Shown here: positions 1-64,000 of the stretch, piece by piece | Layout of the letters: each line of letters opens with the position of its first letter | Position numbering within the stretch: the stretch's first letter is position 1 | Assembly: GCF_009827575.1 (NCBI RefSeq) | Contig: NZ_WTYR01000001.1 | Span: 2,205,001 to 2,269,000 of the forward strand | DNA from: Alteriqipengyuania halimionae | GTDB lineage: Bacteria > Pseudomonadota > Alphaproteobacteria > Sphingomonadales > Sphingomonadaceae | Direction: 5' to 3' | DNA: 64,000 nucleotides | The notes under the pieces: generated by a model | Databases searched by the model: none | The model's input: the letters and a program-made list of their open reading frames with translations, nothing else | Told to the model about the DNA's origin: nothing | Position numbers and translations under genes: made by a program

Positions 1-727
1 GGGACGAGGATACGGAGGTCCCACGAATCCGGCTCCTCGCCGAATTTCCGGGCGCCGCGCCGTTCGCGGTCCCGCTGATCGAGAATGTCGGCGATACCTA
101 TGGCTTTTCGGTCGGCATCGGACGGTTGAACCCCGCCGATGCCAGCCCGGCCATCGTCATCGCGGGCTATACCGGGGGCATGCATTGCTGCCACACGATG
201 CAGGTCGTCTCGCTGGTCGATGGCGCGCCCAGGGTCGCCGAGCTCCCCTTGCGCGACGGAGAGCGCGAGATTGCCTTTCCCAGCGATCTCGATGGAGACG
301 GGACGGTCGATTTCCTGCGGCCCGATGGGCGCTTCAACTACGCCTTCACCGCCTACGCCTTCAGCGTGGCGCCGCCGCGTTATTACAATATCGTCGATGG
401 CGAGGCGCGCGATGTCTCGACCGCGCCGCGCTACGACGCGCTCTACCGCCGCTTCGCCGCCGCCATGCACCGCGACTGCGCGAGCGAGGAAAAGGGCCGC
501 AATGGGGCCTGCGTCGCCTATGCCGCTGCGATGGCGCGGCTGGGCAAACCGGAGGACGGCATCGCCTTCGCCGTCGAACACGCGGAGGACAGCGGATGGT
601 ATCCCGACAGCTGCAAGGTCCCGCTCGATGAGGACGATGGTTCCCCAACGGCAGGGAACGCAGCTTCGCCTCGTTCGAGGACGCGCTCCGCTGGTTCCTT
701 GCCGATACGGGGTGGATCGCCGCCTAG
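1..727 (+). pseudogene. Truncated, frameshifted secreted FG-GAP-like protein
   Basis: The reading frame containing base 3 is open from the left edge, so the true start lies outside the window. The visible protein has a TGGMHCC motif (about bases 171-191) and a DLDGDGTVDF calcium-loop-like segment (about 285-317), as in secreted FG-GAP/VCBS-type proteins of unknown role. After codons for DEDD (to about base 640) this frame runs into low-complexity Arg/Pro/Ser sequence. From base 641 another frame reads FPNGRERSFASFEDALRW and ends at TAG 725-727. One missing T near 640-644 would join the two parts, so this is a single-base deletion or a sequencing error. Its stop overlaps the convergent gene by three bases. 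Function unknown. Confidence 0.6.
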
Positions 728-3129
728 CCTCCCAACAGCGCCGCCATCGCGCGGGCCAGGTCGGCGAAGCGCTGCCTGGCCAGTCCGTCATGCTCGCCGG
801 CGGGCGTTTGGAGCGCGAAGACCGCGTCGGGTTCACGGTCATCGATCATTGCCAGCAAATTGGCCTTGGTCTGCCCGTCGATCGATCCGGCCCTTGCGAG
901 CTGGTCGACCAGTGCCCGCGCCGCGACCTCGGCGGGCCAGCTCACTTCGGTCTGCTGCTGCGGATTGAAGCGGTCATCCTGATAGATCGCCTGCTTGGCG
1001 GCGGCGATCTCGGCCGCCGAGAGATACTCGCTGGGCAGCAGTTCGAGCACGTCGAGACCGCGGGTGATCTCGGTGCCGTAGATCTTGCCGTCATACCAAT
1101 AGGCCGACCAGTAACCGCCGACGACCAGCTGGTCCTTGTCGACCGGGCCGCGATCGAAATAGGCGATTTCGAACGGGTTCGCGCTGTCGGTGAAATCGAC
1201 CACGCTGATCCCGCCCTGATACCAGGCCTGGACGTAGATATCGCGCCCCGGCACCGGTACGATCGAGCCGTTATGCGCGACGCAGTTTTCCTTGTCGGTC
1301 TGCGCGGCGGGCAATTTGTAATGGCTGCGATATTCGAGCTTGGTGCCGTCGATGTCGTAGATCGCATCGGCGCCCCAATTGCGCTTGTCCTTCGCCCGGC
1401 AGCGCGGGCGACCGCCGCCGCCCCATTCGTCAGTATACATCACCTTTGTGCCGTCATTGTTGAATGTGGCCGAGTGCCAGTAGGCAAAGCCATCATCGGT
1501 CACCGCGTCGATCCGCTTGGGCTCCATCGGGTTCGAGATATCGAGCAGGATGCCATTGCCCGAGCATGCGCCGGCGGCGATGTTCTTCGAGGGGAAGGCA
1601 GTGATGTCGTGGCACTGGTCTGTGCGGCGCGTGTCCTGCGTGCCGTCACCGTGATCACCGCCGGTCCACAGGCCTGCAACCCGATCTTCGAGCCCGAACA
1701 CGCGCGGGCTGTCGACGATCCGCGCGGCGGCCGGGTTGGCGACCGGGATCTCGATCACGTCGATGCTGAAATAGGAGGTATCTGAAGCGAGGTCGTCGCT
1801 CTCGCACCCGGCCAGCTCCTTCTCTTCGCGCACGAAGCTGGTGCCCGAATTGTAGACGATGATCTTGCCGTCCGTGCCGGGGCCGGAAATCACCGAATGG
1901 GTGTGCGAGCCGCGGCAGGTCTGCACCTGGCCGACCTGCTTGGGGCGATAGGGATCGGAGATGTCGAAGATCCGCAAGCCGCGGAAACGCTCGGGCGAGA
2001 CGTCTTCGCGCACCCCTTGCGTGCCGCAATCCTTGCGCCCCCGGGTCTGCTCCACGCTCATGATCAGGAGGTTGCCGACTGCCGAGACATCGCCCTGCCC
2101 GCCGGGGCAGACCACCGCCGCGCGCAGGGTCGGGATGCCGTCCTCGCCCAGATCGTAGACCTGGAAGCCGTGGTAATTGCCCACGAACAGCGTGTTGCCC
2201 TGGAATGCCATGTCGGTGTTGGAGAAGCTGAACAGCGGCGCGCGTTCGACCAGCGAGGGTTCGCGCGCATCGCCTTCGCCCGCCGCCTGATCGGCCTCGG
2301 CGACCTCTGCCACATCCTCGGCATCGGGATCGGCCGGTTTTTCGGGGCGCAGGCCGGCCGGGTTGTTGGGATCGAAGAAGCCCGGCGCCTTGGGCTGGGC
2401 CGAGACCAACTTCATGTTGAGCGCGGCCTCGCCCGCATCGCGGAAGCCTGCTGCGAGGTTGGAGCGCGGATCCTCCGACAGCGTATCGAGCAGCGCGGCC
2501 ATGCGATCGATTTCGGACTGCTGCTCGTTCTTCACGTCGGCGGCGAAATCGGCGAGGAACGGATCGTAGGCCGAGCCGGGCTGGTCGAGCAGATCGTCGA
2601 CCATCACGATCGCGCCATCGTGGTGGGCGATCATCAGCTTGAGCCACATCTGCTGGAATGCGACACCTTCGAGAGTGGCTAGCTCTGCCATCTGCTCGGG
2701 CGTGGCCATGCCGGGCATCATCATGCCCTTCATGTGCCCCATCTTCGCATGTTCGGCATGAATGGCCGGATCGGGCGCCTCGATCCCGCGATCGGCGAGC
2801 CACGAGCGCATGAAGGCGATCTCGTCGCCCTGGCTGGCATCGATCCGCCCGGCGATCACGTCGAGCTCGGGCGCACCCGAACGGCCCTTCACCAGCGCCG
2901 CCATCTGCTGCGCCTGGTAATGGTGATGGATCATGCCCTGCATGAAGGCGACATCGTCTTCGGTGAAGCTGGGATCGGCGAGCTTCACCGCTTCCTCGGC
3001 GCTCAACGACCTGGTGTCCTCACCCACACCGCCGGGCTGCACGATCGTCACCTCCTGCGCATGGGCCAGCACGGGAAGGCTGAGGGCGATGGCGGTGGTC
3101 GTGGCAAAGGCGATTCGGCGCGGCGTCAT
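724..3129 (-). CDS. Secreted DUF305 plus LVIVD-repeat protein
   Basis: 801 aa. A signal peptide ends near ALPVLAHAQ-like residues 20-25. Residues about 50-215 form a DUF305 ferritin-like helical domain with two His clusters (HHHYQAQQ near 68-75 and AHHDGAI near 169-174) and a Met/His-rich linker (about 129-142) that could bind copper. Residues about 300-700 look like LVIVD beta-propeller repeats (for example GLRIFDISDP and GISVVDFTDS), followed by a helical tail. The ATG at 3129 is chosen over one 33 bases upstream because GGAGA lies at normal spacing before it. The role is probably periplasmic; metal handling is an inference from DUF305 and its His/Met content. Confidence 0.8.
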   Translation of the reverse strand: MTPRRIAFATTTAIALSLPVLAHAQEVTIVQPGGVGEDTRSLSAEEAVKLADPSFTEDDVAFMQGMIHHHYQAQQMAALVKGRSGAPELDVIAGRIDASQGDEIAFMRSWLADRGIEAPDPAIHAEHAKMGHMKGMMMPGMATPEQMAELATLEGVAFQQMWLKLMIAHHDGAIVMVDDLLDQPGSAYDPFLADFAADVKNEQQSEIDRMAALLDTLSEDPRSNLAAGFRDAGEAALNMKLVSAQPKAPGFFDPNNPAGLRPEKPADPDAEDVAEVAEADQAAGEGDAREPSLVERAPLFSFSNTDMAFQGNTLFVGNYHGFQVYDLGEDGIPTLRAAVVCPGGQGDVSAVGNLLIMSVEQTRGRKDCGTQGVREDVSPERFRGLRIFDISDPYRPKQVGQVQTCRGSHTHSVISGPGTDGKIIVYNSGTSFVREEKELAGCESDDLASDTSYFSIDVIEIPVANPAAARIVDSPRVFGLEDRVAGLWTGGDHGDGTQDTRRTDQCHDITAFPSKNIAAGACSGNGILLDISNPMEPKRIDAVTDDGFAYWHSATFNNDGTKVMYTDEWGGGGRPRCRAKDKRNWGADAIYDIDGTKLEYRSHYKLPAAQTDKENCVAHNGSIVPVPGRDIYVQAWYQGGISVVDFTDSANPFEIAYFDRGPVDKDQLVVGGYWSAYWYDGKIYGTEITRGLDVLELLPSEYLSAAEIAAAKQAIYQDDRFNPQQQTEVSWPAEVAARALVDQLARAGSIDGQTKANLLAMIDDREPDAVFALQTPAGEHDGLARQRFADLARAMAALLGG

Positions 3130-3275
3130 TAAATGTCTCTCCGTGATGGGAATCGTGGGCATTTGTAACGAATGAACGCTCTTTTGAAAGCGATTCGACC
3201 ACGCATGCGCGATTGTTTGCGCACCCTCCCGAACGGGTCTAATCGGCCCTCCAAGTTTTGTGAGAGGAACCTGAA

Positions 3276-4391
3276 ATGCGCGTCGGCTGCCCCAAGGAAA
3301 TCAAGAACCACGAATACCGCGTCGGCCTGACGCCTGAGAGCGCCCGCGAACTGGTGAACCAGGGCAACGAAGTGTGGATCGAAACCCAGGCCGGTGCCGG
3401 GATCGACGCCACGGACGCGCAATATGTCGATGCAGGCGCCAAGATCGTCGACAGCGCGGACGCGATCTTCGCCGAATGCGAAATGGTGGTTAAGGTCAAG
3501 GAACCGCAGGCGGTCGAACGCGCCAAGCTGCGCGAAGGCCAGATCCTGTACACCTATCTCCACCTCGCCCCCGATCCGGACCAGACGAAGGAACTGGTCG
3601 AAAGCGGCGTAACCGCGATCGCCTATGAAACCGTCACCGGACCGCGCGGCCAGCTGCCGCTGCTCAAGCCGATGAGCCAGGTTGCCGGACGCATGAGCGT
3701 GCAGGCCGGTGCCAGCGCGCTCGAAAAGGCGCATGGCGGCCGCGGCGTGCTGCTCGGCGGCGTGCCGGGCGTGATGCCGGGCAAGGTCGCGATCATCGGC
3801 GGCGGTGTGGTCGGCTTCAACGCGGCGCAGATGGCGGTCGGCCTCGGCGCCGACGTGACGATCCTCGATCGCGATCCCGAAGTGCTCGAAAAGGTCGGCA
3901 CCTTCTTCGAAGCGCGCGCCAGCACGCGCTTTTCGAACGACGCGAACCTCTACGACGCGGTGACCCAGGCCGATCTCGTGATCGGCGCGGTGCTGATCCC
4001 CGGTGCGGCGGCACCCAAGCTCGTCACCCGCGACATGCTCAACCACATGCAGAACGGCGCGGTGCTGGTCGATGTCGCGATCGATCAGGGCGGCTGCTTC
4101 GAAACCAGCAAGCCGACCACCCATGCCGAGCCGACCTATATCGTCGACGGCGTCGTCCATTACTGCGTCGCCAACATGCCCGGCGCAGTCGCGCGCACCA
4201 GCACCTATGCGCTCAACAACGTGACGCTGCCGCATGCCCTGCGGATCGCGCGGATGGGCTGGAAGGAAGCGCTGCGCAACGACCCGTATCTTGCCGAAGG
4301 CCTCAACGTCCATCAGGGCAAGGTCACCTATCGCGCGGTCGCCGACGAACTGGGCTACGACTACACTTCGCTGGACGACGTACTCGCCTGA
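3276..4391 (+). CDS. ald: Alanine dehydrogenase
   Basis: 371 aa, the usual family length. It interconverts L-alanine and pyruvate plus ammonia using NAD in the cytoplasm. The N-terminus [20 protein letters not shown] carries the conserved substrate-binding Arg and Lys region, and [18 protein letters not shown] (about residues 173-190) is the NAD-binding Rossmann loop. GAGAGG-like sequence precedes the ATG. It is divergent from the DUF305/LVIVD gene across 146 bases. A small ACGCT/AGCGT hairpin overlaps the stop but has no T-run. No dedicated Lrp-type regulator gene is adjacent. Confidence 0.95.
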
Positions 4392-4463
4392 CGCTTCCGG
4401 AGCGTGGGCAAAAGGCGCGACAGCCTTGCCTGTTCGTTAACCATCCGCTGTTAATCGATCCCG

Positions 4464-6152
4464 ATGGGAGCGATTCTCGGCCGGATCGGAATGGTATTGG
4501 CGCTGGTCTGCGCCTGTCTGGCCGCGCCCGCTGCGGCCGCAACACTCGATCCCTCCTGCGTGCTTTCGACGTCGGATGACCTCTCTGTCGAAAACGTTCG
4601 CAGCGATCCGCGATGGGTCTGCGACGATAGCTTCGCCCTGGGCTCGGCGCGGTTCAACTGGTTGCGTTTCGACGGCACCGACAGGGCCGACTATCGCTTT
4701 TTCGCCATGGAGGCCCGCGCCTTCGATAGCATCAAGGTATACCGGGTCGCGCGCGATGGCCTGATCGGCAGCAAGGCGCTTCTTCCCGACGATGTGCATA
4801 TCGACGAATCGAACGGTGTGTTCGTGCCCCTGCCCGATGTCGGCGATCCGCAAGGCCCGGTGTTCGTGCGGATCGATGGCTATGCGAAGTTCCGCGACGC
4901 GCCCAGGGTGCGCCTGTTGGAAAGCGTCGAGGAGTTCCAGCAATCGGTTCCCAAGTTGGTATTCGCAGCCCTGCTGATGGGGCTCGTCCTGGCACCCTGC
5001 ATCCTCGCCACGATGCTGGCCTACGCGCTGCGTCAGGCCTTCGTCGCATGGTATGCGCTGATGTGTTCGGGCATGGCCCTGACCATCGCAATGACCAGCG
5101 GTCTCGCGATCAGCTGGTTGACCTGGAATCTATCGGTCTTCCTCGCGTTCGAACGATTGGGCTATGTCCTGATCGTCTTCGCCTCCTGCCAGTTTGCCCG
5201 CGACTTCATCGAGCAAGAGGCGCTGTCTGCGGGTGTTCGCAGTGCCTTGCGCTGGAGCGGGATCGCGATCCTTGTGGCAGGCGTGCTCAATGCTCTCGTG
5301 GTGCAGAACCCCGTCCTGTTCGGCTCTGCGCAGCTTGTCGTTCTCGCCGTTTTGATCGTCGCCTTCGGCCAGGCGCTTCGACGCGGGAGCCTGTGGGTCC
5401 GCTATCAGCTGGCTGGCTGGTCGTTTGCGATGGTGCTGGTGGCCGATATGGCGCTCAAGGGCGTGGGTCATGGCGGATTTCTCGATACCGACTTCTTCAT
5501 CGTGTACTACGCCATGGTGTGGGAAATTCTCGTGGTCGCCACCGGCGTGACCCACCGGGTTTTGATGCTGCGGTCGGATCGCGACCGGGCGCGCCAGCTG
5601 GCAATTGAGATGGAAACCCTGGCAGAACGCGATCCGCTCACCGGCCTGCTGAACCGCCGTGCGATCGACCTGCGCTTCGGCGATCTCAAGGCCGAGGGTT
5701 TCACGGCCTGCGCACTGCTCGATCTCGACCATTTCAAATCTATCAACGACGAGTTCGGGCATACGACCGGCGACGAAGTGCTGGTGGCGGTAGGCGCGGC
5801 GCTTGCGCCGGACGACGATACGGTAGCGATCCGCGTCGGCGGCGAAGAGTTCATGCTGCTGATGCGCGGCGACAATATCGAGGAACGTGCCAAGCGGCGG
5901 TTGGCAGCGATATCGTTGCGGACCGCGCGCGATGTCGATTTGCTCGACCGGATCGTGACCGCCAGCATGGGCCTCGCCCAGTTCAGCGACGCAGCGGCGG
6001 CAGAATGCTCACTCGAGGATTACTACATGCGGGCCGATGTGCTGCTTTACCGCGCCAAGCAGGCGGGGCGAAACAAGCTGGTTGCCGCAGAGGTCGGCAT
6101 GCACGACATCGGGCAAACAGCGGAGTTAACGAAAGAGCGCCACGTCGCCTGA
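4464..6152 (+). CDS. Membrane diguanylate cyclase, 7TM-DISM type
   Basis: 562 aa. A signal peptide (about residues 1-26) is followed by a periplasmic domain with Cys residues (to about 165), roughly seven membrane spans (about 168-365) and a C-terminal GGDEF domain (about 385-545). This layout matches 7TMR-DISM sensor cyclases. The active-site motif is intact, RVGGEEF near residue 459, so it should make cyclic di-GMP. The inhibitory RxxD site expected just upstream reads APDD, so product inhibition is probably lost. The ligand sensed by the periplasmic part cannot be told from sequence. It stands alone, with the convergent MaoC gene ending 24 bases downstream. Confidence 0.88.
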   Translation: MGAILGRIGMVLALVCACLAAPAAAATLDPSCVLSTSDDLSVENVRSDPRWVCDDSFALGSARFNWLRFDGTDRADYRFFAMEARAFDSIKVYRVARDGLIGSKALLPDDVHIDESNGVFVPLPDVGDPQGPVFVRIDGYAKFRDAPRVRLLESVEEFQQSVPKLVFAALLMGLVLAPCILATMLAYALRQAFVAWYALMCSGMALTIAMTSGLAISWLTWNLSVFLAFERLGYVLIVFASCQFARDFIEQEALSAGVRSALRWSGIAILVAGVLNALVVQNPVLFGSAQLVVLAVLIVAFGQALRRGSLWVRYQLAGWSFAMVLVADMALKGVGHGGFLDTDFFIVYYAMVWEILVVATGVTHRVLMLRSDRDRARQLAIEMETLAERDPLTGLLNRRAIDLRFGDLKAEGFTACALLDLDHFKSINDEFGHTTGDEVLVAVGAALAPDDDTVAIRVGGEEFMLLMRGDNIEERAKRRLAAISLRTARDVDLLDRIVTASMGLAQFSDAAAAECSLEDYYMRADVLLYRAKQAGRNKLVAAEVGMHDIGQTAELTKERHVA

Positions 6153-6175
6153 AACGTGCGACGCCCGGAGCAGGG

Positions 6176-6643
6176 TCAGGCGTCGTATTTTTCGGCCGGC
6201 TTGCGCAATTGCAACCCGGCGCGCTTGCAGGTGGCGACGAGCACATCGTCCTGATTGTAGGCGCGATGCTCGAAGGTGACGATCCCGGCATTGGGCCGCG
6301 ATTTGCTGTCTTTCAGCGCCACCACCTCGGTCTCGATCCGCAACGTGTCGCCGATGAAGACCGGGGCGGGAAAGCGCACTTCGTCCCAGCCGAGATTGGC
6401 GACCGCCGTGCCCAACGTGGTGTCGCCCACCGAAACACCCACCATCAGCGAAAGAGTGAAGCAGCTATTGACCAGCACCCGCCCGTAATCGGTGTCCTTC
6501 ATGTATTCGGCGTCGAGATGCAGCTGCGCGGGATTGTGCGACAGCGTGGTGAACAGCAGATTGTCGGTCTCGGTCACCGTCCGGCGGATCGCATGATCGA
6601 ACATCTGCCCGACTTCGAGTTCGTCGAACCATACCCCGGCCAT
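6176..6643 (-). CDS. MaoC-like acyl-CoA dehydratase
   Basis: 155 aa, single hotdog fold, similar to MaoC/beta-methylmalyl-CoA dehydratase-type proteins. It is expected to hydrate or dehydrate a CoA thioester. The motif region reads LSHNPAQLHLDAEY (about residues 34-47); compared with the hydratase signature D-x-N-P-L-H, the Asp position is occupied by Asn and two residues are inserted. The ATG at 6643 lies 11 bases after the acyl-CoA dehydrogenase stop, so the two are almost certainly co-transcribed and act in one acyl-CoA pathway. The substrate is unknown. Confidence 0.82.
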   Translation of the reverse strand: MAGVWFDELEVGQMFDHAIRRTVTETDNLLFTTLSHNPAQLHLDAEYMKDTDYGRVLVNSCFTLSLMVGVSVGDTTLGTAVANLGWDEVRFPAPVFIGDTLRIETEVVALKDSKSRPNAGIVTFEHRAYNQDDVLVATCKRAGLQLRKPAEKYDA

Positions 6644-6654
6644 CGCAACGCTCC

Positions 6655-7821
6655 TCAGTAGCTTTTCGGAAGGCCGAGCACGGACTGGCCGATGAAATTG
6701 GCAATCATCTGTTCGCTGACCGGCAGGATGCGCAGCACGATGCTTTCGCGGAACAGCCGTTCGACCTGATACTCGGTCGAATAGCCCATCCCGCCATGGG
6801 TCATCACGGCGCGGGTGCAGGCATCGAACGCCGCGCGTCCGCCCAGGAACTTGGCGGCATTGGCCTCGGCTCCGCAGGACTGGTCGGTATCGTAGAGATA
6901 GGCCGCGCGCAGCATCATCCAGTAGGCGCTTTCCAGCGCCATCCAGTTTTCCGCGAGCGGATGCTGGATGCCCTGGTTCTGGCCGATCGGGCGACCGAAC
7001 ACTTCGCGTTCCTGCGCATATTGCGCGGCACGATCGAGCGCGTTCTGGCCCAGTCCGATCGCTTCGGCACCGATCAGGATGCGTTCGGGATTGAGCGAGT
7101 GGAGGATGTATTTGAACCCCTCGCCTTCCTCGCCGATCCGATCTTCGTCCGGGATGAAGAAATCGTCGATGAAGACGGCGTTCGAATCCACCGCATTGCG
7201 GCCCATCTTGGGGATCCGGCGGACCTCGATCTGATCCTTGTCCAGATCGGTATAGAACAGCGTCATGCCCTCGGTCGACTTCTTGCATTCGTCCTTGGGC
7301 GTGGTGCGGGTGAGCAGCAGGATCTTGTTCGCGACCTGGCCGCTGGTGGTCCAGATCTTGCGACCGGTTACGCGATAGCCGCCATCGACCTTGGTCGCGA
7401 AAGTGGTGATCGATGTGGTATCGAGACCCGCATTGGGTTCGGTCACACCGAAGCAGACCTTGTCCTCGCCCGCGATCAGGGGCTTGAGGATCCGTTCCTT
7501 CTGTTCGGGCGTGCCGAAACGCTTGACCGGGTGCGGGCCGAACAGATTGATGTGGATCGTCGAGGCGGCGGCGAAACCGCCCGAACTGCGCCCGACCGTG
7601 TGCATCATCAGCGCCGCTTCGGTCACCCCCAGCTCGCTGCCGCCGAGTTCTTCGGGCATGGTGATGCCGAGCCAGCCGCCTTCGGCCATGGCGCGATGGA
7701 ATTCATGCGGGAATTCCTTCCGCTCTTCCTTGCCGCTCCAATATTCGTCGTCGAACTGGTCGGTTACCTTTTTCACCGCATCGACGATGGCCTGCTGGTC
7801 TTGCGTAAGCGCGATTTCCAC
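6655..7821 (-). CDS. Acyl-CoA dehydrogenase family protein
   Basis: 388 aa FAD enzyme of the acyl-CoA dehydrogenase fold. Family signatures include CFGVTEPNAGLDTTSI (N-terminal/middle domain), GRKIWTTSGQ and the C-terminal GGMGYSTEYQVERLFRE. GTG at 7821 is chosen because the family homology starts there (VEIALTQDQQ) and the 17 upstream codons look unrelated. Oddity: where the medium-chain type has its catalytic YEGT, this protein reads ILPVSEQM, so the base Glu is not at the usual place. It is followed by the MaoC gene after 11 bases, pointing to a short operon for an unidentified acyl-CoA. Confidence 0.88.
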   Translation of the reverse strand: MEIALTQDQQAIVDAVKKVTDQFDDEYWSGKEERKEFPHEFHRAMAEGGWLGITMPEELGGSELGVTEAALMMHTVGRSSGGFAAASTIHINLFGPHPVKRFGTPEQKERILKPLIAGEDKVCFGVTEPNAGLDTTSITTFATKVDGGYRVTGRKIWTTSGQVANKILLLTRTTPKDECKKSTEGMTLFYTDLDKDQIEVRRIPKMGRNAVDSNAVFIDDFFIPDEDRIGEEGEGFKYILHSLNPERILIGAEAIGLGQNALDRAAQYAQEREVFGRPIGQNQGIQHPLAENWMALESAYWMMLRAAYLYDTDQSCGAEANAAKFLGGRAAFDACTRAVMTHGGMGYSTEYQVERLFRESIVLRILPVSEQMIANFIGQSVLGLPKSY

Positions 7822-7926
7822 TGCGTTTCCGGTCCTTGTTGCTGGTGCCCCAACGCCATAGCGGAGCCGCACTTGGAAACAAGGTTTGCGCCGATTTGGC
7901 CCGCTGCCCGGCCGGGCGCTATCGCC

Positions 7927-8415
7927 TTACGGGTAGTTGAGCGTGATGCGCGTGCCCAATCCGGATTTGGGGAATTTGGTCAGCACACTCTTGAACCGCG
8001 GCAGGCCGAACAGCGTGCCGGGATTGTTGGTAAACCCATAGGCTTCGGTCGGCGCCCCGAGCGTGGGGCGGTCGAGCTTCTTGTTGGCGTTTTCGTCGTG
8101 ATAGACGGCAACCACATAGGTCCCCGGTTTGGGCAGATAGATGCAGGTGCGCGTGGTGCCCTTTTGCGCGGGCACGCGATCGACCCAGATATCGCCGTTC
8201 GAGGTGAGAAAATCGCTCTTCCGGTCGCTGTAGAGCGTGATCGCGATCAGGCCCTTGTCGTTGCGCACACCGTCGACGAAGACATGGGCGATCGTGTCGG
8301 TTTTCGGGCCGATGCACTGCTGCGAGGCCGCACGGGCTTCATCGCCCGCAAAGGCACAGGCCAACAGGGCGGTCGCCCCCGCCAGCGTGGGTAGAATAGC
8401 TGCTGATTTCTTCAT
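7927..8415 (-). CDS. DUF2141 secreted protein
   Basis: 162 aa. A signal peptide is present (MKKSAAILPTLAGATALLAC, then a cleavage-like EARA). The mature part matches the small beta-sandwich DUF2141 family, with the typical YVVAVYHDENANKKLD and GFTNNP segments. The ATG at 8415 has AGGGGAA upstream at good spacing; upstream in-frame extension lacks signal-peptide character. Function in the family is unknown. It is transcribed away from rpe. Confidence 0.85.
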   Translation of the reverse strand: MKKSAAILPTLAGATALLACAFAGDEARAASQQCIGPKTDTIAHVFVDGVRNDKGLIAITLYSDRKSDFLTSNGDIWVDRVPAQKGTTRTCIYLPKPGTYVVAVYHDENANKKLDRPTLGAPTEAYGFTNNPGTLFGLPRFKSVLTKFPKSGLGTRITLNYP

Positions 8416-8617
8416 TGGTTTCCCCTGCCTGCCGCGAACATGCGCGACCCGGTAGTGTGCCTTGAACCTAAGCAGATCGGCAGTGAATGCGCAATTAACC
8501 GTACAGGCAGTGGAAAAACTGCGATTCGCCCGGTGGATAAGCGCAAGACAGAGGTGGAGCCACACAATCTTGTGGCCTATCGGGACGATAGCCACAATCG
8601 CGACCGGACCCGACGCC

Positions 8618-9274
8618 TTGCCGCTCATATCTCCCTCGATCCTTTCCGCCGACTTCGCCCGCCTTGGCGAGGAAGTGCGCGCGGTCGACGAAGCCGGCGC
8701 CGACTGGATCCACATCGACGTGATGGACGGCCATTTCGTGCCCAATATCACGATCGGCCCGGCGGTGGTGAAAGCGCTGCGTCCGCACACCGACAAGCCG
8801 TTCGACGTGCATCTGATGATCTCGCCGGTCGACGCCTATCTCGAGCAATTCGCCGAAGCGGGCGCGGACATCATCACAGTCCACCCCGAGGCCGGGCCGC
8901 ATGTTCATCGCACGGTGCAGACGATCAAGTCGCTCGGCAAGAAAGCGGGCGTGGTGTTCAACCCCGCCACGCCGGTCGATACGCTCGACTATCTGATCGA
9001 CATGGTCGACCTGGTGCTGGTGATGAGCGTCAATCCCGGCTTCGGCGGGCAGAGCTTCATCGACAGCCAGCTGCGCAAGGTCGAGGCGATCCGCCAACGG
9101 ATCGATGCCTCCGGCCGCGACATCCGGCTCGAGGTCGATGGCGGGGTCGATGCCCGGACTGCACCGCTGTGCGTCGATGCCGGAGCCGACGTGCTGGTTG
9201 CCGGCAGCGCGACGTTCAAGGGCGGACCCGATTGCTACGCTGCCAATATCCGCGCGCTTCGTGGCGAGGGATAG
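8618..9274 (+). CDS. rpe: Ribulose-phosphate 3-epimerase
   Basis: 218 aa from the chosen start. It interconverts ribulose 5-phosphate and xylulose 5-phosphate in the pentose phosphate pathway. TIM-barrel signatures are clear: [29 protein letters not shown] (metal ligands His and Asp), NPGFGGQSF and LEVDGGV. No ATG lies near the expected N-terminus: the only in-frame ATG (8462) would add 52 unrelated residues. The TTG at 8618 directly before PLISPSI gives family length, with only weak ribosome-site sequence. The heparinase gene begins six bases after the stop. Confidence 0.88.
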
Positions 9275-9280
9275 GCGGCG

Positions 9281-11158
9281 ATGGGCGAGACCCTGTTCGA
9301 TTTCGTAGCCCGCAAGACCGACGATGACGGCGAGACGCAGCGACGTCCGGCCGTGTCGATGACGAACTCGGCCCCCGAGGTACTGGCGGCGCCTGCGATC
9401 GTGCGCGATGCCGGCGCGGGTGCGGCGGTGCCACCGCCGCCGGCCAACCCCTCGACCGCGCTCGTGGTCACCGATTACACCCCGCCAGACCTCGGACCGA
9501 TCGAGCGTCTGGTGCGCTTCGCCTATAAGTTCGGCGTCTCGGGCAGCGTGCTGGCGCGCCCGCTGCGCAAGGCCAGCGCCCCGCGCATTCTCGCCACGGT
9601 GACCGAGCCCCTGCGCGGCGATGCCGCCGCCGGGATGGCGCTGCGGGCCGGGCATTTCCTCATTCTCGGCCTCAAACTGCCCGTCGCGCAAACCGATTTT
9701 CACGGCACCGAAACGCTGACCGCGCCGGTCGCGCGCTACGTCCACGGGTTCCAGTGGCTGGCCGATCTCGCCGCCTGCAGCGCCGCGTCGCAGGGTGCGG
9801 CGACCGCCGAACGCGTGCTCGACATGTGGCTGGCCGCCAATACCGCACCCCCGCCCAAGCCGGGCAAGGGCATGGCGTGGAGTATCGAGGCGACCGCGCA
9901 TCGCGTGCTCAACTGGATCGTGCATGCTCCGCTGGTGCTGTCCACCGCGCAAGACGCCAAGCGCGCGAAGATCCTCGCCGCCCTCGGCGAGCAGGCGCGC
10001 TGGCTCGATCGCCATATCGGCAATGCCGAAACCCGGCTCGCCGCGTTGGTCGGATGGAGCGCGATCACCGCCGCCGGCCTGCTGCTGCCCGATGGCAAGC
10101 CGCGCCGCCTCTATGGCGAGGCGGGCCTGGTGCGCGCGCTGGGCGAAGCGGTCGGCGAAGAAGGCGGCATGCTGTCGCGCAGCCCGACCGACCAGGTCGA
10201 AGCGATTGCCACCATCGTCCGCCTCAACGCATGCTACGCGGCGGTCGAACGCGATCCGCCCGAAGGGCTGGCGCAAGGGCTCGCATCCCTTGTCCCGCCG
10301 CTGCTCTGCGTGGTGCACAATCACGACGGGCTGGGCAGCTGGCAGGGCGCGTGGCCGATGCGCGAGAACGATCTCGCGCGGCTAATCCGCGCCAGCGGCG
10401 TGCGCGTGCGCCCGCTGCGCGATGCGCGCGTGTGGGGCTATCAGCGGATGCGCGCGAGCGAGAGTGTGGTCCAGCTCGATGCCGCCCCGCCGCCGGCCAA
10501 GGGCGAGGCCCGCTTCCCCTGCGCTTCCACGCTCGCGTTCGAGCTGAGTTATCGCGGCCAGCGCATCGTCACCAATTGCGGCGGTGCCGAAGCCGCCGGA
10601 GCGCTCGTCCCGGCCCGGCTCGAACAAGGGCTGCGCGGCACGGCGGCGCATTCGACGCTGGTGCTCGACAATGCCAATTCGACCGCGATCCACGTGCGCG
10701 GCGGGATCGGCAAAGGCGTTTCCGAAGTCACGCTCGACCGGCGCACCGTGCGCGGCGGCGCGACGCGGATCGAAGCCGGCCACGACGGTTATGCCGCGCG
10801 CTACGGCCTGCTCCATCGCCGCGTGCTGGTGCTGCGCGACGACGGTTCCGAGCTCGTCGGCGAAGATGCGCTGGTGCCGACCAAGGGCAAGGGCAAGCGC
10901 GGCCAGATCGGCTATGCAGTCCGTTTCCATCTCGATCACCGGATCGAGGCAATGGCGAGCTCGGACGGGCACGGGGTATTGCTCCAGCTGCCCGACGGAT
11001 CGCACTGGCAGTTCCGCTGCCATGAGGACGTGATCCTCGAAGAAGGTTTCCGGGTCGATGCCGATGCGCGACCGCGCCCGGCACGGCAAATCGTGGTTCA
11101 GGGCCTGGCATCGCGCGGCGGCGCAAGCTTCGCCTGGACCTTCAAACGCATGAGTTGA
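9281..11158 (+). CDS. Heparinase II/III family protein
   Basis: 625 aa. The N-terminal two thirds are helical, and the C-terminal region (about residues 410-600) is the heparinase II/III beta domain, with [29 protein letters not shown] and [13 protein letters not shown]. Enzymes of this fold cleave uronic-acid polysaccharides by elimination. The actual polymer is unknown and no signal peptide is visible, so the location is uncertain. The start at 9281 follows rpe by six bases with GAGGGA upstream. The rpe-heparinase-purH order appears to be a housekeeping neighbourhood in related bacteria (recollection, not checked). Confidence 0.85.
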
Positions 11159-11175
11159 ATTCAGGGGTTTTACGC

Positions 11176-12762
<1,587 letters not shown>

Positions 12763-12910
12763 ACCGGCGCGGTTCGACCACCACCTGATCTTCGTTTCGT
12801 CGAGCAGGCAAAGCCGTTCATCGCAACGGCCCGAAACCTGTCGATGATATTCACCGAAGCTAAAGACGTGTGCCCTATCTCGGGTTCACACGTTGAAAGA
12901 CCAATGACCC

Positions 12911-13033
12911 ATGCGACTCTTCACCTCCGACCTTTTCAAGGCCTTCGCCGCCGGCTTCGCCGTCACCGCAATCGCGATGAGCAATCAGCTGGTGCCCGGC
13001 CTGTGGCAGGATCTGGTCGCCGTCATCGCCTAG
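12911..13033 (+). CDS. 40-aa predicted single-span membrane protein
   Basis: 40 aa, starts [18 protein letters not shown]: a short charged N-terminus followed by a hydrophobic helix (about residues 8-24) and an amphipathic tail ending DLVAVIA. The pattern resembles small membrane proteins I associate with this bacterial group, but this was not checked. The last 31 bases overlap, in another frame, the predicted GTG start and signal peptide of the msrA lipoprotein. No clear ribosome site is seen (GAAAGACC only). Function unknown. Confidence 0.6.
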
Positions 13034-13689
13034 GCTTGCTGGCGCTGGCCGGGATCGGTCTTGCGCTATCGGCCTGCCAGGCCCCGCCCGAAAACCCGCT
13101 CGCCCCGACCGCCCAGCGCACCGCGCAGGAGGGTGAAGGCTTGCAGACCGCGCTGCTCGCGGGCGGCTGTTTCTGGGGCATCGAAGGCATTTACAGCCAC
13201 ACCAAGGGCGTCAGCGGCGCGGTGACCGGGTATCATGGCGGCAGCGCGGAAACCGCGACTTACGAACAGAGCAATACGGGTACGTCCGGCCATGCCGAGA
13301 CCGTGCGGATCACCTATGATCCCAAGCTCATCCGCTACGACGAATTGCTGCGGATCTTCTTCACCGTCGGCATCGACCCGACCCAGGCCAATGGTCAGGG
13401 TCCCGATATCGGCGACCAGTATCGCGCCGCGATCATCCCGCTGACCGACGAGCAACGCGAAGTGGCAACCAGTTTCGTGCAGCAAATGAATGCCAGCGGC
13501 AAATGGGCGAAGCCGATCGCGGTCAAGATCGAGGATCACAAGCAGTTCTATCCCGCCGAAGCCTATCACCAGAACTGGATCCCGAAGAACCGGCTGGTCG
13601 CTGACATCAAGGGCAAGGAAGTCGAGATGATCGACAAATTGCGCGCGGAATTCCCGGACTATTACCGCAAGGACTTCCTGCGCGACTGA
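13003..13689 (+). CDS. msrA: Lipoprotein peptide-methionine (S)-S-oxide reductase
   Basis: 228 aa from GTG 13003. MsrA reduces methionine-S-sulfoxide in oxidised proteins. The catalytic motif GGCFWG sits at residues 54-59 (Cys56); GYHGG, GHAETVRI and the Glu/Tyr substrate residues are present. From this GTG the N-terminus is an ideal lipoprotein signal: MAGSGRRHR, a hydrophobic core, then LSAC with lipid-attached Cys25. A start at 12844 or 12904 would add Arg-rich sequence; TTG 13036 would lack the positive n-region. The product is therefore probably a periplasmic membrane-anchored repair enzyme. Zur and dxs follow on the same strand. Confidence 0.9.
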   Translation: MAGSGRRHRLGLLALAGIGLALSACQAPPENPLAPTAQRTAQEGEGLQTALLAGGCFWGIEGIYSHTKGVSGAVTGYHGGSAETATYEQSNTGTSGHAETVRITYDPKLIRYDELLRIFFTVGIDPTQANGQGPDIGDQYRAAIIPLTDEQREVATSFVQQMNASGKWAKPIAVKIEDHKQFYPAEAYHQNWIPKNRLVADIKGKEVEMIDKLRAEFPDYYRKDFLRD

Positions 13690-13730
13690 CGCGCTTGTTT
13701 CGCCGTCGGCGAACGCCTACTTTCCTTTCC

Positions 13731-14195
13731 ATGGGCTCACACCATCATCATCACGAACTGTCCGGCGACGCGCTGGTCGATGGCGCGCGCACGTCGCTGA
13801 AGGATGCGGGTGAGCAATGGACCGAGATGCGCGCCAGCGTGTTCGAAGCGCTGGTCGCCCGTCGCACCCCCTCGTCTGCCTACGACATTGCCGAGGATGT
13901 CTCGGTTGCGCGCGGAAAAAGGGTTGCCGCCAACAGTGTCTACCGCATCCTCGACCTGTTCGTACGCACCAATCTCGCCGCGCGGGTGGAGAGCGCGAAC
14001 GCCTATCTCGCCAACCCGCATCCGGGCTGCCGCCACGATTGCATTTTCCTGATCTGCGACGATTGCGGAAAGGCCGATCACTTCGACGACGATTCGTTGA
14101 CCGGCGCGCTTTCCAACGCGGCCAAGGATCACGGCTTTGCCGCCGACCGCCCGGTGATCGAATTGCGCGGCACCTGCGCCGATTGCGCATCCTGA
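13731..14195 (+). CDS. Fur-family transcriptional regulator, Zur-like
   Basis: 154 aa. A winged-helix N-terminal domain (about residues 20-85, with RMxASVFEAL-like start and [10 protein letters not shown] recognition helix) is followed by a dimerisation domain with structural-zinc pairs CDDC and CADC and regulatory His/Cys residues (HPGCRHDC). The layout favours zinc uptake regulator Zur over Fur; the target genes are not in the window. The native N-terminus is [12 protein letters not shown], a five-His run like a purification tag, which could add a zinc site. The ATG is preferred over a TTG 36 bases upstream. Confidence 0.82.
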
Positions 14196-14213
14196 CAATC
14201 GACAAGCGCGCGA

Positions 14214-14234
14214 GGGGAATGTAAGCCCTTCCCC
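14214..14234 (+). promoter_or_regulatory. Inverted repeat holding the dxs ribosome site
   Basis: GGGGAA (14214-14219) and TTCCCC (14229-14234) can pair with a 9-base loop immediately before the dxs ATG at 14236. The only purine-rich ribosome-site-like sequence upstream of dxs, AGGGGAA, is inside the left arm. In RNA this hairpin could limit or position translation initiation. The sequence is seen directly; the function is inferred. Confidence 0.35.
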
Positions 14235-14235
14235 C

Positions 14236-16158
14236 ATGGTCAATAATCCCGATACGCCGTTGCTCGACACGGTCGACACGCCCGACGATCTCCGCAAGCT
14301 CAAGCCAGAACAGCTGCGCCAGCTTTCCGACGAGCTGCGCGCCGAAATGATCGATGCGGTCAGCACATCGGGCGGGCATCTCGGCTCCGGCCTCGGCGTG
14401 GTCGAGCTGACGGTGGCGATCCACTACATCTTCAACACGCCCGACGACAAACTGATCTGGGACGTCGGCCACCAGTGCTATCCGCACAAGATCCTGACCG
14501 GGCGGCGCGAACGCATCCGCACGCTGCGCCAGGGCGGCGGGCTCAGCGGGTTCACCAAGCGCTCGGAAAGCGAATACGACCCGTTCGGCGCGGCGCACTC
14601 GTCCACCTCGATCAGTGCGGGCCTCGGCTTTGCGGTCGCCAACAAGCTCAACGACCATCCCGGCAAGGCGATCGCGGTGATCGGCGACGGCGCGATGAGC
14701 GCGGGCATGGCCTATGAGGCGATGAACAATGCCGAACAGGCGGGTGATCGCCTGGTGGTGATCCTCAACGACAACGACATGTCGATCGCCCCGCCGGTGG
14801 GGGGCTTGTCCGCCTATCTCGCGCGGATGGTTTCGAGCAGCGAATATATGGGGCTGCGCAAGCTTGCCTCGAAAGCCGCGAAGAAGCTCTCGCGCCGGGT
14901 CTGGTCGGGCCTCGAAAAGGCCGAGGAATACGCCCGCGGCATGGCCACCGGCGGCACGCTGTTCGAAGAGCTCGGCTTCTACTACGTTGGCCCGATCGAC
15001 GGCCACAATCTCGACCACCTGATCCCGGTGCTCGAGAACGTGCGCGACAGCAAAAAGGGCCCGATCCTGGTCCATGTCGTGACGACCAAGGGCAAGGGTT
15101 ACGAACCCGCCGAAAACAGCGCCGACAAATATCACGGCGTGCCCAAATTCGATGTCGTGACCGGCGAAAAGGCCAAGTCCAAGGCCGGTCCGCCCGCATA
15201 CCAGAACGTGTTCGGCGATACGCTCGCCAAGCTGGCCGAAACTGACAAGCGCATCTGCGCGATCACTGCCGCCATGCCCAGCGGCACCGGCGTCGATCGC
15301 TTTGCGCAGGCGCATCCCGAGCGTGCCTTCGATGTCGGCATTGCCGAACAGCACGGCGTGACCTTCGCAGCGGGTCTCGCGGCACAGGGCATGCGTCCCT
15401 TCGCGGCGATCTATTCGACCTTCCTCCAGCGGGCTTACGACCAGGTGGTCCACGACGTCGCGATCCAGAACCTGCCGGTCCGTTTCGCGATCGACCGTGC
15501 CGGGCTGGTCGGTGCCGACGGCGCGACCCATGCGGGCAGTTTCGACATCACCTATCTCGCCACGCTGCCGAACTTCGTGGTGATGGCGGCGGGCGACGAG
15601 GCCGAGCTGGTCCACATGACCTATACGGCGGCCGAATATGACGACGGCCCGATCGCGCTGCGCTATCCGCGCGGCAACGGCGTGGGCGTCGAACTGCCCG
15701 AAACGCCGCAAAAGCTCGAAATCGGCAAGGGCCGTGTGGTCAAGGAAGGCAACAAGGTCGCCATCCTGTCCCTGGGCGCACGCCTGGAGGAAGCCCGCAA
15801 GGCCGCCGACCAGCTCGAAGCCAAGGGGCTTTCGACTACCGTTGCCGATCTGCGCTTCGCCAAGCCGCTCGACACCGATCTGATCGACCGGCTGATGAAG
15901 ACCCACGAAGTCGTCGTCACGGTCGAGGAAGGCAGCATCGGCGGCCTCGGCGCACACGTGCTGACCCACGCCAGCGACAACGGGTTATTGGACGGCGGCC
16001 TCAAGATCCGCACCATGCGCCTGCCCGATGTGTTCCAGGATCAGGATGCGCCCGAAAAGCAGTACGACGAGGCGGGACTGAACGCCCCGCAGATCGTCGA
16101 AACGGTGCTCAAAGCACTGCGCCACAACAGTGCGGGCGTGGAAGAGGCGCGGGCTTAA
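14236..16158 (+). CDS. dxs: 1-deoxy-D-xylulose-5-phosphate synthase
   Basis: 640 aa, normal length. It joins pyruvate and glyceraldehyde 3-phosphate with thiamine diphosphate to start the MEP isoprenoid pathway (carotenoids, quinones). Visible signatures: [14 protein letters not shown], the thiamine-binding [28 protein letters not shown], and the transketolase-type [18 protein letters not shown]. The ATG at 14236 gives [19 protein letters not shown], the expected family start. Its ribosome site is 16 bases away and lies in a hairpin. Confidence 0.96.
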
Positions 16159-16183
16159 CGGTCGAGCACCGCAGAGGGTCGGA

Positions 16184-16867
16184 TCAAACCCACCGCCAAA
16201 CGCCGGCCGCCCATCCGCCCATCGCCTGATGCGCGTGCGTAATGCCGAGCCACAGCGCAAGTCCGATCGCCCACCACAGCCAGCCTGTGGTGAGCAGCTT
16301 GCCCCAGCGCAGCCAGTAGCTGGTCTTGGCTTCCCACGCCGCCCATGCATCGCCGAGCAGGGCCTCCTTCTTGCGATCCTGCAGATGCGCCCCGACCAGC
16401 GCCAAGATGCCGATCGCGGTCGCCACCACCAGCGTGCGCGCGGTGGGAGCGGCGATGATATGCGCGACCGCCCATAGTGCGAAAGCCCACATCATCGGGT
16501 GGCGGGTGACGGCGAAAACGCCCTTGGGCTGTTTCGTCGCGGCGAGCTTTTCAGCGCCCGGCTGCGGAAAGGCGGGATTGCCGGCGAAGCTCCCTGCCAA
16601 CAAGACCATCGCGACCAGTGTCAGCACGCTCGCCACCATCCAGCTGAAATCGCCGAAGCCGGGCCACAGCGGTGTCGTCACCGGCGCATTGCCGAACGCC
16701 GAAACCATCCAGAACAATGTCGCAAAGCTGGCGGCGCTGTAGACCAGCATGAACCCGAACGGCTTGAGCACCCGCACCATCGGCGCGCGCAGTGGGTGGG
16801 ACATGGCGAAATGCGAGCCGACGAAGGCCACGCTTGCAGCGACGAGTTCGGCCAGCGGATCCACCAT
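16184..16867 (-). CDS. NnrU-family integral membrane protein
   Basis: 227 aa with about six membrane helices. It carries the NnrU/isoprenylcysteine-methyltransferase-like core, including VTRHPMMWAFALWAVAHI. NnrU proteins were first linked to nitrite/nitric oxide reduction, but here there are no denitrification genes, so the role is open. The ATG at 16867 has AGGGGAA upstream. It is the last gene of the leftward block that starts at 20116 and follows the FKBP gene by 11 bases. Confidence 0.82.
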   Translation of the reverse strand: MVDPLAELVAASVAFVGSHFAMSHPLRAPMVRVLKPFGFMLVYSAASFATLFWMVSAFGNAPVTTPLWPGFGDFSWMVASVLTLVAMVLLAGSFAGNPAFPQPGAEKLAATKQPKGVFAVTRHPMMWAFALWAVAHIIAAPTARTLVVATAIGILALVGAHLQDRKKEALLGDAWAAWEAKTSYWLRWGKLLTTGWLWWAIGLALWLGITHAHQAMGGWAAGVWRWV

Positions 16868-16878
16868 GTCTTTTCCCC

Positions 16879-17361
16879 TCAATCCTGGACGTCGATCAAT
16901 TCCACCTTGAAGATCAGCGTCGCATTGCCCGGGATCGGGCCCTTGCCGACCGGACCGTATGCGAGATCGGCGGGCGCGTAGAGTTCGATCGTGTCGCCCA
17001 CGCCCATGTCCGGAATCGCGATCTGCCAGGCCGGGATCAGACGTCCGAGCGGAAAGGTCGCCGGTTCGCCGCGCTCGTATGAGCTATCGAACTCGGTCCC
17101 GTCGATCAGCTTGCCGGCATAGTGCACGGTGACCGTGTCCTCGACCGTCGGTTTCCTACCCGAACCGTCGCCGTCGATCAGGCGATAGCGCAACCCGCCC
17201 TCGAGGACCCGCCAGCCATCGGCGGCATCGAGTTCGGCCAGCGCGAGCTGCTGGCGATTGTGCCAGGCAAGATCGTATTCCGGCGCTTCACCGGTGGACG
17301 AAGACTGCGCCCAGAGCGCGACGGGGGCGGCGAGCGCCACGAGAGCCAATAGCGCCCTCAC
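16879..17361 (-). CDS. Periplasmic FKBP-type peptidyl-prolyl isomerase
   Basis: 160 aa. A signal peptide (about residues 1-19, ending LWAQ) is followed by an FKBP domain from about residue 65: DTVTVHYAGKLIDGTEFDSS, FPLGRLIPAWQIAIPDMGVG and the ending FKVELIDV. It should catalyse proline isomerisation during folding in the periplasm. Some active-site aromatic residues are conserved (Tyr, Phe, Ile). The ATG overlaps the upstream amidohydrolase stop by four bases, so translation is coupled. Confidence 0.9.
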   Translation of the reverse strand: MRALLALVALAAPVALWAQSSSTGEAPEYDLAWHNRQQLALAELDAADGWRVLEGGLRYRLIDGDGSGRKPTVEDTVTVHYAGKLIDGTEFDSSYERGEPATFPLGRLIPAWQIAIPDMGVGDTIELYAPADLAYGPVGKGPIPGNATLIFKVELIDVQD

Positions 17362-18728
17362 CAGTCATACGCCTTGGGCAGGTCGCTGGTGTCGAGATCG
17401 CGATAGCGCTCGGCCAATCGGGTCTGGTGATTGTCCATCGGCTGCTGGATCCCGTCGATATAAACCCGCACCGGGGCCGACGATACTTCGAGCGGATCGC
17501 CATCCCAGATCACGATATCGCCCGCCTGCCCGACCGAGAGGGTCCCGGCATCGGCACCCAGCCCGCTGATCTGCGCAGGCACCGAACTGATCGCGGCAAA
17601 GGCCTGCCCCCACGTCAGCCCGGCGGCACCGGGCAGCTTCGACAGGGCGACGAGATTGCCCGCGAACTGGGGCAGGTAACGCGGCTGTTCCATCGCGCTG
17701 GCATTGATCGCGACCTTCACGCCTGCGCGCACCATGCGGCCGACATTGCTCTGGGTGGAGCCCAGTTCTTCGAACGAGCCGGGCAAATCGTCGAGCCCGT
17801 CGGCAATCACCGGCACGCCCGCCGCCGCGATTTCGTCCGCCACCAGCCAGCCTTCGCTTGCGCCAACCAGCACGAGGTCGAGCGCAGGAAATTCGTCGCG
17901 CAGCGCCAGGACCGATCGGATATCGGCCGCGCGTTCGACCACCACGTAGAGCTTCTGGCTCCCGTTCACGACCGGGACGAGCGCCGCCGCATCGAAACGC
18001 GAGAGCAGCACGTCGTCGCGCTGGGCTTCGTTGTCTACAAGGCGCGGATCGAGCGGCATGTCGTCGCCCGTCCGGGTTTCGGGTGCGCGAGAGGCCGTTC
18101 CGGATATGGATGCATCCTCACCATACTGACGCGCTTCGCGCAGCGCATTGCGGAACAATGCGTGAGCCGACACGCGGCTGCCACCGGCACGGCGTGCGCC
18201 GCCTTCGCCCAGCGCGACGACCTGGAACGCGCGCGGACGCACGACCGGATCGGGATCGTCGCCCAGATCGATGATCGCGCCCTGTCCGCCGAAGATCGAG
18301 CTGGCGGGCATGGCGGCGACTGCGGCATGCGTGATCCCGCCCGCGCGGCTGACCTTAACATGCTGCGACTGCGGGTTGATCGCGGGCGCCACGTCGAGCG
18401 CGGCGCTGAACGGCGAGCCGCTGGCGCCGGTATCGTTGCTTTCGCTGACCGCGCCGACATCCCACAGGCCCAGCTCGGTGACGGTAGCGAACAGGCCTGG
18501 CGTGACCCAGGCCCCCGCGCCATCGGCAACAGGCACGCCGGCAGGCACCGGCACTCCGGAGCCGACGGCGGTCACGCGCCCGTTCTGGACGACGATCGTC
18601 GCATTCTCGATCGGCTCCGAGCCGTCCCCCGTCGCAACGGTGGCGTTTGTAATCGCGAAATCCTGCGCTGCGGCAGGCAGGGCGAAGGCGAGCGCGGCCA
18701 CCGCGCCGAGCAAAGTCTGGCGGATCAT
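17358..18728 (-). CDS. Amidohydrolase-like protein lacking the HxH motif
   Basis: 456 aa with a signal peptide (to about residue 21, AAAQ). It has the composite-domain start of the amidohydrolase superfamily (ITNATVATGDG) and the matching C-terminal strand (LSVGQAGDIVIWDGDPLEV). Where family members have GLIDxHxH, this one reads GLFATVTELGLWDVG, and I see no clear replacement metal ligands. It is probably a non-catalytic partner of the gene directly upstream, with which it shares a four-base overlap. That pairing is an inference from sequence and coupling. Confidence 0.82.
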   Translation of the reverse strand: MIRQTLLGAVAALAFALPAAAQDFAITNATVATGDGSEPIENATIVVQNGRVTAVGSGVPVPAGVPVADGAGAWVTPGLFATVTELGLWDVGAVSESNDTGASGSPFSAALDVAPAINPQSQHVKVSRAGGITHAAVAAMPASSIFGGQGAIIDLGDDPDPVVRPRAFQVVALGEGGARRAGGSRVSAHALFRNALREARQYGEDASISGTASRAPETRTGDDMPLDPRLVDNEAQRDDVLLSRFDAAALVPVVNGSQKLYVVVERAADIRSVLALRDEFPALDLVLVGASEGWLVADEIAAAGVPVIADGLDDLPGSFEELGSTQSNVGRMVRAGVKVAINASAMEQPRYLPQFAGNLVALSKLPGAAGLTWGQAFAAISSVPAQISGLGADAGTLSVGQAGDIVIWDGDPLEVSSAPVRVYIDGIQQPMDNHQTRLAERYRDLDTSDLPKAYDW

Positions 18729-20116
18729 TTCACGTCTCCTTCACCGGGCTGGCCGAGTTCGAAATCGCTGACCGGACGGCGCTTGGAATCCATCGCATCG
18801 AACAGCAGCGCCCCATCGACCCAGACCTTTTCGGGCCGCGAATAGACGCTCAGCGGATCGCCGTTCCACAGCACCACATCGGCCATCTTTCCCGCTTCGA
18901 GGCTGCCGGTGAGGTCAGCGATCCCCATCGCCTTGGCAGCATTGAGGGTGATCCATGAAATCACGTTGTGGTCGGCGATATCGATCCCGATGCGGCGTCC
19001 GGCGGCCTGGGCCTTGGCCGCTTCCTGATTGAGGCGCTGGATCCCGTTGGCATCGTCCGAATGGATGATCACGCAAGCGCCCTGATTGTGGATCAGCGCG
19101 GCGTTCTGGGGAATGCCGTCATAGGCTTCCATCTTGAAGCCGTACCAATCGGCCCAGACCGCGCTGCAAACTTCGTTTTCGCGCAGGAGGTCGCCGATCT
19201 TGTAGCTTTCGACCGCGTGATGGAACGCGGTGACTTTGTAGCCCATCTCCTTCGCCATATCCATCACCAGCGCCATCTCGTCGGCGCGGTAGCAATGGTT
19301 GTGGACGAGGATCTCTCCATCGAGCACGCCCTTCAGCGTTTCCTTGGCGAGGTCGCGACGCTTGCCGTCATACTCCTTGGCATCGAGCCAGGTCTGGCGG
19401 TTGACCGCGAAATTGCCCATCCGGGTCGAAGGCATGCGGCCGCGGCTGCCATAGACGCGCTTGGGGTTTTCGCCGCAGGCCATCTTGAGGCCATAGGGCG
19501 CTCCGGGGAATTTCATTCCCTGCACGGTGCGGCTCGGCACGTTCTTGAGCGTGACCGAGCGACCGCCCATCAGGTTCGCCGAGCCGGGCAGGATCTGCAG
19601 TGCGGTGACCCCGCCATTGGCGAGCGCGCGGGTGAAGCCGGGATCCTGCGGCCAGACCGAATGCTCGGCCCAGACTTCGGGCGTTGTCGGGCTGGTCGCC
19701 TCGTTGCCATCCGAATGCGCCTGCACGCTGGGGGTCGGGTAATCGCCCAGGTGCGAGTGAATATCGATGATCCCGGGGGTGACGAATTTCCCCGTCCCGT
19801 CGATGCGGGTATAGCCGGCAGGCACCGTGAGCGAGGCATCGCCGATGCCGACCACCTTGCCATCGGCGAACAGCACGATGCCATCGCGGATCTCACCGCC
19901 CGCCCCGTCATAGACCGTCGCTCCGACCAGTGCGGTCGGCACGCCCGGATAGGGCTTGTAGGTCGAGGCATAGGGGGCCGGGTCCGCGCCCGAACGGCCG
20001 CGCGTGGCCTTGGTGTCGGATGCGCTGGCGGCATCGGAGGAACCGGTGGTGGCACAGCCTGCCAGTGCGAGGCTCGCGAGCCCCACGCCCACGGCCAATC
20101 GATGGAAACGTTTCAT
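18725..20116 (-). CDS. Lipoprotein metal-dependent amidohydrolase
   Basis: 463 aa. Lipoprotein signal: MKRFHRLAVGVGLASLALAG then Cys21 (LAGC). Amidohydrolase superfamily metal ligands are present: GIIDIHSHLGD (HxH), HNHCYRADE, FHHAVESYKI and IIHSDDANG (Asp). It probably hydrolyses a peptide-like or cyclic amide substrate in the periplasm; the exact substrate is unknown. It begins the coupled series amidohydrolase, inactive-looking paralogue, FKBP, NnrU. The peptide transporter gene lies upstream behind a hairpin terminator. Confidence 0.88.
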   Translation of the reverse strand: MKRFHRLAVGVGLASLALAGCATTGSSDAASASDTKATRGRSGADPAPYASTYKPYPGVPTALVGATVYDGAGGEIRDGIVLFADGKVVGIGDASLTVPAGYTRIDGTGKFVTPGIIDIHSHLGDYPTPSVQAHSDGNEATSPTTPEVWAEHSVWPQDPGFTRALANGGVTALQILPGSANLMGGRSVTLKNVPSRTVQGMKFPGAPYGLKMACGENPKRVYGSRGRMPSTRMGNFAVNRQTWLDAKEYDGKRRDLAKETLKGVLDGEILVHNHCYRADEMALVMDMAKEMGYKVTAFHHAVESYKIGDLLRENEVCSAVWADWYGFKMEAYDGIPQNAALIHNQGACVIIHSDDANGIQRLNQEAAKAQAAGRRIGIDIADHNVISWITLNAAKAMGIADLTGSLEAGKMADVVLWNGDPLSVYSRPEKVWVDGALLFDAMDSKRRPVSDFELGQPGEGDVK

Positions 20117-20133
20117 TCTTGCCCCTCTTCGAA

Positions 20134-20179
20134 AACGAGAAAGGGCGCGGAAACCGAAGTTCCCGCGCCCTTTTTAAGT
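20134..20179 (-). terminator. Strong hairpin terminator after the peptide transporter
   Basis: An 11-base perfect stem, AAAGGGCGCGG (20140-20150) with CCGCGCCCTTT (20163-20173) and a 12-base loop, lies between the POT transporter stop and the amidohydrolase start. Read leftward it is followed by T-rich sequence (TTTCTCGTTTT). Read rightward it has a run of five T. It probably ends the transporter transcript and separates it from the downstream amidohydrolase operon. Confidence 0.75.
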
Positions 20180-20183
20180 CGCA

Positions 20184-22058
20184 TTAGCTGCGCTTCGGAT
20201 CGATCGCCGGATGGATCCCTGCGCCCTGCGCTTCGCCCGGCCCTTCGGCCTGGCCGGCAAGGTCGTCACCCACATCGTCGTCGGCCAGCTTGTCGAGATG
20301 CATCAGCTTCTTCACCAGCGGGCTGATAATCGTGACGACGATGCCAACGCCAATCGCGACCCAACCCATCGTCTGATAGAGGTCGAGTGCGGCGTCACGG
20401 GTCATTTCCCCGCCTTCGCCCTCACCCATCAGCGAACCCATGAACCCGGCGACATAGTTCCCTCCGGCGGTGCCGAAGAAGAACGCCGCCATCATCAGGC
20501 TCGCCATGTGGCGGACCGACAGACGGTTGATCGCCGACAGGCCAACCGGCGAGAGACACAGCTCACCCGTGGTGGACAGCAGATAGAACAGGAACAGGAA
20601 CAGCACCGGCGTAAGCAGCGCGCCATTGGCACCAGTCACGCCGAACTGCTGCGCACCCCAGACGAACACCACGAAAGCGAGACCCATCTGGACGATGCCG
20701 AGTCCCATTTTGGCGATCGCCGACGGTTCCTTGCCGGTCCGTGCGAGCCACTGCCACAGCCCGGCGAAGAGCGGTGCGAGCAGTATGATGTAGATCGGGT
20801 TGATCGACTGGAAGAACGTCGTCGGAATACCGCCGCGATCGACATAGCGGTCGGTATAGAGGTTCATCGAACCACCGGCCTGTTCGAACAGTCCCCAGAA
20901 CAACGGCATCAGCAGGATCACGAAGATCATCGCGAACACACGGTCGCGGGCATAGTTCACATGCTTCTTCGCTTCGCCGAAGCACGCAACCAACACTAGG
21001 ACAAGTCCGGCAATCAGGCCGATGTTCGAAATCGTCCCAGATCCACCCTGCGCGATCATCAGACCCGCCGAGGCGAGCAACACCAGCACTCCGGCATAGA
21101 AGATCGTGCTGGTCGACCCCGTGCTGGGCTTCCCGTCCTCGCCAGGCAGGCGATAGAGCGCCTGCTGGAGAACGTAACCGAGGAGGCAGATGCCCGACAG
21201 CAGCAGAATCCAGCCAACCGCTTCCTGATACTGGATCAGTGTCCAGATCACCGCGACGCCGACGAGGCCTACGCCATAGAGCAGCCATTCGAGATTGATC
21301 CCGGCGACCTTCTCCTTGAGCTTGGCCGGAACCGGCGGCTCGCCGTTTCCGCGAAGCAGCGATTTGCCGAGTACGAACACGAAGAGGCCGAGCAGCATGC
21401 CGAAGCCGGCCAGGCCGAAGCCCCACGCCCAGTTCACGGTTTCGCCGATATAGGCGGCGATCAGCACGCCCGTGGCGGCACCGAGGTTAATCCCCATGTA
21501 GAAGATGGTGTAGGCGCTGTCGCGGCGGATGTCGGTGCGCGGATAAAGCTGCCCGACCATCACCGAGATGTTCGCCTTGAGGAAGCCCGAACCCACGATG
21601 ATCAGGGCCAGAGCGAGCCAGAAGATGTTGATGGTCGGATCGTTTTCATAACCCGTGCCATTGCCTTCGAACGCCATGAAGAAGTGGCCGGCCGTCAACA
21701 GGACCGCGCCGAACAGCACCGCCTTGCGCTGGCCAAGATACTTGTCGGCCAGCCAGCCACCGAGCACCGGAGTGATGTAAACGAGGCTGGTATAGGCACC
21801 GTAAATCAGGTTCGAATCACCGTCCTCGAACAGCCAGTGCTTGACGAGGTACAGGGTGAGCAACGCCCGCATACCGTAGTAGGAGAAACGCTCCCACATC
21901 TCCGCGAAGAAGAGCATGTACAGGCCCTTGGGGTGGCCAAGCACCTCTTCCTGCGGGCGGGTGATCGCCCAGGCGCCCCCGATGAGAAATGCGCCGAGTA
22001 CGACGGCCGCGACAAGCGCGGCCCAGTCGGCATAGTTCCAAAGCCCCATATCTTTCAT
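20184..22058 (-). CDS. POT/PTR-family proton-coupled peptide transporter
   Basis: 624 aa with about 12-14 membrane helices. Diagnostic motifs: AEMWERFSYYGMRALLTLYL (the ExxERFxYYG proton-coupling motif), GGWLADKYLGQRKAVLFG, and FYMGINLGAATG (PTR signature). It is longer than classical bacterial POTs (about 500 aa) because of extra helices and a hydrophilic tail. It would import di- and tripeptides, fitting the amidohydrolase pair downstream. A divergent GntR-type regulator gene 167 bases away is a candidate controller. Confidence 0.92.
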   Translation of the reverse strand: MKDMGLWNYADWAALVAAVVLGAFLIGGAWAITRPQEEVLGHPKGLYMLFFAEMWERFSYYGMRALLTLYLVKHWLFEDGDSNLIYGAYTSLVYITPVLGGWLADKYLGQRKAVLFGAVLLTAGHFFMAFEGNGTGYENDPTINIFWLALALIIVGSGFLKANISVMVGQLYPRTDIRRDSAYTIFYMGINLGAATGVLIAAYIGETVNWAWGFGLAGFGMLLGLFVFVLGKSLLRGNGEPPVPAKLKEKVAGINLEWLLYGVGLVGVAVIWTLIQYQEAVGWILLLSGICLLGYVLQQALYRLPGEDGKPSTGSTSTIFYAGVLVLLASAGLMIAQGGSGTISNIGLIAGLVLVLVACFGEAKKHVNYARDRVFAMIFVILLMPLFWGLFEQAGGSMNLYTDRYVDRGGIPTTFFQSINPIYIILLAPLFAGLWQWLARTGKEPSAIAKMGLGIVQMGLAFVVFVWGAQQFGVTGANGALLTPVLFLFLFYLLSTTGELCLSPVGLSAINRLSVRHMASLMMAAFFFGTAGGNYVAGFMGSLMGEGEGGEMTRDAALDLYQTMGWVAIGVGIVVTIISPLVKKLMHLDKLADDDVGDDLAGQAEGPGEAQGAGIHPAIDPKRS

Positions 22059-22225
22059 GAAAAATCCCTTGATTCCCGCGCCGCCTGTTTCGCAAGCGCC
22101 CTCTTCAATCGCGGCACACTAGCGACGAATTGCGCAAAGTGAAGATTTTGTTTCACCAATTCGCCGCAGCAGCGTCGTTTTTCCACCCTTGACCCGACGC
22201 GCTGTATTATGGCACTGCCTCACCC

Positions 22226-22570
22226 ATGAGCGCTGCCGACTCCCGCCCGATCTACCTCCAGCTCCGCGACAAGATCGCCGCTGCGATCATCGACGGTCGC
22301 TATCGCGAAGGCGAGATGCTGCCTTCGGTCCGGGCCTTCGCCGCGCAGGAGGGAGCCAATCCGCTCACCGTCGCCAAGGCTTACCAGCAGTTCCAGCAGG
22401 ATGGGCAGGTCGAAGTGCGGCGCGGGATCGGGATGTTCGTGGCGGATGGTGCGCGGCATGGGTTGCTGACGCGGGAGCGCGAGCGCTTCCTTGATGAGGA
22501 ATGGCCTGACATCCGCGACCGGATCGAGCGGCTCGACATTTCCTTCGACGAACTGATGGCACTGGGCTGA
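22226..22570 (+). CDS. Short GntR-family regulator, YtrA type
   Basis: 114 aa. A winged-helix GntR DNA-binding domain (RPIYLQLRDKIAAAIIDGRY, EMLPSVRAFAAQ, NPLTVAKAYQQFQ) is followed by only about 40 helical residues, which is the YtrA subfamily layout with dimerisation but no large ligand domain. It lies divergent to the peptide transporter. YtrA-type genes usually control a neighbouring membrane-protein gene, so the transporter is the natural candidate target. Confidence 0.85.
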   Translation: MSAADSRPIYLQLRDKIAAAIIDGRYREGEMLPSVRAFAAQEGANPLTVAKAYQQFQQDGQVEVRRGIGMFVADGARHGLLTRERERFLDEEWPDIRDRIERLDISFDELMALG

Positions 22571-22689
22571 AGCGCCGATTTGACGCAGAACCATTGCGAA
22601 ACCGCCATCGCTCTGGCACGGACCCGCTTTGCCCACTTGTTTTCCAATCGGATTTGGGTCGCACCGGCTGGTAATCGGAGAACAACATT

Positions 22690-22968
22690 ATGATCCGTTC
22701 GGAACTCGTCCATGCCTTGAGTCGCCGCAATCCGGACCTCAAGCAGGAAGAAGTCGAACACGTCGTCGACATCATGTTCGACGAAATCACCACCCAGCTG
22801 GCCGAAGGCGGCCGCGTGGAACTGCGCGGCTTCGGCGCGTTTTCGACGCGTCATCGCGAAGGCCGTACGGGTCGCAATCCCCGTACCGGGGAAGCGGTCG
22901 AAGTGCCGGCCAAGCGCGTGCCGTTCTTCAAGGCGGGCAAGGCGATCCGCGAGCGGCTCAACGACTGA
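22690..22968 (+). CDS. ihfB: Integration host factor beta subunit
   Basis: 92 aa. HU/IHF fold: [17 protein letters not shown] is the typical IhfB start, [12 protein letters not shown] is the core, and [20 protein letters not shown] is the DNA-bending arm with its Pro. It pairs with IhfA (not here) to bend DNA in replication, recombination and transcription. GGAGA lies eight bases before the ATG. The tRNA-Leu gene follows after 79 bases. Confidence 0.93.
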
Positions 22969-23047
22969 GTGCGCCGGGCTTCATCGCCTGGCTCAAACAA
23001 GCGATGGACAAGCTTGACGGCTGCCCGCTAGGCCAGTGCGGCCCTGT

Positions 23048-23132
23048 GCGGGTGTGGCGGAATGGTAGACGCCGGGGACTTAAAATCCCCTGAGCCTTGC
23101 TCGTGTGGGTTCGAGTCCCACCACCCGCACCA
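23048..23132 (+). tRNA. tRNA-Leu, anticodon TAA
   Basis: 85 bases including encoded CCA. The acceptor stem GCGGGTG (23048-23054) pairs with CACCCGC (23122-23128). The anticodon arm is GGGGA, loop CTTAAAA, TCCCC, giving TAA. A long variable arm and GGTTCGAGTCC in the T arm fit class II tRNA-Leu, and the discriminator is A. A TTGACG (23014-23019) upstream is a plausible -35, but no convincing -10 is visible. Confidence 0.97.
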
Positions 23133-23252
23133 CATCCATGGCCCAAGGTTAATTTTCTAGCACTGTCAGCATCTTGCATTCTTTACGGCCTGTTAACTTC
23201 TGGCCGTTATCTGGAGACGCTGACATTGATGTGAAGGACGGACGCATCTCGA

Positions 23253-23258
23253 TATAAT
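23253..23258 (+). promoter_or_regulatory. Consensus -10 box before the PilZ gene
   Basis: TATAAT stands 15 bases before the GTG at 23274. The element 17 bases upstream (TGTGAA, 23230-23235) is a poor -35, so an activator may be needed. The transcript would begin only about eight bases before the start codon, leaving GGAGG at the very 5' end. Confidence 0.4.
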
Positions 23259-23273
23259 CTGGAGGTGCGCCGC

Positions 23274-23960
23274 GTGCAGAGACTCGCTGGTCACGACAAC
23301 CCGAGCCCGTCCTTTTCCGCCGATACGCCGGAAAACCAAGATCAGCGCGAGGCAGATCGCCTGCGCTTGCTCATGCGCACCGCGAAGCTCGTTACCTCGC
23401 AGGGCGAGTTCCTATGCGTCCTGCGCGATGCGTCGGTCGGCGGCTTCCGCGCCCGTATTTTCCACCCCCTGCCCACCGACGCCGAGATGGAGCTCGAGCT
23501 TGCTTCGGCGCATCGTTATCCGATCGAAAAGGTGTGGGAGAAGGACAACGAGGCCGGTTTCAGGTTCACCGAGAAGATCGCGCTCGAAGAGCTGGTCAAC
23601 GAGCTTACGCCTTATCCCAAACGCGGGGTGCGGTTGAACCTCGAGCTCGAGACAGATATTCAAGTCGGCGACCAGAGAGCTAGGGCGACGCTTGAGAACT
23701 TGTCCCAGCAGGGGGCCCGGATCGACACCCTGCAGCCACTGGCTCAAGCGCAACGACTGCTGCTCAACATCACAGGTATGCGTGCGGTGACGGCCCAGGT
23801 CCGCTGGAGGGACGGCGATACCTACGGCCTGGCATTCGAGGACACGTTCCAGTTCGACGAGCTGGCTCTGCTCGTCTACCAGCTGCAGCGCCAGCAGAGC
23901 GCGCGCAAGGGCATCCGCTCTGATCCTGCGGCCCCGCTACGGCGCATCGATCTTCGCTGA
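23274..23960 (+). CDS. Protein with two PilZ-like domains
   Basis: 228 aa. Two consecutive PilZ-type beta-barrels are seen: residues about 30-110 (RTAKLVTSQGEFLCVLRDAS, VGGFRARI) and about 115-205 (RGVRLNLELETDIQ, LENLSQQGARID). PilZ domains bind cyclic di-GMP through an RxxxR plus D/NxSxxG signature. Both copies are somewhat degenerate, with the Arg pair best kept in the second. GTG 23274 is chosen because GGAGG lies eight bases upstream; GTG 23265 overlaps that site. Role: probable cyclic di-GMP-dependent surface or motility control, inferred. Confidence 0.8.
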   Translation: MQRLAGHDNPSPSFSADTPENQDQREADRLRLLMRTAKLVTSQGEFLCVLRDASVGGFRARIFHPLPTDAEMELELASAHRYPIEKVWEKDNEAGFRFTEKIALEELVNELTPYPKRGVRLNLELETDIQVGDQRARATLENLSQQGARIDTLQPLAQAQRLLLNITGMRAVTAQVRWRDGDTYGLAFEDTFQFDELALLVYQLQRQQSARKGIRSDPAAPLRRIDLR

Positions 23961-24065
23961 AACGACCCTCAACCAGATCCGGAAGCGCAGATTCCGGCGT
24001 TGCTTTAACCATGTATTAGCCAAACCCCTTCACACCCCAACAGGTGACGCAAACGGGGGTCTGGA

Positions 24066-25658
24066 ATGACTGGCAAGAATTACGATGTGGATGTTGCGAT
24101 CGTCGGAGCGGGACCGGCGGGGCTGACCGCCGGCTACCTGCTAACCAAGCAGGGACTTTCGGTGGCAATCATCGAAAAGGACGCGACCTATGTCGGCGGT
24201 ATCAGCCGCACGGTCGAACACGAAGGCTATCGTTTCGACATCGGCGGACACCGCTTCTTTTCCAAATCGCAGGCAGTCGTCGATCTGTGGAACGAGATCC
24301 TGCCGGACGATTTCATCGAGCGCCCGCGGATGAGCCGCATCTATTACGAGGGCAAATTCTACTCCTACCCGCTGCGCGCCTTCGAAGCGCTGCGCAATCT
24401 GGGTGTGTGGCGTTCGTCGCTCTGCATGCTGAGCTACCTGCGTTACAAGCTGTTCCCGATCGAAAAGGTGAGAAGCTTCGAGGACTGGACCACCAACCAG
24501 TTCGGCAGAAAGCTCTATTCGATCTTCTTCAAGACCTACACCGAGAAGGTCTGGGGCATGCCCTGCGACGAGATGAGTGCCGATTGGGCCGCCCAGCGGA
24601 TCAAGGGACTTTCGCTTTGGAGCGCCGTCGTCGACGGGATGAAGCGCAGCCTCGGCCTCAACAAGAAGCCCAATGACGGGATGCAGGCCAAGACGCTGCT
24701 CGAGAGCTTTCGCTATCCGCGCCTCGGCCCGGGCATGATGTGGGACGCCGCGCGCGACAAGATCGTCGCCACCGGCAAGGGCGAGGTACTTATGAACCAC
24801 GCGCTCAAGCAACTCGCGAGTGACGGCAAGGATGGCTGGCGGATGACCGCGACCGGCCCCGATGGCGAGAAAGTCATCACCGCGCGCCACGCCATCAGCT
24901 CGGCCCCGATGCGCGAGATGGCGGCACGGTTGAGCCCGCTGCCGGACGCATCGCTCGACGCTTCGAACCTCAAATATCGTGACTTCCTGACCGTCGCGCT
25001 CAAGATCCGGTCGGACGGGGACCTGTTCCCGGACAACTGGATCTACATCCACGACAGCAAGGTCCAGGTCGGCCGGGTCCAGAACTTCCGCTCCTGGTCG
25101 CCCGAGATGGTGCCGGACGATGGCGTCGCCTGTGTCGGCCTCGAATATTTCTGCTTCGAAGGCGACGGGTTGTGGGCCTCGAGCGACGCAGACCTCGTCG
25201 AGCTCGCATCGAACGAAATGGTCCAGCTCGGCCTAATCAAGAAGGACCAGGTCATCGGCGGCGCGGTCGTGCGCCAGGAAAAGGCCTATCCGGTCTATGA
25301 CGAGGATTACGCCGCCAATGTCGACGCCGTGCGCGCCGAACTGGAAGCGAAGCATCCGACGCTGCACCTCGTGGGCCGCAACGGCATGCACCGGTACAAC
25401 AACCAGGATCACGCCATGATGACCGCGATGCTCACGGTCGAGAATATCGTCGCCGGCGAAAGGATCTACGATACCTGGTGTGTCAACGAAGACGCCGAGT
25501 ATCACGAGTCCGGCGATGAAGGTGCCCAGAAAAAAATCGGTGCGAAGAAGATCGTCAGCGCAGACCAGGCAGCCGCGCTCAATTCCTTGATGCCGGTACC
25601 GGAACGCGTGGGCGAAGATGATTGCTGCGAACCCGCCCGGAACCGCGAAGCGGCCTGA
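24066..25658 (+). CDS. FAD-dependent mutase/oxidoreductase of a glycan cassette
   Basis: 530 aa. The N-terminus has an FAD-binding Rossmann fold (VAIVGAGPAGLTAGYLL), followed by GGISRT and FDIGGHRFFSKS, a pattern shared with UDP-galactopyranose mutase and protoporphyrinogen-oxidase-like proteins. The substrate is unknown. No signal peptide or membrane span is visible. It is followed after 28 bases by a GtrA-family flippase and then a GT-C-like membrane protein, so a role in making or remodelling a nucleotide- or lipid-linked sugar is likely. Confidence 0.82.
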   Translation: MTGKNYDVDVAIVGAGPAGLTAGYLLTKQGLSVAIIEKDATYVGGISRTVEHEGYRFDIGGHRFFSKSQAVVDLWNEILPDDFIERPRMSRIYYEGKFYSYPLRAFEALRNLGVWRSSLCMLSYLRYKLFPIEKVRSFEDWTTNQFGRKLYSIFFKTYTEKVWGMPCDEMSADWAAQRIKGLSLWSAVVDGMKRSLGLNKKPNDGMQAKTLLESFRYPRLGPGMMWDAARDKIVATGKGEVLMNHALKQLASDGKDGWRMTATGPDGEKVITARHAISSAPMREMAARLSPLPDASLDASNLKYRDFLTVALKIRSDGDLFPDNWIYIHDSKVQVGRVQNFRSWSPEMVPDDGVACVGLEYFCFEGDGLWASSDADLVELASNEMVQLGLIKKDQVIGGAVVRQEKAYPVYDEDYAANVDAVRAELEAKHPTLHLVGRNGMHRYNNQDHAMMTAMLTVENIVAGERIYDTWCVNEDAEYHESGDEGAQKKIGAKKIVSADQAAALNSLMPVPERVGEDDCCEPARNREAA

Positions 25659-25686
25659 TCTCCCACTCGATCGCAAGAGGGTGATC

Positions 25687-26097
25687 ATGCGCGCTGTCCG
25701 GACCCACGTCATCGATATTCGAATAGTGCGCTATATCGCCGCCAGCGTTGGGGCGCTGGCGGTCGATATGGGCCTGTTCCTCGGGCTGCTGGCCGTCGCC
25801 ATGCCTGCTGCGGCCGCCGCCAGCCTTTCCTACTGCGCCGGTATCGTGGCCCACTGGCTGTTTTCAAGCCGCGCCGTGTTTCAGGATCGCGTGGCGAACA
25901 GCGCGCGCGGGCGACATGTGCAGAAAGCCCTGTTCGTGGGATCGGCACTGGTCGGCCTCGCGCTGACCACCGGGATCGTCGGGCTGTTCGATTTTCTGGG
26001 AAGCGATCCGCTGTTCGGCAAACTCGTAGCTGTCGCGGCGAGCTTCGTCGTAACCTGGCTGATCCGCAGCCGCGTGGTCTTCCGCGCGGAAGGCTGA
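25687..26097 (+). CDS. GtrA-family membrane protein
   Basis: 136 aa with four predicted membrane helices. GtrA features: IVRYIAASVGALAVDMGLFL at the start and a C-terminal VAASFVVTWLIRSRVVFR. GtrA proteins are thought to flip polyprenyl-phosphate-linked sugars across the inner membrane. The ATG at 25687 is preferred (AGAGGG upstream) over one at 25618 inside the preceding gene. The GT-C-like gene starts eight bases after the stop. Confidence 0.9.
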   Translation: MRAVRTHVIDIRIVRYIAASVGALAVDMGLFLGLLAVAMPAAAAASLSYCAGIVAHWLFSSRAVFQDRVANSARGRHVQKALFVGSALVGLALTTGIVGLFDFLGSDPLFGKLVAVAASFVVTWLIRSRVVFRAEG

Positions 26098-26104
26098 GCC
26101 AGTC

Positions 26105-27865
26105 ATGGCAGCCGCCCGGCCGTTTCGCGATCGCTTCGCGCTGCATGTGTTGCTGGCTTGGGTCGCTGGCTGCCTCGTGCTCGCGATCATCACCGTCGAA
26201 CGTCTGCGCAACGGCCTGCCGGCCGGCCCGGACGATACGCTGAGGATGGTGCAGGTGCGTGACCTGCTGACAGGGCAGGGCTGGTTCGATGCCATGCAGT
26301 ATCGCATCGATCCGCCCGCCGGGGTTCCGATGCACTGGTCCCGACTGGTCGATCTCCCGATCGCCGCCCTGATTGCTCTGCTCACCCCGCTGCTGGGTGC
26401 GGCATTGGCAGAATATGTCGCGTTGATAGCCGTGCCGCTGATGACTTTCGGCGCACTCGTCGCGACGATCGCATGGCTCGGGCAGCGCGTGCTCGATCGG
26501 CCAACCGCGCTGATCGCATGCTTCATCGCGGTGCTCGCCTTCCCGCTCGCGTTCCAGCTCTCGCCAATGCGGATCGACCACCATGGATGGCAGGCGGTCT
26601 GTTTCACGATCGCCGTCGCCGCACTCGCCGCGCGACGCCCGGCCATGGGCGGTGCGATTGCAGGCATCGCTTGCGCTGCAGGGCTGCTGATCTCGCTCGA
26701 ATTGTTGCCCTTGGCGGCTGCGATAGGCGGCGTCCTGTTGCTCCGCAGGCTGCGCAGCCGTGCCGATGCTCGCTTGCTGTCCGCGTTCGTCCAGGCGCTC
26801 GCCGGGGGCCTGGTGCTAATCTTTCTCGTGACCAGGAGCCTCACCGGGGCGAGTGCGTTTTGCGACGCCATTGCGCCTGCCCATATCATGTCTGTGTTGG
26901 TGCTGGCGGCAGGCGTAACGCTGGCCGACCGCTTTCTGGCACGGTCGCGGGTGGCGGACATCGTATTCCTGGTCGCGACAGGTGCCCTCGCCCTGATCGC
27001 GTTCGGCACTGCCGCGCCGCAATGCCTTGGCAGTCCATTCGGATCGCTCGATCCGCTTGTGCGTGAATATTGGTATTCGCGCGTACCCGAAGGCATGCCC
27101 GTCTGGAAGCAGACCGCTGTCCGCGTCGTGCCGATGCTGGTCCATCTCGCGCTTGCGCTTGCCGCTGTCGTCACGCTCTGGCGACGCGCGCGTGGATCAG
27201 CGCGCGCCTGGTGGTCTGACTACCTCCTGCTGTTTCTTGCCACGAGCATGCTTGGACTGCTGGTCTGGCGCTCGATGGCGTTTGCCGCCGTACTGTGCCT
27301 GCTCCCGTTGGCCTGGCTGGTGCGGCGAGCGTTCGACACGTTTGTGTGTTCTCCTTCTCCCGGCAAACGCTTCGTCGCTGCTGCGGGGCTGCTGCTGATC
27401 ATCCAGCCAGACGGGCCGGTCCTGCTTGCCCATACCGTGATGCCCGGCGAGCGCAGCACGGCCGATGCGAATAACGAAACCTGCGAAGTGGGCACCGCCT
27501 TCGCCGCGCTCGACAAAGAACCTCCGGGCGTGATCTTCGCCCAGCTCGATCTTGGCCCCGACATCCTGCTCCATACTCGCCACGCCGTGGTCGCGACGGG
27601 CCACCACCGCGCCAACACTGCGATTGCCGACGTCATCGGCACGTTTCTCGGGTCGTCCGAAGAGGCTCGGGAGACGTTTGCAGAACGCGGGATCGATTAT
27701 GTCGCTTTCTGCGAGAACCTCGACGAGATCACGATCTATCGCCGCGCTGCGCCGGGCGGCTTGGCCGCGCAGCTGGTCGAGGACGATGTGCCCGACTGGC
27801 TCGAACCGGTCGCCCTTCCCGATGCAGGGAGCTTGCGCGTCTGGCGCGTACGCCGCGAGCCCTAG
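26105..27865 (+). CDS. Large GT-C-like membrane glycosyltransferase
   Basis: 586 aa with about 11-13 membrane helices and a C-terminal soluble part (about residues 450-586). The first outer loop holds PAGPDDTLRMVQVRDLLTGQ, and MRIDHHGWQ lies in a later loop; acidic pairs in these places are typical of GT-C transferases and recall oligosaccharyltransferase STT3. These enzymes use lipid-linked sugar donors, which fits the adjacent GtrA flippase. The acceptor is unknown. Some databases may label such proteins as AcrB-like, which the topology does not support. Confidence 0.7.
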   Translation: MAAARPFRDRFALHVLLAWVAGCLVLAIITVERLRNGLPAGPDDTLRMVQVRDLLTGQGWFDAMQYRIDPPAGVPMHWSRLVDLPIAALIALLTPLLGAALAEYVALIAVPLMTFGALVATIAWLGQRVLDRPTALIACFIAVLAFPLAFQLSPMRIDHHGWQAVCFTIAVAALAARRPAMGGAIAGIACAAGLLISLELLPLAAAIGGVLLLRRLRSRADARLLSAFVQALAGGLVLIFLVTRSLTGASAFCDAIAPAHIMSVLVLAAGVTLADRFLARSRVADIVFLVATGALALIAFGTAAPQCLGSPFGSLDPLVREYWYSRVPEGMPVWKQTAVRVVPMLVHLALALAAVVTLWRRARGSARAWWSDYLLLFLATSMLGLLVWRSMAFAAVLCLLPLAWLVRRAFDTFVCSPSPGKRFVAAAGLLLIIQPDGPVLLAHTVMPGERSTADANNETCEVGTAFAALDKEPPGVIFAQLDLGPDILLHTRHAVVATGHHRANTAIADVIGTFLGSSEEARETFAERGIDYVAFCENLDEITIYRRAAPGGLAAQLVEDDVPDWLEPVALPDAGSLRVWRVRREP

Positions 27866-27989
27866 CGCTCTATCATGGTCAGTGGGCGCCGCAGCGCATC
27901 CATTCCTTACCCCGTCGCTCAATCTGGAGCGCACCATCACCACGATGACGGCAACGTCAAGCGACCTGGCGGGTATCGCGGGAAGTAGG

Positions 27990-28490
27990 CTAGGCTGGGC
28001 GGAAAGTCATCGCGGCGCCGTTCATGCACCAGCGTTTGCCAGTGGGTTTCGGCCCGTCGTTGAAGACATGGCCCAGATGCCCGCCGCAATCGGCGCAATG
28101 GACTTCGGTGCGCGGTACAACCAGGCGATAATCGTCCGACGTGCCGACAGCACCCTTGAGTGGCTTCCAGAAGCTCGGCCAGCCGGTGCCGCTTTCATAC
28201 TTGGTGGCCGAAGAATAGAGCGCATTGTTGCACCCCGCGCAGTGGAAAATGCCCTTGCGCTTCTCCTTGTTGAGCGAAGAGCTGAAGGGCGCCTCGGTGC
28301 CCGCTTCGCGCAGGATATAGAACTGCTTATCGGACAGCCGTCGCCGCCACTCGGCCTTGCTGCGCTGGATCCTATAACCGCGCGCGGCAACCGGATTGGT
28401 CGCGTTGAGGATGAGAAAACCGGCGAGGGCGACCGAGCCGGTCAGGCCGATCGCCGTGCGCCGCGTGAAGCTGGGTTGTGCGCTATCCAT
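27990..28490 (-). CDS. msrB: Exported peptide-methionine (R)-S-oxide reductase
   Basis: 166 aa. A twin-arginine-like signal (SFTRRTAIGLTGSVALAGF) suggests export folded through Tat. The MsrB domain has two zinc CxxC pairs (HCAGCNNALY and HCADCGGHLGHVF), GTGWPSFW and the catalytic RWCMNG, where Cys attacks methionine-R-sulfoxide. It complements the lipoprotein MsrA encoded 14 kb away. The ATG at 28490 is preferred over a distal in-frame start nine codons upstream. Confidence 0.92.
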   Translation of the reverse strand: MDSAQPSFTRRTAIGLTGSVALAGFLILNATNPVAARGYRIQRSKAEWRRRLSDKQFYILREAGTEAPFSSSLNKEKRKGIFHCAGCNNALYSSATKYESGTGWPSFWKPLKGAVGTSDDYRLVVPRTEVHCADCGGHLGHVFNDGPKPTGKRWCMNGAAMTFRPA

Positions 28491-28538
28491 GACCCTAGAT
28501 ACGGATGAAAGCCGCAATTGGTTGCACCCGCGCGAGCA

Positions 28539-29873
28539 TCAGAACTTTTCGAGCGTTACCTCGAGCTTCCTGAAACCATGGACGAAATTGGCGCGCGTCC
28601 GCTCGACCTCGCCGGTCACCTGCGCCCGCAAACAGCGTTCGTGCATCTCTTCGAGCAGGACGCGCAATTGCAGTTCGGCAAGCCGCGCACCGACGCAGCG
28701 ATGGATGCCGTAGCCGAATGCGAGATGGCGGCGGGCGTTCTCTCGGGTGATATCGAGCCGGTCGGGATCGTCGAACACCTCTTCGTCGCGATTGGCGGAT
28801 AGATACCACAGCACCAGCTTGTCGCCCGCCTTGATGGTCTCGCCGAACAGCTCGGTATCCTCGGTCGCAGTGCGGCGCATATGCGCAAGCGGCGTCTGGA
28901 AACGAATGCACTCCTGCACCGCATTGGGGATCAGCGAGGCGTCTTCCTCGAACGCCTTGCGCTGATCCGGGAAGCGGTGGAACTCATGGATGATGCCGCT
29001 CATCGTGTTGCGCGTGGTGTCGTTGCCGCCGACGATCAGCAGCACGAGATTGCCGATGAATTCCTGCGGCGGCATCGCTTTCATGCTGTCCGAATGGAGC
29101 ATCATCGAAATCAGGTCCTGCCCCGGTTCCTTGTTCGAACGGTCGGCCCAGAGCTGGGCGAAATAGCCGCCCATTTCGCGCAGGATCTCCTGCCGCTGCT
29201 GGTCGAGCTCGCGCACGGTGGCAATCTCGGTATCGCCCGCCCAGTCCGACCAGAAGGTCAGCAGATGGCGATCCTCCCACGGGAAATCGAACAGGATCGC
29301 CAGCATCTGCGTGGTCAGCTCGATCGAGACCTTTTCGACCCAGTCGAACTGCTCGCCCATCGGCAGCGAATCGAGCAGGGCCCCGGTGCGCTGGCGGATA
29401 TCGCCTTCGAGCCGCTTCATCTCGGTCGGGGTGAAGGCCGGCGAGACGGTGCGTCGCTGGGCGGTATGTTCGGGCCGGTCCATCGCGATGAACATCGGCA
29501 GCTCGAATTCTTCCCCCGGTGCAACGTCGTCCGCCCGGTCGAGGATCGTGATCCCGCCATGCTCCCACGAGGACGAGAAGATGTCGGGCAGCGCCTCGAC
29601 ATGGGCGATCGCCTTGTGGCTCACGACGTTCCAGTGCGGACGGAACGGCGATTCATCGACGTAATGCAGCGGCCCCTTGGCGCGCATTTCGGCGAAGATC
29701 GGCTGCCAGCGATCCTCCAGATAAATGTCGGAGCGGCTGACATCGAACGGATGTGGATGTCGCAATTCGTGGTCCGGATGCGCGGCGAGCCAGTCCTTCA
29801 ACGCCGCATGCGCGGTCGGCGCCGAACGATACTCACCCGGATAGGCATGCGCCTGCTTGGTCTGTGTAGCCAT
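28539..29873 (-). CDS. Cytochrome P450, CYP153-like alkane hydroxylase
   Basis: 444 aa soluble P450. Heme ligand Cys393 lies in FGYGIHRCVGARLAELQ. The I-helix reads LLIVGGNDTTRNTMSG and the K-helix ExxR is ECIR. The I-helix GGNDTTRN, the GGITI segment and the MRRTATEDTE stretch closely match CYP153 terminal alkane/fatty-acid hydroxylases. It needs a ferredoxin and a reductase; a likely reductase gene is at 33220-34446, but no ferredoxin gene is in the window. The start is ATG 29873 with GGGAGAGA inside a hairpin. It lies 45 bases behind the ABC permease. Confidence 0.9.
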   Translation of the reverse strand: MATQTKQAHAYPGEYRSAPTAHAALKDWLAAHPDHELRHPHPFDVSRSDIYLEDRWQPIFAEMRAKGPLHYVDESPFRPHWNVVSHKAIAHVEALPDIFSSSWEHGGITILDRADDVAPGEEFELPMFIAMDRPEHTAQRRTVSPAFTPTEMKRLEGDIRQRTGALLDSLPMGEQFDWVEKVSIELTTQMLAILFDFPWEDRHLLTFWSDWAGDTEIATVRELDQQRQEILREMGGYFAQLWADRSNKEPGQDLISMMLHSDSMKAMPPQEFIGNLVLLIVGGNDTTRNTMSGIIHEFHRFPDQRKAFEEDASLIPNAVQECIRFQTPLAHMRRTATEDTELFGETIKAGDKLVLWYLSANRDEEVFDDPDRLDITRENARRHLAFGYGIHRCVGARLAELQLRVLLEEMHERCLRAQVTGEVERTRANFVHGFRKLEVTLEKF

Positions 29874-29877
29874 TTTC

Positions 29878-29895
29878 TCTCTCCCTTGGGAGAGA
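29878..29895 (-). promoter_or_regulatory. Hairpin enclosing the P450 ribosome site
   Basis: On the coding strand TCTCTCCC, a 2-base AA, and GGGAGAGA form an almost uninterrupted inverted repeat whose right arm is the ribosome-binding site for the P450 ATG at 29873. With a realistic 4-base loop the stem is seven pairs. Folding would mask initiation, so control by RNA opening is possible. A similar arrangement precedes the acyl-CoA synthetase at 56434. Confidence 0.4.
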
Positions 29896-29918
29896 ATGGG
29901 TCCGGCCACGCGGTCGAG

Positions 29919-31166
29919 TCAAGTAGGTTTCGATTTGGGACCGAATGCCCGCGACCACACGCTGCGCTTCTTTGCACCGCGAGGGCCGCTCTTCATCACC
30001 CATCGACGGAATAGTCGCGCGCCCATCGTCACGAAGATGCCGACGCACAGCGCCTGCCACGCGATCGCCAGCAGGTGCGGCCAGATCGCACCGTCGAATG
30101 CCGCCCGCGCGAACATCGCGAAAGGGGAACTGAACGGGATGACGATCGCCGCCCATTCGACCCAGCTTCCGGTCGCCGCGAGCGCATAGCTAGCGAAGAA
30201 GAACACCATCAGTTGCAGCATCGTAACCGGCATCGAGAGCGTCTGTACTTCGCGAACGGTTGTGGCGAGCGAGCCGATCGCGAGGAACACCGAGCCCAGC
30301 AGCAAATACCCCATCGCGAAATAGATCACGCCGAGGAGGAAGAAGAGCGGCCAGCCGACCGCCGGTTCGGTGAGCACCGGTATCGAATTGCCTGCCGCAT
30401 AATGGATCGCTCCGCCGACGATGCCCCAGACGGCCACTCCCACCATCGAGACCGCAAGCATCGCGAACAGCTTGCCGAGGAAGACCGATTCCATCGGCAC
30501 TGCTGCGGCGAGGATTTCGATCACCTTGTTGCCCTTTTCCTCGACGAGGTTGGACAGGACCATGCCCGCGAGCAGCATGATCAGCAGGAACAGCAGAACC
30601 TGCCCCGATTGCGCCGTTGCGAGGCGCGAGCGGGTGACATCGGCCGTGCTCGAACTGGTCGCGACCAAAGTGATTGAAGGCGGTTGTGGCACGGCATCGG
30701 GACGCTTGGCTTCCGCCAGCAACAGTCCGATCGGGCCTTCCCACGCGACAATCTGATCTTCGGTCCCGATCAGCTCGGGCTTGGCGATACTACCGGTTAG
30801 CACTGCGCCGAGATTGCGATCGTTTTGCTTGAGCGCCGCGCTCGGGTCGCCGGAATCCAGCAATTGGATCGCGGGCAGTGCCGCATCGAGCTGCGGGAAG
30901 AGCCGCGCATGCGCCGTCTCGACCTGTGCGGCCTCGGCGGGCGCCAGCATGACGCCGAGCTCGGCACGATCGACCTGGTCGCGCACCGAAGATCCGATCC
31001 CGCCAGCCAACACGCCGACCACGATCGGGAAAAGCGGGCCGAGCAGGAAAAAGATGAACGTACGGCTCAGCAGGATGGCGAGGAAATCGCGCCGCGCGAT
31101 CACCATCGCCGCCTGCCAACGGCTGAGGCGACCGGTATGGGCATCGGTTGCGTGGATATCGCTCAT
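29919..31166 (-). CDS. ABC transporter permease, NatB type
   Basis: 415 aa. One N-terminal membrane span (about residues 33-55), a large extracytoplasmic domain (about 56-190) and about five C-terminal helices (from about 200) form the ABC-2 type exporter architecture seen in NatB-like permeases. It pairs with the ATPase directly upstream (four-base overlap). The substrate is unknown; NatAB exports sodium in Bacillus, but related pairs export other compounds. Confidence 0.88.
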   Translation of the reverse strand: MSDIHATDAHTGRLSRWQAAMVIARRDFLAILLSRTFIFFLLGPLFPIVVGVLAGGIGSSVRDQVDRAELGVMLAPAEAAQVETAHARLFPQLDAALPAIQLLDSGDPSAALKQNDRNLGAVLTGSIAKPELIGTEDQIVAWEGPIGLLLAEAKRPDAVPQPPSITLVATSSSTADVTRSRLATAQSGQVLLFLLIMLLAGMVLSNLVEEKGNKVIEILAAAVPMESVFLGKLFAMLAVSMVGVAVWGIVGGAIHYAAGNSIPVLTEPAVGWPLFFLLGVIYFAMGYLLLGSVFLAIGSLATTVREVQTLSMPVTMLQLMVFFFASYALAATGSWVEWAAIVIPFSSPFAMFARAAFDGAIWPHLLAIAWQALCVGIFVTMGARLFRRWVMKSGPRGAKKRSVWSRAFGPKSKPT

Positions 31167-32104
31167 CGCCTCTCTCCCGCCATGTCCGCTTCGAGCTGGC
31201 GTGCGGCCGCTTCACCGGCAATCTCGACGAAGGCATCGTGCAGCCCCGCACGCTCGATCGATAGCGACTGGATCCCCGCCTGCCCTTCGATCAGCGAGCG
31301 GAGCAGCGGCTCGACCCCGCTTTCGGGCAATTCGAAATTCCAGAACGCTCCTTCGGGCTCGAGCCCTGCCGGCAGCGCGGCACGCCATGCCCCGTCGCGC
31401 GCCTGCGTTTCGAGCCGGACCCGCGGACGGATGCGATCGCGCGCGTCATCGACCGGCCCTGCAAACGGCACGCGGCCACCTGCGATGATCGCGACCTCGT
31501 CGCACAGCCTTTCCGCATGGGCGATGACGTGGGTCGAGAAGATCACCGTGGTGCCCTCCTTGGCGAGATCACGGATCAGCACTTCGAGCTTGCCCTGGTT
31601 GATCGCATCGAGGCCCGAGAAAGGCTCGTCGAACACGACCAGTCGCGGGCGATGGACCAGCGTGCCGAGCAATTGCACGGTCTGCGCCATGCCTTTCGAC
31701 AATTGCCGCACATCGCGATCGGCGGCGTAGCCGAGACCGTAATCCTCGAGCAATTCTCGGCCCCGCTCGCGCCCTTCGGCAAGCGAAAGGCCGCGCAGCG
31801 CGCCCATGAAGGCAATCGCTTCGATCGCCTTCATCGCCGGATAGAGTCCGCGCTCTTCGGGCAAATAGCCGACCGCATGCGCCATCGAGACCGGATCGTC
31901 CGACCCCAGCAGCGTGCGCGTGCCTTCATCGGGGTCGATAATCCCGAGCAGCATGCGCAGCGTCGTCGTTTTGCCCGCCCCGTTGGGGCCTAGGATGCCA
32001 TAGATCGATTCAGCGGGCACGGCGAGGTCTACCCCCGATACCGCCAACGTGCCTTCGAACCGCTTGAGCAGACCCTTCGCTTCGATCGCCAGCTTGTGTG
32101 CCAT
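31163..32104 (-). CDS. ABC transporter ATP-binding protein, NatA type
   Basis: 313 aa. Walker A is GPNGAGKTT (about residues 38-46), the signature reads LSKGMAQ, Walker [10 protein letters not shown], and the H-loop IFSTH. A C-terminal domain of about 85 residues (DUF4162-like) is typical of NatA ATPases. The ATG at 32104 gives [16 protein letters not shown]; longer starts run into the divergent gene. It energises the coupled permease. It is divergent from queG with only about 25-46 bases between starts. Confidence 0.9.
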
Positions 32105-32129
32105 GCCTGTCCTGTCTAGCCCGTGTCTT

Positions 32130-33236
32130 ATGCCGACCCCTAGCGCGCCAATGGTTAAAGCTCCATCGACGGAGACGCTACGCGATCTCCAGGCGCGCGT
32201 GCGCGAGGAAGCGCGCGCTCTGGGCTTCGACGCGGTAGGCTTTGCCGATGCAACCGACGACCCCGCCACGGCGCAGCGGCTCCATCGCTGGCTCGGCGAA
32301 GGCATGCATGGGGCGATGGGGTGGATGGAAACCCGCGCGCACCAGCGGCAGGGCCCGCAGTCGCTCTGGCCCGACGCGATGAGCGTGATTGCACTGGGGG
32401 CCAGCTACGCACCGTCGACCGATCCGCTCGCCCATGAAGACGAGCCGGATACGGCTCGCATCTCGGTCTACGCGCAGGGGCGCGACTATCACGATGCGGT
32501 GAAGAAGAAGCTCAAGGCGCTGGCGCGATGGCTGGTGGCCGAGGCGGCGCGCGCCGGACTGGGCGAGCGACAGGTGAAGGTGTTCGTCGACACCGCGCCG
32601 GTGATGGAAAAACCGCTCGGCCAGAAGGCGGGGCTGGGCTGGCAGGGCAAGCACACCAATCTGGTCAGCCGCGAGCATGGAAGCTGGCTGTTTCTCGGCG
32701 CGGTTTTCGCCGACCTGCCTTTCGCCCCGGATCCCGAGCATGACGACCGCTGCGGATCTTGCAGCGAGTGCCAAAGCGCCTGCCCGACCGACGCGTTTCC
32801 GGAGCCCTACCGGCTCGATGCTCGGCGCTGCATCTCTTACCTCACGATCGAACATGCCGGGCCGATCCCGGAGGAATTCCGCGCCGCCATGGGCAACCGC
32901 ATCTATGGTTGCGACGATTGCCTTGCGGTGTGCCCGTGGAACAAGTTTGCCGACACCGCCCACCGCTGGAAGGAATTCCTGCCGCGGGCCGAATTGGTCG
33001 CGCCCCGCCTCGCCGAATTCCTCGCACTCGACGATGCCGGTTTCCGCGCCCTGTTCTCGGGCTCGCCGATCAAGCGGATCGGGCGCAACCGCTTCGTGCG
33101 AAATTGCCTGATAGCCGCCGGCAATAGCGGCAACGAAGATCTGGTTGAGCCGGTCGAAGCCTTGCGTAGCGATCCCGATCCCGTCGTCGCCGAAGCGGCA
33201 GAGTGGGCGGCAGCGCGACTTATAGCAGCGACTTGA
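32130..33236 (+). CDS. queG: Epoxyqueuosine reductase
   Basis: 368 aa (361 aa if ATG 32151 is used). It performs the last step of queuosine tRNA modification with cobalamin and two [4Fe-4S] clusters. The cluster ligands are plain: [16 protein letters not shown] and [35 protein letters not shown] is the QueG core, and a HEAT-like tail follows ([11 protein letters not shown]). Neither start has a good ribosome site. The 3' end overlaps the opposite-strand ferredoxin reductase gene by 17 bases. Confidence 0.93.
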
Positions 33237-34446
33237 GCGGGATCTCGGGATCGGCCAGCGCCTCGATCGGAGCCTTCGTACCAGCCTCGACTAAGCGTCG
33301 GCCCTGTGCGTAATCGCGAGTTGCGTTGACGCAATCGAGCGCCACCACCTGGCCGTCTCGCAGATAGACGACAGAGAAGCTGCGGGACGCCGGATCGCCG
33401 CGCAGGACGCGCTCGTCATGGTTGGTCGACAGCCCGACCGTCTGCAGCCGAAGGTCGTACTGGTTCGACCAGAACCAGGGCACTGCATCGTAAGGCATCG
33501 GATCGCCGGTGATTGCGCGGGCAGCGGTGTTCGCCATGTCGTTGGCGTTCTGCACCGATTCCAGTCGGATGACTTCGCCACCGGCAAAGCGGTTGGCATG
33601 CAGCGCGCAATCGCCGATCGCGTAGACGTCGTCGAGCGAGGTGTGGCAATTCTCGTCCACATCGACCCCTCGGCCTCCGGTTGCACCGGCGGTCAGCAGG
33701 GGCGCGATATTGGGGATGAGGCCAATCCCTGCGATCACCAGATCGGTGCCGACGCTGCCGCCGCCAGCGAGCGCAATCGCTTCGACGCGGTCCTCGCCTT
33801 CGATTCCGGTCACTTCGCAACCCAGATGCAGATCGACGCCTTGCGCCATGTGTTCGGCAGCGTAAAAATCAGAGATTTCGCGCCCCGCCACACGCTTCAG
33901 AAGCCGGTCCTCCTGCTCGAATACCGCGACCTCGAGCCCCTGCTTGCGCAGCACCGCCGCTGCTTCGAGCCCGATATAGCCCCCGCCGATCACCGCGATC
34001 TTGCGCGCGCCGTCTTCGATAGCGGCGCGCAGCGCGTCGCTATCGGCGCGGTGGCGGATGGCGTGAATGCCCGGCAAATGAGCGCCGGGACAAGATAGCC
34101 TTCGTGCCTCGCCGCCTGCCGCCCAAATCAACGTTTCGTACGGCAGGGTTGCTCCACCTGCGAGCGCGACCGTTTTCGCTTGCGGATCGACCGCAACGAC
34201 GTCCGCGCCGCCCTGCCACGCGATATCCTTGTCCGCCCAAAACTTCTCCGGGCGCAGCATGATGCGCTCGAACGGCTTCTCCCCGGCAAGGTATTCCTTG
34301 CTCAGTGGCGGGCGCTCGTAGGGCGGGCATTGCTCCCGCCCCACCATCCGGACCGGCCCGTCATAGCCGCGCTGACGCAACGCGATCGCACACTGGGCTC
34401 CGGCATGGCCGGTGCCGACGATGATCGCTCCTGCGCTCTCCGCCAT
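33220..34446 (-). CDS. FAD/NAD-dependent ferredoxin reductase
   Basis: 408 aa. Two Rossmann motifs, [10 protein letters not shown] (FAD, about residue 11) and [10 protein letters not shown] (NAD, about residue 152), plus YAIGDCAL and the reductase C-terminal domain, place it with putidaredoxin-reductase-like proteins that pass electrons from NADH to a [2Fe-2S] ferredoxin for P450 or dioxygenase systems. The P450 at 28539-29873 is the nearest possible client, but the genes are not adjacent. The start lies three bases after the gdh stop region, so co-transcription downstream of gdh is plausible. Confidence 0.88.
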
Positions 34447-34449
34447 CGG

Positions 34450-37400
34450 CTAGCGCAGCAGCAGGTTGCGCGCCTGGCTGGCAATCTGCGCCAGCATCGG
34501 AGCGGCCACGGGAATGGCGTTCTGCGCGCGCCGGACCATCGAGCGGAACTGCGCGATCGCCTCGGCATGCTTGAAGGACCAGTTCTCGACCGCCTTGACC
34601 GGATCCTTGGCCAGCTTGCCGCGCCCGACGCGCCGCAGGAATGCCAACCGCATATGCTGGAAATCCTGCGCCAGCCCGGCGACCAGCAACCGTTCCCACG
34701 GATCGGACGGGTTCATCTGCGATGCAGCGGTCTGCGCCCAGTCGAGACCGAGCTCCTTGCCCAGAACGACGAACGCCTTCGTCAGTTGGACCGGTGCCAC
34801 TTCGCTCTCGCAGGACAGCTGGACAAGGCCGATCGCCCCATCGAGCTCGAACAGTTCGGCGATTTTCTCGACCAGCTTTTCAGGCGCCCCGGCATCGAGC
34901 ATCGATTGCCGGATACGGGTCGAATAGGCCTGTCCCTCTTCGGCGAGCAGGCGCTGCTTGGCCTTGTCGATCTTGCCCACGCCGCTCGACAGCTTCTGTA
35001 CCAGCACACTGGGTTCGCATTCGCCGCCACCGCTGCGCAGCAAGTCGGCGACATGCGTGCGGATCGCCCAGGCCGTGCGATCGAACAGTTCGAGCCGGGC
35101 CTTCTCGTCCATCGGAGTGGTTTCGATCTCGTCGAACAGCTTGGGAAGGTCGAACAGGCGATCCGCCGAGACGAAAGCCGACGCGACCTGCGCCAGGCTG
35201 ACGCCTTCTTCCTCCACCAGTTCGAACGGGTGGACCAGCCCCAGCCGGTTGATGATACGGTTGGCAAGCTTGGTCGCGATCAGTTCGCGGCGCAGACGAT
35301 GGTTGGCGATCTCTTCCTTGAACTTCTTGCGCATCGGTTCGGGGAACGAGGCGTACAATTCGCGTTCGAGCGCGGGATCGTCGGGCAACGTGCTGTTTTC
35401 GATCGCGTCCTGCAGCACCAGCTTGGACGACGACAGCAGCACGGCAAGCTCGGGCCGCATCAGCCCTTGGCCGTCATTGGCGCGGCGCACCAGCGAGGCA
35501 CCATCGGCGATGCCTTCGGTCCGGCGATCGAGATAGCCGCGATCCTCGAGCGTTTCGACCAGCCGGACATACGATCCGGTCGCCTGCGATCCGCCGCGTT
35601 CGGCAATCGACAGAGCAAGCGCCTGAAGCCGGTTGTCGTCGAGTACGATCGCAGCGACGTCGTCGGTCATCTTCTCGAGCAAGTTGACGCGACGCTGTTC
35701 GGTCAATTTACCATCGCGTTTCGCCGCGGCGAGCGCGATCTTGATGTTGACCTCGTTGTCCGAGCAATCGACCCCGGCCGAATTGTCGATGAAGTCGGTG
35801 TTGATCCGCCCCCCAGCCAGCGCGAACTGGATGCGCCCGGCCTGGGTGATGCCCAGATTGGCCCCTTCGCCCACAGCCTTGACGCGCAAGTCCTCGCCAT
35901 CGACACGGATCGCGTCGTTGGCCGGATCGCCGACCTGGCTGTTGGCCTCGCTGCTCGACTTCACATAGGTGCCGATCCCGCCGAACCACAGCAGGTCCGC
36001 CTGAGCCTTGAGGATTGCCGACATCAAGGTTTCGGGATCGACCGTTTCGTCTTCTATGCCGAGCGCATCACGCGCATCGGAGCTGAGCTTGATCGTCTTT
36101 TCCGCGCGCGAGAAAACCCCGCCGCCTTTCGAAATCTTGCTTTGGTCGTAGTCTTTCCAGCTCGACCGGCCCAGCTTGAACAGGCGTGCGCGTTCCTTCC
36201 AGCTGACCGCCGGATCGGGATCGGGATCGATGAAGATGTCGCGATGGTCGAATGCGGCAACCAGCTTGATCGCCTTCGACAGGAGCATGCCGTTGCCGAA
36301 CACGTCGCCCGACATGTCGCCCACACCGACCACTTCGATCGGGTCTTCCTGAACGTCGACGCCCATTTCGAGGAAATGCCGCTGGACCGACACCCACGCG
36401 CCGCGCGCGGTGATGCCCATCGCCTTGTGGTCGTAGCCCTTCGATCCGCCGCTCGCGAATGCATCGTCGAGCCAGAAATCGAACTCGTTAGCAATGCCGT
36501 TTGCGACGTCCGAATAGCTCGCCGTGCCCTTGTCGGCGGCGACCACGAAATAGGGATCGTCGCCATCGCGGATGACCACCGCTTCCGGATGGACCACTGC
36601 GTTCTCGACCAGATTGTCGGTGATCGAAAGCAGCGCGGTGATGAACACTTCGTAGCTGGCCTGGCCTTCGGCCAGCCATGCATCGCGATCCTGCGTGGGA
36701 TCGGGCAGCTGCTTGGGATAGAAGCCGCCCTTTGCCCCGGTCGGCACGATCACCGCGTTCTTGACCCGCTGGGCCTTCATCAGGCCGAGGATTTCGGTGC
36801 GGAAATCGTCGCGCCGGTCGGACCAGCGCAGGCCGCCGCGGGCCACCGGCCCGGCGCGCAGATGAATGCCTTCGACCCGGCGCGAATATACGAAAATCTC
36901 GCGCCAGGGCAGAGGCTTGGGCAGGCCCGGGACGCAAGCGGAATCGAATTTGAACGCGAGCGCTGCCGCACCCAGCGGGGCGAAAGCGTTGGTCCGCAGG
37001 ATCGCGTCGATCGTTTTCAGATACAGCCGCAGCAGGCGATCGTCGTTTATCGCCGCCACGTCGATCAGGCCCGTGCGGATCGTTTCGCGCGCCTTCTTGG
37101 CCGCGCCGTCTCGATCCTTCGGATGTTCGGGATCGTGCAGCGCTCGGAAAAGCGCGATCAATCCGCGCGTGACGACCGGTGCATTCTGCAGCGCTGCCAC
37201 TACGGTTGCGAGGCCGAAACCCATTCCCGTCTGGCGCAGATAGCGGAACCATGCCCGCAACCATTCTGCTTCGCGCGCTTCGAGTTCGGCGGCGACGATC
37301 AGCGAGTTGAAAAAATCGTCTTCGGCGTTACCGTTGAGGACTTCTGAGATCGCCGCTTCGATGGTCTCGGCTCGTGCGAGCAGCGAGTCCGAATCGACGC

Positions 37401-39183
37401 TCGGCGGAAGGCCTAGCTCGAAATCGTGGATCGTGCCCAGATCGCCGTCTTCGAGCCGCGTCGGCACTTCGCCCAGCACGCGGAAACCGAAATTCTCAAG
37501 CGCGGGGACCGCATCGGAGAGCGCGAGCACGCCCTTCTTCTGGTAGATCTTGAGATGCAGGCGATCCGATTGCGCCTCGCCGAAGCGGTGGAAACGCGCG
37601 CCCCGCATCGGGAAGCCGTCCTCGTTGTCCTCTTCGGGCAGCGCGCGCAGGCGGCGAATGTCGGTCGCGCCCTCGACCGGTCCGTAATTGGCGCGATAGC
37701 CGAGTGGGAATGCCGCTGCGAAACGGTTGGCGATGGCGAGCGCGCGCGAAGGCTCTTCATGCTGCGCGAGTTCGCTTTCGACCGCTTCGCTCCAGCCGCG
37801 CACCATCTCCTGCAATCGCTGATCGAGGCGTTCCTCGTCGGGCATCTTCTGGCCCTTGCGGATATCGAAAACGAAACGCAGCATCGCCAGATTGCCGCCT
37901 TCGACCTGGAGGCTCCAGTCGAGCAGTTCGGCACCGGCTGCTTCGCCAAGCATCTGCTGTATCTGGCGGCGCACCGTCGTCGAGATCGTATCGCGAGGCA
38001 GCCAGACGAAGGCGAACAGGTGCCGTGCCAGCGGCGCGCGGACGAGCGAGAGTTTGGGCCGCGGGCGGTCGGTCAGGCTCATCATCGCCATGACCACGCG
38101 TTCCAGGTCCTCGCTTTCGAAGCCGATTACGAGATCGTGCGGCAGCGTCGACAGCGCATGGACCAGCGCCTTGCCGGCATGCCCGCCGGGATCGAAATCG
38201 AATTTGTCGATCATATGCGCCAGCGCCGAGCGCAGCACCGGGATTTGCGTGGCGGGCGCCGCCAGCGCTGCGCTGGTCCAGGTTCCGGCATGTACCGAAA
38301 GCGCCGCGACCTCGCCGTCTTCGTGCACCGGAATGATGAACAGATCGAGCGGCACACGCCGGTGGACCTTGCTCATCCGGTTGGATTTGATGATCAGCGG
38401 CGCGCGCGAACGCGGGCCGTCGCCGGCATCATCGAACCATTTAAACGCGCGCTCGTAGCTCTTGTCGAACAGCACGGTCTTGCTGCTCTTCTTGCAGATG
38501 CCGAGCACATCCGAATGCGACCCGTCGCGGTGGCGGGTGACATGGCCAAGCTGGGTGAGCATGCCCGAATTGAGCCATTGAAGGAGTGCCGCCCCTTCGG
38601 TGTCCGAGATAGTCTCGGTATCGGCGCGCATCGTTTCCTGCATGCGCAACCAGTCGCCGACTGCCGCACGGACGTCGGCCAACGTCAGGCGCAGCGATTT
38701 TTCGAGTTCCTTGCGATGCTTGGCATCGAGCCGGTCGGTCTCGATATACATCATCGATTCGCGCTTGCACTCGGTGTCGACCTTGCGCGGCGCATCCTGC
38801 AGGCGCCCCTTGTCGTTGCGCTTCACGCAGATCACCGGATGCACCAGGCGATGGATCGCCGCACCGGCCTCGGCCAGGGTCAACGCGATCGAATCGACCA
38901 GGAACGGCATGTCGTCATTGACGATCGCGATCCGCATGAACCGTTCGCTGGCGGTTCCGGTAATCGACTCGATGGCGAAGGCCGGTTCGTCGGCATCGCG
39001 CTGCATCGCCGCGCGCGCCGTGAACTTCACCGCTTCATCGAGATGCTTGCCCTTGAGCTCGGGATCGTCGGGCAGCAGCGATTCCGCCATCTGCCGGCCG
39101 ATTTCCTTCGCAATGCTGGCGGGCACGCGGACCGAGTTCGATTTCGATTGCGACGCTGACGCCGCCTTTTTCTTCGCCGCCAT
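34450..39183 (-). CDS. gdh: NAD-specific glutamate dehydrogenase, large type
   Basis: 1577 aa, the size of the very large GDH2/GdhB class. It deaminates glutamate to 2-oxoglutarate with NAD and serves glutamate catabolism. The catalytic region is recognisable (GGLRWSDRRDDFRTEILGLM, VKNAVIVPTGAKGGF, GVGDMSGDVFGNGML). The long N-terminal third carries ACT-like regulatory repeats. ATG 39183 follows TGGAG and starts with a Lys/Ala/Ser-rich tail; 35 upstream codons look like non-coding sequence. The ferredoxin reductase gene follows closely. Confidence 0.95.
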   Translation of the reverse strand: MAAKKKAASASQSKSNSVRVPASIAKEIGRQMAESLLPDDPELKGKHLDEAVKFTARAAMQRDADEPAFAIESITGTASERFMRIAIVNDDMPFLVDSIALTLAEAGAAIHRLVHPVICVKRNDKGRLQDAPRKVDTECKRESMMYIETDRLDAKHRKELEKSLRLTLADVRAAVGDWLRMQETMRADTETISDTEGAALLQWLNSGMLTQLGHVTRHRDGSHSDVLGICKKSSKTVLFDKSYERAFKWFDDAGDGPRSRAPLIIKSNRMSKVHRRVPLDLFIIPVHEDGEVAALSVHAGTWTSAALAAPATQIPVLRSALAHMIDKFDFDPGGHAGKALVHALSTLPHDLVIGFESEDLERVVMAMMSLTDRPRPKLSLVRAPLARHLFAFVWLPRDTISTTVRRQIQQMLGEAAGAELLDWSLQVEGGNLAMLRFVFDIRKGQKMPDEERLDQRLQEMVRGWSEAVESELAQHEEPSRALAIANRFAAAFPLGYRANYGPVEGATDIRRLRALPEEDNEDGFPMRGARFHRFGEAQSDRLHLKIYQKKGVLALSDAVPALENFGFRVLGEVPTRLEDGDLGTIHDFELGLPPSVDSDSLLARAETIEAAISEVLNGNAEDDFFNSLIVAAELEAREAEWLRAWFRYLRQTGMGFGLATVVAALQNAPVVTRGLIALFRALHDPEHPKDRDGAAKKARETIRTGLIDVAAINDDRLLRLYLKTIDAILRTNAFAPLGAAALAFKFDSACVPGLPKPLPWREIFVYSRRVEGIHLRAGPVARGGLRWSDRRDDFRTEILGLMKAQRVKNAVIVPTGAKGGFYPKQLPDPTQDRDAWLAEGQASYEVFITALLSITDNLVENAVVHPEAVVIRDGDDPYFVVAADKGTASYSDVANGIANEFDFWLDDAFASGGSKGYDHKAMGITARGAWVSVQRHFLEMGVDVQEDPIEVVGVGDMSGDVFGNGMLLSKAIKLVAAFDHRDIFIDPDPDPAVSWKERARLFKLGRSSWKDYDQSKISKGGGVFSRAEKTIKLSSDARDALGIEDETVDPETLMSAILKAQADLLWFGGIGTYVKSSSEANSQVGDPANDAIRVDGEDLRVKAVGEGANLGITQAGRIQFALAGGRINTDFIDNSAGVDCSDNEVNIKIALAAAKRDGKLTEQRRVNLLEKMTDDVAAIVLDDNRLQALALSIAERGGSQATGSYVRLVETLEDRGYLDRRTEGIADGASLVRRANDGQGLMRPELAVLLSSSKLVLQDAIENSTLPDDPALERELYASFPEPMRKKFKEEIANHRLRRELIATKLANRIINRLGLVHPFELVEEEGVSLAQVASAFVSADRLFDLPKLFDEIETTPMDEKARLELFDRTAWAIRTHVADLLRSGGGECEPSVLVQKLSSGVGKIDKAKQRLLAEEGQAYSTRIRQSMLDAGAPEKLVEKIAELFELDGAIGLVQLSCESEVAPVQLTKAFVVLGKELGLDWAQTAASQMNPSDPWERLLVAGLAQDFQHMRLAFLRRVGRGKLAKDPVKAVENWSFKHAEAIAQFRSMVRRAQNAIPVAAPMLAQIASQARNLLLR

Positions 39184-39312
39184 GAAAAAACTCCAGCCGG
39201 GCGCTATATCCTCTCCCGCACCCGAAGACCTCACTCCGCAGCACGGCTCTTGGGGCGGGCCTATGCGCCTCGCATACGATGATCGCAAGGGTCGCGTTGC
39301 GGGGCGGAGCGG

Positions 39313-40062
39313 CTATTCGGTGAGCTGTTCGAGATAGGCGTTGGCCGTCTTCGCCTGCGGCGAGGCAGGGCCGAGTGCGACCACCGATTCAAAGCTTGCG
39401 CGGGCCGCGTCGATACGGCCGTCGAGCGCCGCGATCACACCCGCTTCAAGGCCGGCATCCAGATCCTCCGGAGCGAGCGCAACAGCCGTTTCGATGAATC
39501 CCTGCGCCGCGACGAGATCGTTCATCCGCCGCGCGAGCGTGGCCGAAAGCAACCAGCCCAGCGCGAACTGGGGGGCGTCGGAACGCGCGTCGGCCAGCGC
39601 TGCGGCAGCGTCTTCTGACTGGTCCAGCGCGACCAGCGCACGGGCGAGATCGACGGCGGTCTCTCCAGCCAGTTCGTTCAATCCAGCGACGCGCGCATCG
39701 TCGCGTGCGGTGCGCAGAAGCGGCAGCGCGCGCAACGGATCGGGAACGGCAAGCGCCGCATTGCCCGCCATCGCACCGACGCGTGCACGGCCTGCCAGAT
39801 CTGTTTCCGGGGTCGCTTCGCGCGCCGCTTCGAACGCGTCGGTCGCGGCTTCCCATCGCAGCAGCCTCGTATAGGCCACGCCGAGGCAGGTCTGCGGCGC
39901 TGCGGTGCTGGACCCCGACGTCTCGCCCAGCCAGCTGCCACCGGTCGCAATCGCGGTCGCAGGATCGGTGCGCGCCTGTTCGAGGCACTCGGCCAAGCGG
40001 GGATCGGAGGCGAAGGGCTGGGCCTGGAGGGCAAAGGAGAGCAATGCGGCGGTAAGAGTCAC
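39313..40062 (-). CDS. TPR-like secreted or periplasmic protein
   Basis: 249 aa. A short signal peptide (MTLTAALLSFALQAQ) is followed by helical TPR-like repeats (about residues 45-245), for example WEAATDAFEAAREATPETD and DAARASFESVVALGP. The GTG start at 40062 lies five bases after the hydrolase stop; the longer ATG-started frame upstream overlaps the hydrolase and is Arg-rich. It is the last gene of the DUF898, M48, hydrolase, TPR operon. TPR proteins with M48 peptidases recall BepA-like envelope quality control; this link is an inference. Confidence 0.75.
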   Translation of the reverse strand: MTLTAALLSFALQAQPFASDPRLAECLEQARTDPATAIATGGSWLGETSGSSTAAPQTCLGVAYTRLLRWEAATDAFEAAREATPETDLAGRARVGAMAGNAALAVPDPLRALPLLRTARDDARVAGLNELAGETAVDLARALVALDQSEDAAAALADARSDAPQFALGWLLSATLARRMNDLVAAQGFIETAVALAPEDLDAGLEAGVIAALDGRIDAARASFESVVALGPASPQAKTANAYLEQLTE

Positions 40063-40067
40063 GATGT

Positions 40068-40823
40068 TCAGTCCAAACGGTCGAGCAGCTGCGCGATGGT
40101 CGTCAGCAGCCGCGCGACGTCCTGTTCGCGCGACATGCGATGATCGGCATCCTTGACGAGCACCAGCTGCACATCGTCTGAACCAAGCGCTGACATCAGC
40201 CGGAGCGCGGTTTCCCACGGCACCTCGCTATCGCGCTGTCCCTGAAGCAGAACGACGGGGCATATCACGGGAATGGTCGCATCGAGCTGGCGGTTGGCCT
40301 GGCCGTCGCGCCAGAAACCGGGGTGGGTCGGCGCAGGCGGATAGCCGTAATCATTGTCTTCGAAGATCGTCTCGCCCGCCTCGAGCTGCGACTTCTGCTC
40401 CGGATCGAAACCCCAGTCGGTGAAGTCGGGCGCTGCCGCGATCCCGACCATCGCAGCGCAGCGATCGCCCAGGGCGCGTGCGACTATCAGCATCAACCAG
40501 CCGCCCATCGAGGATCCGACGAGCACCACGCGCTCATCCGAACGCGCGCCTATGACGTGGTCGATCACTGCCACTACCTCGTCGCGCCAGCGCGACAACG
40601 TGCCATCGGCGAAATCGCCCGCACTGCGGCCGCAGCCGGAATAATCGAGCAGCAGGCAGGCGCGGCCCACTTTCTGAGCCCATGCGAACAAGGCAGTCGC
40701 CTTGCCGCCCTCCATATCGGACAGGTAGCCGGGCAGGAACACCAGGAGCGAACCAGCTCCAGCCGTGTGACGATAGGCAATCCGACGACCGTCATCGAGA
40801 TCGAGGAAGCTAGGCGTCGTCAT
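40068..40823 (-). CDS. Alpha/beta hydrolase
   Basis: 251 aa. The serine hydrolase fold is clear: oxyanion region LVFLPGYLSDMEG, nucleophile GSSMGG (Ser near residue 103), acid Asp in LLQGQRDSEV and catalytic His in VKDADHRMS. It is similar in layout to ABHD10-like thioesterases or peptidases. No signal peptide, so it is cytoplasmic. Its ATG overlaps the M48 stop by four bases, so translation is coupled. The substrate is unknown. Confidence 0.88.
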   Translation of the reverse strand: MTTPSFLDLDDGRRIAYRHTAGAGSLLVFLPGYLSDMEGGKATALFAWAQKVGRACLLLDYSGCGRSAGDFADGTLSRWRDEVVAVIDHVIGARSDERVVLVGSSMGGWLMLIVARALGDRCAAMVGIAAAPDFTDWGFDPEQKSQLEAGETIFEDNDYGYPPAPTHPGFWRDGQANRQLDATIPVICPVVLLQGQRDSEVPWETALRLMSALGSDDVQLVLVKDADHRMSREQDVARLLTTIAQLLDRLD

Positions 40824-41998
40824 CTTCGCGTCGGCGGCGGCACGTCGATGGTTGTGACAGGCCCCCGCGCTTTGCCTCCTTCGACGTGGTTCTCCACCAC
40901 ATTCCCGTCTTCATCAACCGAGCGCGTCACCGTGAAGACGGTTGCGCTGTCGGCTACATCGGGGTCGTCCGCACACATGTCCTGCAAGGCAAACCATTCC
41001 TCCTCGCTCAGCGCGGGGCGGTAACGCCGCTTGCCGACCGCCTTGCGAAAGACCTCCTTGCGATCGGCGGAATGAGGGTGGCTGGAAAGATACCCGATCG
41101 CGGTATCGACCCGCGAATAGGAACGGTCCTCGCCGCCCAGCCGCTCGAAGAATGCCGCGCCTCCTTCGGGCGAGATATCGGCCGCTTTCATCCGTTCGAT
41201 ACTGTAGCGATCGGCTTCGCTTTCGGCATCGCGCGAATAGCTGAGCGAGAGCAGGCCCGACACGGTCGACCCGCCGCTGCCGTCGAACCCGCCGAGCAGA
41301 ACCGAAAGTCCCATCTGGCGGATCAGCGACTGCATCACGTGACGTTTGCGCACATGGCCGATCTCGTGGCCCAGCACGGCGGCGACTTCGTCGGGGCTTT
41401 CAGCTTCATTGAGCAGCCCGTCGAACAGCAAGACGCGCCCGCCGGGGAGGGCGACTGCGTTGACCATCTGCATATTGACCACTTCGACCTTGAGGTTCTC
41501 CCCCCGCCCGTCGAGTTTGGCTGCGAGCTTTGCCAGCGCGGCCTGGCCTTGCGGCGTCGAACAGACGCGGCCGCCGAAATCGTCGAACAGCCATTCGCCC
41601 ATTCGCGCCTCGGTCCTCTCCGGCACCGATGGCGCGATCCAGGCCGGGGACGTCAGCACCACCGCCGCCACGACCGCGCTGATAGCGGCGAGCACACCGG
41701 CGGAAGGAAGCAGCCCCATTCGATCGATAAACCAGCCATAGCGTTTCTCGGGCGGCAAGAGACCGGCCAGTTCCGGCGGAGGCGGGTTGGCAATGCCGAG
41801 GCGATACCCGTCGATGTGCTCGTGGCGATAGACGAGGAACTCGCCTTGCTCGTCGGCAAAGGCGAGGTCGGCGAAGGCGTAGTCGCCGATCTCCCTGTCG
41901 TTTTCGATCACCACAAAGCGCGCGCCGCGCGGCTCGATCAGCACATAGCGGCGCAAGGCGACTTCGCCATCGTAATGCCAGGCGGGAAAGCGGGCCAT
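40820..41998 (-). CDS. M48-family zinc metallopeptidase, membrane-anchored
   Basis: 392 aa. The N-terminal about 95 residues hold a small beta-rich cytoplasmic domain, then a membrane span (about residues 95-125). The peptidase domain has the zinc motif HEIGHVRKRH (about residues 210-219) and a downstream Glu ligand (ESEADRYSIE). M48 enzymes of this class degrade misfolded envelope proteins. The ATG immediately follows the DUF898 stop with no gap, so the two are translated together. Confidence 0.92.
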   Translation of the reverse strand: MARFPAWHYDGEVALRRYVLIEPRGARFVVIENDREIGDYAFADLAFADEQGEFLVYRHEHIDGYRLGIANPPPPELAGLLPPEKRYGWFIDRMGLLPSAGVLAAISAVVAAVVLTSPAWIAPSVPERTEARMGEWLFDDFGGRVCSTPQGQAALAKLAAKLDGRGENLKVEVVNMQMVNAVALPGGRVLLFDGLLNEAESPDEVAAVLGHEIGHVRKRHVMQSLIRQMGLSVLLGGFDGSGGSTVSGLLSLSYSRDAESEADRYSIERMKAADISPEGGAAFFERLGGEDRSYSRVDTAIGYLSSHPHSADRKEVFRKAVGKRRYRPALSEEEWFALQDMCADDPDVADSATVFTVTRSVDEDGNVVENHVEGGKARGPVTTIDVPPPTRR

Positions 41999-43069
41999 CT
42001 AGAATGCCCCCATGTCGAAGGCGTCGAGCAGGCCTTCACCGTGACGCGCGCGCGCCGTGTCCGACTGGGTCAACAGGTCGAGATCGATTTCGCCATAGGC
42101 TTCCAGATGGACGATGAAGAATTTCCAGTGGCGATAGCCCAGGAAGATCAACCCGATCCCAAGCGTGCCTACCGCCAGTAGGACGTCGACAAGGAACAGT
42201 TTGAACCAGTCCTTCGTGCTCGCACTGAAATGGAAATCGAGCCGTTCGAGGCTCAGGCCCGAGATCGCCACACGAAAATACTTGGCGTAGAAGAACAGCG
42301 CAATCAGGCCGAGAACGACATAGACCGAGAGGATCATCACCAGAGCTACAATCGCCGCAGCCGCTTCGACACGGCCCTGCGCAAGTCCGATCGAACTCGC
42401 GAACAGGACGCCACCCACCACCGCGAGGATGAAGGGTGCAAGGTAGAACAGCAGGTAGCGCTTCATCAGTGCACCCGACTCGCCATCGGCGCGAAACCGG
42501 AAAGGGCCGAAGCTCATCTTGTTCCAGCGCTCGTTCCACAGCGTAACCATGGTCCAAGGGACGAGAAGGCCCATGACAAGGTAGCCGACGATCCACCGCC
42601 ACACATAGGACCAGCCATATCGCCATCCGCGATCGTCCGCGCCGCCGCGAATTCCGTGCCAGTACGTGCGGCCCAGCCGGTAACGCAGGGCGCGAAACAG
42701 TGCGACGCCACCGAGGTAGAAGGTGATCATGAAGGCAGCGAAGAGCAGCAACCCGGCAGCCGCTGGATCATTGTCGAAGATCAGCCTCTGGATCACGAAG
42801 GTGAGTATGAAATAGGGGCCGAAGAACAGCACGATCACGAGGATGAAACCGAAGAACAGTTCCTTGCCGGTCCCGGTCCATTCGAGCCGCTCATCGATGA
42901 ATTGCGTACGACTCCACAGATAGCGTCGCTCGCGCGTCTTTGCCCAGAAGCGGTAGACGCCCAGAGTGACGATCGTCAGCAGCAAATTGGAAAAGGCGAT
43001 TGGCGCGAATTCGCGCCAGCTCCCGTGAAACCGAAACGCGGATTGCGCCTCCGGCAATTGGTCGTCCAT
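41999..43069 (-). CDS. DUF898 (YjgN-family) membrane protein
   Basis: 356 aa with about seven membrane helices in two repeated halves. Each half begins with the DUF898 pattern of a helix then TLGVYRFWAKTRERRYL or TLGIGLIFLGYRHWKF. Function is unknown in the family. It is the first gene of an operon with an M48 peptidase, a hydrolase and a TPR protein. M48/DUF898 adjacency is something I recall from other proteobacteria and suggests a shared envelope function. Confidence 0.88.
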   Translation of the reverse strand: MDDQLPEAQSAFRFHGSWREFAPIAFSNLLLTIVTLGVYRFWAKTRERRYLWSRTQFIDERLEWTGTGKELFFGFILVIVLFFGPYFILTFVIQRLIFDNDPAAAGLLLFAAFMITFYLGGVALFRALRYRLGRTYWHGIRGGADDRGWRYGWSYVWRWIVGYLVMGLLVPWTMVTLWNERWNKMSFGPFRFRADGESGALMKRYLLFYLAPFILAVVGGVLFASSIGLAQGRVEAAAAIVALVMILSVYVVLGLIALFFYAKYFRVAISGLSLERLDFHFSASTKDWFKLFLVDVLLAVGTLGIGLIFLGYRHWKFFIVHLEAYGEIDLDLLTQSDTARARHGEGLLDAFDMGAF

Positions 43070-43134
43070 TCTGTCCCCCTCGTCGGGGTCGCAGTTCTCG
43101 CGATTATCGGGCGCGCGTCAACCGGCTGTCGCAG

Positions 43135-43257
43135 CTACATCAGCACGGGGAGCGTCAAACCGTGATGCGGCTCGTCGCAGGCGCCCGCCTCGCTATAGCC
43201 GCAGGCTGCAAGCAGCAGAGTGCCGGCCATCAGCGCGATCCATGATAGTCGTTTCAT
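43135..43257 (-). CDS. 40-aa lipoprotein
   Basis: 40 aa. Clear lipoprotein signal: MKRLSWIALMAGTLLLAAC with Cys19 in the lipobox LAAC, then a 21-residue mature peptide with a second Cys and two His (ACDEPHHG). AGGGGG lies nine bases before the ATG. It starts 14 bases after the XRE regulator stop, so it is the last gene of that operon. Too short for usual gene finders. Function unknown; resembles entericidin-sized lipopeptides only in size. Confidence 0.72.
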   Translation of the reverse strand: MKRLSWIALMAGTLLLAACGYSEAGACDEPHHGLTLPVLM

Positions 43258-43271
43258 CGCCCGAGCCCCCC

Positions 43272-43481
43272 TCAGCTTTGCGAACCCTGTTCTTCCGGCG
43301 CGAAGATATCCTCGATCTGCATCGTGAAAACTTGCGCGATCCTGAACGCAAGCGGCAACGAGGGATCGTAGCGCCCGGTTTCGATCGCATTGACCGATTG
43401 GCGAGAAACTTCAAGCCTCTCGGCAAGGTCCTGCTGCGACCAGTTGCGTTCGGCCCGCAGCACCTTCAGGCGGTTCTTCAC
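43272..43481 (-). CDS. Small XRE-family transcriptional regulator
   Basis: 69 aa. A compact Cro/CI helix-turn-helix: RNWSQQDLAERLEVSRQSV, AIETGRYDPS, then AFRIAQVF and a short acidic tail. This mini-XRE class usually regulates its own operon with neighbouring membrane proteins. GTG 43481 forms a GTGA overlap with the stop of the upstream membrane-protein gene; longer starts lie inside that gene. Confidence 0.9.
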   Translation of the reverse strand: MKNRLKVLRAERNWSQQDLAERLEVSRQSVNAIETGRYDPSLPLAFRIAQVFTMQIEDIFAPEEQGSQS

Positions 43482-44098
43482 GCGCCGGCCCCGTTGCGGT
43501 CGCGCAGGGCCTGAACGCCTTGCGCGATCCCCATTCCAAATGCCCAGATCGGCACGGCCCACCAGCCGGGCACATGCGGGACCAGTTCGAAGGTTTCGAG
43601 GAATCCCCAGAAGCTACCAATCGCCAGCACTGCGCCCAATCCGACCAGCGAAGCCATGATCGCGCGATGCCGGAGATATTCGTCGGCTTCTTCGGCGATA
43701 TAGCGACCCATGACATAGATCATCCAGAAAATCGGGATGATCGGAAGCATTGCCAGCACCCAGGTCAGACCGATTGACGGATCAAGATTGCGCCAGACCC
43801 ACAGCGCGATGCCGAGCCCCAGCATGTATGCCAGCGAACTCGCCATGATACCGCGGGTGTAACGCGCCGCGGCGGTGCTCGCGCCCTTCCCGGTTTTCGC
43901 CGCGCCATGGGCGTGGCGAAAGAAGGCGAACATGAGCGCGACCGGAATGATCGCGAGGATATAAGCCGTGGACTGATTGATCGCCCCGCTGATCTTGAGC
44001 CCGAGAATGGCCGCCGCCGTGCCCAGCATCATCCCGCCCAGCAGCCCCGCGCGGGAATAGGGCGCGCGGCGCGATTGCGATTCTCCGCCCGCGCTCAC
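43478..44098 (-). CDS. Six-span membrane protein of the XRE operon
   Basis: 206 aa. About six hydrophobic helices and a polar N-terminus. I do not recognise a domain with known function. GTG at 44098 overlaps the stop of the 61-aa gene by four bases (GTGA), and its own stop overlaps the regulator in the same way, so the three proteins are made from one coupled message. This layout is typical of self-contained membrane-protein/mini-XRE units. Confidence 0.8.
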   Translation of the reverse strand: MSAGGESQSRRAPYSRAGLLGGMMLGTAAAILGLKISGAINQSTAYILAIIPVALMFAFFRHAHGAAKTGKGASTAAARYTRGIMASSLAYMLGLGIALWVWRNLDPSIGLTWVLAMLPIIPIFWMIYVMGRYIAEEADEYLRHRAIMASLVGLGAVLAIGSFWGFLETFELVPHVPGWWAVPIWAFGMGIAQGVQALRDRNGAGA

Positions 44099-44280
44099 GA
44101 GCGGATCCTCGCCAGCAAATTGCACGATCCGCGCGAACCCAGCCACGCGCCGGGGAACAGCGCCAGCAGCGCGAAGGGCGCGATCTGGGCCACTCTCTCG
44201 GGCACGATCCCGATTCTGGCGAGCAGCGCGACAACGAGCATCGCCGCGGCGAGCAAGAGCGCTTGATAAATCTGTTTCAT
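44095..44280 (-). CDS. 61-aa two-span membrane protein
   Basis: 61 aa with two predicted membrane helices (about residues 5-24 and 28-47) and a short basic/Cys tail ending LLARIRS. The ATG at 44280 follows AGGACC; an earlier in-frame ATG (44319) adds 13 polar residues and is less likely. First gene of the XRE operon. No recognised domain. Confidence 0.72.
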   Translation of the reverse strand: MKQIYQALLLAAAMLVVALLARIGIVPERVAQIAPFALLALFPGAWLGSRGSCNLLARIRS

Positions 44281-44439
44281 GGCAAGGGTCCTTTTCTTGA
44301 TGTAAAGCCTGTTTGTCATGCATTGTGGGTGCTGTCAAGCTCCCTTTCCAAAAAGGAGCGTGTCCTTGCCTTTCGTTGCGCTCGGCTGTCACCATACAGT
44401 CATCTGTGCGAGGCAAGCGGCGCGCGAATGGAGAGCCCG

Positions 44440-46122
44440 ATGATTCCAACCGAACCGCCTGCCACCGAATCGACCGCCAAAGGATCGCACGCCACCGCCG
44501 TGATCAATCGGCGAACGCTGCTCAAATCAGGGGTGCTGGCAACCGCCCTGGCTGGATCGCCGGTGCTAGCTCAGTCCGGCGAACGCGGATTCACCCACGG
44601 AGTTGCCAGCGGCGAGCCCGGGGCCGATCGCGTGCTGTTGTGGACTCGTTTCGTTGCCGACTCGCCCGCCAAGCTCACTTACGAGTTGAGCGACACGGCC
44701 GACTTTGCGCGCATCGTTACCGGGGGCGAGGCTTCGGCTACCCCGGATCGCGACTGGTGCTGCAAGGCCAAGGTCAACGGGCTCGAACCGGATAGCTGGT
44801 ACTATTATCGCTTCGTATCACCCGATGGGTCGATCTCTCCGGTGGGCCGAACCCGCACACTACCGCTCGGCCCGACCGAGCGGTGGCGGATGGCGGTGTT
44901 CTCCTGCTCCAATATCGGCTTCGGGTGGTTCAACGCCTACGCCCATGCCGCCGCCGAAGACGCGTTCGACATGATCGTGCACACGGGCGATTATTTCTAT
45001 GAATACGGCCGCGGGACCTATCCCTCGGTCGAACAGGCGCTGGCCGATCGCAGGCTCGATCCAACGAACGAGATCGTTACGCTGGCCGATTACCGCGCGC
45101 GGCACGGACTCTATCGCCGCGATCCGGATCTGCGTCGCCTGACCCAGCTCTACCCGATGATCGCGGTGATCGACGACCACGAGAGCGCGAACGACTCCTG
45201 GCGCGGCGGGGCCGAGAACCACCAGCCCGAGACGGAAGGCGACTGGAGCGTGCGCAAGCGCGCCGCCATGCGCGCCTATCGCGAATGGATGCCAGTCGAC
45301 GACGAGGTCGATTATGCGCGCTACGATATCGGCGACCTGGCTACGCTGTTCCGGCTCGAAACCCGGCTGACCGGGCGCGATGAGCAGTTCTCGATCGGCA
45401 AGGTGATTTCGGGGAAGACCTCGCCCGACGAGATGATGGCCGCGCTTTCCCGCTTCCATGATGGCGAGTATCTCGACCCGTCGCGCAACATGATGGGCGA
45501 AGCGCAAAGCGCTTGGTTGAGCGAGGGACTCGGGCAATCGAAGCGTGACGGCACAACATGGCAGGTGCTCGTCCAGCAAGTGCTGACGGGCTCGGTTTCG
45601 ACACCCACCGGATTGGCCGATTCGCTCGGCGACGATGTGCCCGACTATGTCCGCCAACGTGTCCGTGCCGGAGCGCTGGCCGCAAAGGCTGGCCTCCCGC
45701 TTAACATGGACGCATGGGACGGTTATCCCGCCGCCCGCGCGCGCCTGTTCGAAAGCGCGCTTGCCGCCGATGCCGATCTCATCGTTCTCGCCGGCGACAC
45801 CCACAATGCCTGGGCCTTCGACCTCGATCACGATGGTGACCGCGTCGGCGTGGAGTTCGGCGGGCAATCGGTGACATCGCCGGGGTTCGAAAGCTATCTG
45901 CCGCAGATCCCGGCAGACCGCCTCGCCAGCGCCCTGGTGGAGGCCAATCCGCAACTGCGCTGGGCCCAAAGCTCGCGCCGCGGCTACATGGCAGTCGAGC
46001 TGACACCGACGCGTGCGACCAGCGAATATCGCTTCCTGTCGGGCATCCGTTCGCGATCCACGGCCCTGGCCGCCACCCATCGCGAAAGCGTGCGCAACGG
46101 CGAGAGAACACTCGAAACTTGA
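44440..46122 (+). CDS. phoD: PhoD-like alkaline phosphatase/phosphodiesterase
   Basis: 560 aa. A twin-arginine-like signal, NRRTLLKSGVLATALAGS, suggests Tat export. Residues about 45-140 form the PhoD N-terminal fibronectin-like domain (FTHGVASGEPGADRVLLWTR); metal ligands follow in VFSCSNIGFGWFNAY, VHTGDYFYEYGRGTYP, VIDDHESANDSWRGGAENH and VLAGDTHNAW. It hydrolyses phosphomono- or diesters outside the cytoplasm. ATG 44440 has GGAG six bases upstream; ATG 44428 is an alternative. No pho box was identified by eye. Confidence 0.92.
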   Translation: MIPTEPPATESTAKGSHATAVINRRTLLKSGVLATALAGSPVLAQSGERGFTHGVASGEPGADRVLLWTRFVADSPAKLTYELSDTADFARIVTGGEASATPDRDWCCKAKVNGLEPDSWYYYRFVSPDGSISPVGRTRTLPLGPTERWRMAVFSCSNIGFGWFNAYAHAAAEDAFDMIVHTGDYFYEYGRGTYPSVEQALADRRLDPTNEIVTLADYRARHGLYRRDPDLRRLTQLYPMIAVIDDHESANDSWRGGAENHQPETEGDWSVRKRAAMRAYREWMPVDDEVDYARYDIGDLATLFRLETRLTGRDEQFSIGKVISGKTSPDEMMAALSRFHDGEYLDPSRNMMGEAQSAWLSEGLGQSKRDGTTWQVLVQQVLTGSVSTPTGLADSLGDDVPDYVRQRVRAGALAAKAGLPLNMDAWDGYPAARARLFESALAADADLIVLAGDTHNAWAFDLDHDGDRVGVEFGGQSVTSPGFESYLPQIPADRLASALVEANPQLRWAQSSRRGYMAVELTPTRATSEYRFLSGIRSRSTALAATHRESVRNGERTLET

Positions 46123-46147
46123 TCGGGCCGCGCCGCCGGACTATCTT
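46119..46147 (+). promoter_or_regulatory. Promoter of the thrS leader
   Basis: TTGATC (46119-46124), a spacer of exactly 17 bases, and TATCTT (46142-46147) match a housekeeping promoter. Transcription should start about seven bases downstream, at or next to the A of the leader ATG (46154). The leader message would therefore be leaderless. Confidence 0.6.
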
Positions 46148-46153
46148 GTCCGC

Positions 46154-46222
46154 ATGGCCAAACGTGTGACCACCACGACGACTACCACCCCGGCGCTCCG
46201 GGGGCGGTCGGTCGCGCGCTAG
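46154..46222 (+). CDS. Threonine leader peptide for thrS
   Basis: 22 codons: MAKRV, then seven consecutive Thr codons (ACC, ACC, ACG, ACG, ACT, ACC, ACC), then PALRGRSVAR and TAG. Such a run is the hallmark of a ribosome-mediated attenuation leader: when charged tRNA-Thr is scarce the ribosome stalls on the Thr codons and changes the folding of the RNA behind it. It lies 124 bases before the threonyl-tRNA synthetase start. No ribosome site precedes it, consistent with the promoter that puts +1 at the ATG. Confidence 0.8.
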   Translation: MAKRVTTTTTTTPALRGRSVAR

Positions 46223-46298
46223 TCGCACCGCCGCCACCCGGTTTCGGGTGGTGCGGCGTCCTCCCGAAATCGCAGAGCTTTCAACGTCGCGCTTTTTT
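46202..46298 (+). promoter_or_regulatory. Attenuator-like alternative hairpins before thrS
   Basis: A strong hairpin has a core of seven pairs, CCACCCG (46234-46240) with CGGGTGG (46245-46251), extended outward to 46226-46258 with a bulge and wobble. Competing pairings are GGCGGT (46203-46208) with ACCGCC (46227-46232), and the Thr-codon ACCACC (46170-46175) with GGTGGT (46247-46252). A T6 run is at 46293-46298, but it is about 35 bases beyond the hairpin, so classical intrinsic termination is not proven; control of initiation is possible. Confidence 0.55.
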
Positions 46299-46345
46299 CG
46301 CGTGCGCGCCTGTGCAATGGCGCGCGCAACAACTGGACGAGACCG

Positions 46346-48376
46346 ATGACCGAACTGCTCAAGATCAGCCTGCCCGATGGTTCCGTGCGCGAGATGGAGG
46401 AAGGCTCCACCCCGGCAGACGTCGCCGCCGCGATCGGGCCCGGCCTGGCCAAGGCCGCCATCGCCGCCCGCGTCGATGGAGAATTGCGCGACATCAACCG
46501 CCCGTTCGAAGGCGATGCCGAGCTCGCGCTGGTCACGTCGCGCGACGAGGAAGACGCGCTCGAACTCGCGCGCCACGACTACGCCCACGTTCTGGCCGAA
46601 GCGGTGCAGGCACTTTGGCCCGGCACGCAAATTACCTTCGGCCCGGCGACGGACGACGGTTTCTATTACGACGTCAAGGCACCCGAAAGCCGCGATCCGT
46701 TCAGCATGGACGATCTCCCCGCGATCGAGGAAAAGATGCGCGAGATCATCAAGGCTGACAAGCCGCTGCGCCGCGAAGTGTGGTCGCGCCAGCAGCTGAT
46801 CGAGAAGTGGGAAACCGAGGGCGAGACCTTCAAGGCCGAATGGGCCAAGGAACTGCCCGAGAACGAAGAGCTGACGGTCTACTGGTCGGGCGAAGACTGG
46901 CTCGACATGTGCCGCGGCCCGCACCTGCCCAGCACGGGCAAGCTCGATCCGCAGGCGTTTAAGCTGATGCGCGTTGCCGGGGCCTATTGGCGAGGCGACC
47001 AAAACAACGCGCAGCTCACGCGCATCTACGGCACAGGCTGGCTCAACAAGAAGCAGCTCAACGCGCATCTCCACCGGCTCGAGGAAGCCGCCAAGCGCGA
47101 CCACCGCAAGCTGGGCCGCGAGATGGACCTGTTCCACCTGCAGGAAGAAGCACATGGCAGCGTCTTCTGGCACCCCAAGGGCTATCGCATCTGGCGCGAG
47201 CTCGAGGCCTATATGCGCCGCAAGATGGACGGTGCCGGCTATCGCGAGATCAAGACCCCGCAATTGATGGATGTGCGCCAGTGGGAGCAGTCCGGCCACT
47301 GGGGCAAATATGCCGAGAACATGTTCGCGGTGCCCGATATCGTGCCCGAGATCGAAGGCCTTGGAGACGACAACGACGGCAAGGGGGCCGCGCCCGAGGT
47401 CGCCGCCGATGCCGACTGGATGGCGATCAAGCCGATGAATTGCCCGGCGCATGTGCTCGTGTTCAAGCAGGGTATCACCTCCTATCGCGACCTGCCGATC
47501 CGCTTGGGCGAGATGGGCTGCTGCCATCGCAACGAGCCGCATGGCGCGCTCCACGGACTGATGCGCGTGCGCCAGTTCACCCAGGACGATGCGCATATCT
47601 TCTGCACCGAAGCGCAGGTCGTCGAAGAGGTTCGCGCGTTCTGCGAACTGGCCGACAGCGTCTACAAGGACTTCGGTTTCGAGTACGACGTCAAGCTCGC
47701 CCTGCGTCCTGAAAAGCGGTTCGGCTCGGATGAAATGTGGGACAAGGCCGAGCAGGAAATGCGCGACGCGGTCGAAGAAGCGGGCATGGCCAATGACGAG
47801 TATGGCTGGGAGGAACTCCCCGGCGAAGGTGCGTTCTATGCGCCCAAGCTCGAATGGCACCTGACCGACGCGATCGGGCGGACCTGGCAGGTCGGCACGA
47901 TCCAAGGCGACCGCGTGCTGCCGGAACGGCTCGATGCGACCTATGTCGGCGAGGATGGCGAGCGTCATCGCCCGGTCATGCTGCACCGCGCGATCTTCGG
48001 ATCGTACGAGCGCTTCATCGGCATCCTGATCGAGCATTTCGCTGGTCGACTACCCGTCTGGCTTGCACCGGTGCAGGCGGTGGTCGCGACGATCGTTTCG
48101 GATGCGGACGACTATGCCAAGGAAGCGGTTGCGAAACTGGAAGCAGCGGGGATCCGCGTCGAGAGCGACCTGCGCAACGAGAAGATCAACTACAAGGTGC
48201 GCGAACACTCGCTCGCCAAGGTTCCGCACCTGCTGGTAGTCGGCAAGCGCGAGGCCGAGGAAGGCACGGTCGCCGTCCGCACACTGGGCGAAAAGGAGCA
48301 ACGCGTGATGAGCCTGGACGAGGCCATTGCGATGCTGAAAGACGCTGCCACCCCACCCGATCTGAAGCAGGGCTGA
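46346..48376 (+). CDS. thrS: Threonyl-tRNA synthetase
   Basis: 676 aa class II synthetase. N-terminal TGS domain (about residues 1-62), editing domain with HxxxH-type motif in [11 protein letters not shown], catalytic core with zinc ligands Cys in KPMNCPAH and His residues later, [15 protein letters not shown] (motif 2 region), and anticodon-binding domain (from about 575, [12 protein letters not shown]). An acidic insertion of about 25 residues ([14 protein letters not shown] region) precedes KPMNC. GGACGAG lies upstream of the ATG. Expression is probably tuned by the threonine leader. Confidence 0.97.
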
Positions 48377-48380
48377 TCCA

Positions 48381-49127
48381 CTGGAAGCCCTCGCCGGATT
48401 CACCGCACTGCAGCTCGCGGTTGCGCTCGGCACCGGGCTGGTCGCCGCGTTCATTCGCGGGCTGGCGGGGTTCGGCCTCGCGATCCTCCTGGTGCCGGTG
48501 CTGGCGTTGGCGCTCACTCCCGTCGAGGCGGTCCTGACCACCAACGTAGTTGCGCTGCTGATCGGCGGTCTCGAACTGCCGCGCCTGCTGCGCGAAGCGG
48601 AGAAGAGTGTCTGGGCGATCATCGGCCTGGTGCTGCTGACGACACTTCCGGGGCTAGCCCTGCTCGCGGCGACCCCGCCCGACATTGCCCGGTTGCTGAT
48701 CGCTCTGGTCGCGCTTTCCGCGTTCGTCGCAATCCTGTTTCCGGTGCGCGAGCCCGAACAGCCTGGCGCCGTGACAACGGGGCTGACCGGCGTGGCGACC
48801 GGTGTCCTGACCGGGTTCGCCGGCATGCCAGGCCCCCCGGTGGTACCCTATTACGTCGGGCGCGCGATTCCGCGGCAGGCGGCCAAAAGCTCGATGATCC
48901 TGATCTTCACTTTCGCCGCAGCGATCGGGATCGGATCGGGCGTTGCGCTGGGACGGATGGAAGGGCGGTTCGCGCTGTTGGGCGCGCTGCTGCTACCCGT
49001 CGTGCTGGTCGGCACATGGCTCGGCCGCAAGGCCGACGGCCATGTATCGGACCGCGCCTGGCGCATCTTCGTAGGGGTGGTGCTGGCAGCCGCAGCGATG
49101 GCGGCGCTGGCGAAACTCGTCGCCTAA
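48381..49127 (+). CDS. TSUP-family permease with a CTG start
   Basis: 248 aa, about eight membrane helices, TauE/SafE (TSUP) family transporter of sulfite-like or organic anions. Conserved RGLAGFG (about residues 29-35) and VTTGLTGVATGVLTGFAGMPG. The family homology begins LEALAGFTALQLAVALGTG, whose first codon is CTG at 48381 with AGGG eight bases upstream. The first standard start, GTG 48492, would delete the first helix and RGLAGFG. A stop at 48363-48365 limits upstream extension. So initiation is at CTG, or an ATG was altered or misread. It starts four bases after thrS. Confidence 0.85.
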   Translation: MEALAGFTALQLAVALGTGLVAAFIRGLAGFGLAILLVPVLALALTPVEAVLTTNVVALLIGGLELPRLLREAEKSVWAIIGLVLLTTLPGLALLAATPPDIARLLIALVALSAFVAILFPVREPEQPGAVTTGLTGVATGVLTGFAGMPGPPVVPYYVGRAIPRQAAKSSMILIFTFAAAIGIGSGVALGRMEGRFALLGALLLPVVLVGTWLGRKADGHVSDRAWRIFVGVVLAAAAMAALAKLVA

Positions 49128-49246
49128 TAGGGCAGCGGCTGCCCGGCGAAGATCAGTGCGGCAGCGCAGGCGATCACGAACAGGCTGCGGACGATATCCG
49201 CCTGCCCGAGTGTCTCGATCTGTGCTGCACGTGAAGAATTCGCCAT
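49124..49246 (-). CDS. 40-aa single-span membrane protein
   Basis: 40 aa: polar N-terminus MANSSRAAQIETLGQADI, one hydrophobic helix (about residues 18-35) and the tail GQPLPY. GAGAG stands eight bases before the ATG. It begins 35 bases after the agmatine deiminase stop and its own stop overlaps the TSUP stop. Codon use looks like the neighbours. Function unknown; not long enough for usual gene finders. Confidence 0.55.
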   Translation of the reverse strand: MANSSRAAQIETLGQADIVRSLFVIACAAALIFAGQPLPY

Positions 49247-49281
49247 GATCGAGACTCTCGCATGGCCGCGCTAAGAAAGCG

Positions 49282-50265
49282 TTAATCCGGTTCGCTCGGC
49301 ATTTGCATCGACGCGCAGTGAAACGATCCGCCGCCTGCGAGCACCGCGTCCGCCTGTAAGCCGATCGTCTCTCGGCCGGGAAACAGCTCGGCAATTGCGG
49401 AGACCGCTTCGGCGTCATGGACCGAACCATAGGTCGGCACCACAACCAGTGCATTCGTGATTGCAAAGTTCATGTAGCTTGCCGGGACGACCTCGTCGCC
49501 CATCGTGATCCTGCCCGGGGAGGGTACGTCGAACAGCGACAGGTTGGTCTTGCCAATCCGTGCACGGGCATCGGCATAGACCCCGGCATTGGGATCGTCC
49601 GCGCCGCTCGGGACAGGAAGCGCCAGGGCATTGGGCGCCACGAAGCGGGCGAGATTGTCGACATGACCGTCGGTGTGATCGTTGACCAGACCGTCGCCCA
49701 GCCAGATAACGTCGTCCACGCCGAACGCCTCGCGCATCCGCGCCGCCGCGTCTTCGCACGAAAAATCGGCGTTGCGATTGGCGTTGGGAACGCATTGCGC
49801 GGTGGTCACGAGATGCCCCGCCCCGTCGACATCGATTGCCCCGCCTTCGAGGATCCATTCGTGCTCTTCGACCGGCAGACCGGCGTCACGTGCGATGTCT
49901 GCGCCGATCTCACGGTCGCCATCCATCAGATACTTGCCGCCCCAGCCATTGAACCCGAAGCGCAGCGCGCGCCTCTCCCCAGCATCGATGACCGTCAACG
50001 GCCCTGTGTCGCGTATCCAGATGTCCCCGTAACGTCGCCGCTCCAGCGTGACTCCAGCCGACACCAGCGACTTCGCACGCGCTTCGTTCGCGGCATCGCG
50101 CACCAGCAGGCGAACCTCCTGTCCGCTTTCGGCGACGGCGTTGGCATAGGCCGCGATCTGCTCCTGCGCACGAGCGATCACGCCGGGCCATTCGGCCTCT
50201 TCATGCGGAAAACCGATCCACAGCCAATCCTGCGGCGCCCATTCGGGCGGGAGAAGGCGCGTCAT
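49282..50265 (-). CDS. aguA: Agmatine deiminase
   Basis: 327 aa, pentein fold. It converts agmatine to N-carbamoylputrescine and ammonia. Signatures: MTRLLPPEWAPQDWLWIGFP start, DIWIRDTGP, WILEGGAIDVDGAG, NDHTDGHVDN and the catalytic Cys in AGGGSFHCASMQ. The ATG (50265) lies one base past the upstream M28 peptidase stop, so the pair is translated together. No N-carbamoylputrescine amidohydrolase gene is nearby. Confidence 0.93.
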   Translation of the reverse strand: MTRLLPPEWAPQDWLWIGFPHEEAEWPGVIARAQEQIAAYANAVAESGQEVRLLVRDAANEARAKSLVSAGVTLERRRYGDIWIRDTGPLTVIDAGERRALRFGFNGWGGKYLMDGDREIGADIARDAGLPVEEHEWILEGGAIDVDGAGHLVTTAQCVPNANRNADFSCEDAAARMREAFGVDDVIWLGDGLVNDHTDGHVDNLARFVAPNALALPVPSGADDPNAGVYADARARIGKTNLSLFDVPSPGRITMGDEVVPASYMNFAITNALVVVPTYGSVHDAEAVSAIAELFPGRETIGLQADAVLAGGGSFHCASMQMPSEPD

Positions 50266-50266
50266 C

Positions 50267-51985
50267 TCAGCCCTTGGTCGCGGCCGGATTGCACGGGGCC
50301 ACGCCCGTGCACTGCTCGTCACGCAAGCGGCGGAATTCGTCGCCCTCGTTCCAGTTCGGCCAACTCGTCGACATCGCCAGCATCCGGCCGAGACGATAGA
50401 ACAGCGCCAGATCCTGCATCACGCCCGACCAGTCCCAGTTCTCGTCGAACTCGTCGCCCGGCGCATGGTAAGCATCGTCGCGATAGGCCGTTTCGTAAGC
50501 CTTGCCAGCCTCGACACCGCCATCGACGAGGTCCTGCCCGCCATCGATATAGAGCATCGGCAATCCGCGCTTGGCCATGCTGAAATGATCAGAACGGTAG
50601 TAGTAGCCCGCTTCGGGATTGGGGTTGGGGGTCGCGGTGCGGCCATCGGCCTTGAGCGCTGCATCGAGGAAGGCATCAAGCTGCGACTTGCCGGGGCCGA
50701 CCACGGTGACATCATTCGATTTGCCAGCCAGCGACAGCGCATCCATGTTCACCCCGCCGACGGTCTTGTTCAGCGGGAAGACCGGATTCGCCCCGTAATA
50801 TTCGGACCCCAGCAGCCCCTGCTCCTCTGCGGTCACGGCGAGGAACACCATGCTGCGATCCGCGGCGCCGGCCTTGGCATTGGCTTCGGCCAGTGCGACG
50901 AGCGCTGCGGTGCCGGTCGCGTTGTCGATCGCACCGTTGCAGATTTCATCCTCGGCACCCGGCTCGCATTTACCCAAGTGATCCCAGTGGGCGGTGAACA
51001 GCACATATTCGTCGGGCCGCTTGGTGCCAGGCAGAATCCCGATCACATTTTTCGATTCATAATTGCGGAAACTGTTGTCGAAGGAAGTCGAAATGGTCGC
51101 ATCAAGCGGCACAGCCTTGAACCCGTCGCGACGCGCAGCGGCGGTCATCTGGGCGAGATCCTTGCCCGAAGCGCGCAGGATTTCTTCGGCGGCATCCTTG
51201 GTCACCCAGCCATTCATCTGGGTCTGGCTTGCGCCCTTGTCGTCGCGCTGGGCATAGCTCTGCGCGCCCGACCAGCTGTTGCGCACCGTTGTCCAGCCAT
51301 ACGACGCCGGCGCCGTGTCATGGATGATGATTGCGCCCACCGCGCCCTGGCGTGCGGCTTCCTCGTACTTGTAGGTCCAGCGACCGTAATAGGTCATCGC
51401 CTTGCCGTTGAACGGACCGTCGAGCCCTTCGACGCCGAAATCAGGATCGTTGACGAGGATGACCGCGGTCTTCCCCTTCATGTCCACGCCTTCGTAGTCG
51501 TTCCAGTCCTTTTCGGGTGCGACGATGCCGTATCCCACGAACACGAGCTCGCTGTCCTTGATCGCGGTCGTGGGCGTTTCGCGATAGGACACGCCGACCC
51601 AATCGTCCTGATAATTGAACTTCAGCGTCTCGTTCCCGGCCTCGACCGTGAGCGGAGCGAAGTTGCTGCCGGTGATCTCGACCAGCGGAACGTCCTGGAA
51701 CCAGCTGCCGTCATTGCCCGGTTGGAGCCCCGCCGCCTTGAACTTGTCGACGAGCCAGGCGAGCGTCAGTTCTTCGCCGAGCGTCCCGGGAGCCCGGCCT
51801 TCGAAAGCATCGGACGACAGCGCGCGCGTGCCTTCGCGCACGGTTTCGAGCGAAATCTCGGGCACCTCGACATCGGGAATGTCCAGACCGGTCGTGTCGA
51901 CCACGATCTCTTGCGGTTCTTCGGAGCTCGAATTGCAGGCGGCGAGCGCAATGGCGGCGCTGAGGGCGAGAACGCGGCGGATCAT
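50267..51985 (-). CDS. M28-family lipoprotein aminopeptidase
   Basis: 572 aa. Lipoprotein signal MIRRVLALSAAIALAAC (Cys17). A PA domain is inserted (about residues 120-240), and the M28 zinc-peptidase core carries HWDHLGKC, AIDNATGTAALVALA, VTAEEQGLLGSEYY, GVNMDALS and YRSDHFSMA as metal and catalytic residues. It probably trims N-terminal residues of peptides in the periplasm. GGAGAG precedes the ATG. The aguA gene follows one base after the stop. Confidence 0.93.
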   Translation of the reverse strand: MIRRVLALSAAIALAACNSSSEEPQEIVVDTTGLDIPDVEVPEISLETVREGTRALSSDAFEGRAPGTLGEELTLAWLVDKFKAAGLQPGNDGSWFQDVPLVEITGSNFAPLTVEAGNETLKFNYQDDWVGVSYRETPTTAIKDSELVFVGYGIVAPEKDWNDYEGVDMKGKTAVILVNDPDFGVEGLDGPFNGKAMTYYGRWTYKYEEAARQGAVGAIIIHDTAPASYGWTTVRNSWSGAQSYAQRDDKGASQTQMNGWVTKDAAEEILRASGKDLAQMTAAARRDGFKAVPLDATISTSFDNSFRNYESKNVIGILPGTKRPDEYVLFTAHWDHLGKCEPGAEDEICNGAIDNATGTAALVALAEANAKAGAADRSMVFLAVTAEEQGLLGSEYYGANPVFPLNKTVGGVNMDALSLAGKSNDVTVVGPGKSQLDAFLDAALKADGRTATPNPNPEAGYYYRSDHFSMAKRGLPMLYIDGGQDLVDGGVEAGKAYETAYRDDAYHAPGDEFDENWDWSGVMQDLALFYRLGRMLAMSTSWPNWNEGDEFRRLRDEQCTGVAPCNPAATKG

Positions 51986-52070
51986 GGAAAAGCTCTCCAG
52001 CAAAATCATTTGGATGCAGATTGCCAGAGCCGCGCCTTGCCCGCAAGCGCGAGCTCGCTAGACAGGCGCC

Positions 52071-54785
52071 ATGGTCAGCACCGCGCAGGACATGGGGACA
52101 GACGCGATTGCAAGAGCGCGCGCCCACGCGCCCTATCTCGCACGCGGGCTCGAGCGGTTCGACCTGCTGGCCGATCTACTCGATCAGGGGCTGTTCGAGG
52201 AAGCCCTGCTCGCCGCGCGCGCGGCAGGGGCGGCCGCGCCACATCTCGGCGCCGCATTGCGCCGTGAGCGCAACGCGCTGGCCCTGGTGCTCGGCATCGG
52301 TGATCTCGCCGGTGTTTTCGGCCTCGACCAAGTAATGTCCGAGCTTTCCGACTGCGCCGACCGCGCGCTCGATCGCGCGATCACCCATGCAATCCGGCGG
52401 CGGGTGGGGGAGGATGCCGAGCCAGACGGGTTCATCGCGCTAGCGCTTGGCAAGCATGGCGCGCGCGAGCTCAACTATTCGTCGGACATCGATCCGATCC
52501 TGCTTTACGATCCCCATCGCTTACCTCGACGGGACCGGGACGAGCCGGGCGAAGCGGCGCAGCGCTATGCCCGCGAAATCGTGTCGCTGCTGAGCGAAGT
52601 GACCGAAGAGGGCTTCGTGTTCCGCGTCGACCTGCGGTTGCGACCGGCCTCGGAAATCAGCCCGCTCGCGGTCCCGCTGCTCGCCGCTCTGACCCATTAC
52701 GAGAGTTCGGCGCTGGCATGGGAGCGGGCTGCGTTCATCCGCGCCCGCGCGGCTGCCGGCGACATCGGCGCGGGCGACGCGTTCCTGCAGGCGATCCGTC
52801 CGTTCGTCTGGCGATCGAGCCTCGACTTCGGGGCGATCGTCGAAATGGGACGGCTTTCGGCCAAGATCCGCGCCAACAATGAAGGAGCCGAGACGGTCGG
52901 TCCCGGCTACGATTTGAAGAAGGGGCGGGGCGGCATCCGCGAGATCGAGTTCTTCGCCCAGATCCACCAGCTGATCCATGGCGGAAGAGAGCCAGCGCTG
53001 CGCCAACGCGACACGCGCGCCGCCCTCGAGGCGCTGGCGCGCGCCGGACGCATTTCGGACGAGGATTCCATCGTGCTCGGCAATGCCTATGCCCGGCTCC
53101 GCACGCTCGAACACCGCCTGCAAATGGTCGGGGATCGGCAAGTCCATGCTCTGCCCGACAGCACCGAGGGAATTGCCGCAATCGCCGCGCTCGACGGATG
53201 CGAAAGCGGCGAGGCGCTAATCGAAGAGGTGCGTTCGATCACCACCGGCGTGGCGGATCGATACGATGCCCTGCTCGATACGCTGTCGAGCGAGGAAAGC
53301 CCCAAGCCGACAGGGTCGTCGCTCGCACAATCGATATCTTCACTGCCGTTTGAAAATCCGGAAGAGGTCGCGCGCCGCGTCGAGAGCTGGACGGGGGCGA
53401 AGTTCCGCGCCCTGCGCTCCGAACCCGCGCGACAGGCTTTCGACGCAATCCGCGACCGGTTGCTCGAGGCGCTGGCAGACGCCCCCGAACCCAATCATGC
53501 GCTTGCCCGGTGGGAAGACCTGCTGGCCCACATGCCCACGGGCATCAACCTCTTCCGCCTCCTCGAGGCGCGCCCGGCCTTGCTCGAACGCCTCGCCGCG
53601 ATCCTTTCGCTCGCCCCGACCCTCGCCGACGGGCTCGCAAGCCGTCCCGAACTGTTCGATCCGCTGATCGATACCGGCGCCAGCGAACTGCCTGGCTCGG
53701 TCGAGGAAATCGTCGCCGACCTTGCGCGGGTCGATATCGGAGAGGATTACGAAGCGCTGCTCGACCGCGTGCGGCGACGTGTCGGCGAGTGGCGTTTCCT
53801 GCTGGGCGTGCAATTGATCGAAGCGGCGCGCGATCCGCTCGAGATCGGTGCCGCGCTGTCGCGGGTTGCCGAAGCGGCGATCGTGGTCCTTGGCAAGGCT
53901 GCCGAAGCCGAATTCGCCCGCGCGCATGGGCGCTTCGCCGATAGCGAGATCGTGGTGATGGGCCTGGGAAGACTTGGCGGCGGCGAACTCACCCACCTTT
54001 CCGACCTCGACATTGTCTTTCTCCATCCGCAGCCCGAAGCGAGCGAAAGCGATGGCGACCGACCGCTGTCGGTGTCGCATTACTATAACCGGCTCGCCCA
54101 GCGTATCACCGCCGCGCTCAGCGTGCCCACCGCCGCCGGTGCACTCTACGAAGTCGATACGCGGCTTCGCCCCTCCGGCACGCAAGGGCCGCTCGCGGTC
54201 AGCCTCGACCGGTTCGAGCATTATCAGCGCGAGGAAGCCTGGACGTGGGAGCACATGGCGCTGACCCGCGCGCGTCCGCTTTATGGCACACCGCCAGTGC
54301 GCGACGCGGTCGATACGCTGGTGCGCGACATCCTGGTTCAGGAGCGGGACCCGCAGCAATTGCGCGACAATATCCTCGCGATGCGCGACGAGATGGCGCG
54401 CCACAAGCCACCGCTCGGGCCACTCGATCTGAAATTGGTGCGCGGGGGTCTGGTCGACTGCGAATTCATCGTCCACTTCCTCCAGTTGCGCGATCGCGTG
54501 GCGCTGTCGCCTTCCCTGTCCGAAGCGATCGACGCGCTCTGCGATAAAGGGCTGCTTTCGAACGAGATGCAGTCCGCTGGCGAGTTGATGGCACGCACCA
54601 TGATCGCCGCGCGGATGCTCGCGCCCGATGGCAGGACGCCGCCGCCCGCCGCCGCGGCCGCCCTTGCGCGGACTGCCCGGCAGCCCACATGGGACGCGCT
54701 TGAAACCGCGCTTATCGCCGCCCGGAAGGTCGTGGCGGAAGAGTGGGCCCGTATTTTCGACACCGAACTGGAGCTGGATACATGA
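52071..54785 (+). CDS. glnE: Glutamine synthetase adenylyltransferase/deadenylylase
   Basis: 904 aa. Two nucleotidyltransferase domains with a central helical region: the deadenylylase active site ELNYSSDID near residue 133 and the adenylylase site GGGELTHLSDLDIVFLH near residue 633. It controls glutamine synthetase activity in response to PII and glutamine. The usual family length is about 900-980 aa. Its stop overlaps the bcp start (ATGA), so the two are co-translated. Confidence 0.95.
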   Translation: MVSTAQDMGTDAIARARAHAPYLARGLERFDLLADLLDQGLFEEALLAARAAGAAAPHLGAALRRERNALALVLGIGDLAGVFGLDQVMSELSDCADRALDRAITHAIRRRVGEDAEPDGFIALALGKHGARELNYSSDIDPILLYDPHRLPRRDRDEPGEAAQRYAREIVSLLSEVTEEGFVFRVDLRLRPASEISPLAVPLLAALTHYESSALAWERAAFIRARAAAGDIGAGDAFLQAIRPFVWRSSLDFGAIVEMGRLSAKIRANNEGAETVGPGYDLKKGRGGIREIEFFAQIHQLIHGGREPALRQRDTRAALEALARAGRISDEDSIVLGNAYARLRTLEHRLQMVGDRQVHALPDSTEGIAAIAALDGCESGEALIEEVRSITTGVADRYDALLDTLSSEESPKPTGSSLAQSISSLPFENPEEVARRVESWTGAKFRALRSEPARQAFDAIRDRLLEALADAPEPNHALARWEDLLAHMPTGINLFRLLEARPALLERLAAILSLAPTLADGLASRPELFDPLIDTGASELPGSVEEIVADLARVDIGEDYEALLDRVRRRVGEWRFLLGVQLIEAARDPLEIGAALSRVAEAAIVVLGKAAEAEFARAHGRFADSEIVVMGLGRLGGGELTHLSDLDIVFLHPQPEASESDGDRPLSVSHYYNRLAQRITAALSVPTAAGALYEVDTRLRPSGTQGPLAVSLDRFEHYQREEAWTWEHMALTRARPLYGTPPVRDAVDTLVRDILVQERDPQQLRDNILAMRDEMARHKPPLGPLDLKLVRGGLVDCEFIVHFLQLRDRVALSPSLSEAIDALCDKGLLSNEMQSAGELMARTMIAARMLAPDGRTPPPAAAAALARTARQPTWDALETALIAARKVVAEEWARIFDTELELDT

Positions 54786-55249
54786 CGATCACCGAAGGAC
54801 AGACCCTCCCAGACATCGCCATGGAGACGCCCGACGGGGGCGAGGTCCGCCCATCCGATCTCGCCGGAACGAAAGCCGTGCTGTTTTTCTACCCGAAGGA
54901 CAATACGCCGGGCTGCACGACCGAGGCGAAGGACTTCTCCGAACTCAAGGACGAGTTCGCCGCTTCCGGTTGCACGATCCTGGGCATCAGCAAGGATTCG
55001 CCGCAGAAACACCGCAACTTCATCGCCAAGCACGATTTGACCGTCGATCTCGCGACCGATCCCGAAACCGATGGCCTCTCCGACGCGATGGGCGTGTGGA
55101 CCGAGAAGAAGATGTACGGAAAGACCTTCATGGGCATGGTGCGCACCACGGTGCTGCTCAACGAAGAGGGGAAGGTCGTGCGCGTGTGGCCCAAGGTGAA
55201 GGTCAAGGAGCACGCACGAGAGGTGCTCGAGGTGGTTCGAAACGCCTAA
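54782..55249 (+). CDS. bcp: Thioredoxin-dependent peroxiredoxin, Bcp type
   Basis: 155 aa. Peroxidatic Cys45 lies in NTPGCTTEAKDF; a second Cys at residue 64 (SGCTILGIS) may be the resolving Cys of the atypical two-Cys type. It reduces organic hydroperoxides in the cytoplasm. ATG 54782 overlaps the glnE stop by four bases; longer starts lie within glnE. Confidence 0.94.
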   Translation: MTITEGQTLPDIAMETPDGGEVRPSDLAGTKAVLFFYPKDNTPGCTTEAKDFSELKDEFAASGCTILGISKDSPQKHRNFIAKHDLTVDLATDPETDGLSDAMGVWTEKKMYGKTFMGMVRTTVLLNEEGKVVRVWPKVKVKEHAREVLEVVRNA

Positions 55250-55625
55250 TCGAGAGTCACAGGACTCCGTCCAAAGCGTCCGGAATTTTACCTTTTGGCA
55301 ATGAAATTGCGCCGATTTCACATAATGTAGCGCCGCAAAGCCCTGATATTAGGCCGCTTTCACAGTTCATCGCAGGAATATGGATCAATCCCACGGTTCG
55401 TCGCGTGTTGAAACGGTTCAACGCACCAAATCACCGACTGACCGTGAATCGGGGAACCCTCGCTTGCCAGCGTCAGGTTCTCGCCTACGATTAATAACAG
55501 CGATGCAGGGAAAACGTTCCCAACACGGATCGCAGAATTTTTTGGAGCTGCTTCGGCATCGATCGATGCAAGGGCAGCCGGGGTAAAGACGGCGTTCCAA
55601 CGCCGCCAAATGGACGGGTATTTTT
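55250..55625 (+). other. AT-richer intergenic leader before the M23 gene
   Basis: 376 bases with no convincing gene and visibly lower GC than its surroundings. It contains several small hairpins: a nested one, GAACC (55454-55458)/GGTTC (55476-55480) around CGCT/AGCG (55461-55472); GGGAA/TTCCC with loop AACG (55507-55521 region); and GGCGT (55591-55595)/ACGCC (55600-55604) close to the M23 start. A T6 run is near 55540. No known riboswitch was recognised. It may be a long 5' leader or hold a small RNA. Confidence 0.5.
55295..55311 (+). promoter_or_regulatory. Candidate sigma-54 promoter
   Basis: TTGGCAATGAAATTGCG matches the sigma-54 pattern: GG at 55297-55298 and GC at 55309-55310 are exactly ten bases apart, with TGGCA and TTGC around them. 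It points towards the M23 peptidase gene, which starts about 315 bases downstream. A chance match is possible; whether the organism has RpoN is not visible here. Confidence 0.3.
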
Positions 55626-56285
55626 ATGGTAGGTGTTTCGACCTTCAAACGCGCAATCGGTGCCGCTTTCGCCAGTGCGATGTTGCTTGCAGCAACGCCG
55701 GCTTCTGCCGCGGATGCCGAAGCTTCGGAGAGCGAGCTTAACGAGGAGCGGTTCTCGGACCTGTTCGATCGTTGGGAAGCTGCCGACGAAGGTCGCAATG
55801 TCGATGCCGGCGATATCGGTGCCGAAGTCTCCATCCCCTCCTCCATGCCGCTGTCGAGTGCGCGTCTCACCTCCAGCTACGGCATGCGCAACCACCCGAT
55901 CTTCAAGAAGCGTCGCGCCCACACCGGCATCGATCTCGCTGCGCCGACCGGTACGCCGATCTACGCCACGGCCGACGGGATCGTGGAATCGGCCTCGCGT
56001 CGCGGCGGTTACGGCCTGATGGTCCAGCTCGATCATGGCGGCGATCTCGAAACCCGCTATGCCCACATGTCGCGGATGTCGGTTGCCGCCGGCGAGCGCG
56101 TCACCAAGGGCCAGCTGATCGGTTATGTCGGTTCGACCGGCAACTCGACCGGCCCGCACCTCCACTACGAAGTCCGCGTCGCCAACGCGCCGGTCGATCC
56201 CACCCCCTACATGACGGGCGCCATCGATCAGGAAACCTTCGCCGCACGTTATGGCGATCTGACGGGCCAGGGCGGCCCCGAATAA
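55626..56285 (+). CDS. Secreted M23 (LytM-type) peptidase
   Basis: 219 aa. A signal peptide ends at ASAA (about residue 29). The M23 domain (about residues 85-205) has the zinc ligands in SYGMRNHPIFKKRRAHTGID (His and Asp) and in GPHLHYEVR (HxH). It cleaves or binds peptidoglycan peptide bridges in the periplasm. The ATG has only a weak ribosome site (GACGGG). A strong terminator follows 38 bases after the stop. Confidence 0.92.
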   Translation: MVGVSTFKRAIGAAFASAMLLAATPASAADAEASESELNEERFSDLFDRWEAADEGRNVDAGDIGAEVSIPSSMPLSSARLTSSYGMRNHPIFKKRRAHTGIDLAAPTGTPIYATADGIVESASRRGGYGLMVQLDHGGDLETRYAHMSRMSVAAGERVTKGQLIGYVGSTGNSTGPHLHYEVRVANAPVDPTPYMTGAIDQETFAARYGDLTGQGGPE

Positions 56286-56323
56286 CCCCACCATCCAGTT
56301 TCCGCTTCTCTTCGAAGCAGTTG

Positions 56324-56351
56324 AAGGCGACGGCGATCCCGTCGCCTTTTT
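56324..56351 (+). terminator. Rho-independent terminator after the M23 gene
   Basis: A ten-base stem, AAGGCGACGG (56324-56333) with CCGTCGCCTT (56339-56348), five-base loop, followed by a run of T ending at 56351. It should stop the M23 transcript. Confidence 0.88.
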
Positions 56352-56384
56352 CGTGCGCGCTGCCTGGTCTGCAGTGAATCCTCC

Positions 56385-56426
56385 TTGCGCGATTTAATCG
56401 CTCGGTTAAACTCCCTCGCAAGGGAG
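56385..56426 (+). promoter_or_regulatory. Promoter, inverted repeat and ribosome-site hairpin of the acyl-CoA synthetase
   Basis: TTGCGC (56385-56390), 16 bases, and TAAACT (56407-56412) form a plausible promoter. Within it TTTAA (56393-56397) and TTAAA (56406-56410) are inverted repeats spaced by eight bases, a possible regulator site. Next, CTCCCT (56411-56416) and AGGGAG (56421-56426) with loop CGCA form a hairpin that holds the ribosome site of the ATG at 56434. Confidence 0.4.
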
Positions 56427-56433
56427 AGAAAAC

Positions 56434-57975
56434 ATGCATCCATCGGTTCACGCGGCGAGCCAGCCGGACAAGCCTGCGCTGATCATGGCCGGGTCGTGCG
56501 AGACGCTCACCTATGCCGAACTCGAAGCGCAATCGAACCGGGTCGCGCAATTGCTACGCGATCGCGGGGTCGGGATCGAGGATCCGGTCGCGATCTGCCT
56601 CGACAACGATGCGATGTATTATCCGCTCGCCTGGGGCATCAATCGCGCCGGGGGGCTGATGGTTGCGATCTCCAACCGGCTGACCGCGCCCGAAATCTGC
56701 TACATCCTCAAGGATAGCGGCGCGAAGCTGCTGTTCTGCACCGAAAAGCAGGCCGAGCTGTTCGATGCGGTGGCGAAGGATTGCGGCGGCGTGCCGCAAT
56801 TGCGCGTGGGCGGAGAGGGCGAGCGCGATCTCGCGGCGGCGCTTAGCGCTATGCCGACAGAGCCGATCGCCGACGAACGCGCGGGCTCCGACATGCTTTA
56901 TTCCAGCGGCACCACCGGCCAGCCCAAGGGCGTGCGCCTGCCGTTGCCAGACGAGCCCGAGCTGACCGCGCCCAATGCGATGATCGGCCTCGCCACCATG
57001 GCCTTCGGGATCAAACCCGACAGCGTCTATCTTTCGCCTGCTCCGCTCTATCACGCCGCGCCCCTGCGCTGGTCGATGACAATCCAGCGGTTGGGCGGCA
57101 CGGTGGTGGTGATGGAGAAGTTCGATCCCGAACGCGCGCTCGCCGTGATCGAGGAGCACGAGGTCACCGACGCGCAATTCGTGCCGACCCATTTCGTCCG
57201 TATGCTCAAGCTGCCCGGCGAAATCCGCGCGAAATATGACGCCTCGAGCCTGCGCTGCGCGATCCACGCCGCCGCGCCGTGTCCGGTGCCGGTGAAGGAA
57301 GCGATGATCGACTGGTGGGGCCCGGTCCTGTTCGAATATTATGCCGGGACCGAAGGCAATGGTTTCACCTTCATCAATTCGACCGATTGGCAGGAGCGCA
57401 AGGGCTCGGTCGGCAAGGCGGTGATCGGCACGGTCCGCATCTGCGACGAGCATGGCGACGAAGTGCTGCATGGCGAGGAAGGCCAGGTCTTCTTCTCCGA
57501 CGGCAAGCCGTTCTCCTACCACAACGATCCCGACAAGACCGCCGACGCCACCAACAAGCATGGCTGGACCTCGCTCGGCGATGTCGGACGGCAGGACGAG
57601 GACGGCTTCCTCTACCTGACCGACCGCAAGAGCTTCATGATCATCTCTGGCGGGGTTAACATCTACCCGCAGGAGATCGAGAACCTGCTGGTGACCCACG
57701 ACAAGGTGGCCGATGCCGCGGTGATCGGCGCGCCCGACGACGATCTGGGCGAGAAGGTCGTCGCGGTGGTCCAGCCGGTCGACATGGCGCTGGTGGAGGG
57801 TGACGCGGGCGAGGCGCTGGAGGAAGAGCTCTGTGCCTTCCTCGGCGAGCGGCTCAGCCGGGTGAAGATGCCCCGCCAGATCGATTTCCGCGCCGAGCTC
57901 CCGCGCGAACCCACCGGCAAGCTCTACAAGCGCCTGCTGCGAGACGAATATCGCGACGCGGCGAAGGCCGGGTAA
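56434..57975 (+). CDS. AMP-forming acyl-CoA synthetase
   Basis: 513 aa, ANL superfamily. ATP loop SSGTTGQPKGVRLPLP, core YYAGTEGNGF, hinge LTDRKSFMIISGGVNIYPQE and catalytic Lys in REPTGKLYKR. It activates a carboxylic acid to its CoA ester; acid type is not evident, but medium/long-chain or aromatic acids are usual for close relatives. AAGGGAGAGAAAAC precedes the ATG. It is preceded by its own probable promoter. Confidence 0.9.
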   Translation: MHPSVHAASQPDKPALIMAGSCETLTYAELEAQSNRVAQLLRDRGVGIEDPVAICLDNDAMYYPLAWGINRAGGLMVAISNRLTAPEICYILKDSGAKLLFCTEKQAELFDAVAKDCGGVPQLRVGGEGERDLAAALSAMPTEPIADERAGSDMLYSSGTTGQPKGVRLPLPDEPELTAPNAMIGLATMAFGIKPDSVYLSPAPLYHAAPLRWSMTIQRLGGTVVVMEKFDPERALAVIEEHEVTDAQFVPTHFVRMLKLPGEIRAKYDASSLRCAIHAAAPCPVPVKEAMIDWWGPVLFEYYAGTEGNGFTFINSTDWQERKGSVGKAVIGTVRICDEHGDEVLHGEEGQVFFSDGKPFSYHNDPDKTADATNKHGWTSLGDVGRQDEDGFLYLTDRKSFMIISGGVNIYPQEIENLLVTHDKVADAAVIGAPDDDLGEKVVAVVQPVDMALVEGDAGEALEEELCAFLGERLSRVKMPRQIDFRAELPREPTGKLYKRLLRDEYRDAAKAG

Positions 57976-58322
57976 GCCCCGGCAGCGCAACCCTAATGGC
58001 CTCCCGAGGGTGACAAAGGCGACACCGTGTCACTTTTGCCCTCTGCGGCTTTCAGTGGATAGTTCAGCCCTTTAGCGGCGAAATTGTGTGTCGACGGACA
58101 CAGGTGGCGGGCCGCAAAACGAGCGCGAGCCGTCGACAATGGAAAAAAACTGATCGCCTCTTATCCGATTTGCCCGCAGTAGGAAAATTGCCCGCTTGGC
58201 GAGAAAGGGGCGCGCCGGAGCGGGTGGTCGAGCCGAGCTGAACCCACGGAAAAGGTCGGCCTGGCCCCAATGTCGCCGTTCACTGAACGCCGTCACTCGA
58301 AAGCGCTCGCACGCCAATCGGT
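57976..58322. other. Intergenic region with palindromes
   Basis: 347 bases between the acyl-CoA synthetase and copB with no supported gene. Two inverted repeats share a GTGTC/GACAC core: GTGACA (58010-58015) with TGTCAC (58028-58033), enclosing GACACCGTGTC; and TGTGTC (58087-58092) with GACACA (58097-58102). GGGCAA occurs twice as a direct repeat about 20 bases apart (near 58170-58195, complementary strand). It marks the left edge of the copper module. Short reading frames here look random. Confidence 0.45.
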
Positions 58323-59312
58323 CTAGAACCATATCCTCAGGCCGAGCACTGCTTTCAGCCCGTCAGGGCTTTCACCTGCGGCGCGCGCAATATCGGCGGT
58401 TTCGCCCAGCTTGGCTTCGTACTCAAAGCCTACATAGGGCGCGAATTCGGGGGCGATTTCGTATCGCAACCGCAGCCCCGGCTCGACCTTCGTGATACCT
58501 GCACCGATCTCGCGGTCTGGCACGTCCTGCGCGGCAAACGCCGCCTCGATGCGAGGCTGTAGGATCAGTCGCTGCGTGATCTTCTGGTCGTATTCGGCCT
58601 CGATCCTGCCCGTCAGGTCGCCCCGGTCGGACAGGAAGATCGCGCCGTCGACATGGAACATGTAGGGCGCAAGGGCCTGCACGCCGAGCACGAGATGCGT
58701 GAGATTATCGGGTTCGGGATCGAATCGCACGCCCGCCTGCAAATCGAAGAAAGGCCCGATCGCGCGGCTGTAGAGTGCCTGTATTTCGGCGTCTTCCAGT
58801 TCACTGCCAAAGCCGCCTTCGCCTTCGGTCTTGAAAACGAAGCGGTTGATGTCGCCGCCATACCAGCCCTGAGCATCCCACAAATAGCCGTCTTCGCCTC
58901 CATCCGCCGCGATGCGTGCTTCGAGCCGTTCAACCAGAATCATGCCGGTGGTCATGCCGCCATTCTCGCGCGCCAGTTGCGCGCGCGACGGCTCCATCGC
59001 TTTACGCCCCCAGATGGCATCGGCAGCGTGGCGCGGCCCTTCGAGCGCGCGTGCGGGCACAGCATCCTCTGGCGCGGCACCAGGAGCGGACTTGTCGGAC
59101 ATCCCGCCGTGCGAGCCATGATCCATGCCCGTCTTGGACACGCCTTCCTTCGGATCATCCTTTCGCGGGCATTGCTCGGGCGGAAGGTGTCCCATCGCGC
59201 AGTGATCCGCCTCCGACTGTGCGGCAGGCTTTTCTCCATGGGCCGCGTGGTCCTGCGCCGCGAGCGGACTGGCAGCGAGCATCGCCCCGGCAAGCAGTGC
59301 GAGGCGGATCAT
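58323..59312 (-). CDS. copB: Outer-membrane copper resistance protein B
   Basis: 329 aa. A signal peptide (about 20 residues) is followed by a Met/His-rich stretch (about 22-95, with HAAHGEK, HCAMGH, MDHGSHGGM) and a beta-rich CopB/PcoB domain (about 100-329) ending in LGLRIWF, a Phe-terminated barrel sequence. It is expected to bind copper in the outer membrane. The ATG overlaps the copA stop by four bases. Confidence 0.92.
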   Translation of the reverse strand: MIRLALLAGAMLAASPLAAQDHAAHGEKPAAQSEADHCAMGHLPPEQCPRKDDPKEGVSKTGMDHGSHGGMSDKSAPGAAPEDAVPARALEGPRHAADAIWGRKAMEPSRAQLARENGGMTTGMILVERLEARIAADGGEDGYLWDAQGWYGGDINRFVFKTEGEGGFGSELEDAEIQALYSRAIGPFFDLQAGVRFDPEPDNLTHLVLGVQALAPYMFHVDGAIFLSDRGDLTGRIEAEYDQKITQRLILQPRIEAAFAAQDVPDREIGAGITKVEPGLRLRYEIAPEFAPYVGFEYEAKLGETADIARAAGESPDGLKAVLGLRIWF

Positions 59313-61021
59313 GCGCCGTCTCCTGCGGGGAAAGGTCGCACGGTCACCACCTGCATCATCCCTGCATGCATGTGGTAGAGCAGGTGGCAGTGGAAGGCCC
59401 AGTCGCCCGGCTCGTTCGCGGTCAGGTCGAAAGTAGCAGTGCCGCCGGGTTGCACGATCACCGTATGCTTCAGCGGCTGGTGCATATGGTCCGCACCGTT
59501 GACCAGTTCGAAGAAATGGCCGTGCAGATGGATCGGGTGCGCCATCATGGTGTCGTTGACCAGCTTCACCCGCACCCGCTCGTCGTAGCCGAAGCGGATC
59601 GGTTCGTCGGTCACGGCGGTGAACTTCTTGCCGTCGAAGCTCCACATGTAGCGTTCCATATTGCCCGTGAGGTGGATCTCCATCTCGCGGTCCACACTGC
59701 GGTGCGGGTTCATCCGCTTCGCCTTGAGGTCGGTGTAGCGCAGCACGCGATGGGGCACCTCATCGAGACCGAGGCCGGGGAAATTCATTCGGTCCATCGG
59801 CATCGGTGCGATCATGTCGACACCCGGACCGACTTTCACATCCTCGGGCACGAGCGACTTGTCGCGCATCGCGTGATCCATGCCGCCGCTCATCGCTTCG
59901 GCGCCTTCCATCCCGGCCATGCCCGAATGGTCCATCATGCCCATATCGACCATGGACAGCGTCGGGATTTCGCGCAGCGGAGGCGGGGTCGCACGGTGGC
60001 CCTCGTGGCTCGTCAGGCTGGCGACGCCCATGCCGCTGCGGTCCATCGCCTCGGCCACGATCGCATGGCTGCCGTCGGGCGGGGTGACGATGACGTCGTA
60101 GGTTTCGGCCACACCGATCTGGAACTCGTCCACCTCGACCGGGTCCACATCCTGTCCGTCGGCGGCGATTACGGTCATCGGCATGCCCGGCAGCCGCACG
60201 TTGAAGAAGGTCATCGCCGATCCATTGATGACGCGCAGCCGCACCCGCTCGCCGGGGTTGAACGCGAGTTGCAGGTCGTCCTGCGGTCCGTGCCCGTTGA
60301 TGAGGAAGGTGTAGGTGGTGCCCGTCACATCGGAGATGTCGCGCGGATTCATGCGCATCTTGCCCCACATGCGCCGCATCTCGCCCGACATATCGCCCTC
60401 GGTCGCGGTCTGCATCTGGCGCTGGAAGTAATGCTCGCCAACCTTCAGCTTGCGCATGATCTCGTGCGGATGCATCGGCGTGAACTCGGACAGCAGCACC
60501 ACATAGTCGCGATCGTAGCGCGGGTCGGGCTCTGCGCTTTCGACGATGATCGGGCCATAGTGCCCCGCCTGTTCCTGCAAGCCGGAGTGTGAGTGCCACC
60601 AGTAGGTGCCGGTCTGCCGGATCGGGAATTCGTACGTGAAACGCTCGCCAGGCCCGATGCCGGGGAAGCTGACGCCGGGCACGCCGTCGAACTCGAAGGG
60701 CACCAGCAGGCCATGCCAGTGGATCGAGCTGTCCACGTCGAGATTGTTAGTGACATGAATGCGCGCGTTCTGCCCTTCGCGCAGCCGCAACAGCGGGCCC
60801 GGCACCGTGCCGTTGACCGCGACCGCATGCCCCGACCGACCACCGGTGGTGAAGTGGTGGTCGCCGATCGCGAGCTGGATGCCCTCGCCCGATACTTCCC
60901 CAAATCCGTTTTTCGCATGGGTCAATGAAGCGCCGCGTGCCCATGCGGGCATCGGAAGCGCACAGGTTGCGGCAAGCGCAGCGGTGCTGCGAATGAGGTT
61001 GCGACGCGAGAGTGAGGGCAT
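59309..61021 (-). CDS. copA: Periplasmic multicopper oxidase CopA
   Basis: 570 aa. Tat signal: SRRNLIRSTAALAATCALP. Copper ligands: HWHGLLVP (type 2/3), WWHSHSGLQ, HPIHLHGHFF and HCHLLYHMHAGM (type 1 Cys-His-Met). A Met/His-rich segment (about residues 355-385, MDHSGMAGM and GGMDHAM) is typical of CopA and binds extra copper. It oxidises Cu(I) to the less toxic Cu(II). The start is ATG 61021; the divergent csoR gene begins 77 bases away with one shared operator between them. Confidence 0.95.
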   Translation of the reverse strand: MPSLSRRNLIRSTAALAATCALPMPAWARGASLTHAKNGFGEVSGEGIQLAIGDHHFTTGGRSGHAVAVNGTVPGPLLRLREGQNARIHVTNNLDVDSSIHWHGLLVPFEFDGVPGVSFPGIGPGERFTYEFPIRQTGTYWWHSHSGLQEQAGHYGPIIVESAEPDPRYDRDYVVLLSEFTPMHPHEIMRKLKVGEHYFQRQMQTATEGDMSGEMRRMWGKMRMNPRDISDVTGTTYTFLINGHGPQDDLQLAFNPGERVRLRVINGSAMTFFNVRLPGMPMTVIAADGQDVDPVEVDEFQIGVAETYDVIVTPPDGSHAIVAEAMDRSGMGVASLTSHEGHRATPPPLREIPTLSMVDMGMMDHSGMAGMEGAEAMSGGMDHAMRDKSLVPEDVKVGPGVDMIAPMPMDRMNFPGLGLDEVPHRVLRYTDLKAKRMNPHRSVDREMEIHLTGNMERYMWSFDGKKFTAVTDEPIRFGYDERVRVKLVNDTMMAHPIHLHGHFFELVNGADHMHQPLKHTVIVQPGGTATFDLTANEPGDWAFHCHLLYHMHAGMMQVVTVRPFPAGDGA

Positions 61022-61062
61022 GGTCGGCCTGTCTGCGATTGATTCGGCGAACGCTGCTATAT

Positions 61063-61079
61063 ATACCCCCATAGGGTAT
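61063..61079. promoter_or_regulatory. CsoR-type operator between copA and csoR
   Basis: ATACCCCCATAGGGTAT: inverted arms ATACCC and GGGTAT with a five-base spacer, the pattern of CsoR-family operators (G-tract flanked by TAC/GTA). It lies midway in the 77-base divergent region, with TATA-like -10 sequences on either side, so one bound repressor could shut off both copAB and csoR. Confidence 0.75.
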
Positions 61080-61098
61080 TACAATTGGACCTTGCGCA

Positions 61099-61368
61099 AT
61101 GGCGGACGCGAAAACAGCGAAAATCAACCGGCTGAACCGGATCGCGGGCCAGGTGCGCGGTATCAGCCAGATGGTCGAGGATGACCGTTACTGCATCGAC
61201 ATCCTGCACCAGATGCAGGCGGTGAAATCCGCGCTCGCGAAGGTCGAGACGCAGGTTCTGAAGGATCATGCCGCCTGCTGCGTGGCCGAAGCCATCGCCA
61301 GCGGCGACGAAGCCGACCAGCGCGAGAAGTTTGAAGAACTGGTCGACCTGTTCGCCAAACGGCGCTGA
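61099..61368 (+). CDS. csoR: Copper-sensing CsoR-family repressor
   Basis: 89 aa all-helical CsoR/RcnR family protein. Cys32 (RYCID), His57 and Cys61 (KDHAACCV) match the Cu(I)-binding Cys-His-Cys set of CsoR by spacing (25 and 4 residues), which argues for copper rather than nickel or formaldehyde. Cu(I) binding releases it from DNA. It is divergent to copAB and convergent with the DUF305 gene. Confidence 0.93.
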   Translation: MADAKTAKINRLNRIAGQVRGISQMVEDDRYCIDILHQMQAVKSALAKVETQVLKDHAACCVAEAIASGDEADQREKFEELVDLFAKRR

Positions 61369-61382
61369 CGGTCCCAGGCGCG

Positions 61383-61970
61383 CTAGGGCGCTTGAAGGCC
61401 GACATCCTCGCGTGCCTCGCGACGAAGCCCCTCGGTCAACTCGGCGCTTCGCGGTGGCAGTGCCTCGCCGCTTCCCTGTTCCCCATTCTGTTCGATTTCT
61501 TCGAGCAGCATCTCCATCTGCGCGATTTCCTTCACCTGCGCCTCGATGATCGCATCGGCGAGTTCCCGAACGCGGGGATCGCTGATTTCTGCGCGACGAC
61601 TGGTCAGCACAGCGATGGAATGATGCGGAATCATCGCCTTCATCCACGCCTCGTCGTCGACCGTAGCCTGACTGCGGACGAGAAAGAGAAACAGCACGAA
61701 GCCCAGCACCGCGCCTGCCATGACAAGCACCTTGGTCATCAGCGTGCGATACATGCCCCACATGAAGCCGAGCATGATGACGATCATCGCCATGCCCATC
61801 ATCAGCGCCATCCACATGCGGGTCTGGCTGAACCAGACATGCCCCGGCTCATAGACGTTCGAGTATTTGAGCACGAACATCGTGACGATCGAGGTCGCGA
61901 TCATCGCCGCAAAAATCGTCCATTTGCTCTGGTGAGCCCCTTCGGTGGTGGTCGTGTTCTCGTTCGCCAT
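61383..61970 (-). CDS. Membrane DUF305 protein of the copper module
   Basis: 195 aa. About three to four membrane helices in the first 110 residues (WTIFAAMIATSIVTMFV, ALMMGMAMIVIMLGFMWGM, TLMTKVLVMAGAVLGFVLF), then a DUF305 domain with MIPHHSIAVLTS and helix EIAQMEMLLEEI. Proteins of this kind are common in metal-resistance loci, possibly copper binding at the outer face. AGGAGG precedes the ATG. Its upstream inverted repeat matches the CsoR operator. Confidence 0.88.
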   Translation of the reverse strand: MANENTTTTEGAHQSKWTIFAAMIATSIVTMFVLKYSNVYEPGHVWFSQTRMWMALMMGMAMIVIMLGFMWGMYRTLMTKVLVMAGAVLGFVLFLFLVRSQATVDDEAWMKAMIPHHSIAVLTSRRAEISDPRVRELADAIIEAQVKEIAQMEMLLEEIEQNGEQGSGEALPPRSAELTEGLRREAREDVGLQAP

Positions 61971-61990
61971 TTGCGCCTCCTCTAGTGAAA

Positions 61991-62009
61991 ATACACCCCC
62001 CCGGGGTAT
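61991..62009 (-). promoter_or_regulatory. Second CsoR-type operator before the DUF305 gene
   Basis: ATACACCCCCCCGGGGTAT: ATAC and GTAT ends around a C/G tract, closely like the operator at 61063-61079. It stands 21-39 bases upstream of the DUF305 ATG and overlaps its probable promoter, so CsoR may also control this gene. Confidence 0.65.
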
Positions 62010-62159
62010 TCGGTTCCTAGAATGAGCAAACGGCTGCGCCTGCTTTACGCCCGCATATTCGGTTTTTTGATTTTGCGCGCAGAACGGGGATGGCCGCTAT
62101 CGGACCTTCCGGTCGAACTGCCTGTCTCATTCGGAAAGAGCCGAAATTTGCGGAAACAG

Positions 62160-63047
62160 CTATTCCTTGAGCAGCCGCTCCGCGATCTTGCGGACATCGG
62201 CGCCCATGTCGTCGCGCTCCAGCGCCAGCGCCAGGGTGGCTTCGACGAAGCCGATCTTGCTGCCGCAATCGTAGCGCGCGCCGTCAAAGGTGACCGCGTG
62301 GAAAGGCTGGGTGCCGATCATCTTGGCCATCGCGTCGGTTAGCTGGATTTCGCCGCCTGCGCCCTTTTCCTGGTGTTCGAGCGTGCGCATCACTTCGGGC
62401 TGGAGGATGTAGCGGCCCGAAATGATCTTGTTCGACGGGGCCTCTGCCACCGGCGGTTTCTCGACCAGGCCGGTGACTTCGGTAAGCGTGTCGGACACCG
62501 TCTCGCCGGGTGCGATCACCCCATAGCTCGAGACCTTTTCCTGCGGCACTTCGAGCACCGAGATCAGATTGCCGCCGACCTGGTCGTAGGCCTCGACCAT
62601 CTGCTTCATGCAGCCGGTGCCGCGCTTATGGCCGATCATCAGTTCGTCGGGCAGGAAGATCGCGAAGGGTTCGTCGCCCACGATCGCGCGCGCGCACCAG
62701 ATCGCGTGGCCGAGCCCCAGCGGCACCTGCTGGCGCACGGTGATGATATCGCCGGGGGTGAAGCGGGAGGAATCGAGCACGGACATATCCTTGCCCCGCT
62801 CGTCCATCGTCGCTTCGAGTTCGTAGGCGATGTCGAAATGCTCGACGATTGCAGTCTTCCCGCGGCCGGTGACGAAGATCATCTGCTCGATCCCGGCCTC
62901 GCGCGCTTCGTCCACCGCATACTGGATCAGCGGCCGGTCGACGATCGGGAGCAATTCCTTGGGGATTGCCTTGGTCGCTGGAAGAAACCTGGTGCCGAGC
63001 CCCGCGACGGGGAAAACGGCTTTGCGGATCGGTTTTTTTGCAGCCAT
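62160..63047 (-). CDS. galU: UTP-glucose-1-phosphate uridylyltransferase
   Basis: 295 aa. Nucleotidyltransferase fold: VFPVAGLGTRFLPATKAIPK (UTP-binding loop and Lys), VDEAREAGIEQMIFVTGRGK, FLPDELMIG and the TGLVEKP motif. It makes UDP-glucose for polysaccharides. The start gives MAAKKPIRKAVFPVAGL. It is divergent to murA across 82 bases. The 189 bases between galU and the DUF305 start hold no supported gene, only small hairpins without T-runs. Confidence 0.96.
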   Translation of the reverse strand: MAAKKPIRKAVFPVAGLGTRFLPATKAIPKELLPIVDRPLIQYAVDEAREAGIEQMIFVTGRGKTAIVEHFDIAYELEATMDERGKDMSVLDSSRFTPGDIITVRQQVPLGLGHAIWCARAIVGDEPFAIFLPDELMIGHKRGTGCMKQMVEAYDQVGGNLISVLEVPQEKVSSYGVIAPGETVSDTLTEVTGLVEKPPVAEAPSNKIISGRYILQPEVMRTLEHQEKGAGGEIQLTDAMAKMIGTQPFHAVTFDGARYDCGSKIGFVEATLALALERDDMGADVRKIAERLLKE

Positions 63048-63129
63048 GGCGGGAGGATAGGCCGTGCCGCGCTCCTGCGCAACTTGCCGCGCAACTTGCC
63101 CGTTGCGCGCAAGCCGCTAAAGCCGCTGC

Positions 63130-64000
63130 ATGGACAAACTGATCATTACCGGTGGCAGGAAGCTCGAAGGGGAAATCCCGATTTCGGGTGCCAAGAATGC
63201 CGCACTCACCCTGATTCCCTGCGCCTTGCTGACCGACGAGCCGCTGACGCTGCGCAATCTGCCGCGTCTCGCCGATATCGACGGCTTCCAGCATCTGATG
63301 ACGCAATTCGGCGTGTCGCATTCGATCGCCGGTCGCCGGCCGGAAGATTTCGGGCGCGTGGTCACGCTCGAAGCGATGCGGATCACCTCCACCGTCGCGC
63401 CTTACGATCTCGTGCGCAAGATGCGCGCGTCGATCCTCGTGCTCGGCCCGATGCTGGCGCGGATGGGCGAGGCAACCGTCTCGCTGCCCGGCGGCTGCGC
63501 GATCGGCAATCGCCCGATCGACCTCCACCTGAAAGTCCTCGAGGCGATGGGCGCCGAGATCGAGCTCGCCTCCGGTTACGTCAAGGCGAGTGCGCCCGAT
63601 GGCGGATTGCCGGGCGGCAATTACGATTTTCCCTCGGTTACCGTCGGCGCGACAGAAAACGCGCTCATGGCCGCCGCGCTTGCGACCGGGACGACCCGTC
63701 TCGGCAATGCCGCGCGCGAACCCGAGATCGTGGACCTGTGCAATCTGCTCGTCGCGATGGGCGCGGAAATCGAGGGGATCGGCACGTCCGACCTGGTGAT
63801 CCACGGCCAGCCCTCGCTCAACGGCGCGACCTATTCGGTCATGCCCGACCGGATCGAGGCCGGCTCCTATGCCTGCGCTGCGGCGATCACCGGCGGCAAC
63901 GTCCTGCTCAAGGGTGCCCGCGCCAACGAGATGAACGCCACCAGCCACGCCCTGCGCAATGCCGGGGTGACGGTGGAAGAGGAAGGCAAGGGCCTGCGGG
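63130..64000 (+). CDS. murA: UDP-GlcNAc 1-carboxyvinyltransferase, 5' part
   Basis: First 290 residues; the gene runs off the right edge of the window. MurA transfers enolpyruvate to UDP-GlcNAc, the first committed step of peptidoglycan synthesis, and is the fosfomycin target. [20 protein letters not shown] with Lys22-Asn23 of the active site, and catalytic Cys123 in [16 protein letters not shown], are intact; [15 protein letters not shown] follows. The Cys predicts normal fosfomycin sensitivity of the enzyme. Confidence 0.96.

Follow-up and report, generated by a model that had tools for sequence, protein, structure and literature searches.

How the gene for threonyl-tRNA synthetase (thrS) is controlled in Alteriqipengyuania halimionae, and where the message of the threonine-rich leader in front of it begins, are the questions raised by this locus. 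We analysed a 64,000-nucleotide stretch (the window) of the 2.81-Mb genome; its ThrS has its nearest relatives in Qipengyuania and Parerythrobacter by ThrS comparison. An initial annotation had proposed that the leader open reading frame (ORF), thrL, lies on a leaderless transcript. We conclude that thrS is very probably governed by a ribosome-mediated transcription attenuator with a leaderless leader ORF. The features on which this reading draws are as follows.

46119–46124, + strand: −35 element TTGATC, overlapping the phoD stop codon; a TTG or xTGA element stands there in 75/79 distinct leaders.
46142–46147, + strand: −10 element TATCTT after a 17-base spacer; TA at −14 to −11 of an in-frame start in 79/79.
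46154, + strand: predicted transcription start at the A of the leader ATG, uncertain by 1–2 bases, judged by the pyrimidine at −1 and the −10 element lying 12 bases upstream.
46154–46222, + strand: leader ORF thrL, MAKRVTTTTTTTPALRGRSVAR-stop, from the window sequence and the leaders of relatives.
46169–46189, + strand: seven consecutive Thr codons, the control codons, in the window sequence.
46200–46211, + strand: segment A (GGGGGCGGTCGG), encoding part of Arg-Gly-Arg and pairing with B, from own-versus-swapped pairing, masked folding and codon use.
46228–46239, + strand: segment B (CCGCCGCCACCC), pairing with A or C, from own-versus-swapped pairing and masked folding.
46240–46251, + strand: segment C (GGTTTCGGGTGG), pairing with B or D, from pair changes, own-versus-swapped pairing and masked folding.
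46253–46259, + strand: segment E, 5′ arm of the terminator hairpin, from own-versus-swapped pairing and masked folding.
46260–46271, + strand: segment D (CCTCCCGAAATC), pairing with C (antiterminator) and otherwise in the terminator loop, from pair changes, own-versus-swapped pairing and masked folding.
46284–46290, + strand: segment F, 3′ arm of the terminator hairpin, from own-versus-swapped pairing and masked folding.
46293–46298, + strand: U-tract TTTTTT, predicted end of a released RNA of ~145 nt; present in the window, weak in 43/45 aligned leaders.
46304–46325, + strand: hairpin GCGCGCC-TGTGCAAT-GGCGCGC between attenuator and thrS, with weak pairing support (G:H, z = −2.5).
46346–48376, + strand: thrS, threonyl-tRNA synthetase, the controlled gene (Pfam TGS, tRNA_SAD, tRNA-synt_2b and HGTP_anticodon).

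For comparison, we assembled thrS loci from named genomes (80) and from the same GTDB family (110), giving, with the window, 191 upstream regions, 183 of them distinct. The family loci comprised 30 supplied loci and 80 others, mostly the closest, with a few rows skipped, among 195 GTDB genomes with a thrS match. Under a looser duplicate filter, 86 of 186 upstream regions held an ORF with a Thr cluster and a start codon. On visual inspection, five of these did not look like leaders and were set aside (L061, L102, L154, L111 and L148); the last two may be degenerate leaders. Removing two duplicates reduced the remaining 81 to 79 distinct leaders, 68 of them at <80% identity, so that a Thr-rich leader precedes thrS in 79 of the 183 distinct regions. 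The median leader carries 7 Thr (81 leaders). ACT accounts for 121/555 Thr codons in the leaders (n = 79), compared with 83/1875 in phoD plus thrS and thrS genes. The alignment used for the helices (A1) contains 45 of the 81 leaders: eight odd or truncated leaders and one without the anchor motif were excluded, the remaining 72 were thinned to 55 by identity, and 45 of these were taken.

With duplicates credited, the leader occurs in 22/80 named loci and 63/110 family loci. In an 80-row tree of ThrS, the Erythrobacteraceae part is filled with leader-bearing loci, including one clade with 15/15 rows to which the window belongs; 17/18 rows of the larger starred set carry it, and elsewhere the distribution is patchy, with 7 changes. 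The leaderless thrS attenuator probably extends to close relatives of the source sphingomonad. An RNA model built from the 45 leaders gave a single match in its own genome, at thrS, and matched 3 of the 289 genomes scanned for the class, each a member of the same family, under stricter filters that may miss weak matches. No Rfam family, the Thr leader of enterobacteria (RF00506) included, matched the leader at its gathering score, and across 46060–46400 no related match appeared at E values up to 5. An ORF search with a crude test revealed no convincing leader upstream of the trpE-, leuA- and ilvB-like loci of the same genome. In one metagenome-assembled relative (L011), the promoter and leader are kept, most of the switch (segments B–F) is lost, and ~119 bases separate the leader start from thrS.

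The segments downstream of the Thr codons can form four helices, A:B, B:C, C:D and E:F. We compared the pairing of each arm with its own partner to that with another species' partner; kinship of the sequences can inflate these scores, and the controls were built from the same sequences. The z values were −8.0 for C:D, −6.0 for E:F, −5.2 for A:B and −3.4 for B:C, compared with +2.1, +1.1 and +0.3 for three control helices that form no part of the proposal. C:D is paired in 90.3% of alignment cells, with both-side changes in 5/9 pairs and 21 double-change cells (6.3 in shuffles). B:C is paired in 94.3%, with both-side changes in 1/7 pairs, which on that measure is not above shuffles. An alternative helix, F:G, was rejected (z = −0.6), and CCTCC, considered as a separate conserved element, was explained by inspection as the extended partner of C.

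Folding with ribosome-covered bases masked predicts that ribosome position switches mutually exclusive helices, A:B with C:D when stalled on Thr and B:C with E:F at the stop codon. For the window with a stalled ribosome, the expected numbers of pairs were 12.0 (A:B), 0 (B:C), 5.0 (C:D) and 2.4 (E:F), and C:D reached 6.9 before F had been made; with the ribosome at the stop, B:C reached 6.7, C:D 0 and E:F 6.9. The means over the 45 leaders were 8.8 (A:B), 1.0 (B:C) and 6.1 (C:D) when stalled before F, and 6.6 (B:C), 0.2 (C:D) and 6.4 (E:F) at the stop. The last Thr codon plus ~11 masked bases reaches 46198, two bases short of A. In the stalled state at full-length equilibrium, C:D prevailed over E:F in just 16/45 leaders, so order of synthesis must matter, with C:D forming before F is made. 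We abandoned a reading in which extended B:C acts as the single antiterminator against E:F: competition with E:F is better supported for C:D, and B:C and E:F form side by side in the masked folds. Default read-through in the absence of translation was likewise unsupported: the unmasked fold has C:D above E:F in only 8/45 leaders.

From the computed promoter geometry, leader, helix conservation and masking switch, we infer the actual 5′ end, the response to starvation and the termination step. RNA polymerase would start at, or 1–2 bases from, the A of the ATG at 46154, and a ribosome would load directly on the AUG at the 5′ end of the RNA. Under a shortage of charged tRNA-Thr, it would stall on the Thr codons (46169–46189) with its front edge short of A; A:B could then pair, leaving C free for D, which would prevent E:F and allow thrS to be transcribed. 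With ample Thr-tRNA, the ribosome would reach the stop codon at 46220 and hide A, so that B:C pairs and D stays unpaired. E:F would then form ahead of the U-tract and transcription would end, releasing an RNA of ~145 nt.

In the window, E:F is likely to be a transcription terminator. A generic terminator scan found nothing at the attenuator; its loop limit of 8 is too short for the E:F hairpin. After E:F, the longest T-run is six in the window and 2 or 3 in 43 of the 45 aligned leaders, and a canonical predicted terminator with a U-tract is present in only the window and one relative (L177). In relatives lacking the U-tract, termination may require Rho or be weak. The weak U-tracts lend some weight to an alternative to intrinsic termination, with the hairpins controlling thrS translation or working through Rho, as does the conserved motif T[GC]TGCCA, which 54/79 leader loci carry around −39 of thrS (1.0 in shuffles). 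Against it, E:F is conserved by pairing and is followed in the window by six U, and we rejected pairing with the thrS Shine-Dalgarno (SD) region, for which neither the C-T-T segment nor the downstream arms gave a signal (z = +2.1, +0.5 and −0.2). We regard this alternative as unlikely. The T[GC]TGCCA motif falls within a possible hairpin loop, is present in 7/89 loci without a leader, and has the variant TGTGCAA (46311–46318) in the window. Sphingomonads without a leader carry TTGCCTA ~66 bases before thrS in 14/89 loci (0.5 in shuffles; for example, L026, L031, L033, L034 and L050), perhaps as a replacement thrS promoter.

The attenuator reading next raises the question of the 5′ end. The initial annotation had placed TTGATC, a 17-base spacer and TATCTT ahead of the ATG at 46154, and all of these coordinates were confirmed in the window sequence, with the first T of TATCTT 12 bases before the A of the ATG. 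It had also noted the absence of a ribosome site before the leader, which holds: the strongest SD match in the 17 bases at −20 to −4 is 3 nt. A generic E. coli-type promoter scan of 45900–46400 at a limit of 9 matches found no promoter; by manual count, the TTGATC/TATCTT pair has 8/12 consensus bases, one below that limit. The pattern TTGA-N19-TAT-N9-ATG occurs three times in the 2.81-Mb genome, each time at the start of a good ORF, thrL among them, and the backwards-read control pattern has 0 matches; the leader promoter pattern is therefore beyond chance. The other two matches, at 1476182–1476219 on the minus strand (L199) and 1582985–1583022 on the plus strand (L200), precede ORFs of 189 residues (peptide-deformylase-like by eye) and 73 residues (membrane-like).

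Comparison among relatives supports the proposed leaderless transcript. In a strict count, made from the first in-frame ATG (GTG or TTG where ATG is absent), TA stands at −13 to −11 in 64/79 leaders (shuffles 9.3, maximum 18), and is joined by a −35-like element in 59/79 (shuffles 0.55, maximum 3). In a relaxed count, which admitted every in-frame start up to 14 codons from the Thr cluster and TA anywhere from −14 to −11, with shuffles given equal freedom, TA was found in 79/79 (shuffles 18.7, maximum 29), and TA with a −35-like element 16–17 bases upstream in 75/79 (shuffles 1.30, maximum 5). Among the 68 non-redundant leaders, the relaxed numbers were 68 and 64; with the five dropped regions all scored as misses, TA is still present in 79/84. 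The promoter pattern appeared 10 times in total at 106 other offsets tested, and thrS starts, taken without choice among starts, had TA in 6/81 and TA plus −35 in 0/81. Ten leaders require an in-frame start later than the first, which then stands at the right distance, and in several of these the −10 element overlaps the earlier ATG. Of the 76 leaders with an identified −35 element, 71 have a 17-base spacer and 5 a 16-base spacer.

The base at −1 is C or T in 70/79 leader starts, compared with 16/79 thrS starts, as expected if transcription begins at the start-codon A. No SD enrichment was found before the leaders (at least 4 nt in 10/79, shuffles 12.0); this absence alone is weak evidence, because thrS starts also show little SD excess (18/79, shuffles 15.7). 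The final base of the −10 element is T in just 9/79 leaders, in agreement with Novosphingobium aromaticivorans, in which >80% of sigma-70 promoters are reported to lack T at −7 (PMC8407463). Leaderless messages are ordinary in the class, with 119/2,675 transcription start–gene pairs in Zymomonas (PMC7566282) and 375 leaderless messages in Caulobacter (PMC4117421). The leader 5′ end is predicted from these sequence comparisons to be the A of the ATG, or 1–2 bases upstream.

A short but real 5′ UTR, or expression of thrS mainly by read-through from phoD, would instead make the leader ATG an internal start without an SD sequence. The gene upstream of the leader is phoD-like and on the same strand; its stop codon TGA (46120–46122) lies 31 bases before the leader, and the generic terminator scan found no terminator between the two, as such read-through would have it. 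The −10 T falls at −13 in 37 and at −14 in 6 of the 79 leaders, which fits a UTR of 1–2 nt. However, the promoter keeps its distance to the start in 79/79 leaders, whereas phoD lies upstream in only 9 and was not found in 13 of the 22 leader loci with long flanks; the promoter thus goes with the leader, not with phoD. SD matches no higher than shuffles also speak against an internal start. We consider this alternative quite improbable, and retain the leaderless attenuator.

The initial annotation had further drawn a parallel with the leaderless trp leader of Sinorhizobium meliloti. The parallel holds: the RNA rnTrpL begins with the trpL ATG (PMC7298713). Like the thrS leader, trpL is an alphaproteobacterial attenuator with RNA starting at the leader ATG; it differs in sensing Trp and controlling trpE(G), and in the trans functions demonstrated for its RNA and peptide (PMC7298713, PMC10117765), of which we saw no sign in the thrS leader. 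The suggestion that the released thr leader likewise regulates other messages in trans, as RNA or as peptide in the manner of rnTrpL/peTrpL, thus rests on analogy, and found no support here. In its favour, the thr leader shares the leaderless layout of rnTrpL (PMC7298713), and segment D (CCUCCCGAAA) would lie in a loop in the terminated fold; D, however, is conserved as the partner of C, and codon choice shows that the RNA, not the peptide, is constrained. A Gly at the Arg-Gly-Arg position, or that of a closely similar motif, occurs in 70/81 leaders and is encoded by GGG in 62/70; the first Arg is CGG in 50/50 and the last in 57/59. By contrast, phoD plus thrS and pooled thrS genes prefer GGC and CGC (GGG 437/3362 Gly and CGG 537/3533 Arg codons), so conservation of Arg-Gly-Arg follows RNA arm A. 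Apart from these and the Thr run, no residues are conserved, and Arg-Gly-Arg is written in codons needed by the cis helix; conservation of the peptide for itself was not found in the leaders, and the stretches conserved in the RNA form arms of cis helices. A trans role is accordingly highly improbable. Similarly improbable is that the terminated ~145-nt RNA is itself a regulator, its loop D (CCUCCCGAAA) exposing an anti-Shine-Dalgarno-like CCUCC that pairs with other messages at plentiful threonine, which, if true, would make segment D an antiterminator in cis and a seed in trans.

Several known systems resemble parts of the proposed attenuator. The his-type attenuators of proteobacteria consist of several alternating hairpins and a final terminator helix; the thrS leader has similar alternating helices and differs in that, under stalling, A is available for pairing (A:B with C:D). 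Leaderless poly-Cys short ORFs of mycobacteria reportedly act as attenuators, an account credited to Canestrari in 2020; they likewise pair a leaderless short ORF with a run of a single amino acid, and differ in phylum and amino acid. In Corynebacterium glutamicum, ilvBNC is described as having a three-hairpin attenuator with an anti-antiterminator, antiterminator and terminator chain (PMC11857589), which matches B:C, C:D and E:F; it differs in responding to branched-chain amino acids and in phylum.

The closest parallel by gene is thrL-thrS of Streptomyces lividans TK24, which is described as leaderless, with Thr codons, a hairpin and no clear U-rich terminator (PMC8079986). In both systems, a leaderless ORF containing Thr codons precedes thrS. 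The Streptomyces leader differs in belonging to Actinobacteria and in having 18 residues, among which Thr occurs twice and forms no long run; by eye, its sequence does not resemble that of the sphingomonad leader, and no A–F switch is described in the text consulted. It was the sole thrS leader found in the open-licence literature on thrS attenuation; an older subscription paper on leaders of alphaproteobacteria is possible, for example Vitreschak 2004. In the part consulted of a 2010 terminator survey, threonyl-tRNA synthetase is named only for E. coli autoregulation (PMC2965389). Leaderless amino-acid leaders were thus already known; a thrS attenuator is now predicted in sphingomonads.

The thrS leader calls for no new mechanism. 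It gives the Sphingomonadales a well-supported thrS attenuator that our scans did not find in Rfam, with a four-helix switch whose arms are testable in place of a simple two-hairpin picture. The 79 leaders make a comparative case for a leader ORF kept leaderless across the family, and such a family-wide leaderless leader is relevant to how the first ribosome is loaded on an attenuator.

Follow-up and report, generated by a model that had tools for sequence, protein, structure and literature searches.

A conserved threonine-codon leader with covarying alternative helices suggests attenuation control of thrS in Sphingomonadaceae

Results

Organization of the region upstream of thrS

The analysed window, a stretch of 64,000 nucleotides from Alteriqipengyuania halimionae (contig NZ_WTYR01000001.1, positions 2,205,001 to 2,269,000), contains a gene for threonyl-tRNA synthetase (ThrRS), whose product carries the Pfam domains TGS, tRNA_SAD, tRNA-synt_2b and HGTP_anticodon. 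This gene is preceded on the same strand by a short open reading frame with a run of threonine codons, which is followed by a succession of potential RNA helices (Table 1). The first-pass annotation had described a frame of 22 codons with seven successive Thr codons located 124 bases ahead of thrS. The sequence confirms this frame and its closeness to the gene, with the distance between stop codon and thrS start amounting to 123 nt, one less than stated. A run of seven ACN codons is found at a single place in the window and is absent from all 100 dinucleotide-preserving shuffles of it, and ACN runs of six are confined to two sites in the whole genome of 2.81 Mb. The locus hence contains a cluster of cognate codons within a short frame in front of the matching gene, with the translation of this frame being predicted.

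Upstream of the leader, a putative promoter places the predicted transcription start at position 46154, which is the A of the leader ATG. A consensus scan of the region did not call this promoter, because it deviates from the E. coli consensus, to which it shows a weak match. In relatives, the T at position –12 is found 12–13 nt upstream of the leader ATG in 26 of 35 scored cases. Since this spacing puts the inferred start on the ATG also in relatives, the leader transcript is probably a leaderless mRNA, as far as can be judged from its sequence. Leaderless starts were reported for S. meliloti trpL (PMC7298713) and also for S. lividans thrL (PMC8079986).

Table 1. Features of the thrS upstream region, with positions referring to the window.
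Feature	Positions	Strand	Description and basis
Predicted promoter	46119–46147	+	–35 TTGATC 46119–46124, 17-nt spacer, –10 TATCTT 46142–46147; sequence
Leader peptide ORF	46154–46222	+	MAKRVTTTTTTTPALRGRSVAR*; ATG 46154, TAG 46220–46222; 22 codons
Seven consecutive Thr codons (regulatory codons)	46169–46189	+	ACC ACC ACG ACG ACT ACC ACC
P1, hairpin within leader	46188–46203	+	46188–46193 (CCCCGG) with 46198–46203 (CCGGGG); 83% of cells paired; covariation score reached in 0/500 shuffles
P2, stalled-ribosome form	46198–46241	+	46198–46207 with 46231–46241; 94% of cells paired; formed in stalled masking
P3	46234–46251	+	46234–46240 with 46245–46251; 95% of cells paired; formed with ribosome at stop codon
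P4, putative antiterminator	46240–46271	+	46240–46248 with 46263–46271; 90% paired; covariation
P5, putative terminator stem	46253–46290	+	46253–46259 (GCGGCGU) with 46284–46290 (ACGUCGC); 91% paired; covariation
U6 tract	46293–46298	+	Two bases (GC) past P5; sequence
thrS, threonyl-tRNA synthetase, putative regulated gene	46346–48376	+	Pfam domains

Conservation and distribution of the leader

For a comparison across relatives, thrS loci were taken from named genomes and from the family of the window. Thr-rich leaders of 19–26 codons, with 4–12 threonines (7 on average), precede thrS in 41 distinct loci and share a C-terminal PxxRGRxVA motif. The Thr codons of these leaders are distributed over ACC (0.55), ACT (0.20), ACG (0.19) and ACA (0.05), and this use of all four synonyms points to a selection on codon identity that would go beyond RNA pairing alone.

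When mapped on a phylogenetic tree of ThrRS, calculated with FastTree and carrying local support values only, the leader is present in nearly all of Erythrobacter, Qipengyuania, Croceicoccus, Altererythrobacter and allied taxa and occurs sporadically in Novosphingobium, Sphingopyxis, Blastomonas and Sphingomonas, a pattern that requires at least 12 gains or losses. A covariance model detected the element in 87 of 250 genomes of the family at E<1e-7, counted among the matches listed and including some that match by construction, since the model derives from this same family. All matches at the level of the order again fall within this family, and a class sample contained nothing credible beyond it, with the sole outside match being weak and located in the ribA region of genome G438. 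This match and other weak ones (at position 875522 of the genome of the window and in G162, G211, G009 and G085) were rejected as false positives, which lack a Thr leader and are located in or beside coding sequences.

In several sister taxa, thrS is intact and the leader is absent, which shows that the leader is dispensable. Irrespective of the leader, a YUGUGCCAWGG box, found at 46311–46321 of the window, is located about 25–60 nt before thrS and at the same place in relatives with and without Thr leader. The latter include four close Erythrobacteraceae relatives (loci L093, L097, L098 and L104), which have apparently lost the leader and kept this thrS-proximal box and which provide natural knock-outs. 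A different situation is found in the metagenome-assembled genome HGW-Alphaproteobacteria-14 (L010, 2930–3000), where the Thr leader is kept, the region of P3 to P5 is absent and the stop codon is located 50 nt from thrS, reflecting either a natural deletion or an assembly error.

Two loci contain an additional gene between the Thr leader and thrS, which encodes a protein of 168 amino acids (MRYYIDTEFNGTxGQLLS...) and is located on the minus strand of L082 (3554–4060), derived from a congener (G001), and of L148 (582–1088), derived from a genome of genus g7 (G162). Its DTEFN start is exonuclease-like, a search against Pfam gave no match, and no counterpart was detected in the genome of the window. 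In G001 and G162, the leader may control both this gene and thrS.

Covariation of alternative helices

The RNA structure following the Thr codons was analysed on an alignment of 32 leaders. Since the helices had initially been identified by eye in the same sequences on which they were tested, we consider covariation, and not the percentage of paired cells, as the relevant evidence. Covariation is evident in P4 and P5, where 21 and 22 cells have changed on both sides of the helix, compared to 7.3 and 9.4 in shuffles, and where the score is reached in none of 500 shuffles. In both cases, covariation is also clearly higher than in slid controls. The arms given with the 32-leader alignment are GGUUUCGGG and CCCGAAAUC for P4 and GGCGUUU and AAACGCC for P5. 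P3 displays little covariation in excess of shuffles, and because P2 and P3 show pairing almost throughout and little variation, their support comes mainly from conservation.

The first-pass annotation had also proposed three mutually exclusive pairings, one of them involving the Thr codons, and these turned out to be real: P1 is extended to include Thr codons when the RNA folds freely, P2, which pairs CCGGGGGCGG of the leader with CCGCC.CCCGG, and P3 compete for 46231–46241, and P4 and P5 cross and are thus mutually exclusive as simple hairpins. The comparison across relatives, which it had suggested as a check, shows conservation both of the Thr leader and of the competing helices, the latter with covariation, and P4 and P5 hence constitute mutually exclusive, putative antiterminator and terminator helices that are backed by comparison. 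Two further hairpins appeared appealing by eye and were discarded, one enclosing the U-tract (P6, mean z –0.40) and the other surrounding the TGTGCCATGG box (mean z –0.23), with neither of them being more stable than shuffles.

Dependence of helix choice on ribosome position

The influence of the ribosome was simulated with an energy model in which the RNA under the ribosome is hidden, assuming one footprint size and without shuffled control. With the ribosome placed midway along the Thr codons, the mean probabilities in the 32 sequences are 0.28 for P5, 0.24 for P4 and 0.62 for P2. With the ribosome at the stop codon, these values change to 0.77 for P5, 0.03 for P4 and 0.00 for P2, and P3 is formed with a probability of 0.83. 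Helix choice in silico hence depends on the position of the ribosome. In 26 of the 32 sequences, P5 is more probable with the ribosome at the stop codon, which is the expected direction, and stalling raises the probability of P4 by more than 0.1 in no more than 14. In the window, the minimum-energy fold of the stalled state contains P2 and P4, and that with the ribosome at the stop codon P3 and P5. The predicted switch is less clear if the ribosome is stalled at the first Thr codon than if it is stalled in the middle of the run.

These properties can be assembled into a mechanism in which transcription would begin on the leader ATG and a ribosome following RNA polymerase would translate the 22 codons of the leader. 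At a shortage of charged Thr-tRNA, this ribosome would stall within the seven Thr codons and the CCGGGGGCGG segment (46198–46207) would pair with 46231–46241 to form P2. This would leave 46240–46248 free to pair with 46263–46271 in the antiterminator P4, thus permitting transcription of thrS. If Thr-tRNA is charged, the ribosome would instead proceed to the stop codon and cover 46198–46207, allowing the formation of P3 and subsequently of P5, which together with the U6 tract would halt transcription before thrS. In this scheme, the reading frame and its conservation, the covarying helices and the predicted switch were computed here, and we infer the leaderless start, premature termination as output and the response to Thr-tRNA charging. 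The attenuation design on thrS that had been proposed from the sequence of the window is supported by the conserved Thr leader, the covarying helices and the expected switching direction in most of the sequences. We thus consider it highly probable that the element is a ribosome-mediated attenuator, which ties the expression of thrS to the level of charged Thr-tRNA. Judging from the modelled folds, more ThrRS is probably made when ribosomes stall for want of charged threonine tRNA.

The termination step and alternative explanations

The window contains a U6 tract past P5, which may be a chance variant. Among 39 members of the element, a single one has five or more consecutive U at this place, the longest run in 35 of them is 2–3, and the sequence past P5 is mostly a conserved CUU or CUUU. 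A terminator was not found in a consensus scan of the region, because the loop of P5, which is long and comprises 24 nt in the window, exceeds the limit of the scan. In two 20-kb stretches of the window, terminator-like sites with U-tracts are not enriched over shuffles (10 vs 13.2 and 10 vs 14.0), so the lineage may do without reliance on long U-tracts. Since most relatives lack a proper U-tract, the termination step, either intrinsic or assisted by Rho or Nus factors, is less certain than the Thr sensor.

It is therefore conceivable, and to our judgement possible without being the likely case, that the same Thr-sensing leader acts by Rho-dependent or otherwise factor-assisted termination, with the helices gating the access of Rho or the pausing of polymerase. 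As this reading is a variant of the attenuator described above and differs in the termination step only, the probabilities assigned to both overlap. It would account for the short U-tracts in almost all members and for the lack of enrichment of terminator-like sites in the two stretches, and the thrL attenuator of S. lividans was likewise reported with a hairpin and without U-rich sequence (PMC8079986). On the other hand, the window carries its U6 tract at the right place, and the covariation of P5 is that of a discrete stem, fixed in position directly before the conserved CUU, for which a Rho mechanism has no need.

The output could also be translational, if the structure of the leader were to hide and expose the thrS ribosome-binding site or if thrS were translated by reinitiation. 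This would fit the short distance between leader and thrS, and an action on a downstream ribosome-binding site was proposed for other leader-peptide elements such as the LEU elements (PMC1262725). However, the ribosome-binding site of thrS is predicted to be equally accessible in the stalled and in the finished state (0.47 and 0.47 in 39 loci), with a difference of more than 0.1 in none of the loci. Moreover, 123 nt separate the stop codon from thrS, and a whole gene intervenes in some relatives. We thus regard translational control as improbable and, based on the unchanged accessibility in the modelled folds, transcription as the more likely output of the attenuator.

The classic example of an aminoacyl-tRNA synthetase that feeds back on its own translation is E. 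coli thrS, where ThrRS binds to tRNA-like arms of the thrS mRNA and prevents its translation. In this operator the regulated gene is the same and there is no leader peptide. A corresponding mechanism, with the leader frame being incidental, would offer a role for the conserved YUGUGCCAWGG box between attenuator and thrS, which is also present in some relatives without leader. It is very unlikely, as it leaves the Thr run, the variety of synonymous codons and the crossing helices without a role, as the surroundings of the box fold no more stably than shuffled sequences (see above) and as its loop, by inspection, keeps no NGU anticodon-like triplet across members. Finally, a chance low-complexity frame with ordinary GC-rich folding, which would fit the free minimum energy of the region being just moderately below that of shuffles (z –2.45), is refuted by the comparison across relatives, with the leader being conserved across many genera and the helices covarying, and by the absence of the Thr run from shuffles of the window, and has a negligible probability.

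Discussion

Our analysis describes an attenuator-like element on thrS, which has counterparts on other genes and in other lineages. In E. coli pheST, a Phe leader peptide precedes the genes of phenylalanyl-tRNA synthetase and is followed by alternative antiterminator and terminator pairings. The thrS element resembles this system in the cognate-codon-rich leader before a synthetase gene and in the alternative pairing and differs from it in amino acid, gene, the unrelated sequence and the location of pheST in gammaproteobacteria. Leader-peptide attenuation of aminoacyl-tRNA synthetases is already known for pheST in gammaproteobacteria, with E. coli pheST named as classical case, and for trpS and leuS in Streptomyces (PMC1262725). 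For thrS, an attenuator was proposed from RNA-seq of a single genome in S. lividans. It shares with the window the Thr-codon leader before thrS and the leaderless start and lacks a clear U-rich terminator, but contains two Thr codons only (MKRVRPFLETTPGFVPAR), belongs to the Actinobacteria and, in the part of the study consulted, is described without mention of covarying alternative helices (PMC8079986). The Thr leader of E. coli thrABC (Rfam RF00506) has a Thr-codon leader and the same attenuation logic, but controls threonine biosynthesis instead of ThrRS. The respective Rfam model gave no match at its gathering score in the window or in eight relatives and was not listed even at E≤5, and no T-box was matched by Rfam in the region upstream of thrS. 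Within the Alphaproteobacteria, S. meliloti trpL encodes a leader peptide whose transcript starts from the leader ATG (PMC7298713), as predicted for the window, but contains Trp codons and controls trpE(G). In this system, trans-acting functions are additionally exerted by the leader RNA after its release and by the peptide. Searches of the open-access literature gave no description of leader attenuation of proteobacterial thrS, including that of Sphingomonadaceae, and subscription literature may contain an earlier prediction. The thrS element hence probably represents a known type of mechanism in another lineage, with an unusual U-poor putative terminator.

The region upstream of thrS was also inspected in 80 other alphaproteobacterial families, each represented by one genome, and Thr-rich leaders were found in three of them. 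G446 contains the leader MFKRPTIETTATTTLLEGP, followed by the textbook terminator GACCCTCC...GGAGGGTTTTTT, whose 5' arm can alternatively pair with GGAGGGTC in the leader. With a Thr leader and a canonical GGAGGGTTTTTT terminator (L182, 220–421), this locus is better suited for a test than the window. The leader of G432 (L184) is MRTHPVLRSTATTTTTATGGRWRMRA, and in the family of G447, short leaders of the MxRxFxTAPxxTTVRT type are conserved, which end before thrS on TTVRT* or a similar sequence (L246–L275). Their presence in three further families shows that Thr leaders on thrS are recurrent in Alphaproteobacteria, with either one origin or several.

Taken further, and as a tentative generalization to which we assign somewhat less than an even chance, Alphaproteobacteria would recurrently control thrS in dependence of charging by Thr leaders, unlike the feedback by a ThrRS operator in gammaproteobacteria. 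In Sphingomonadaceae, this control would employ a leaderless mini-mRNA and a terminator that is poor in U and possibly assisted by factors, and it would include an exonuclease-like gene along with thrS in some lineages. The element described here represents a family not contained in Rfam, which close relatives have naturally lost. As a conserved and covarying Thr-codon attenuator on thrS in another proteobacterial class, it suggests that a different sensor serves the same need, which is to match the supply of ThrRS to the charging of its tRNA.
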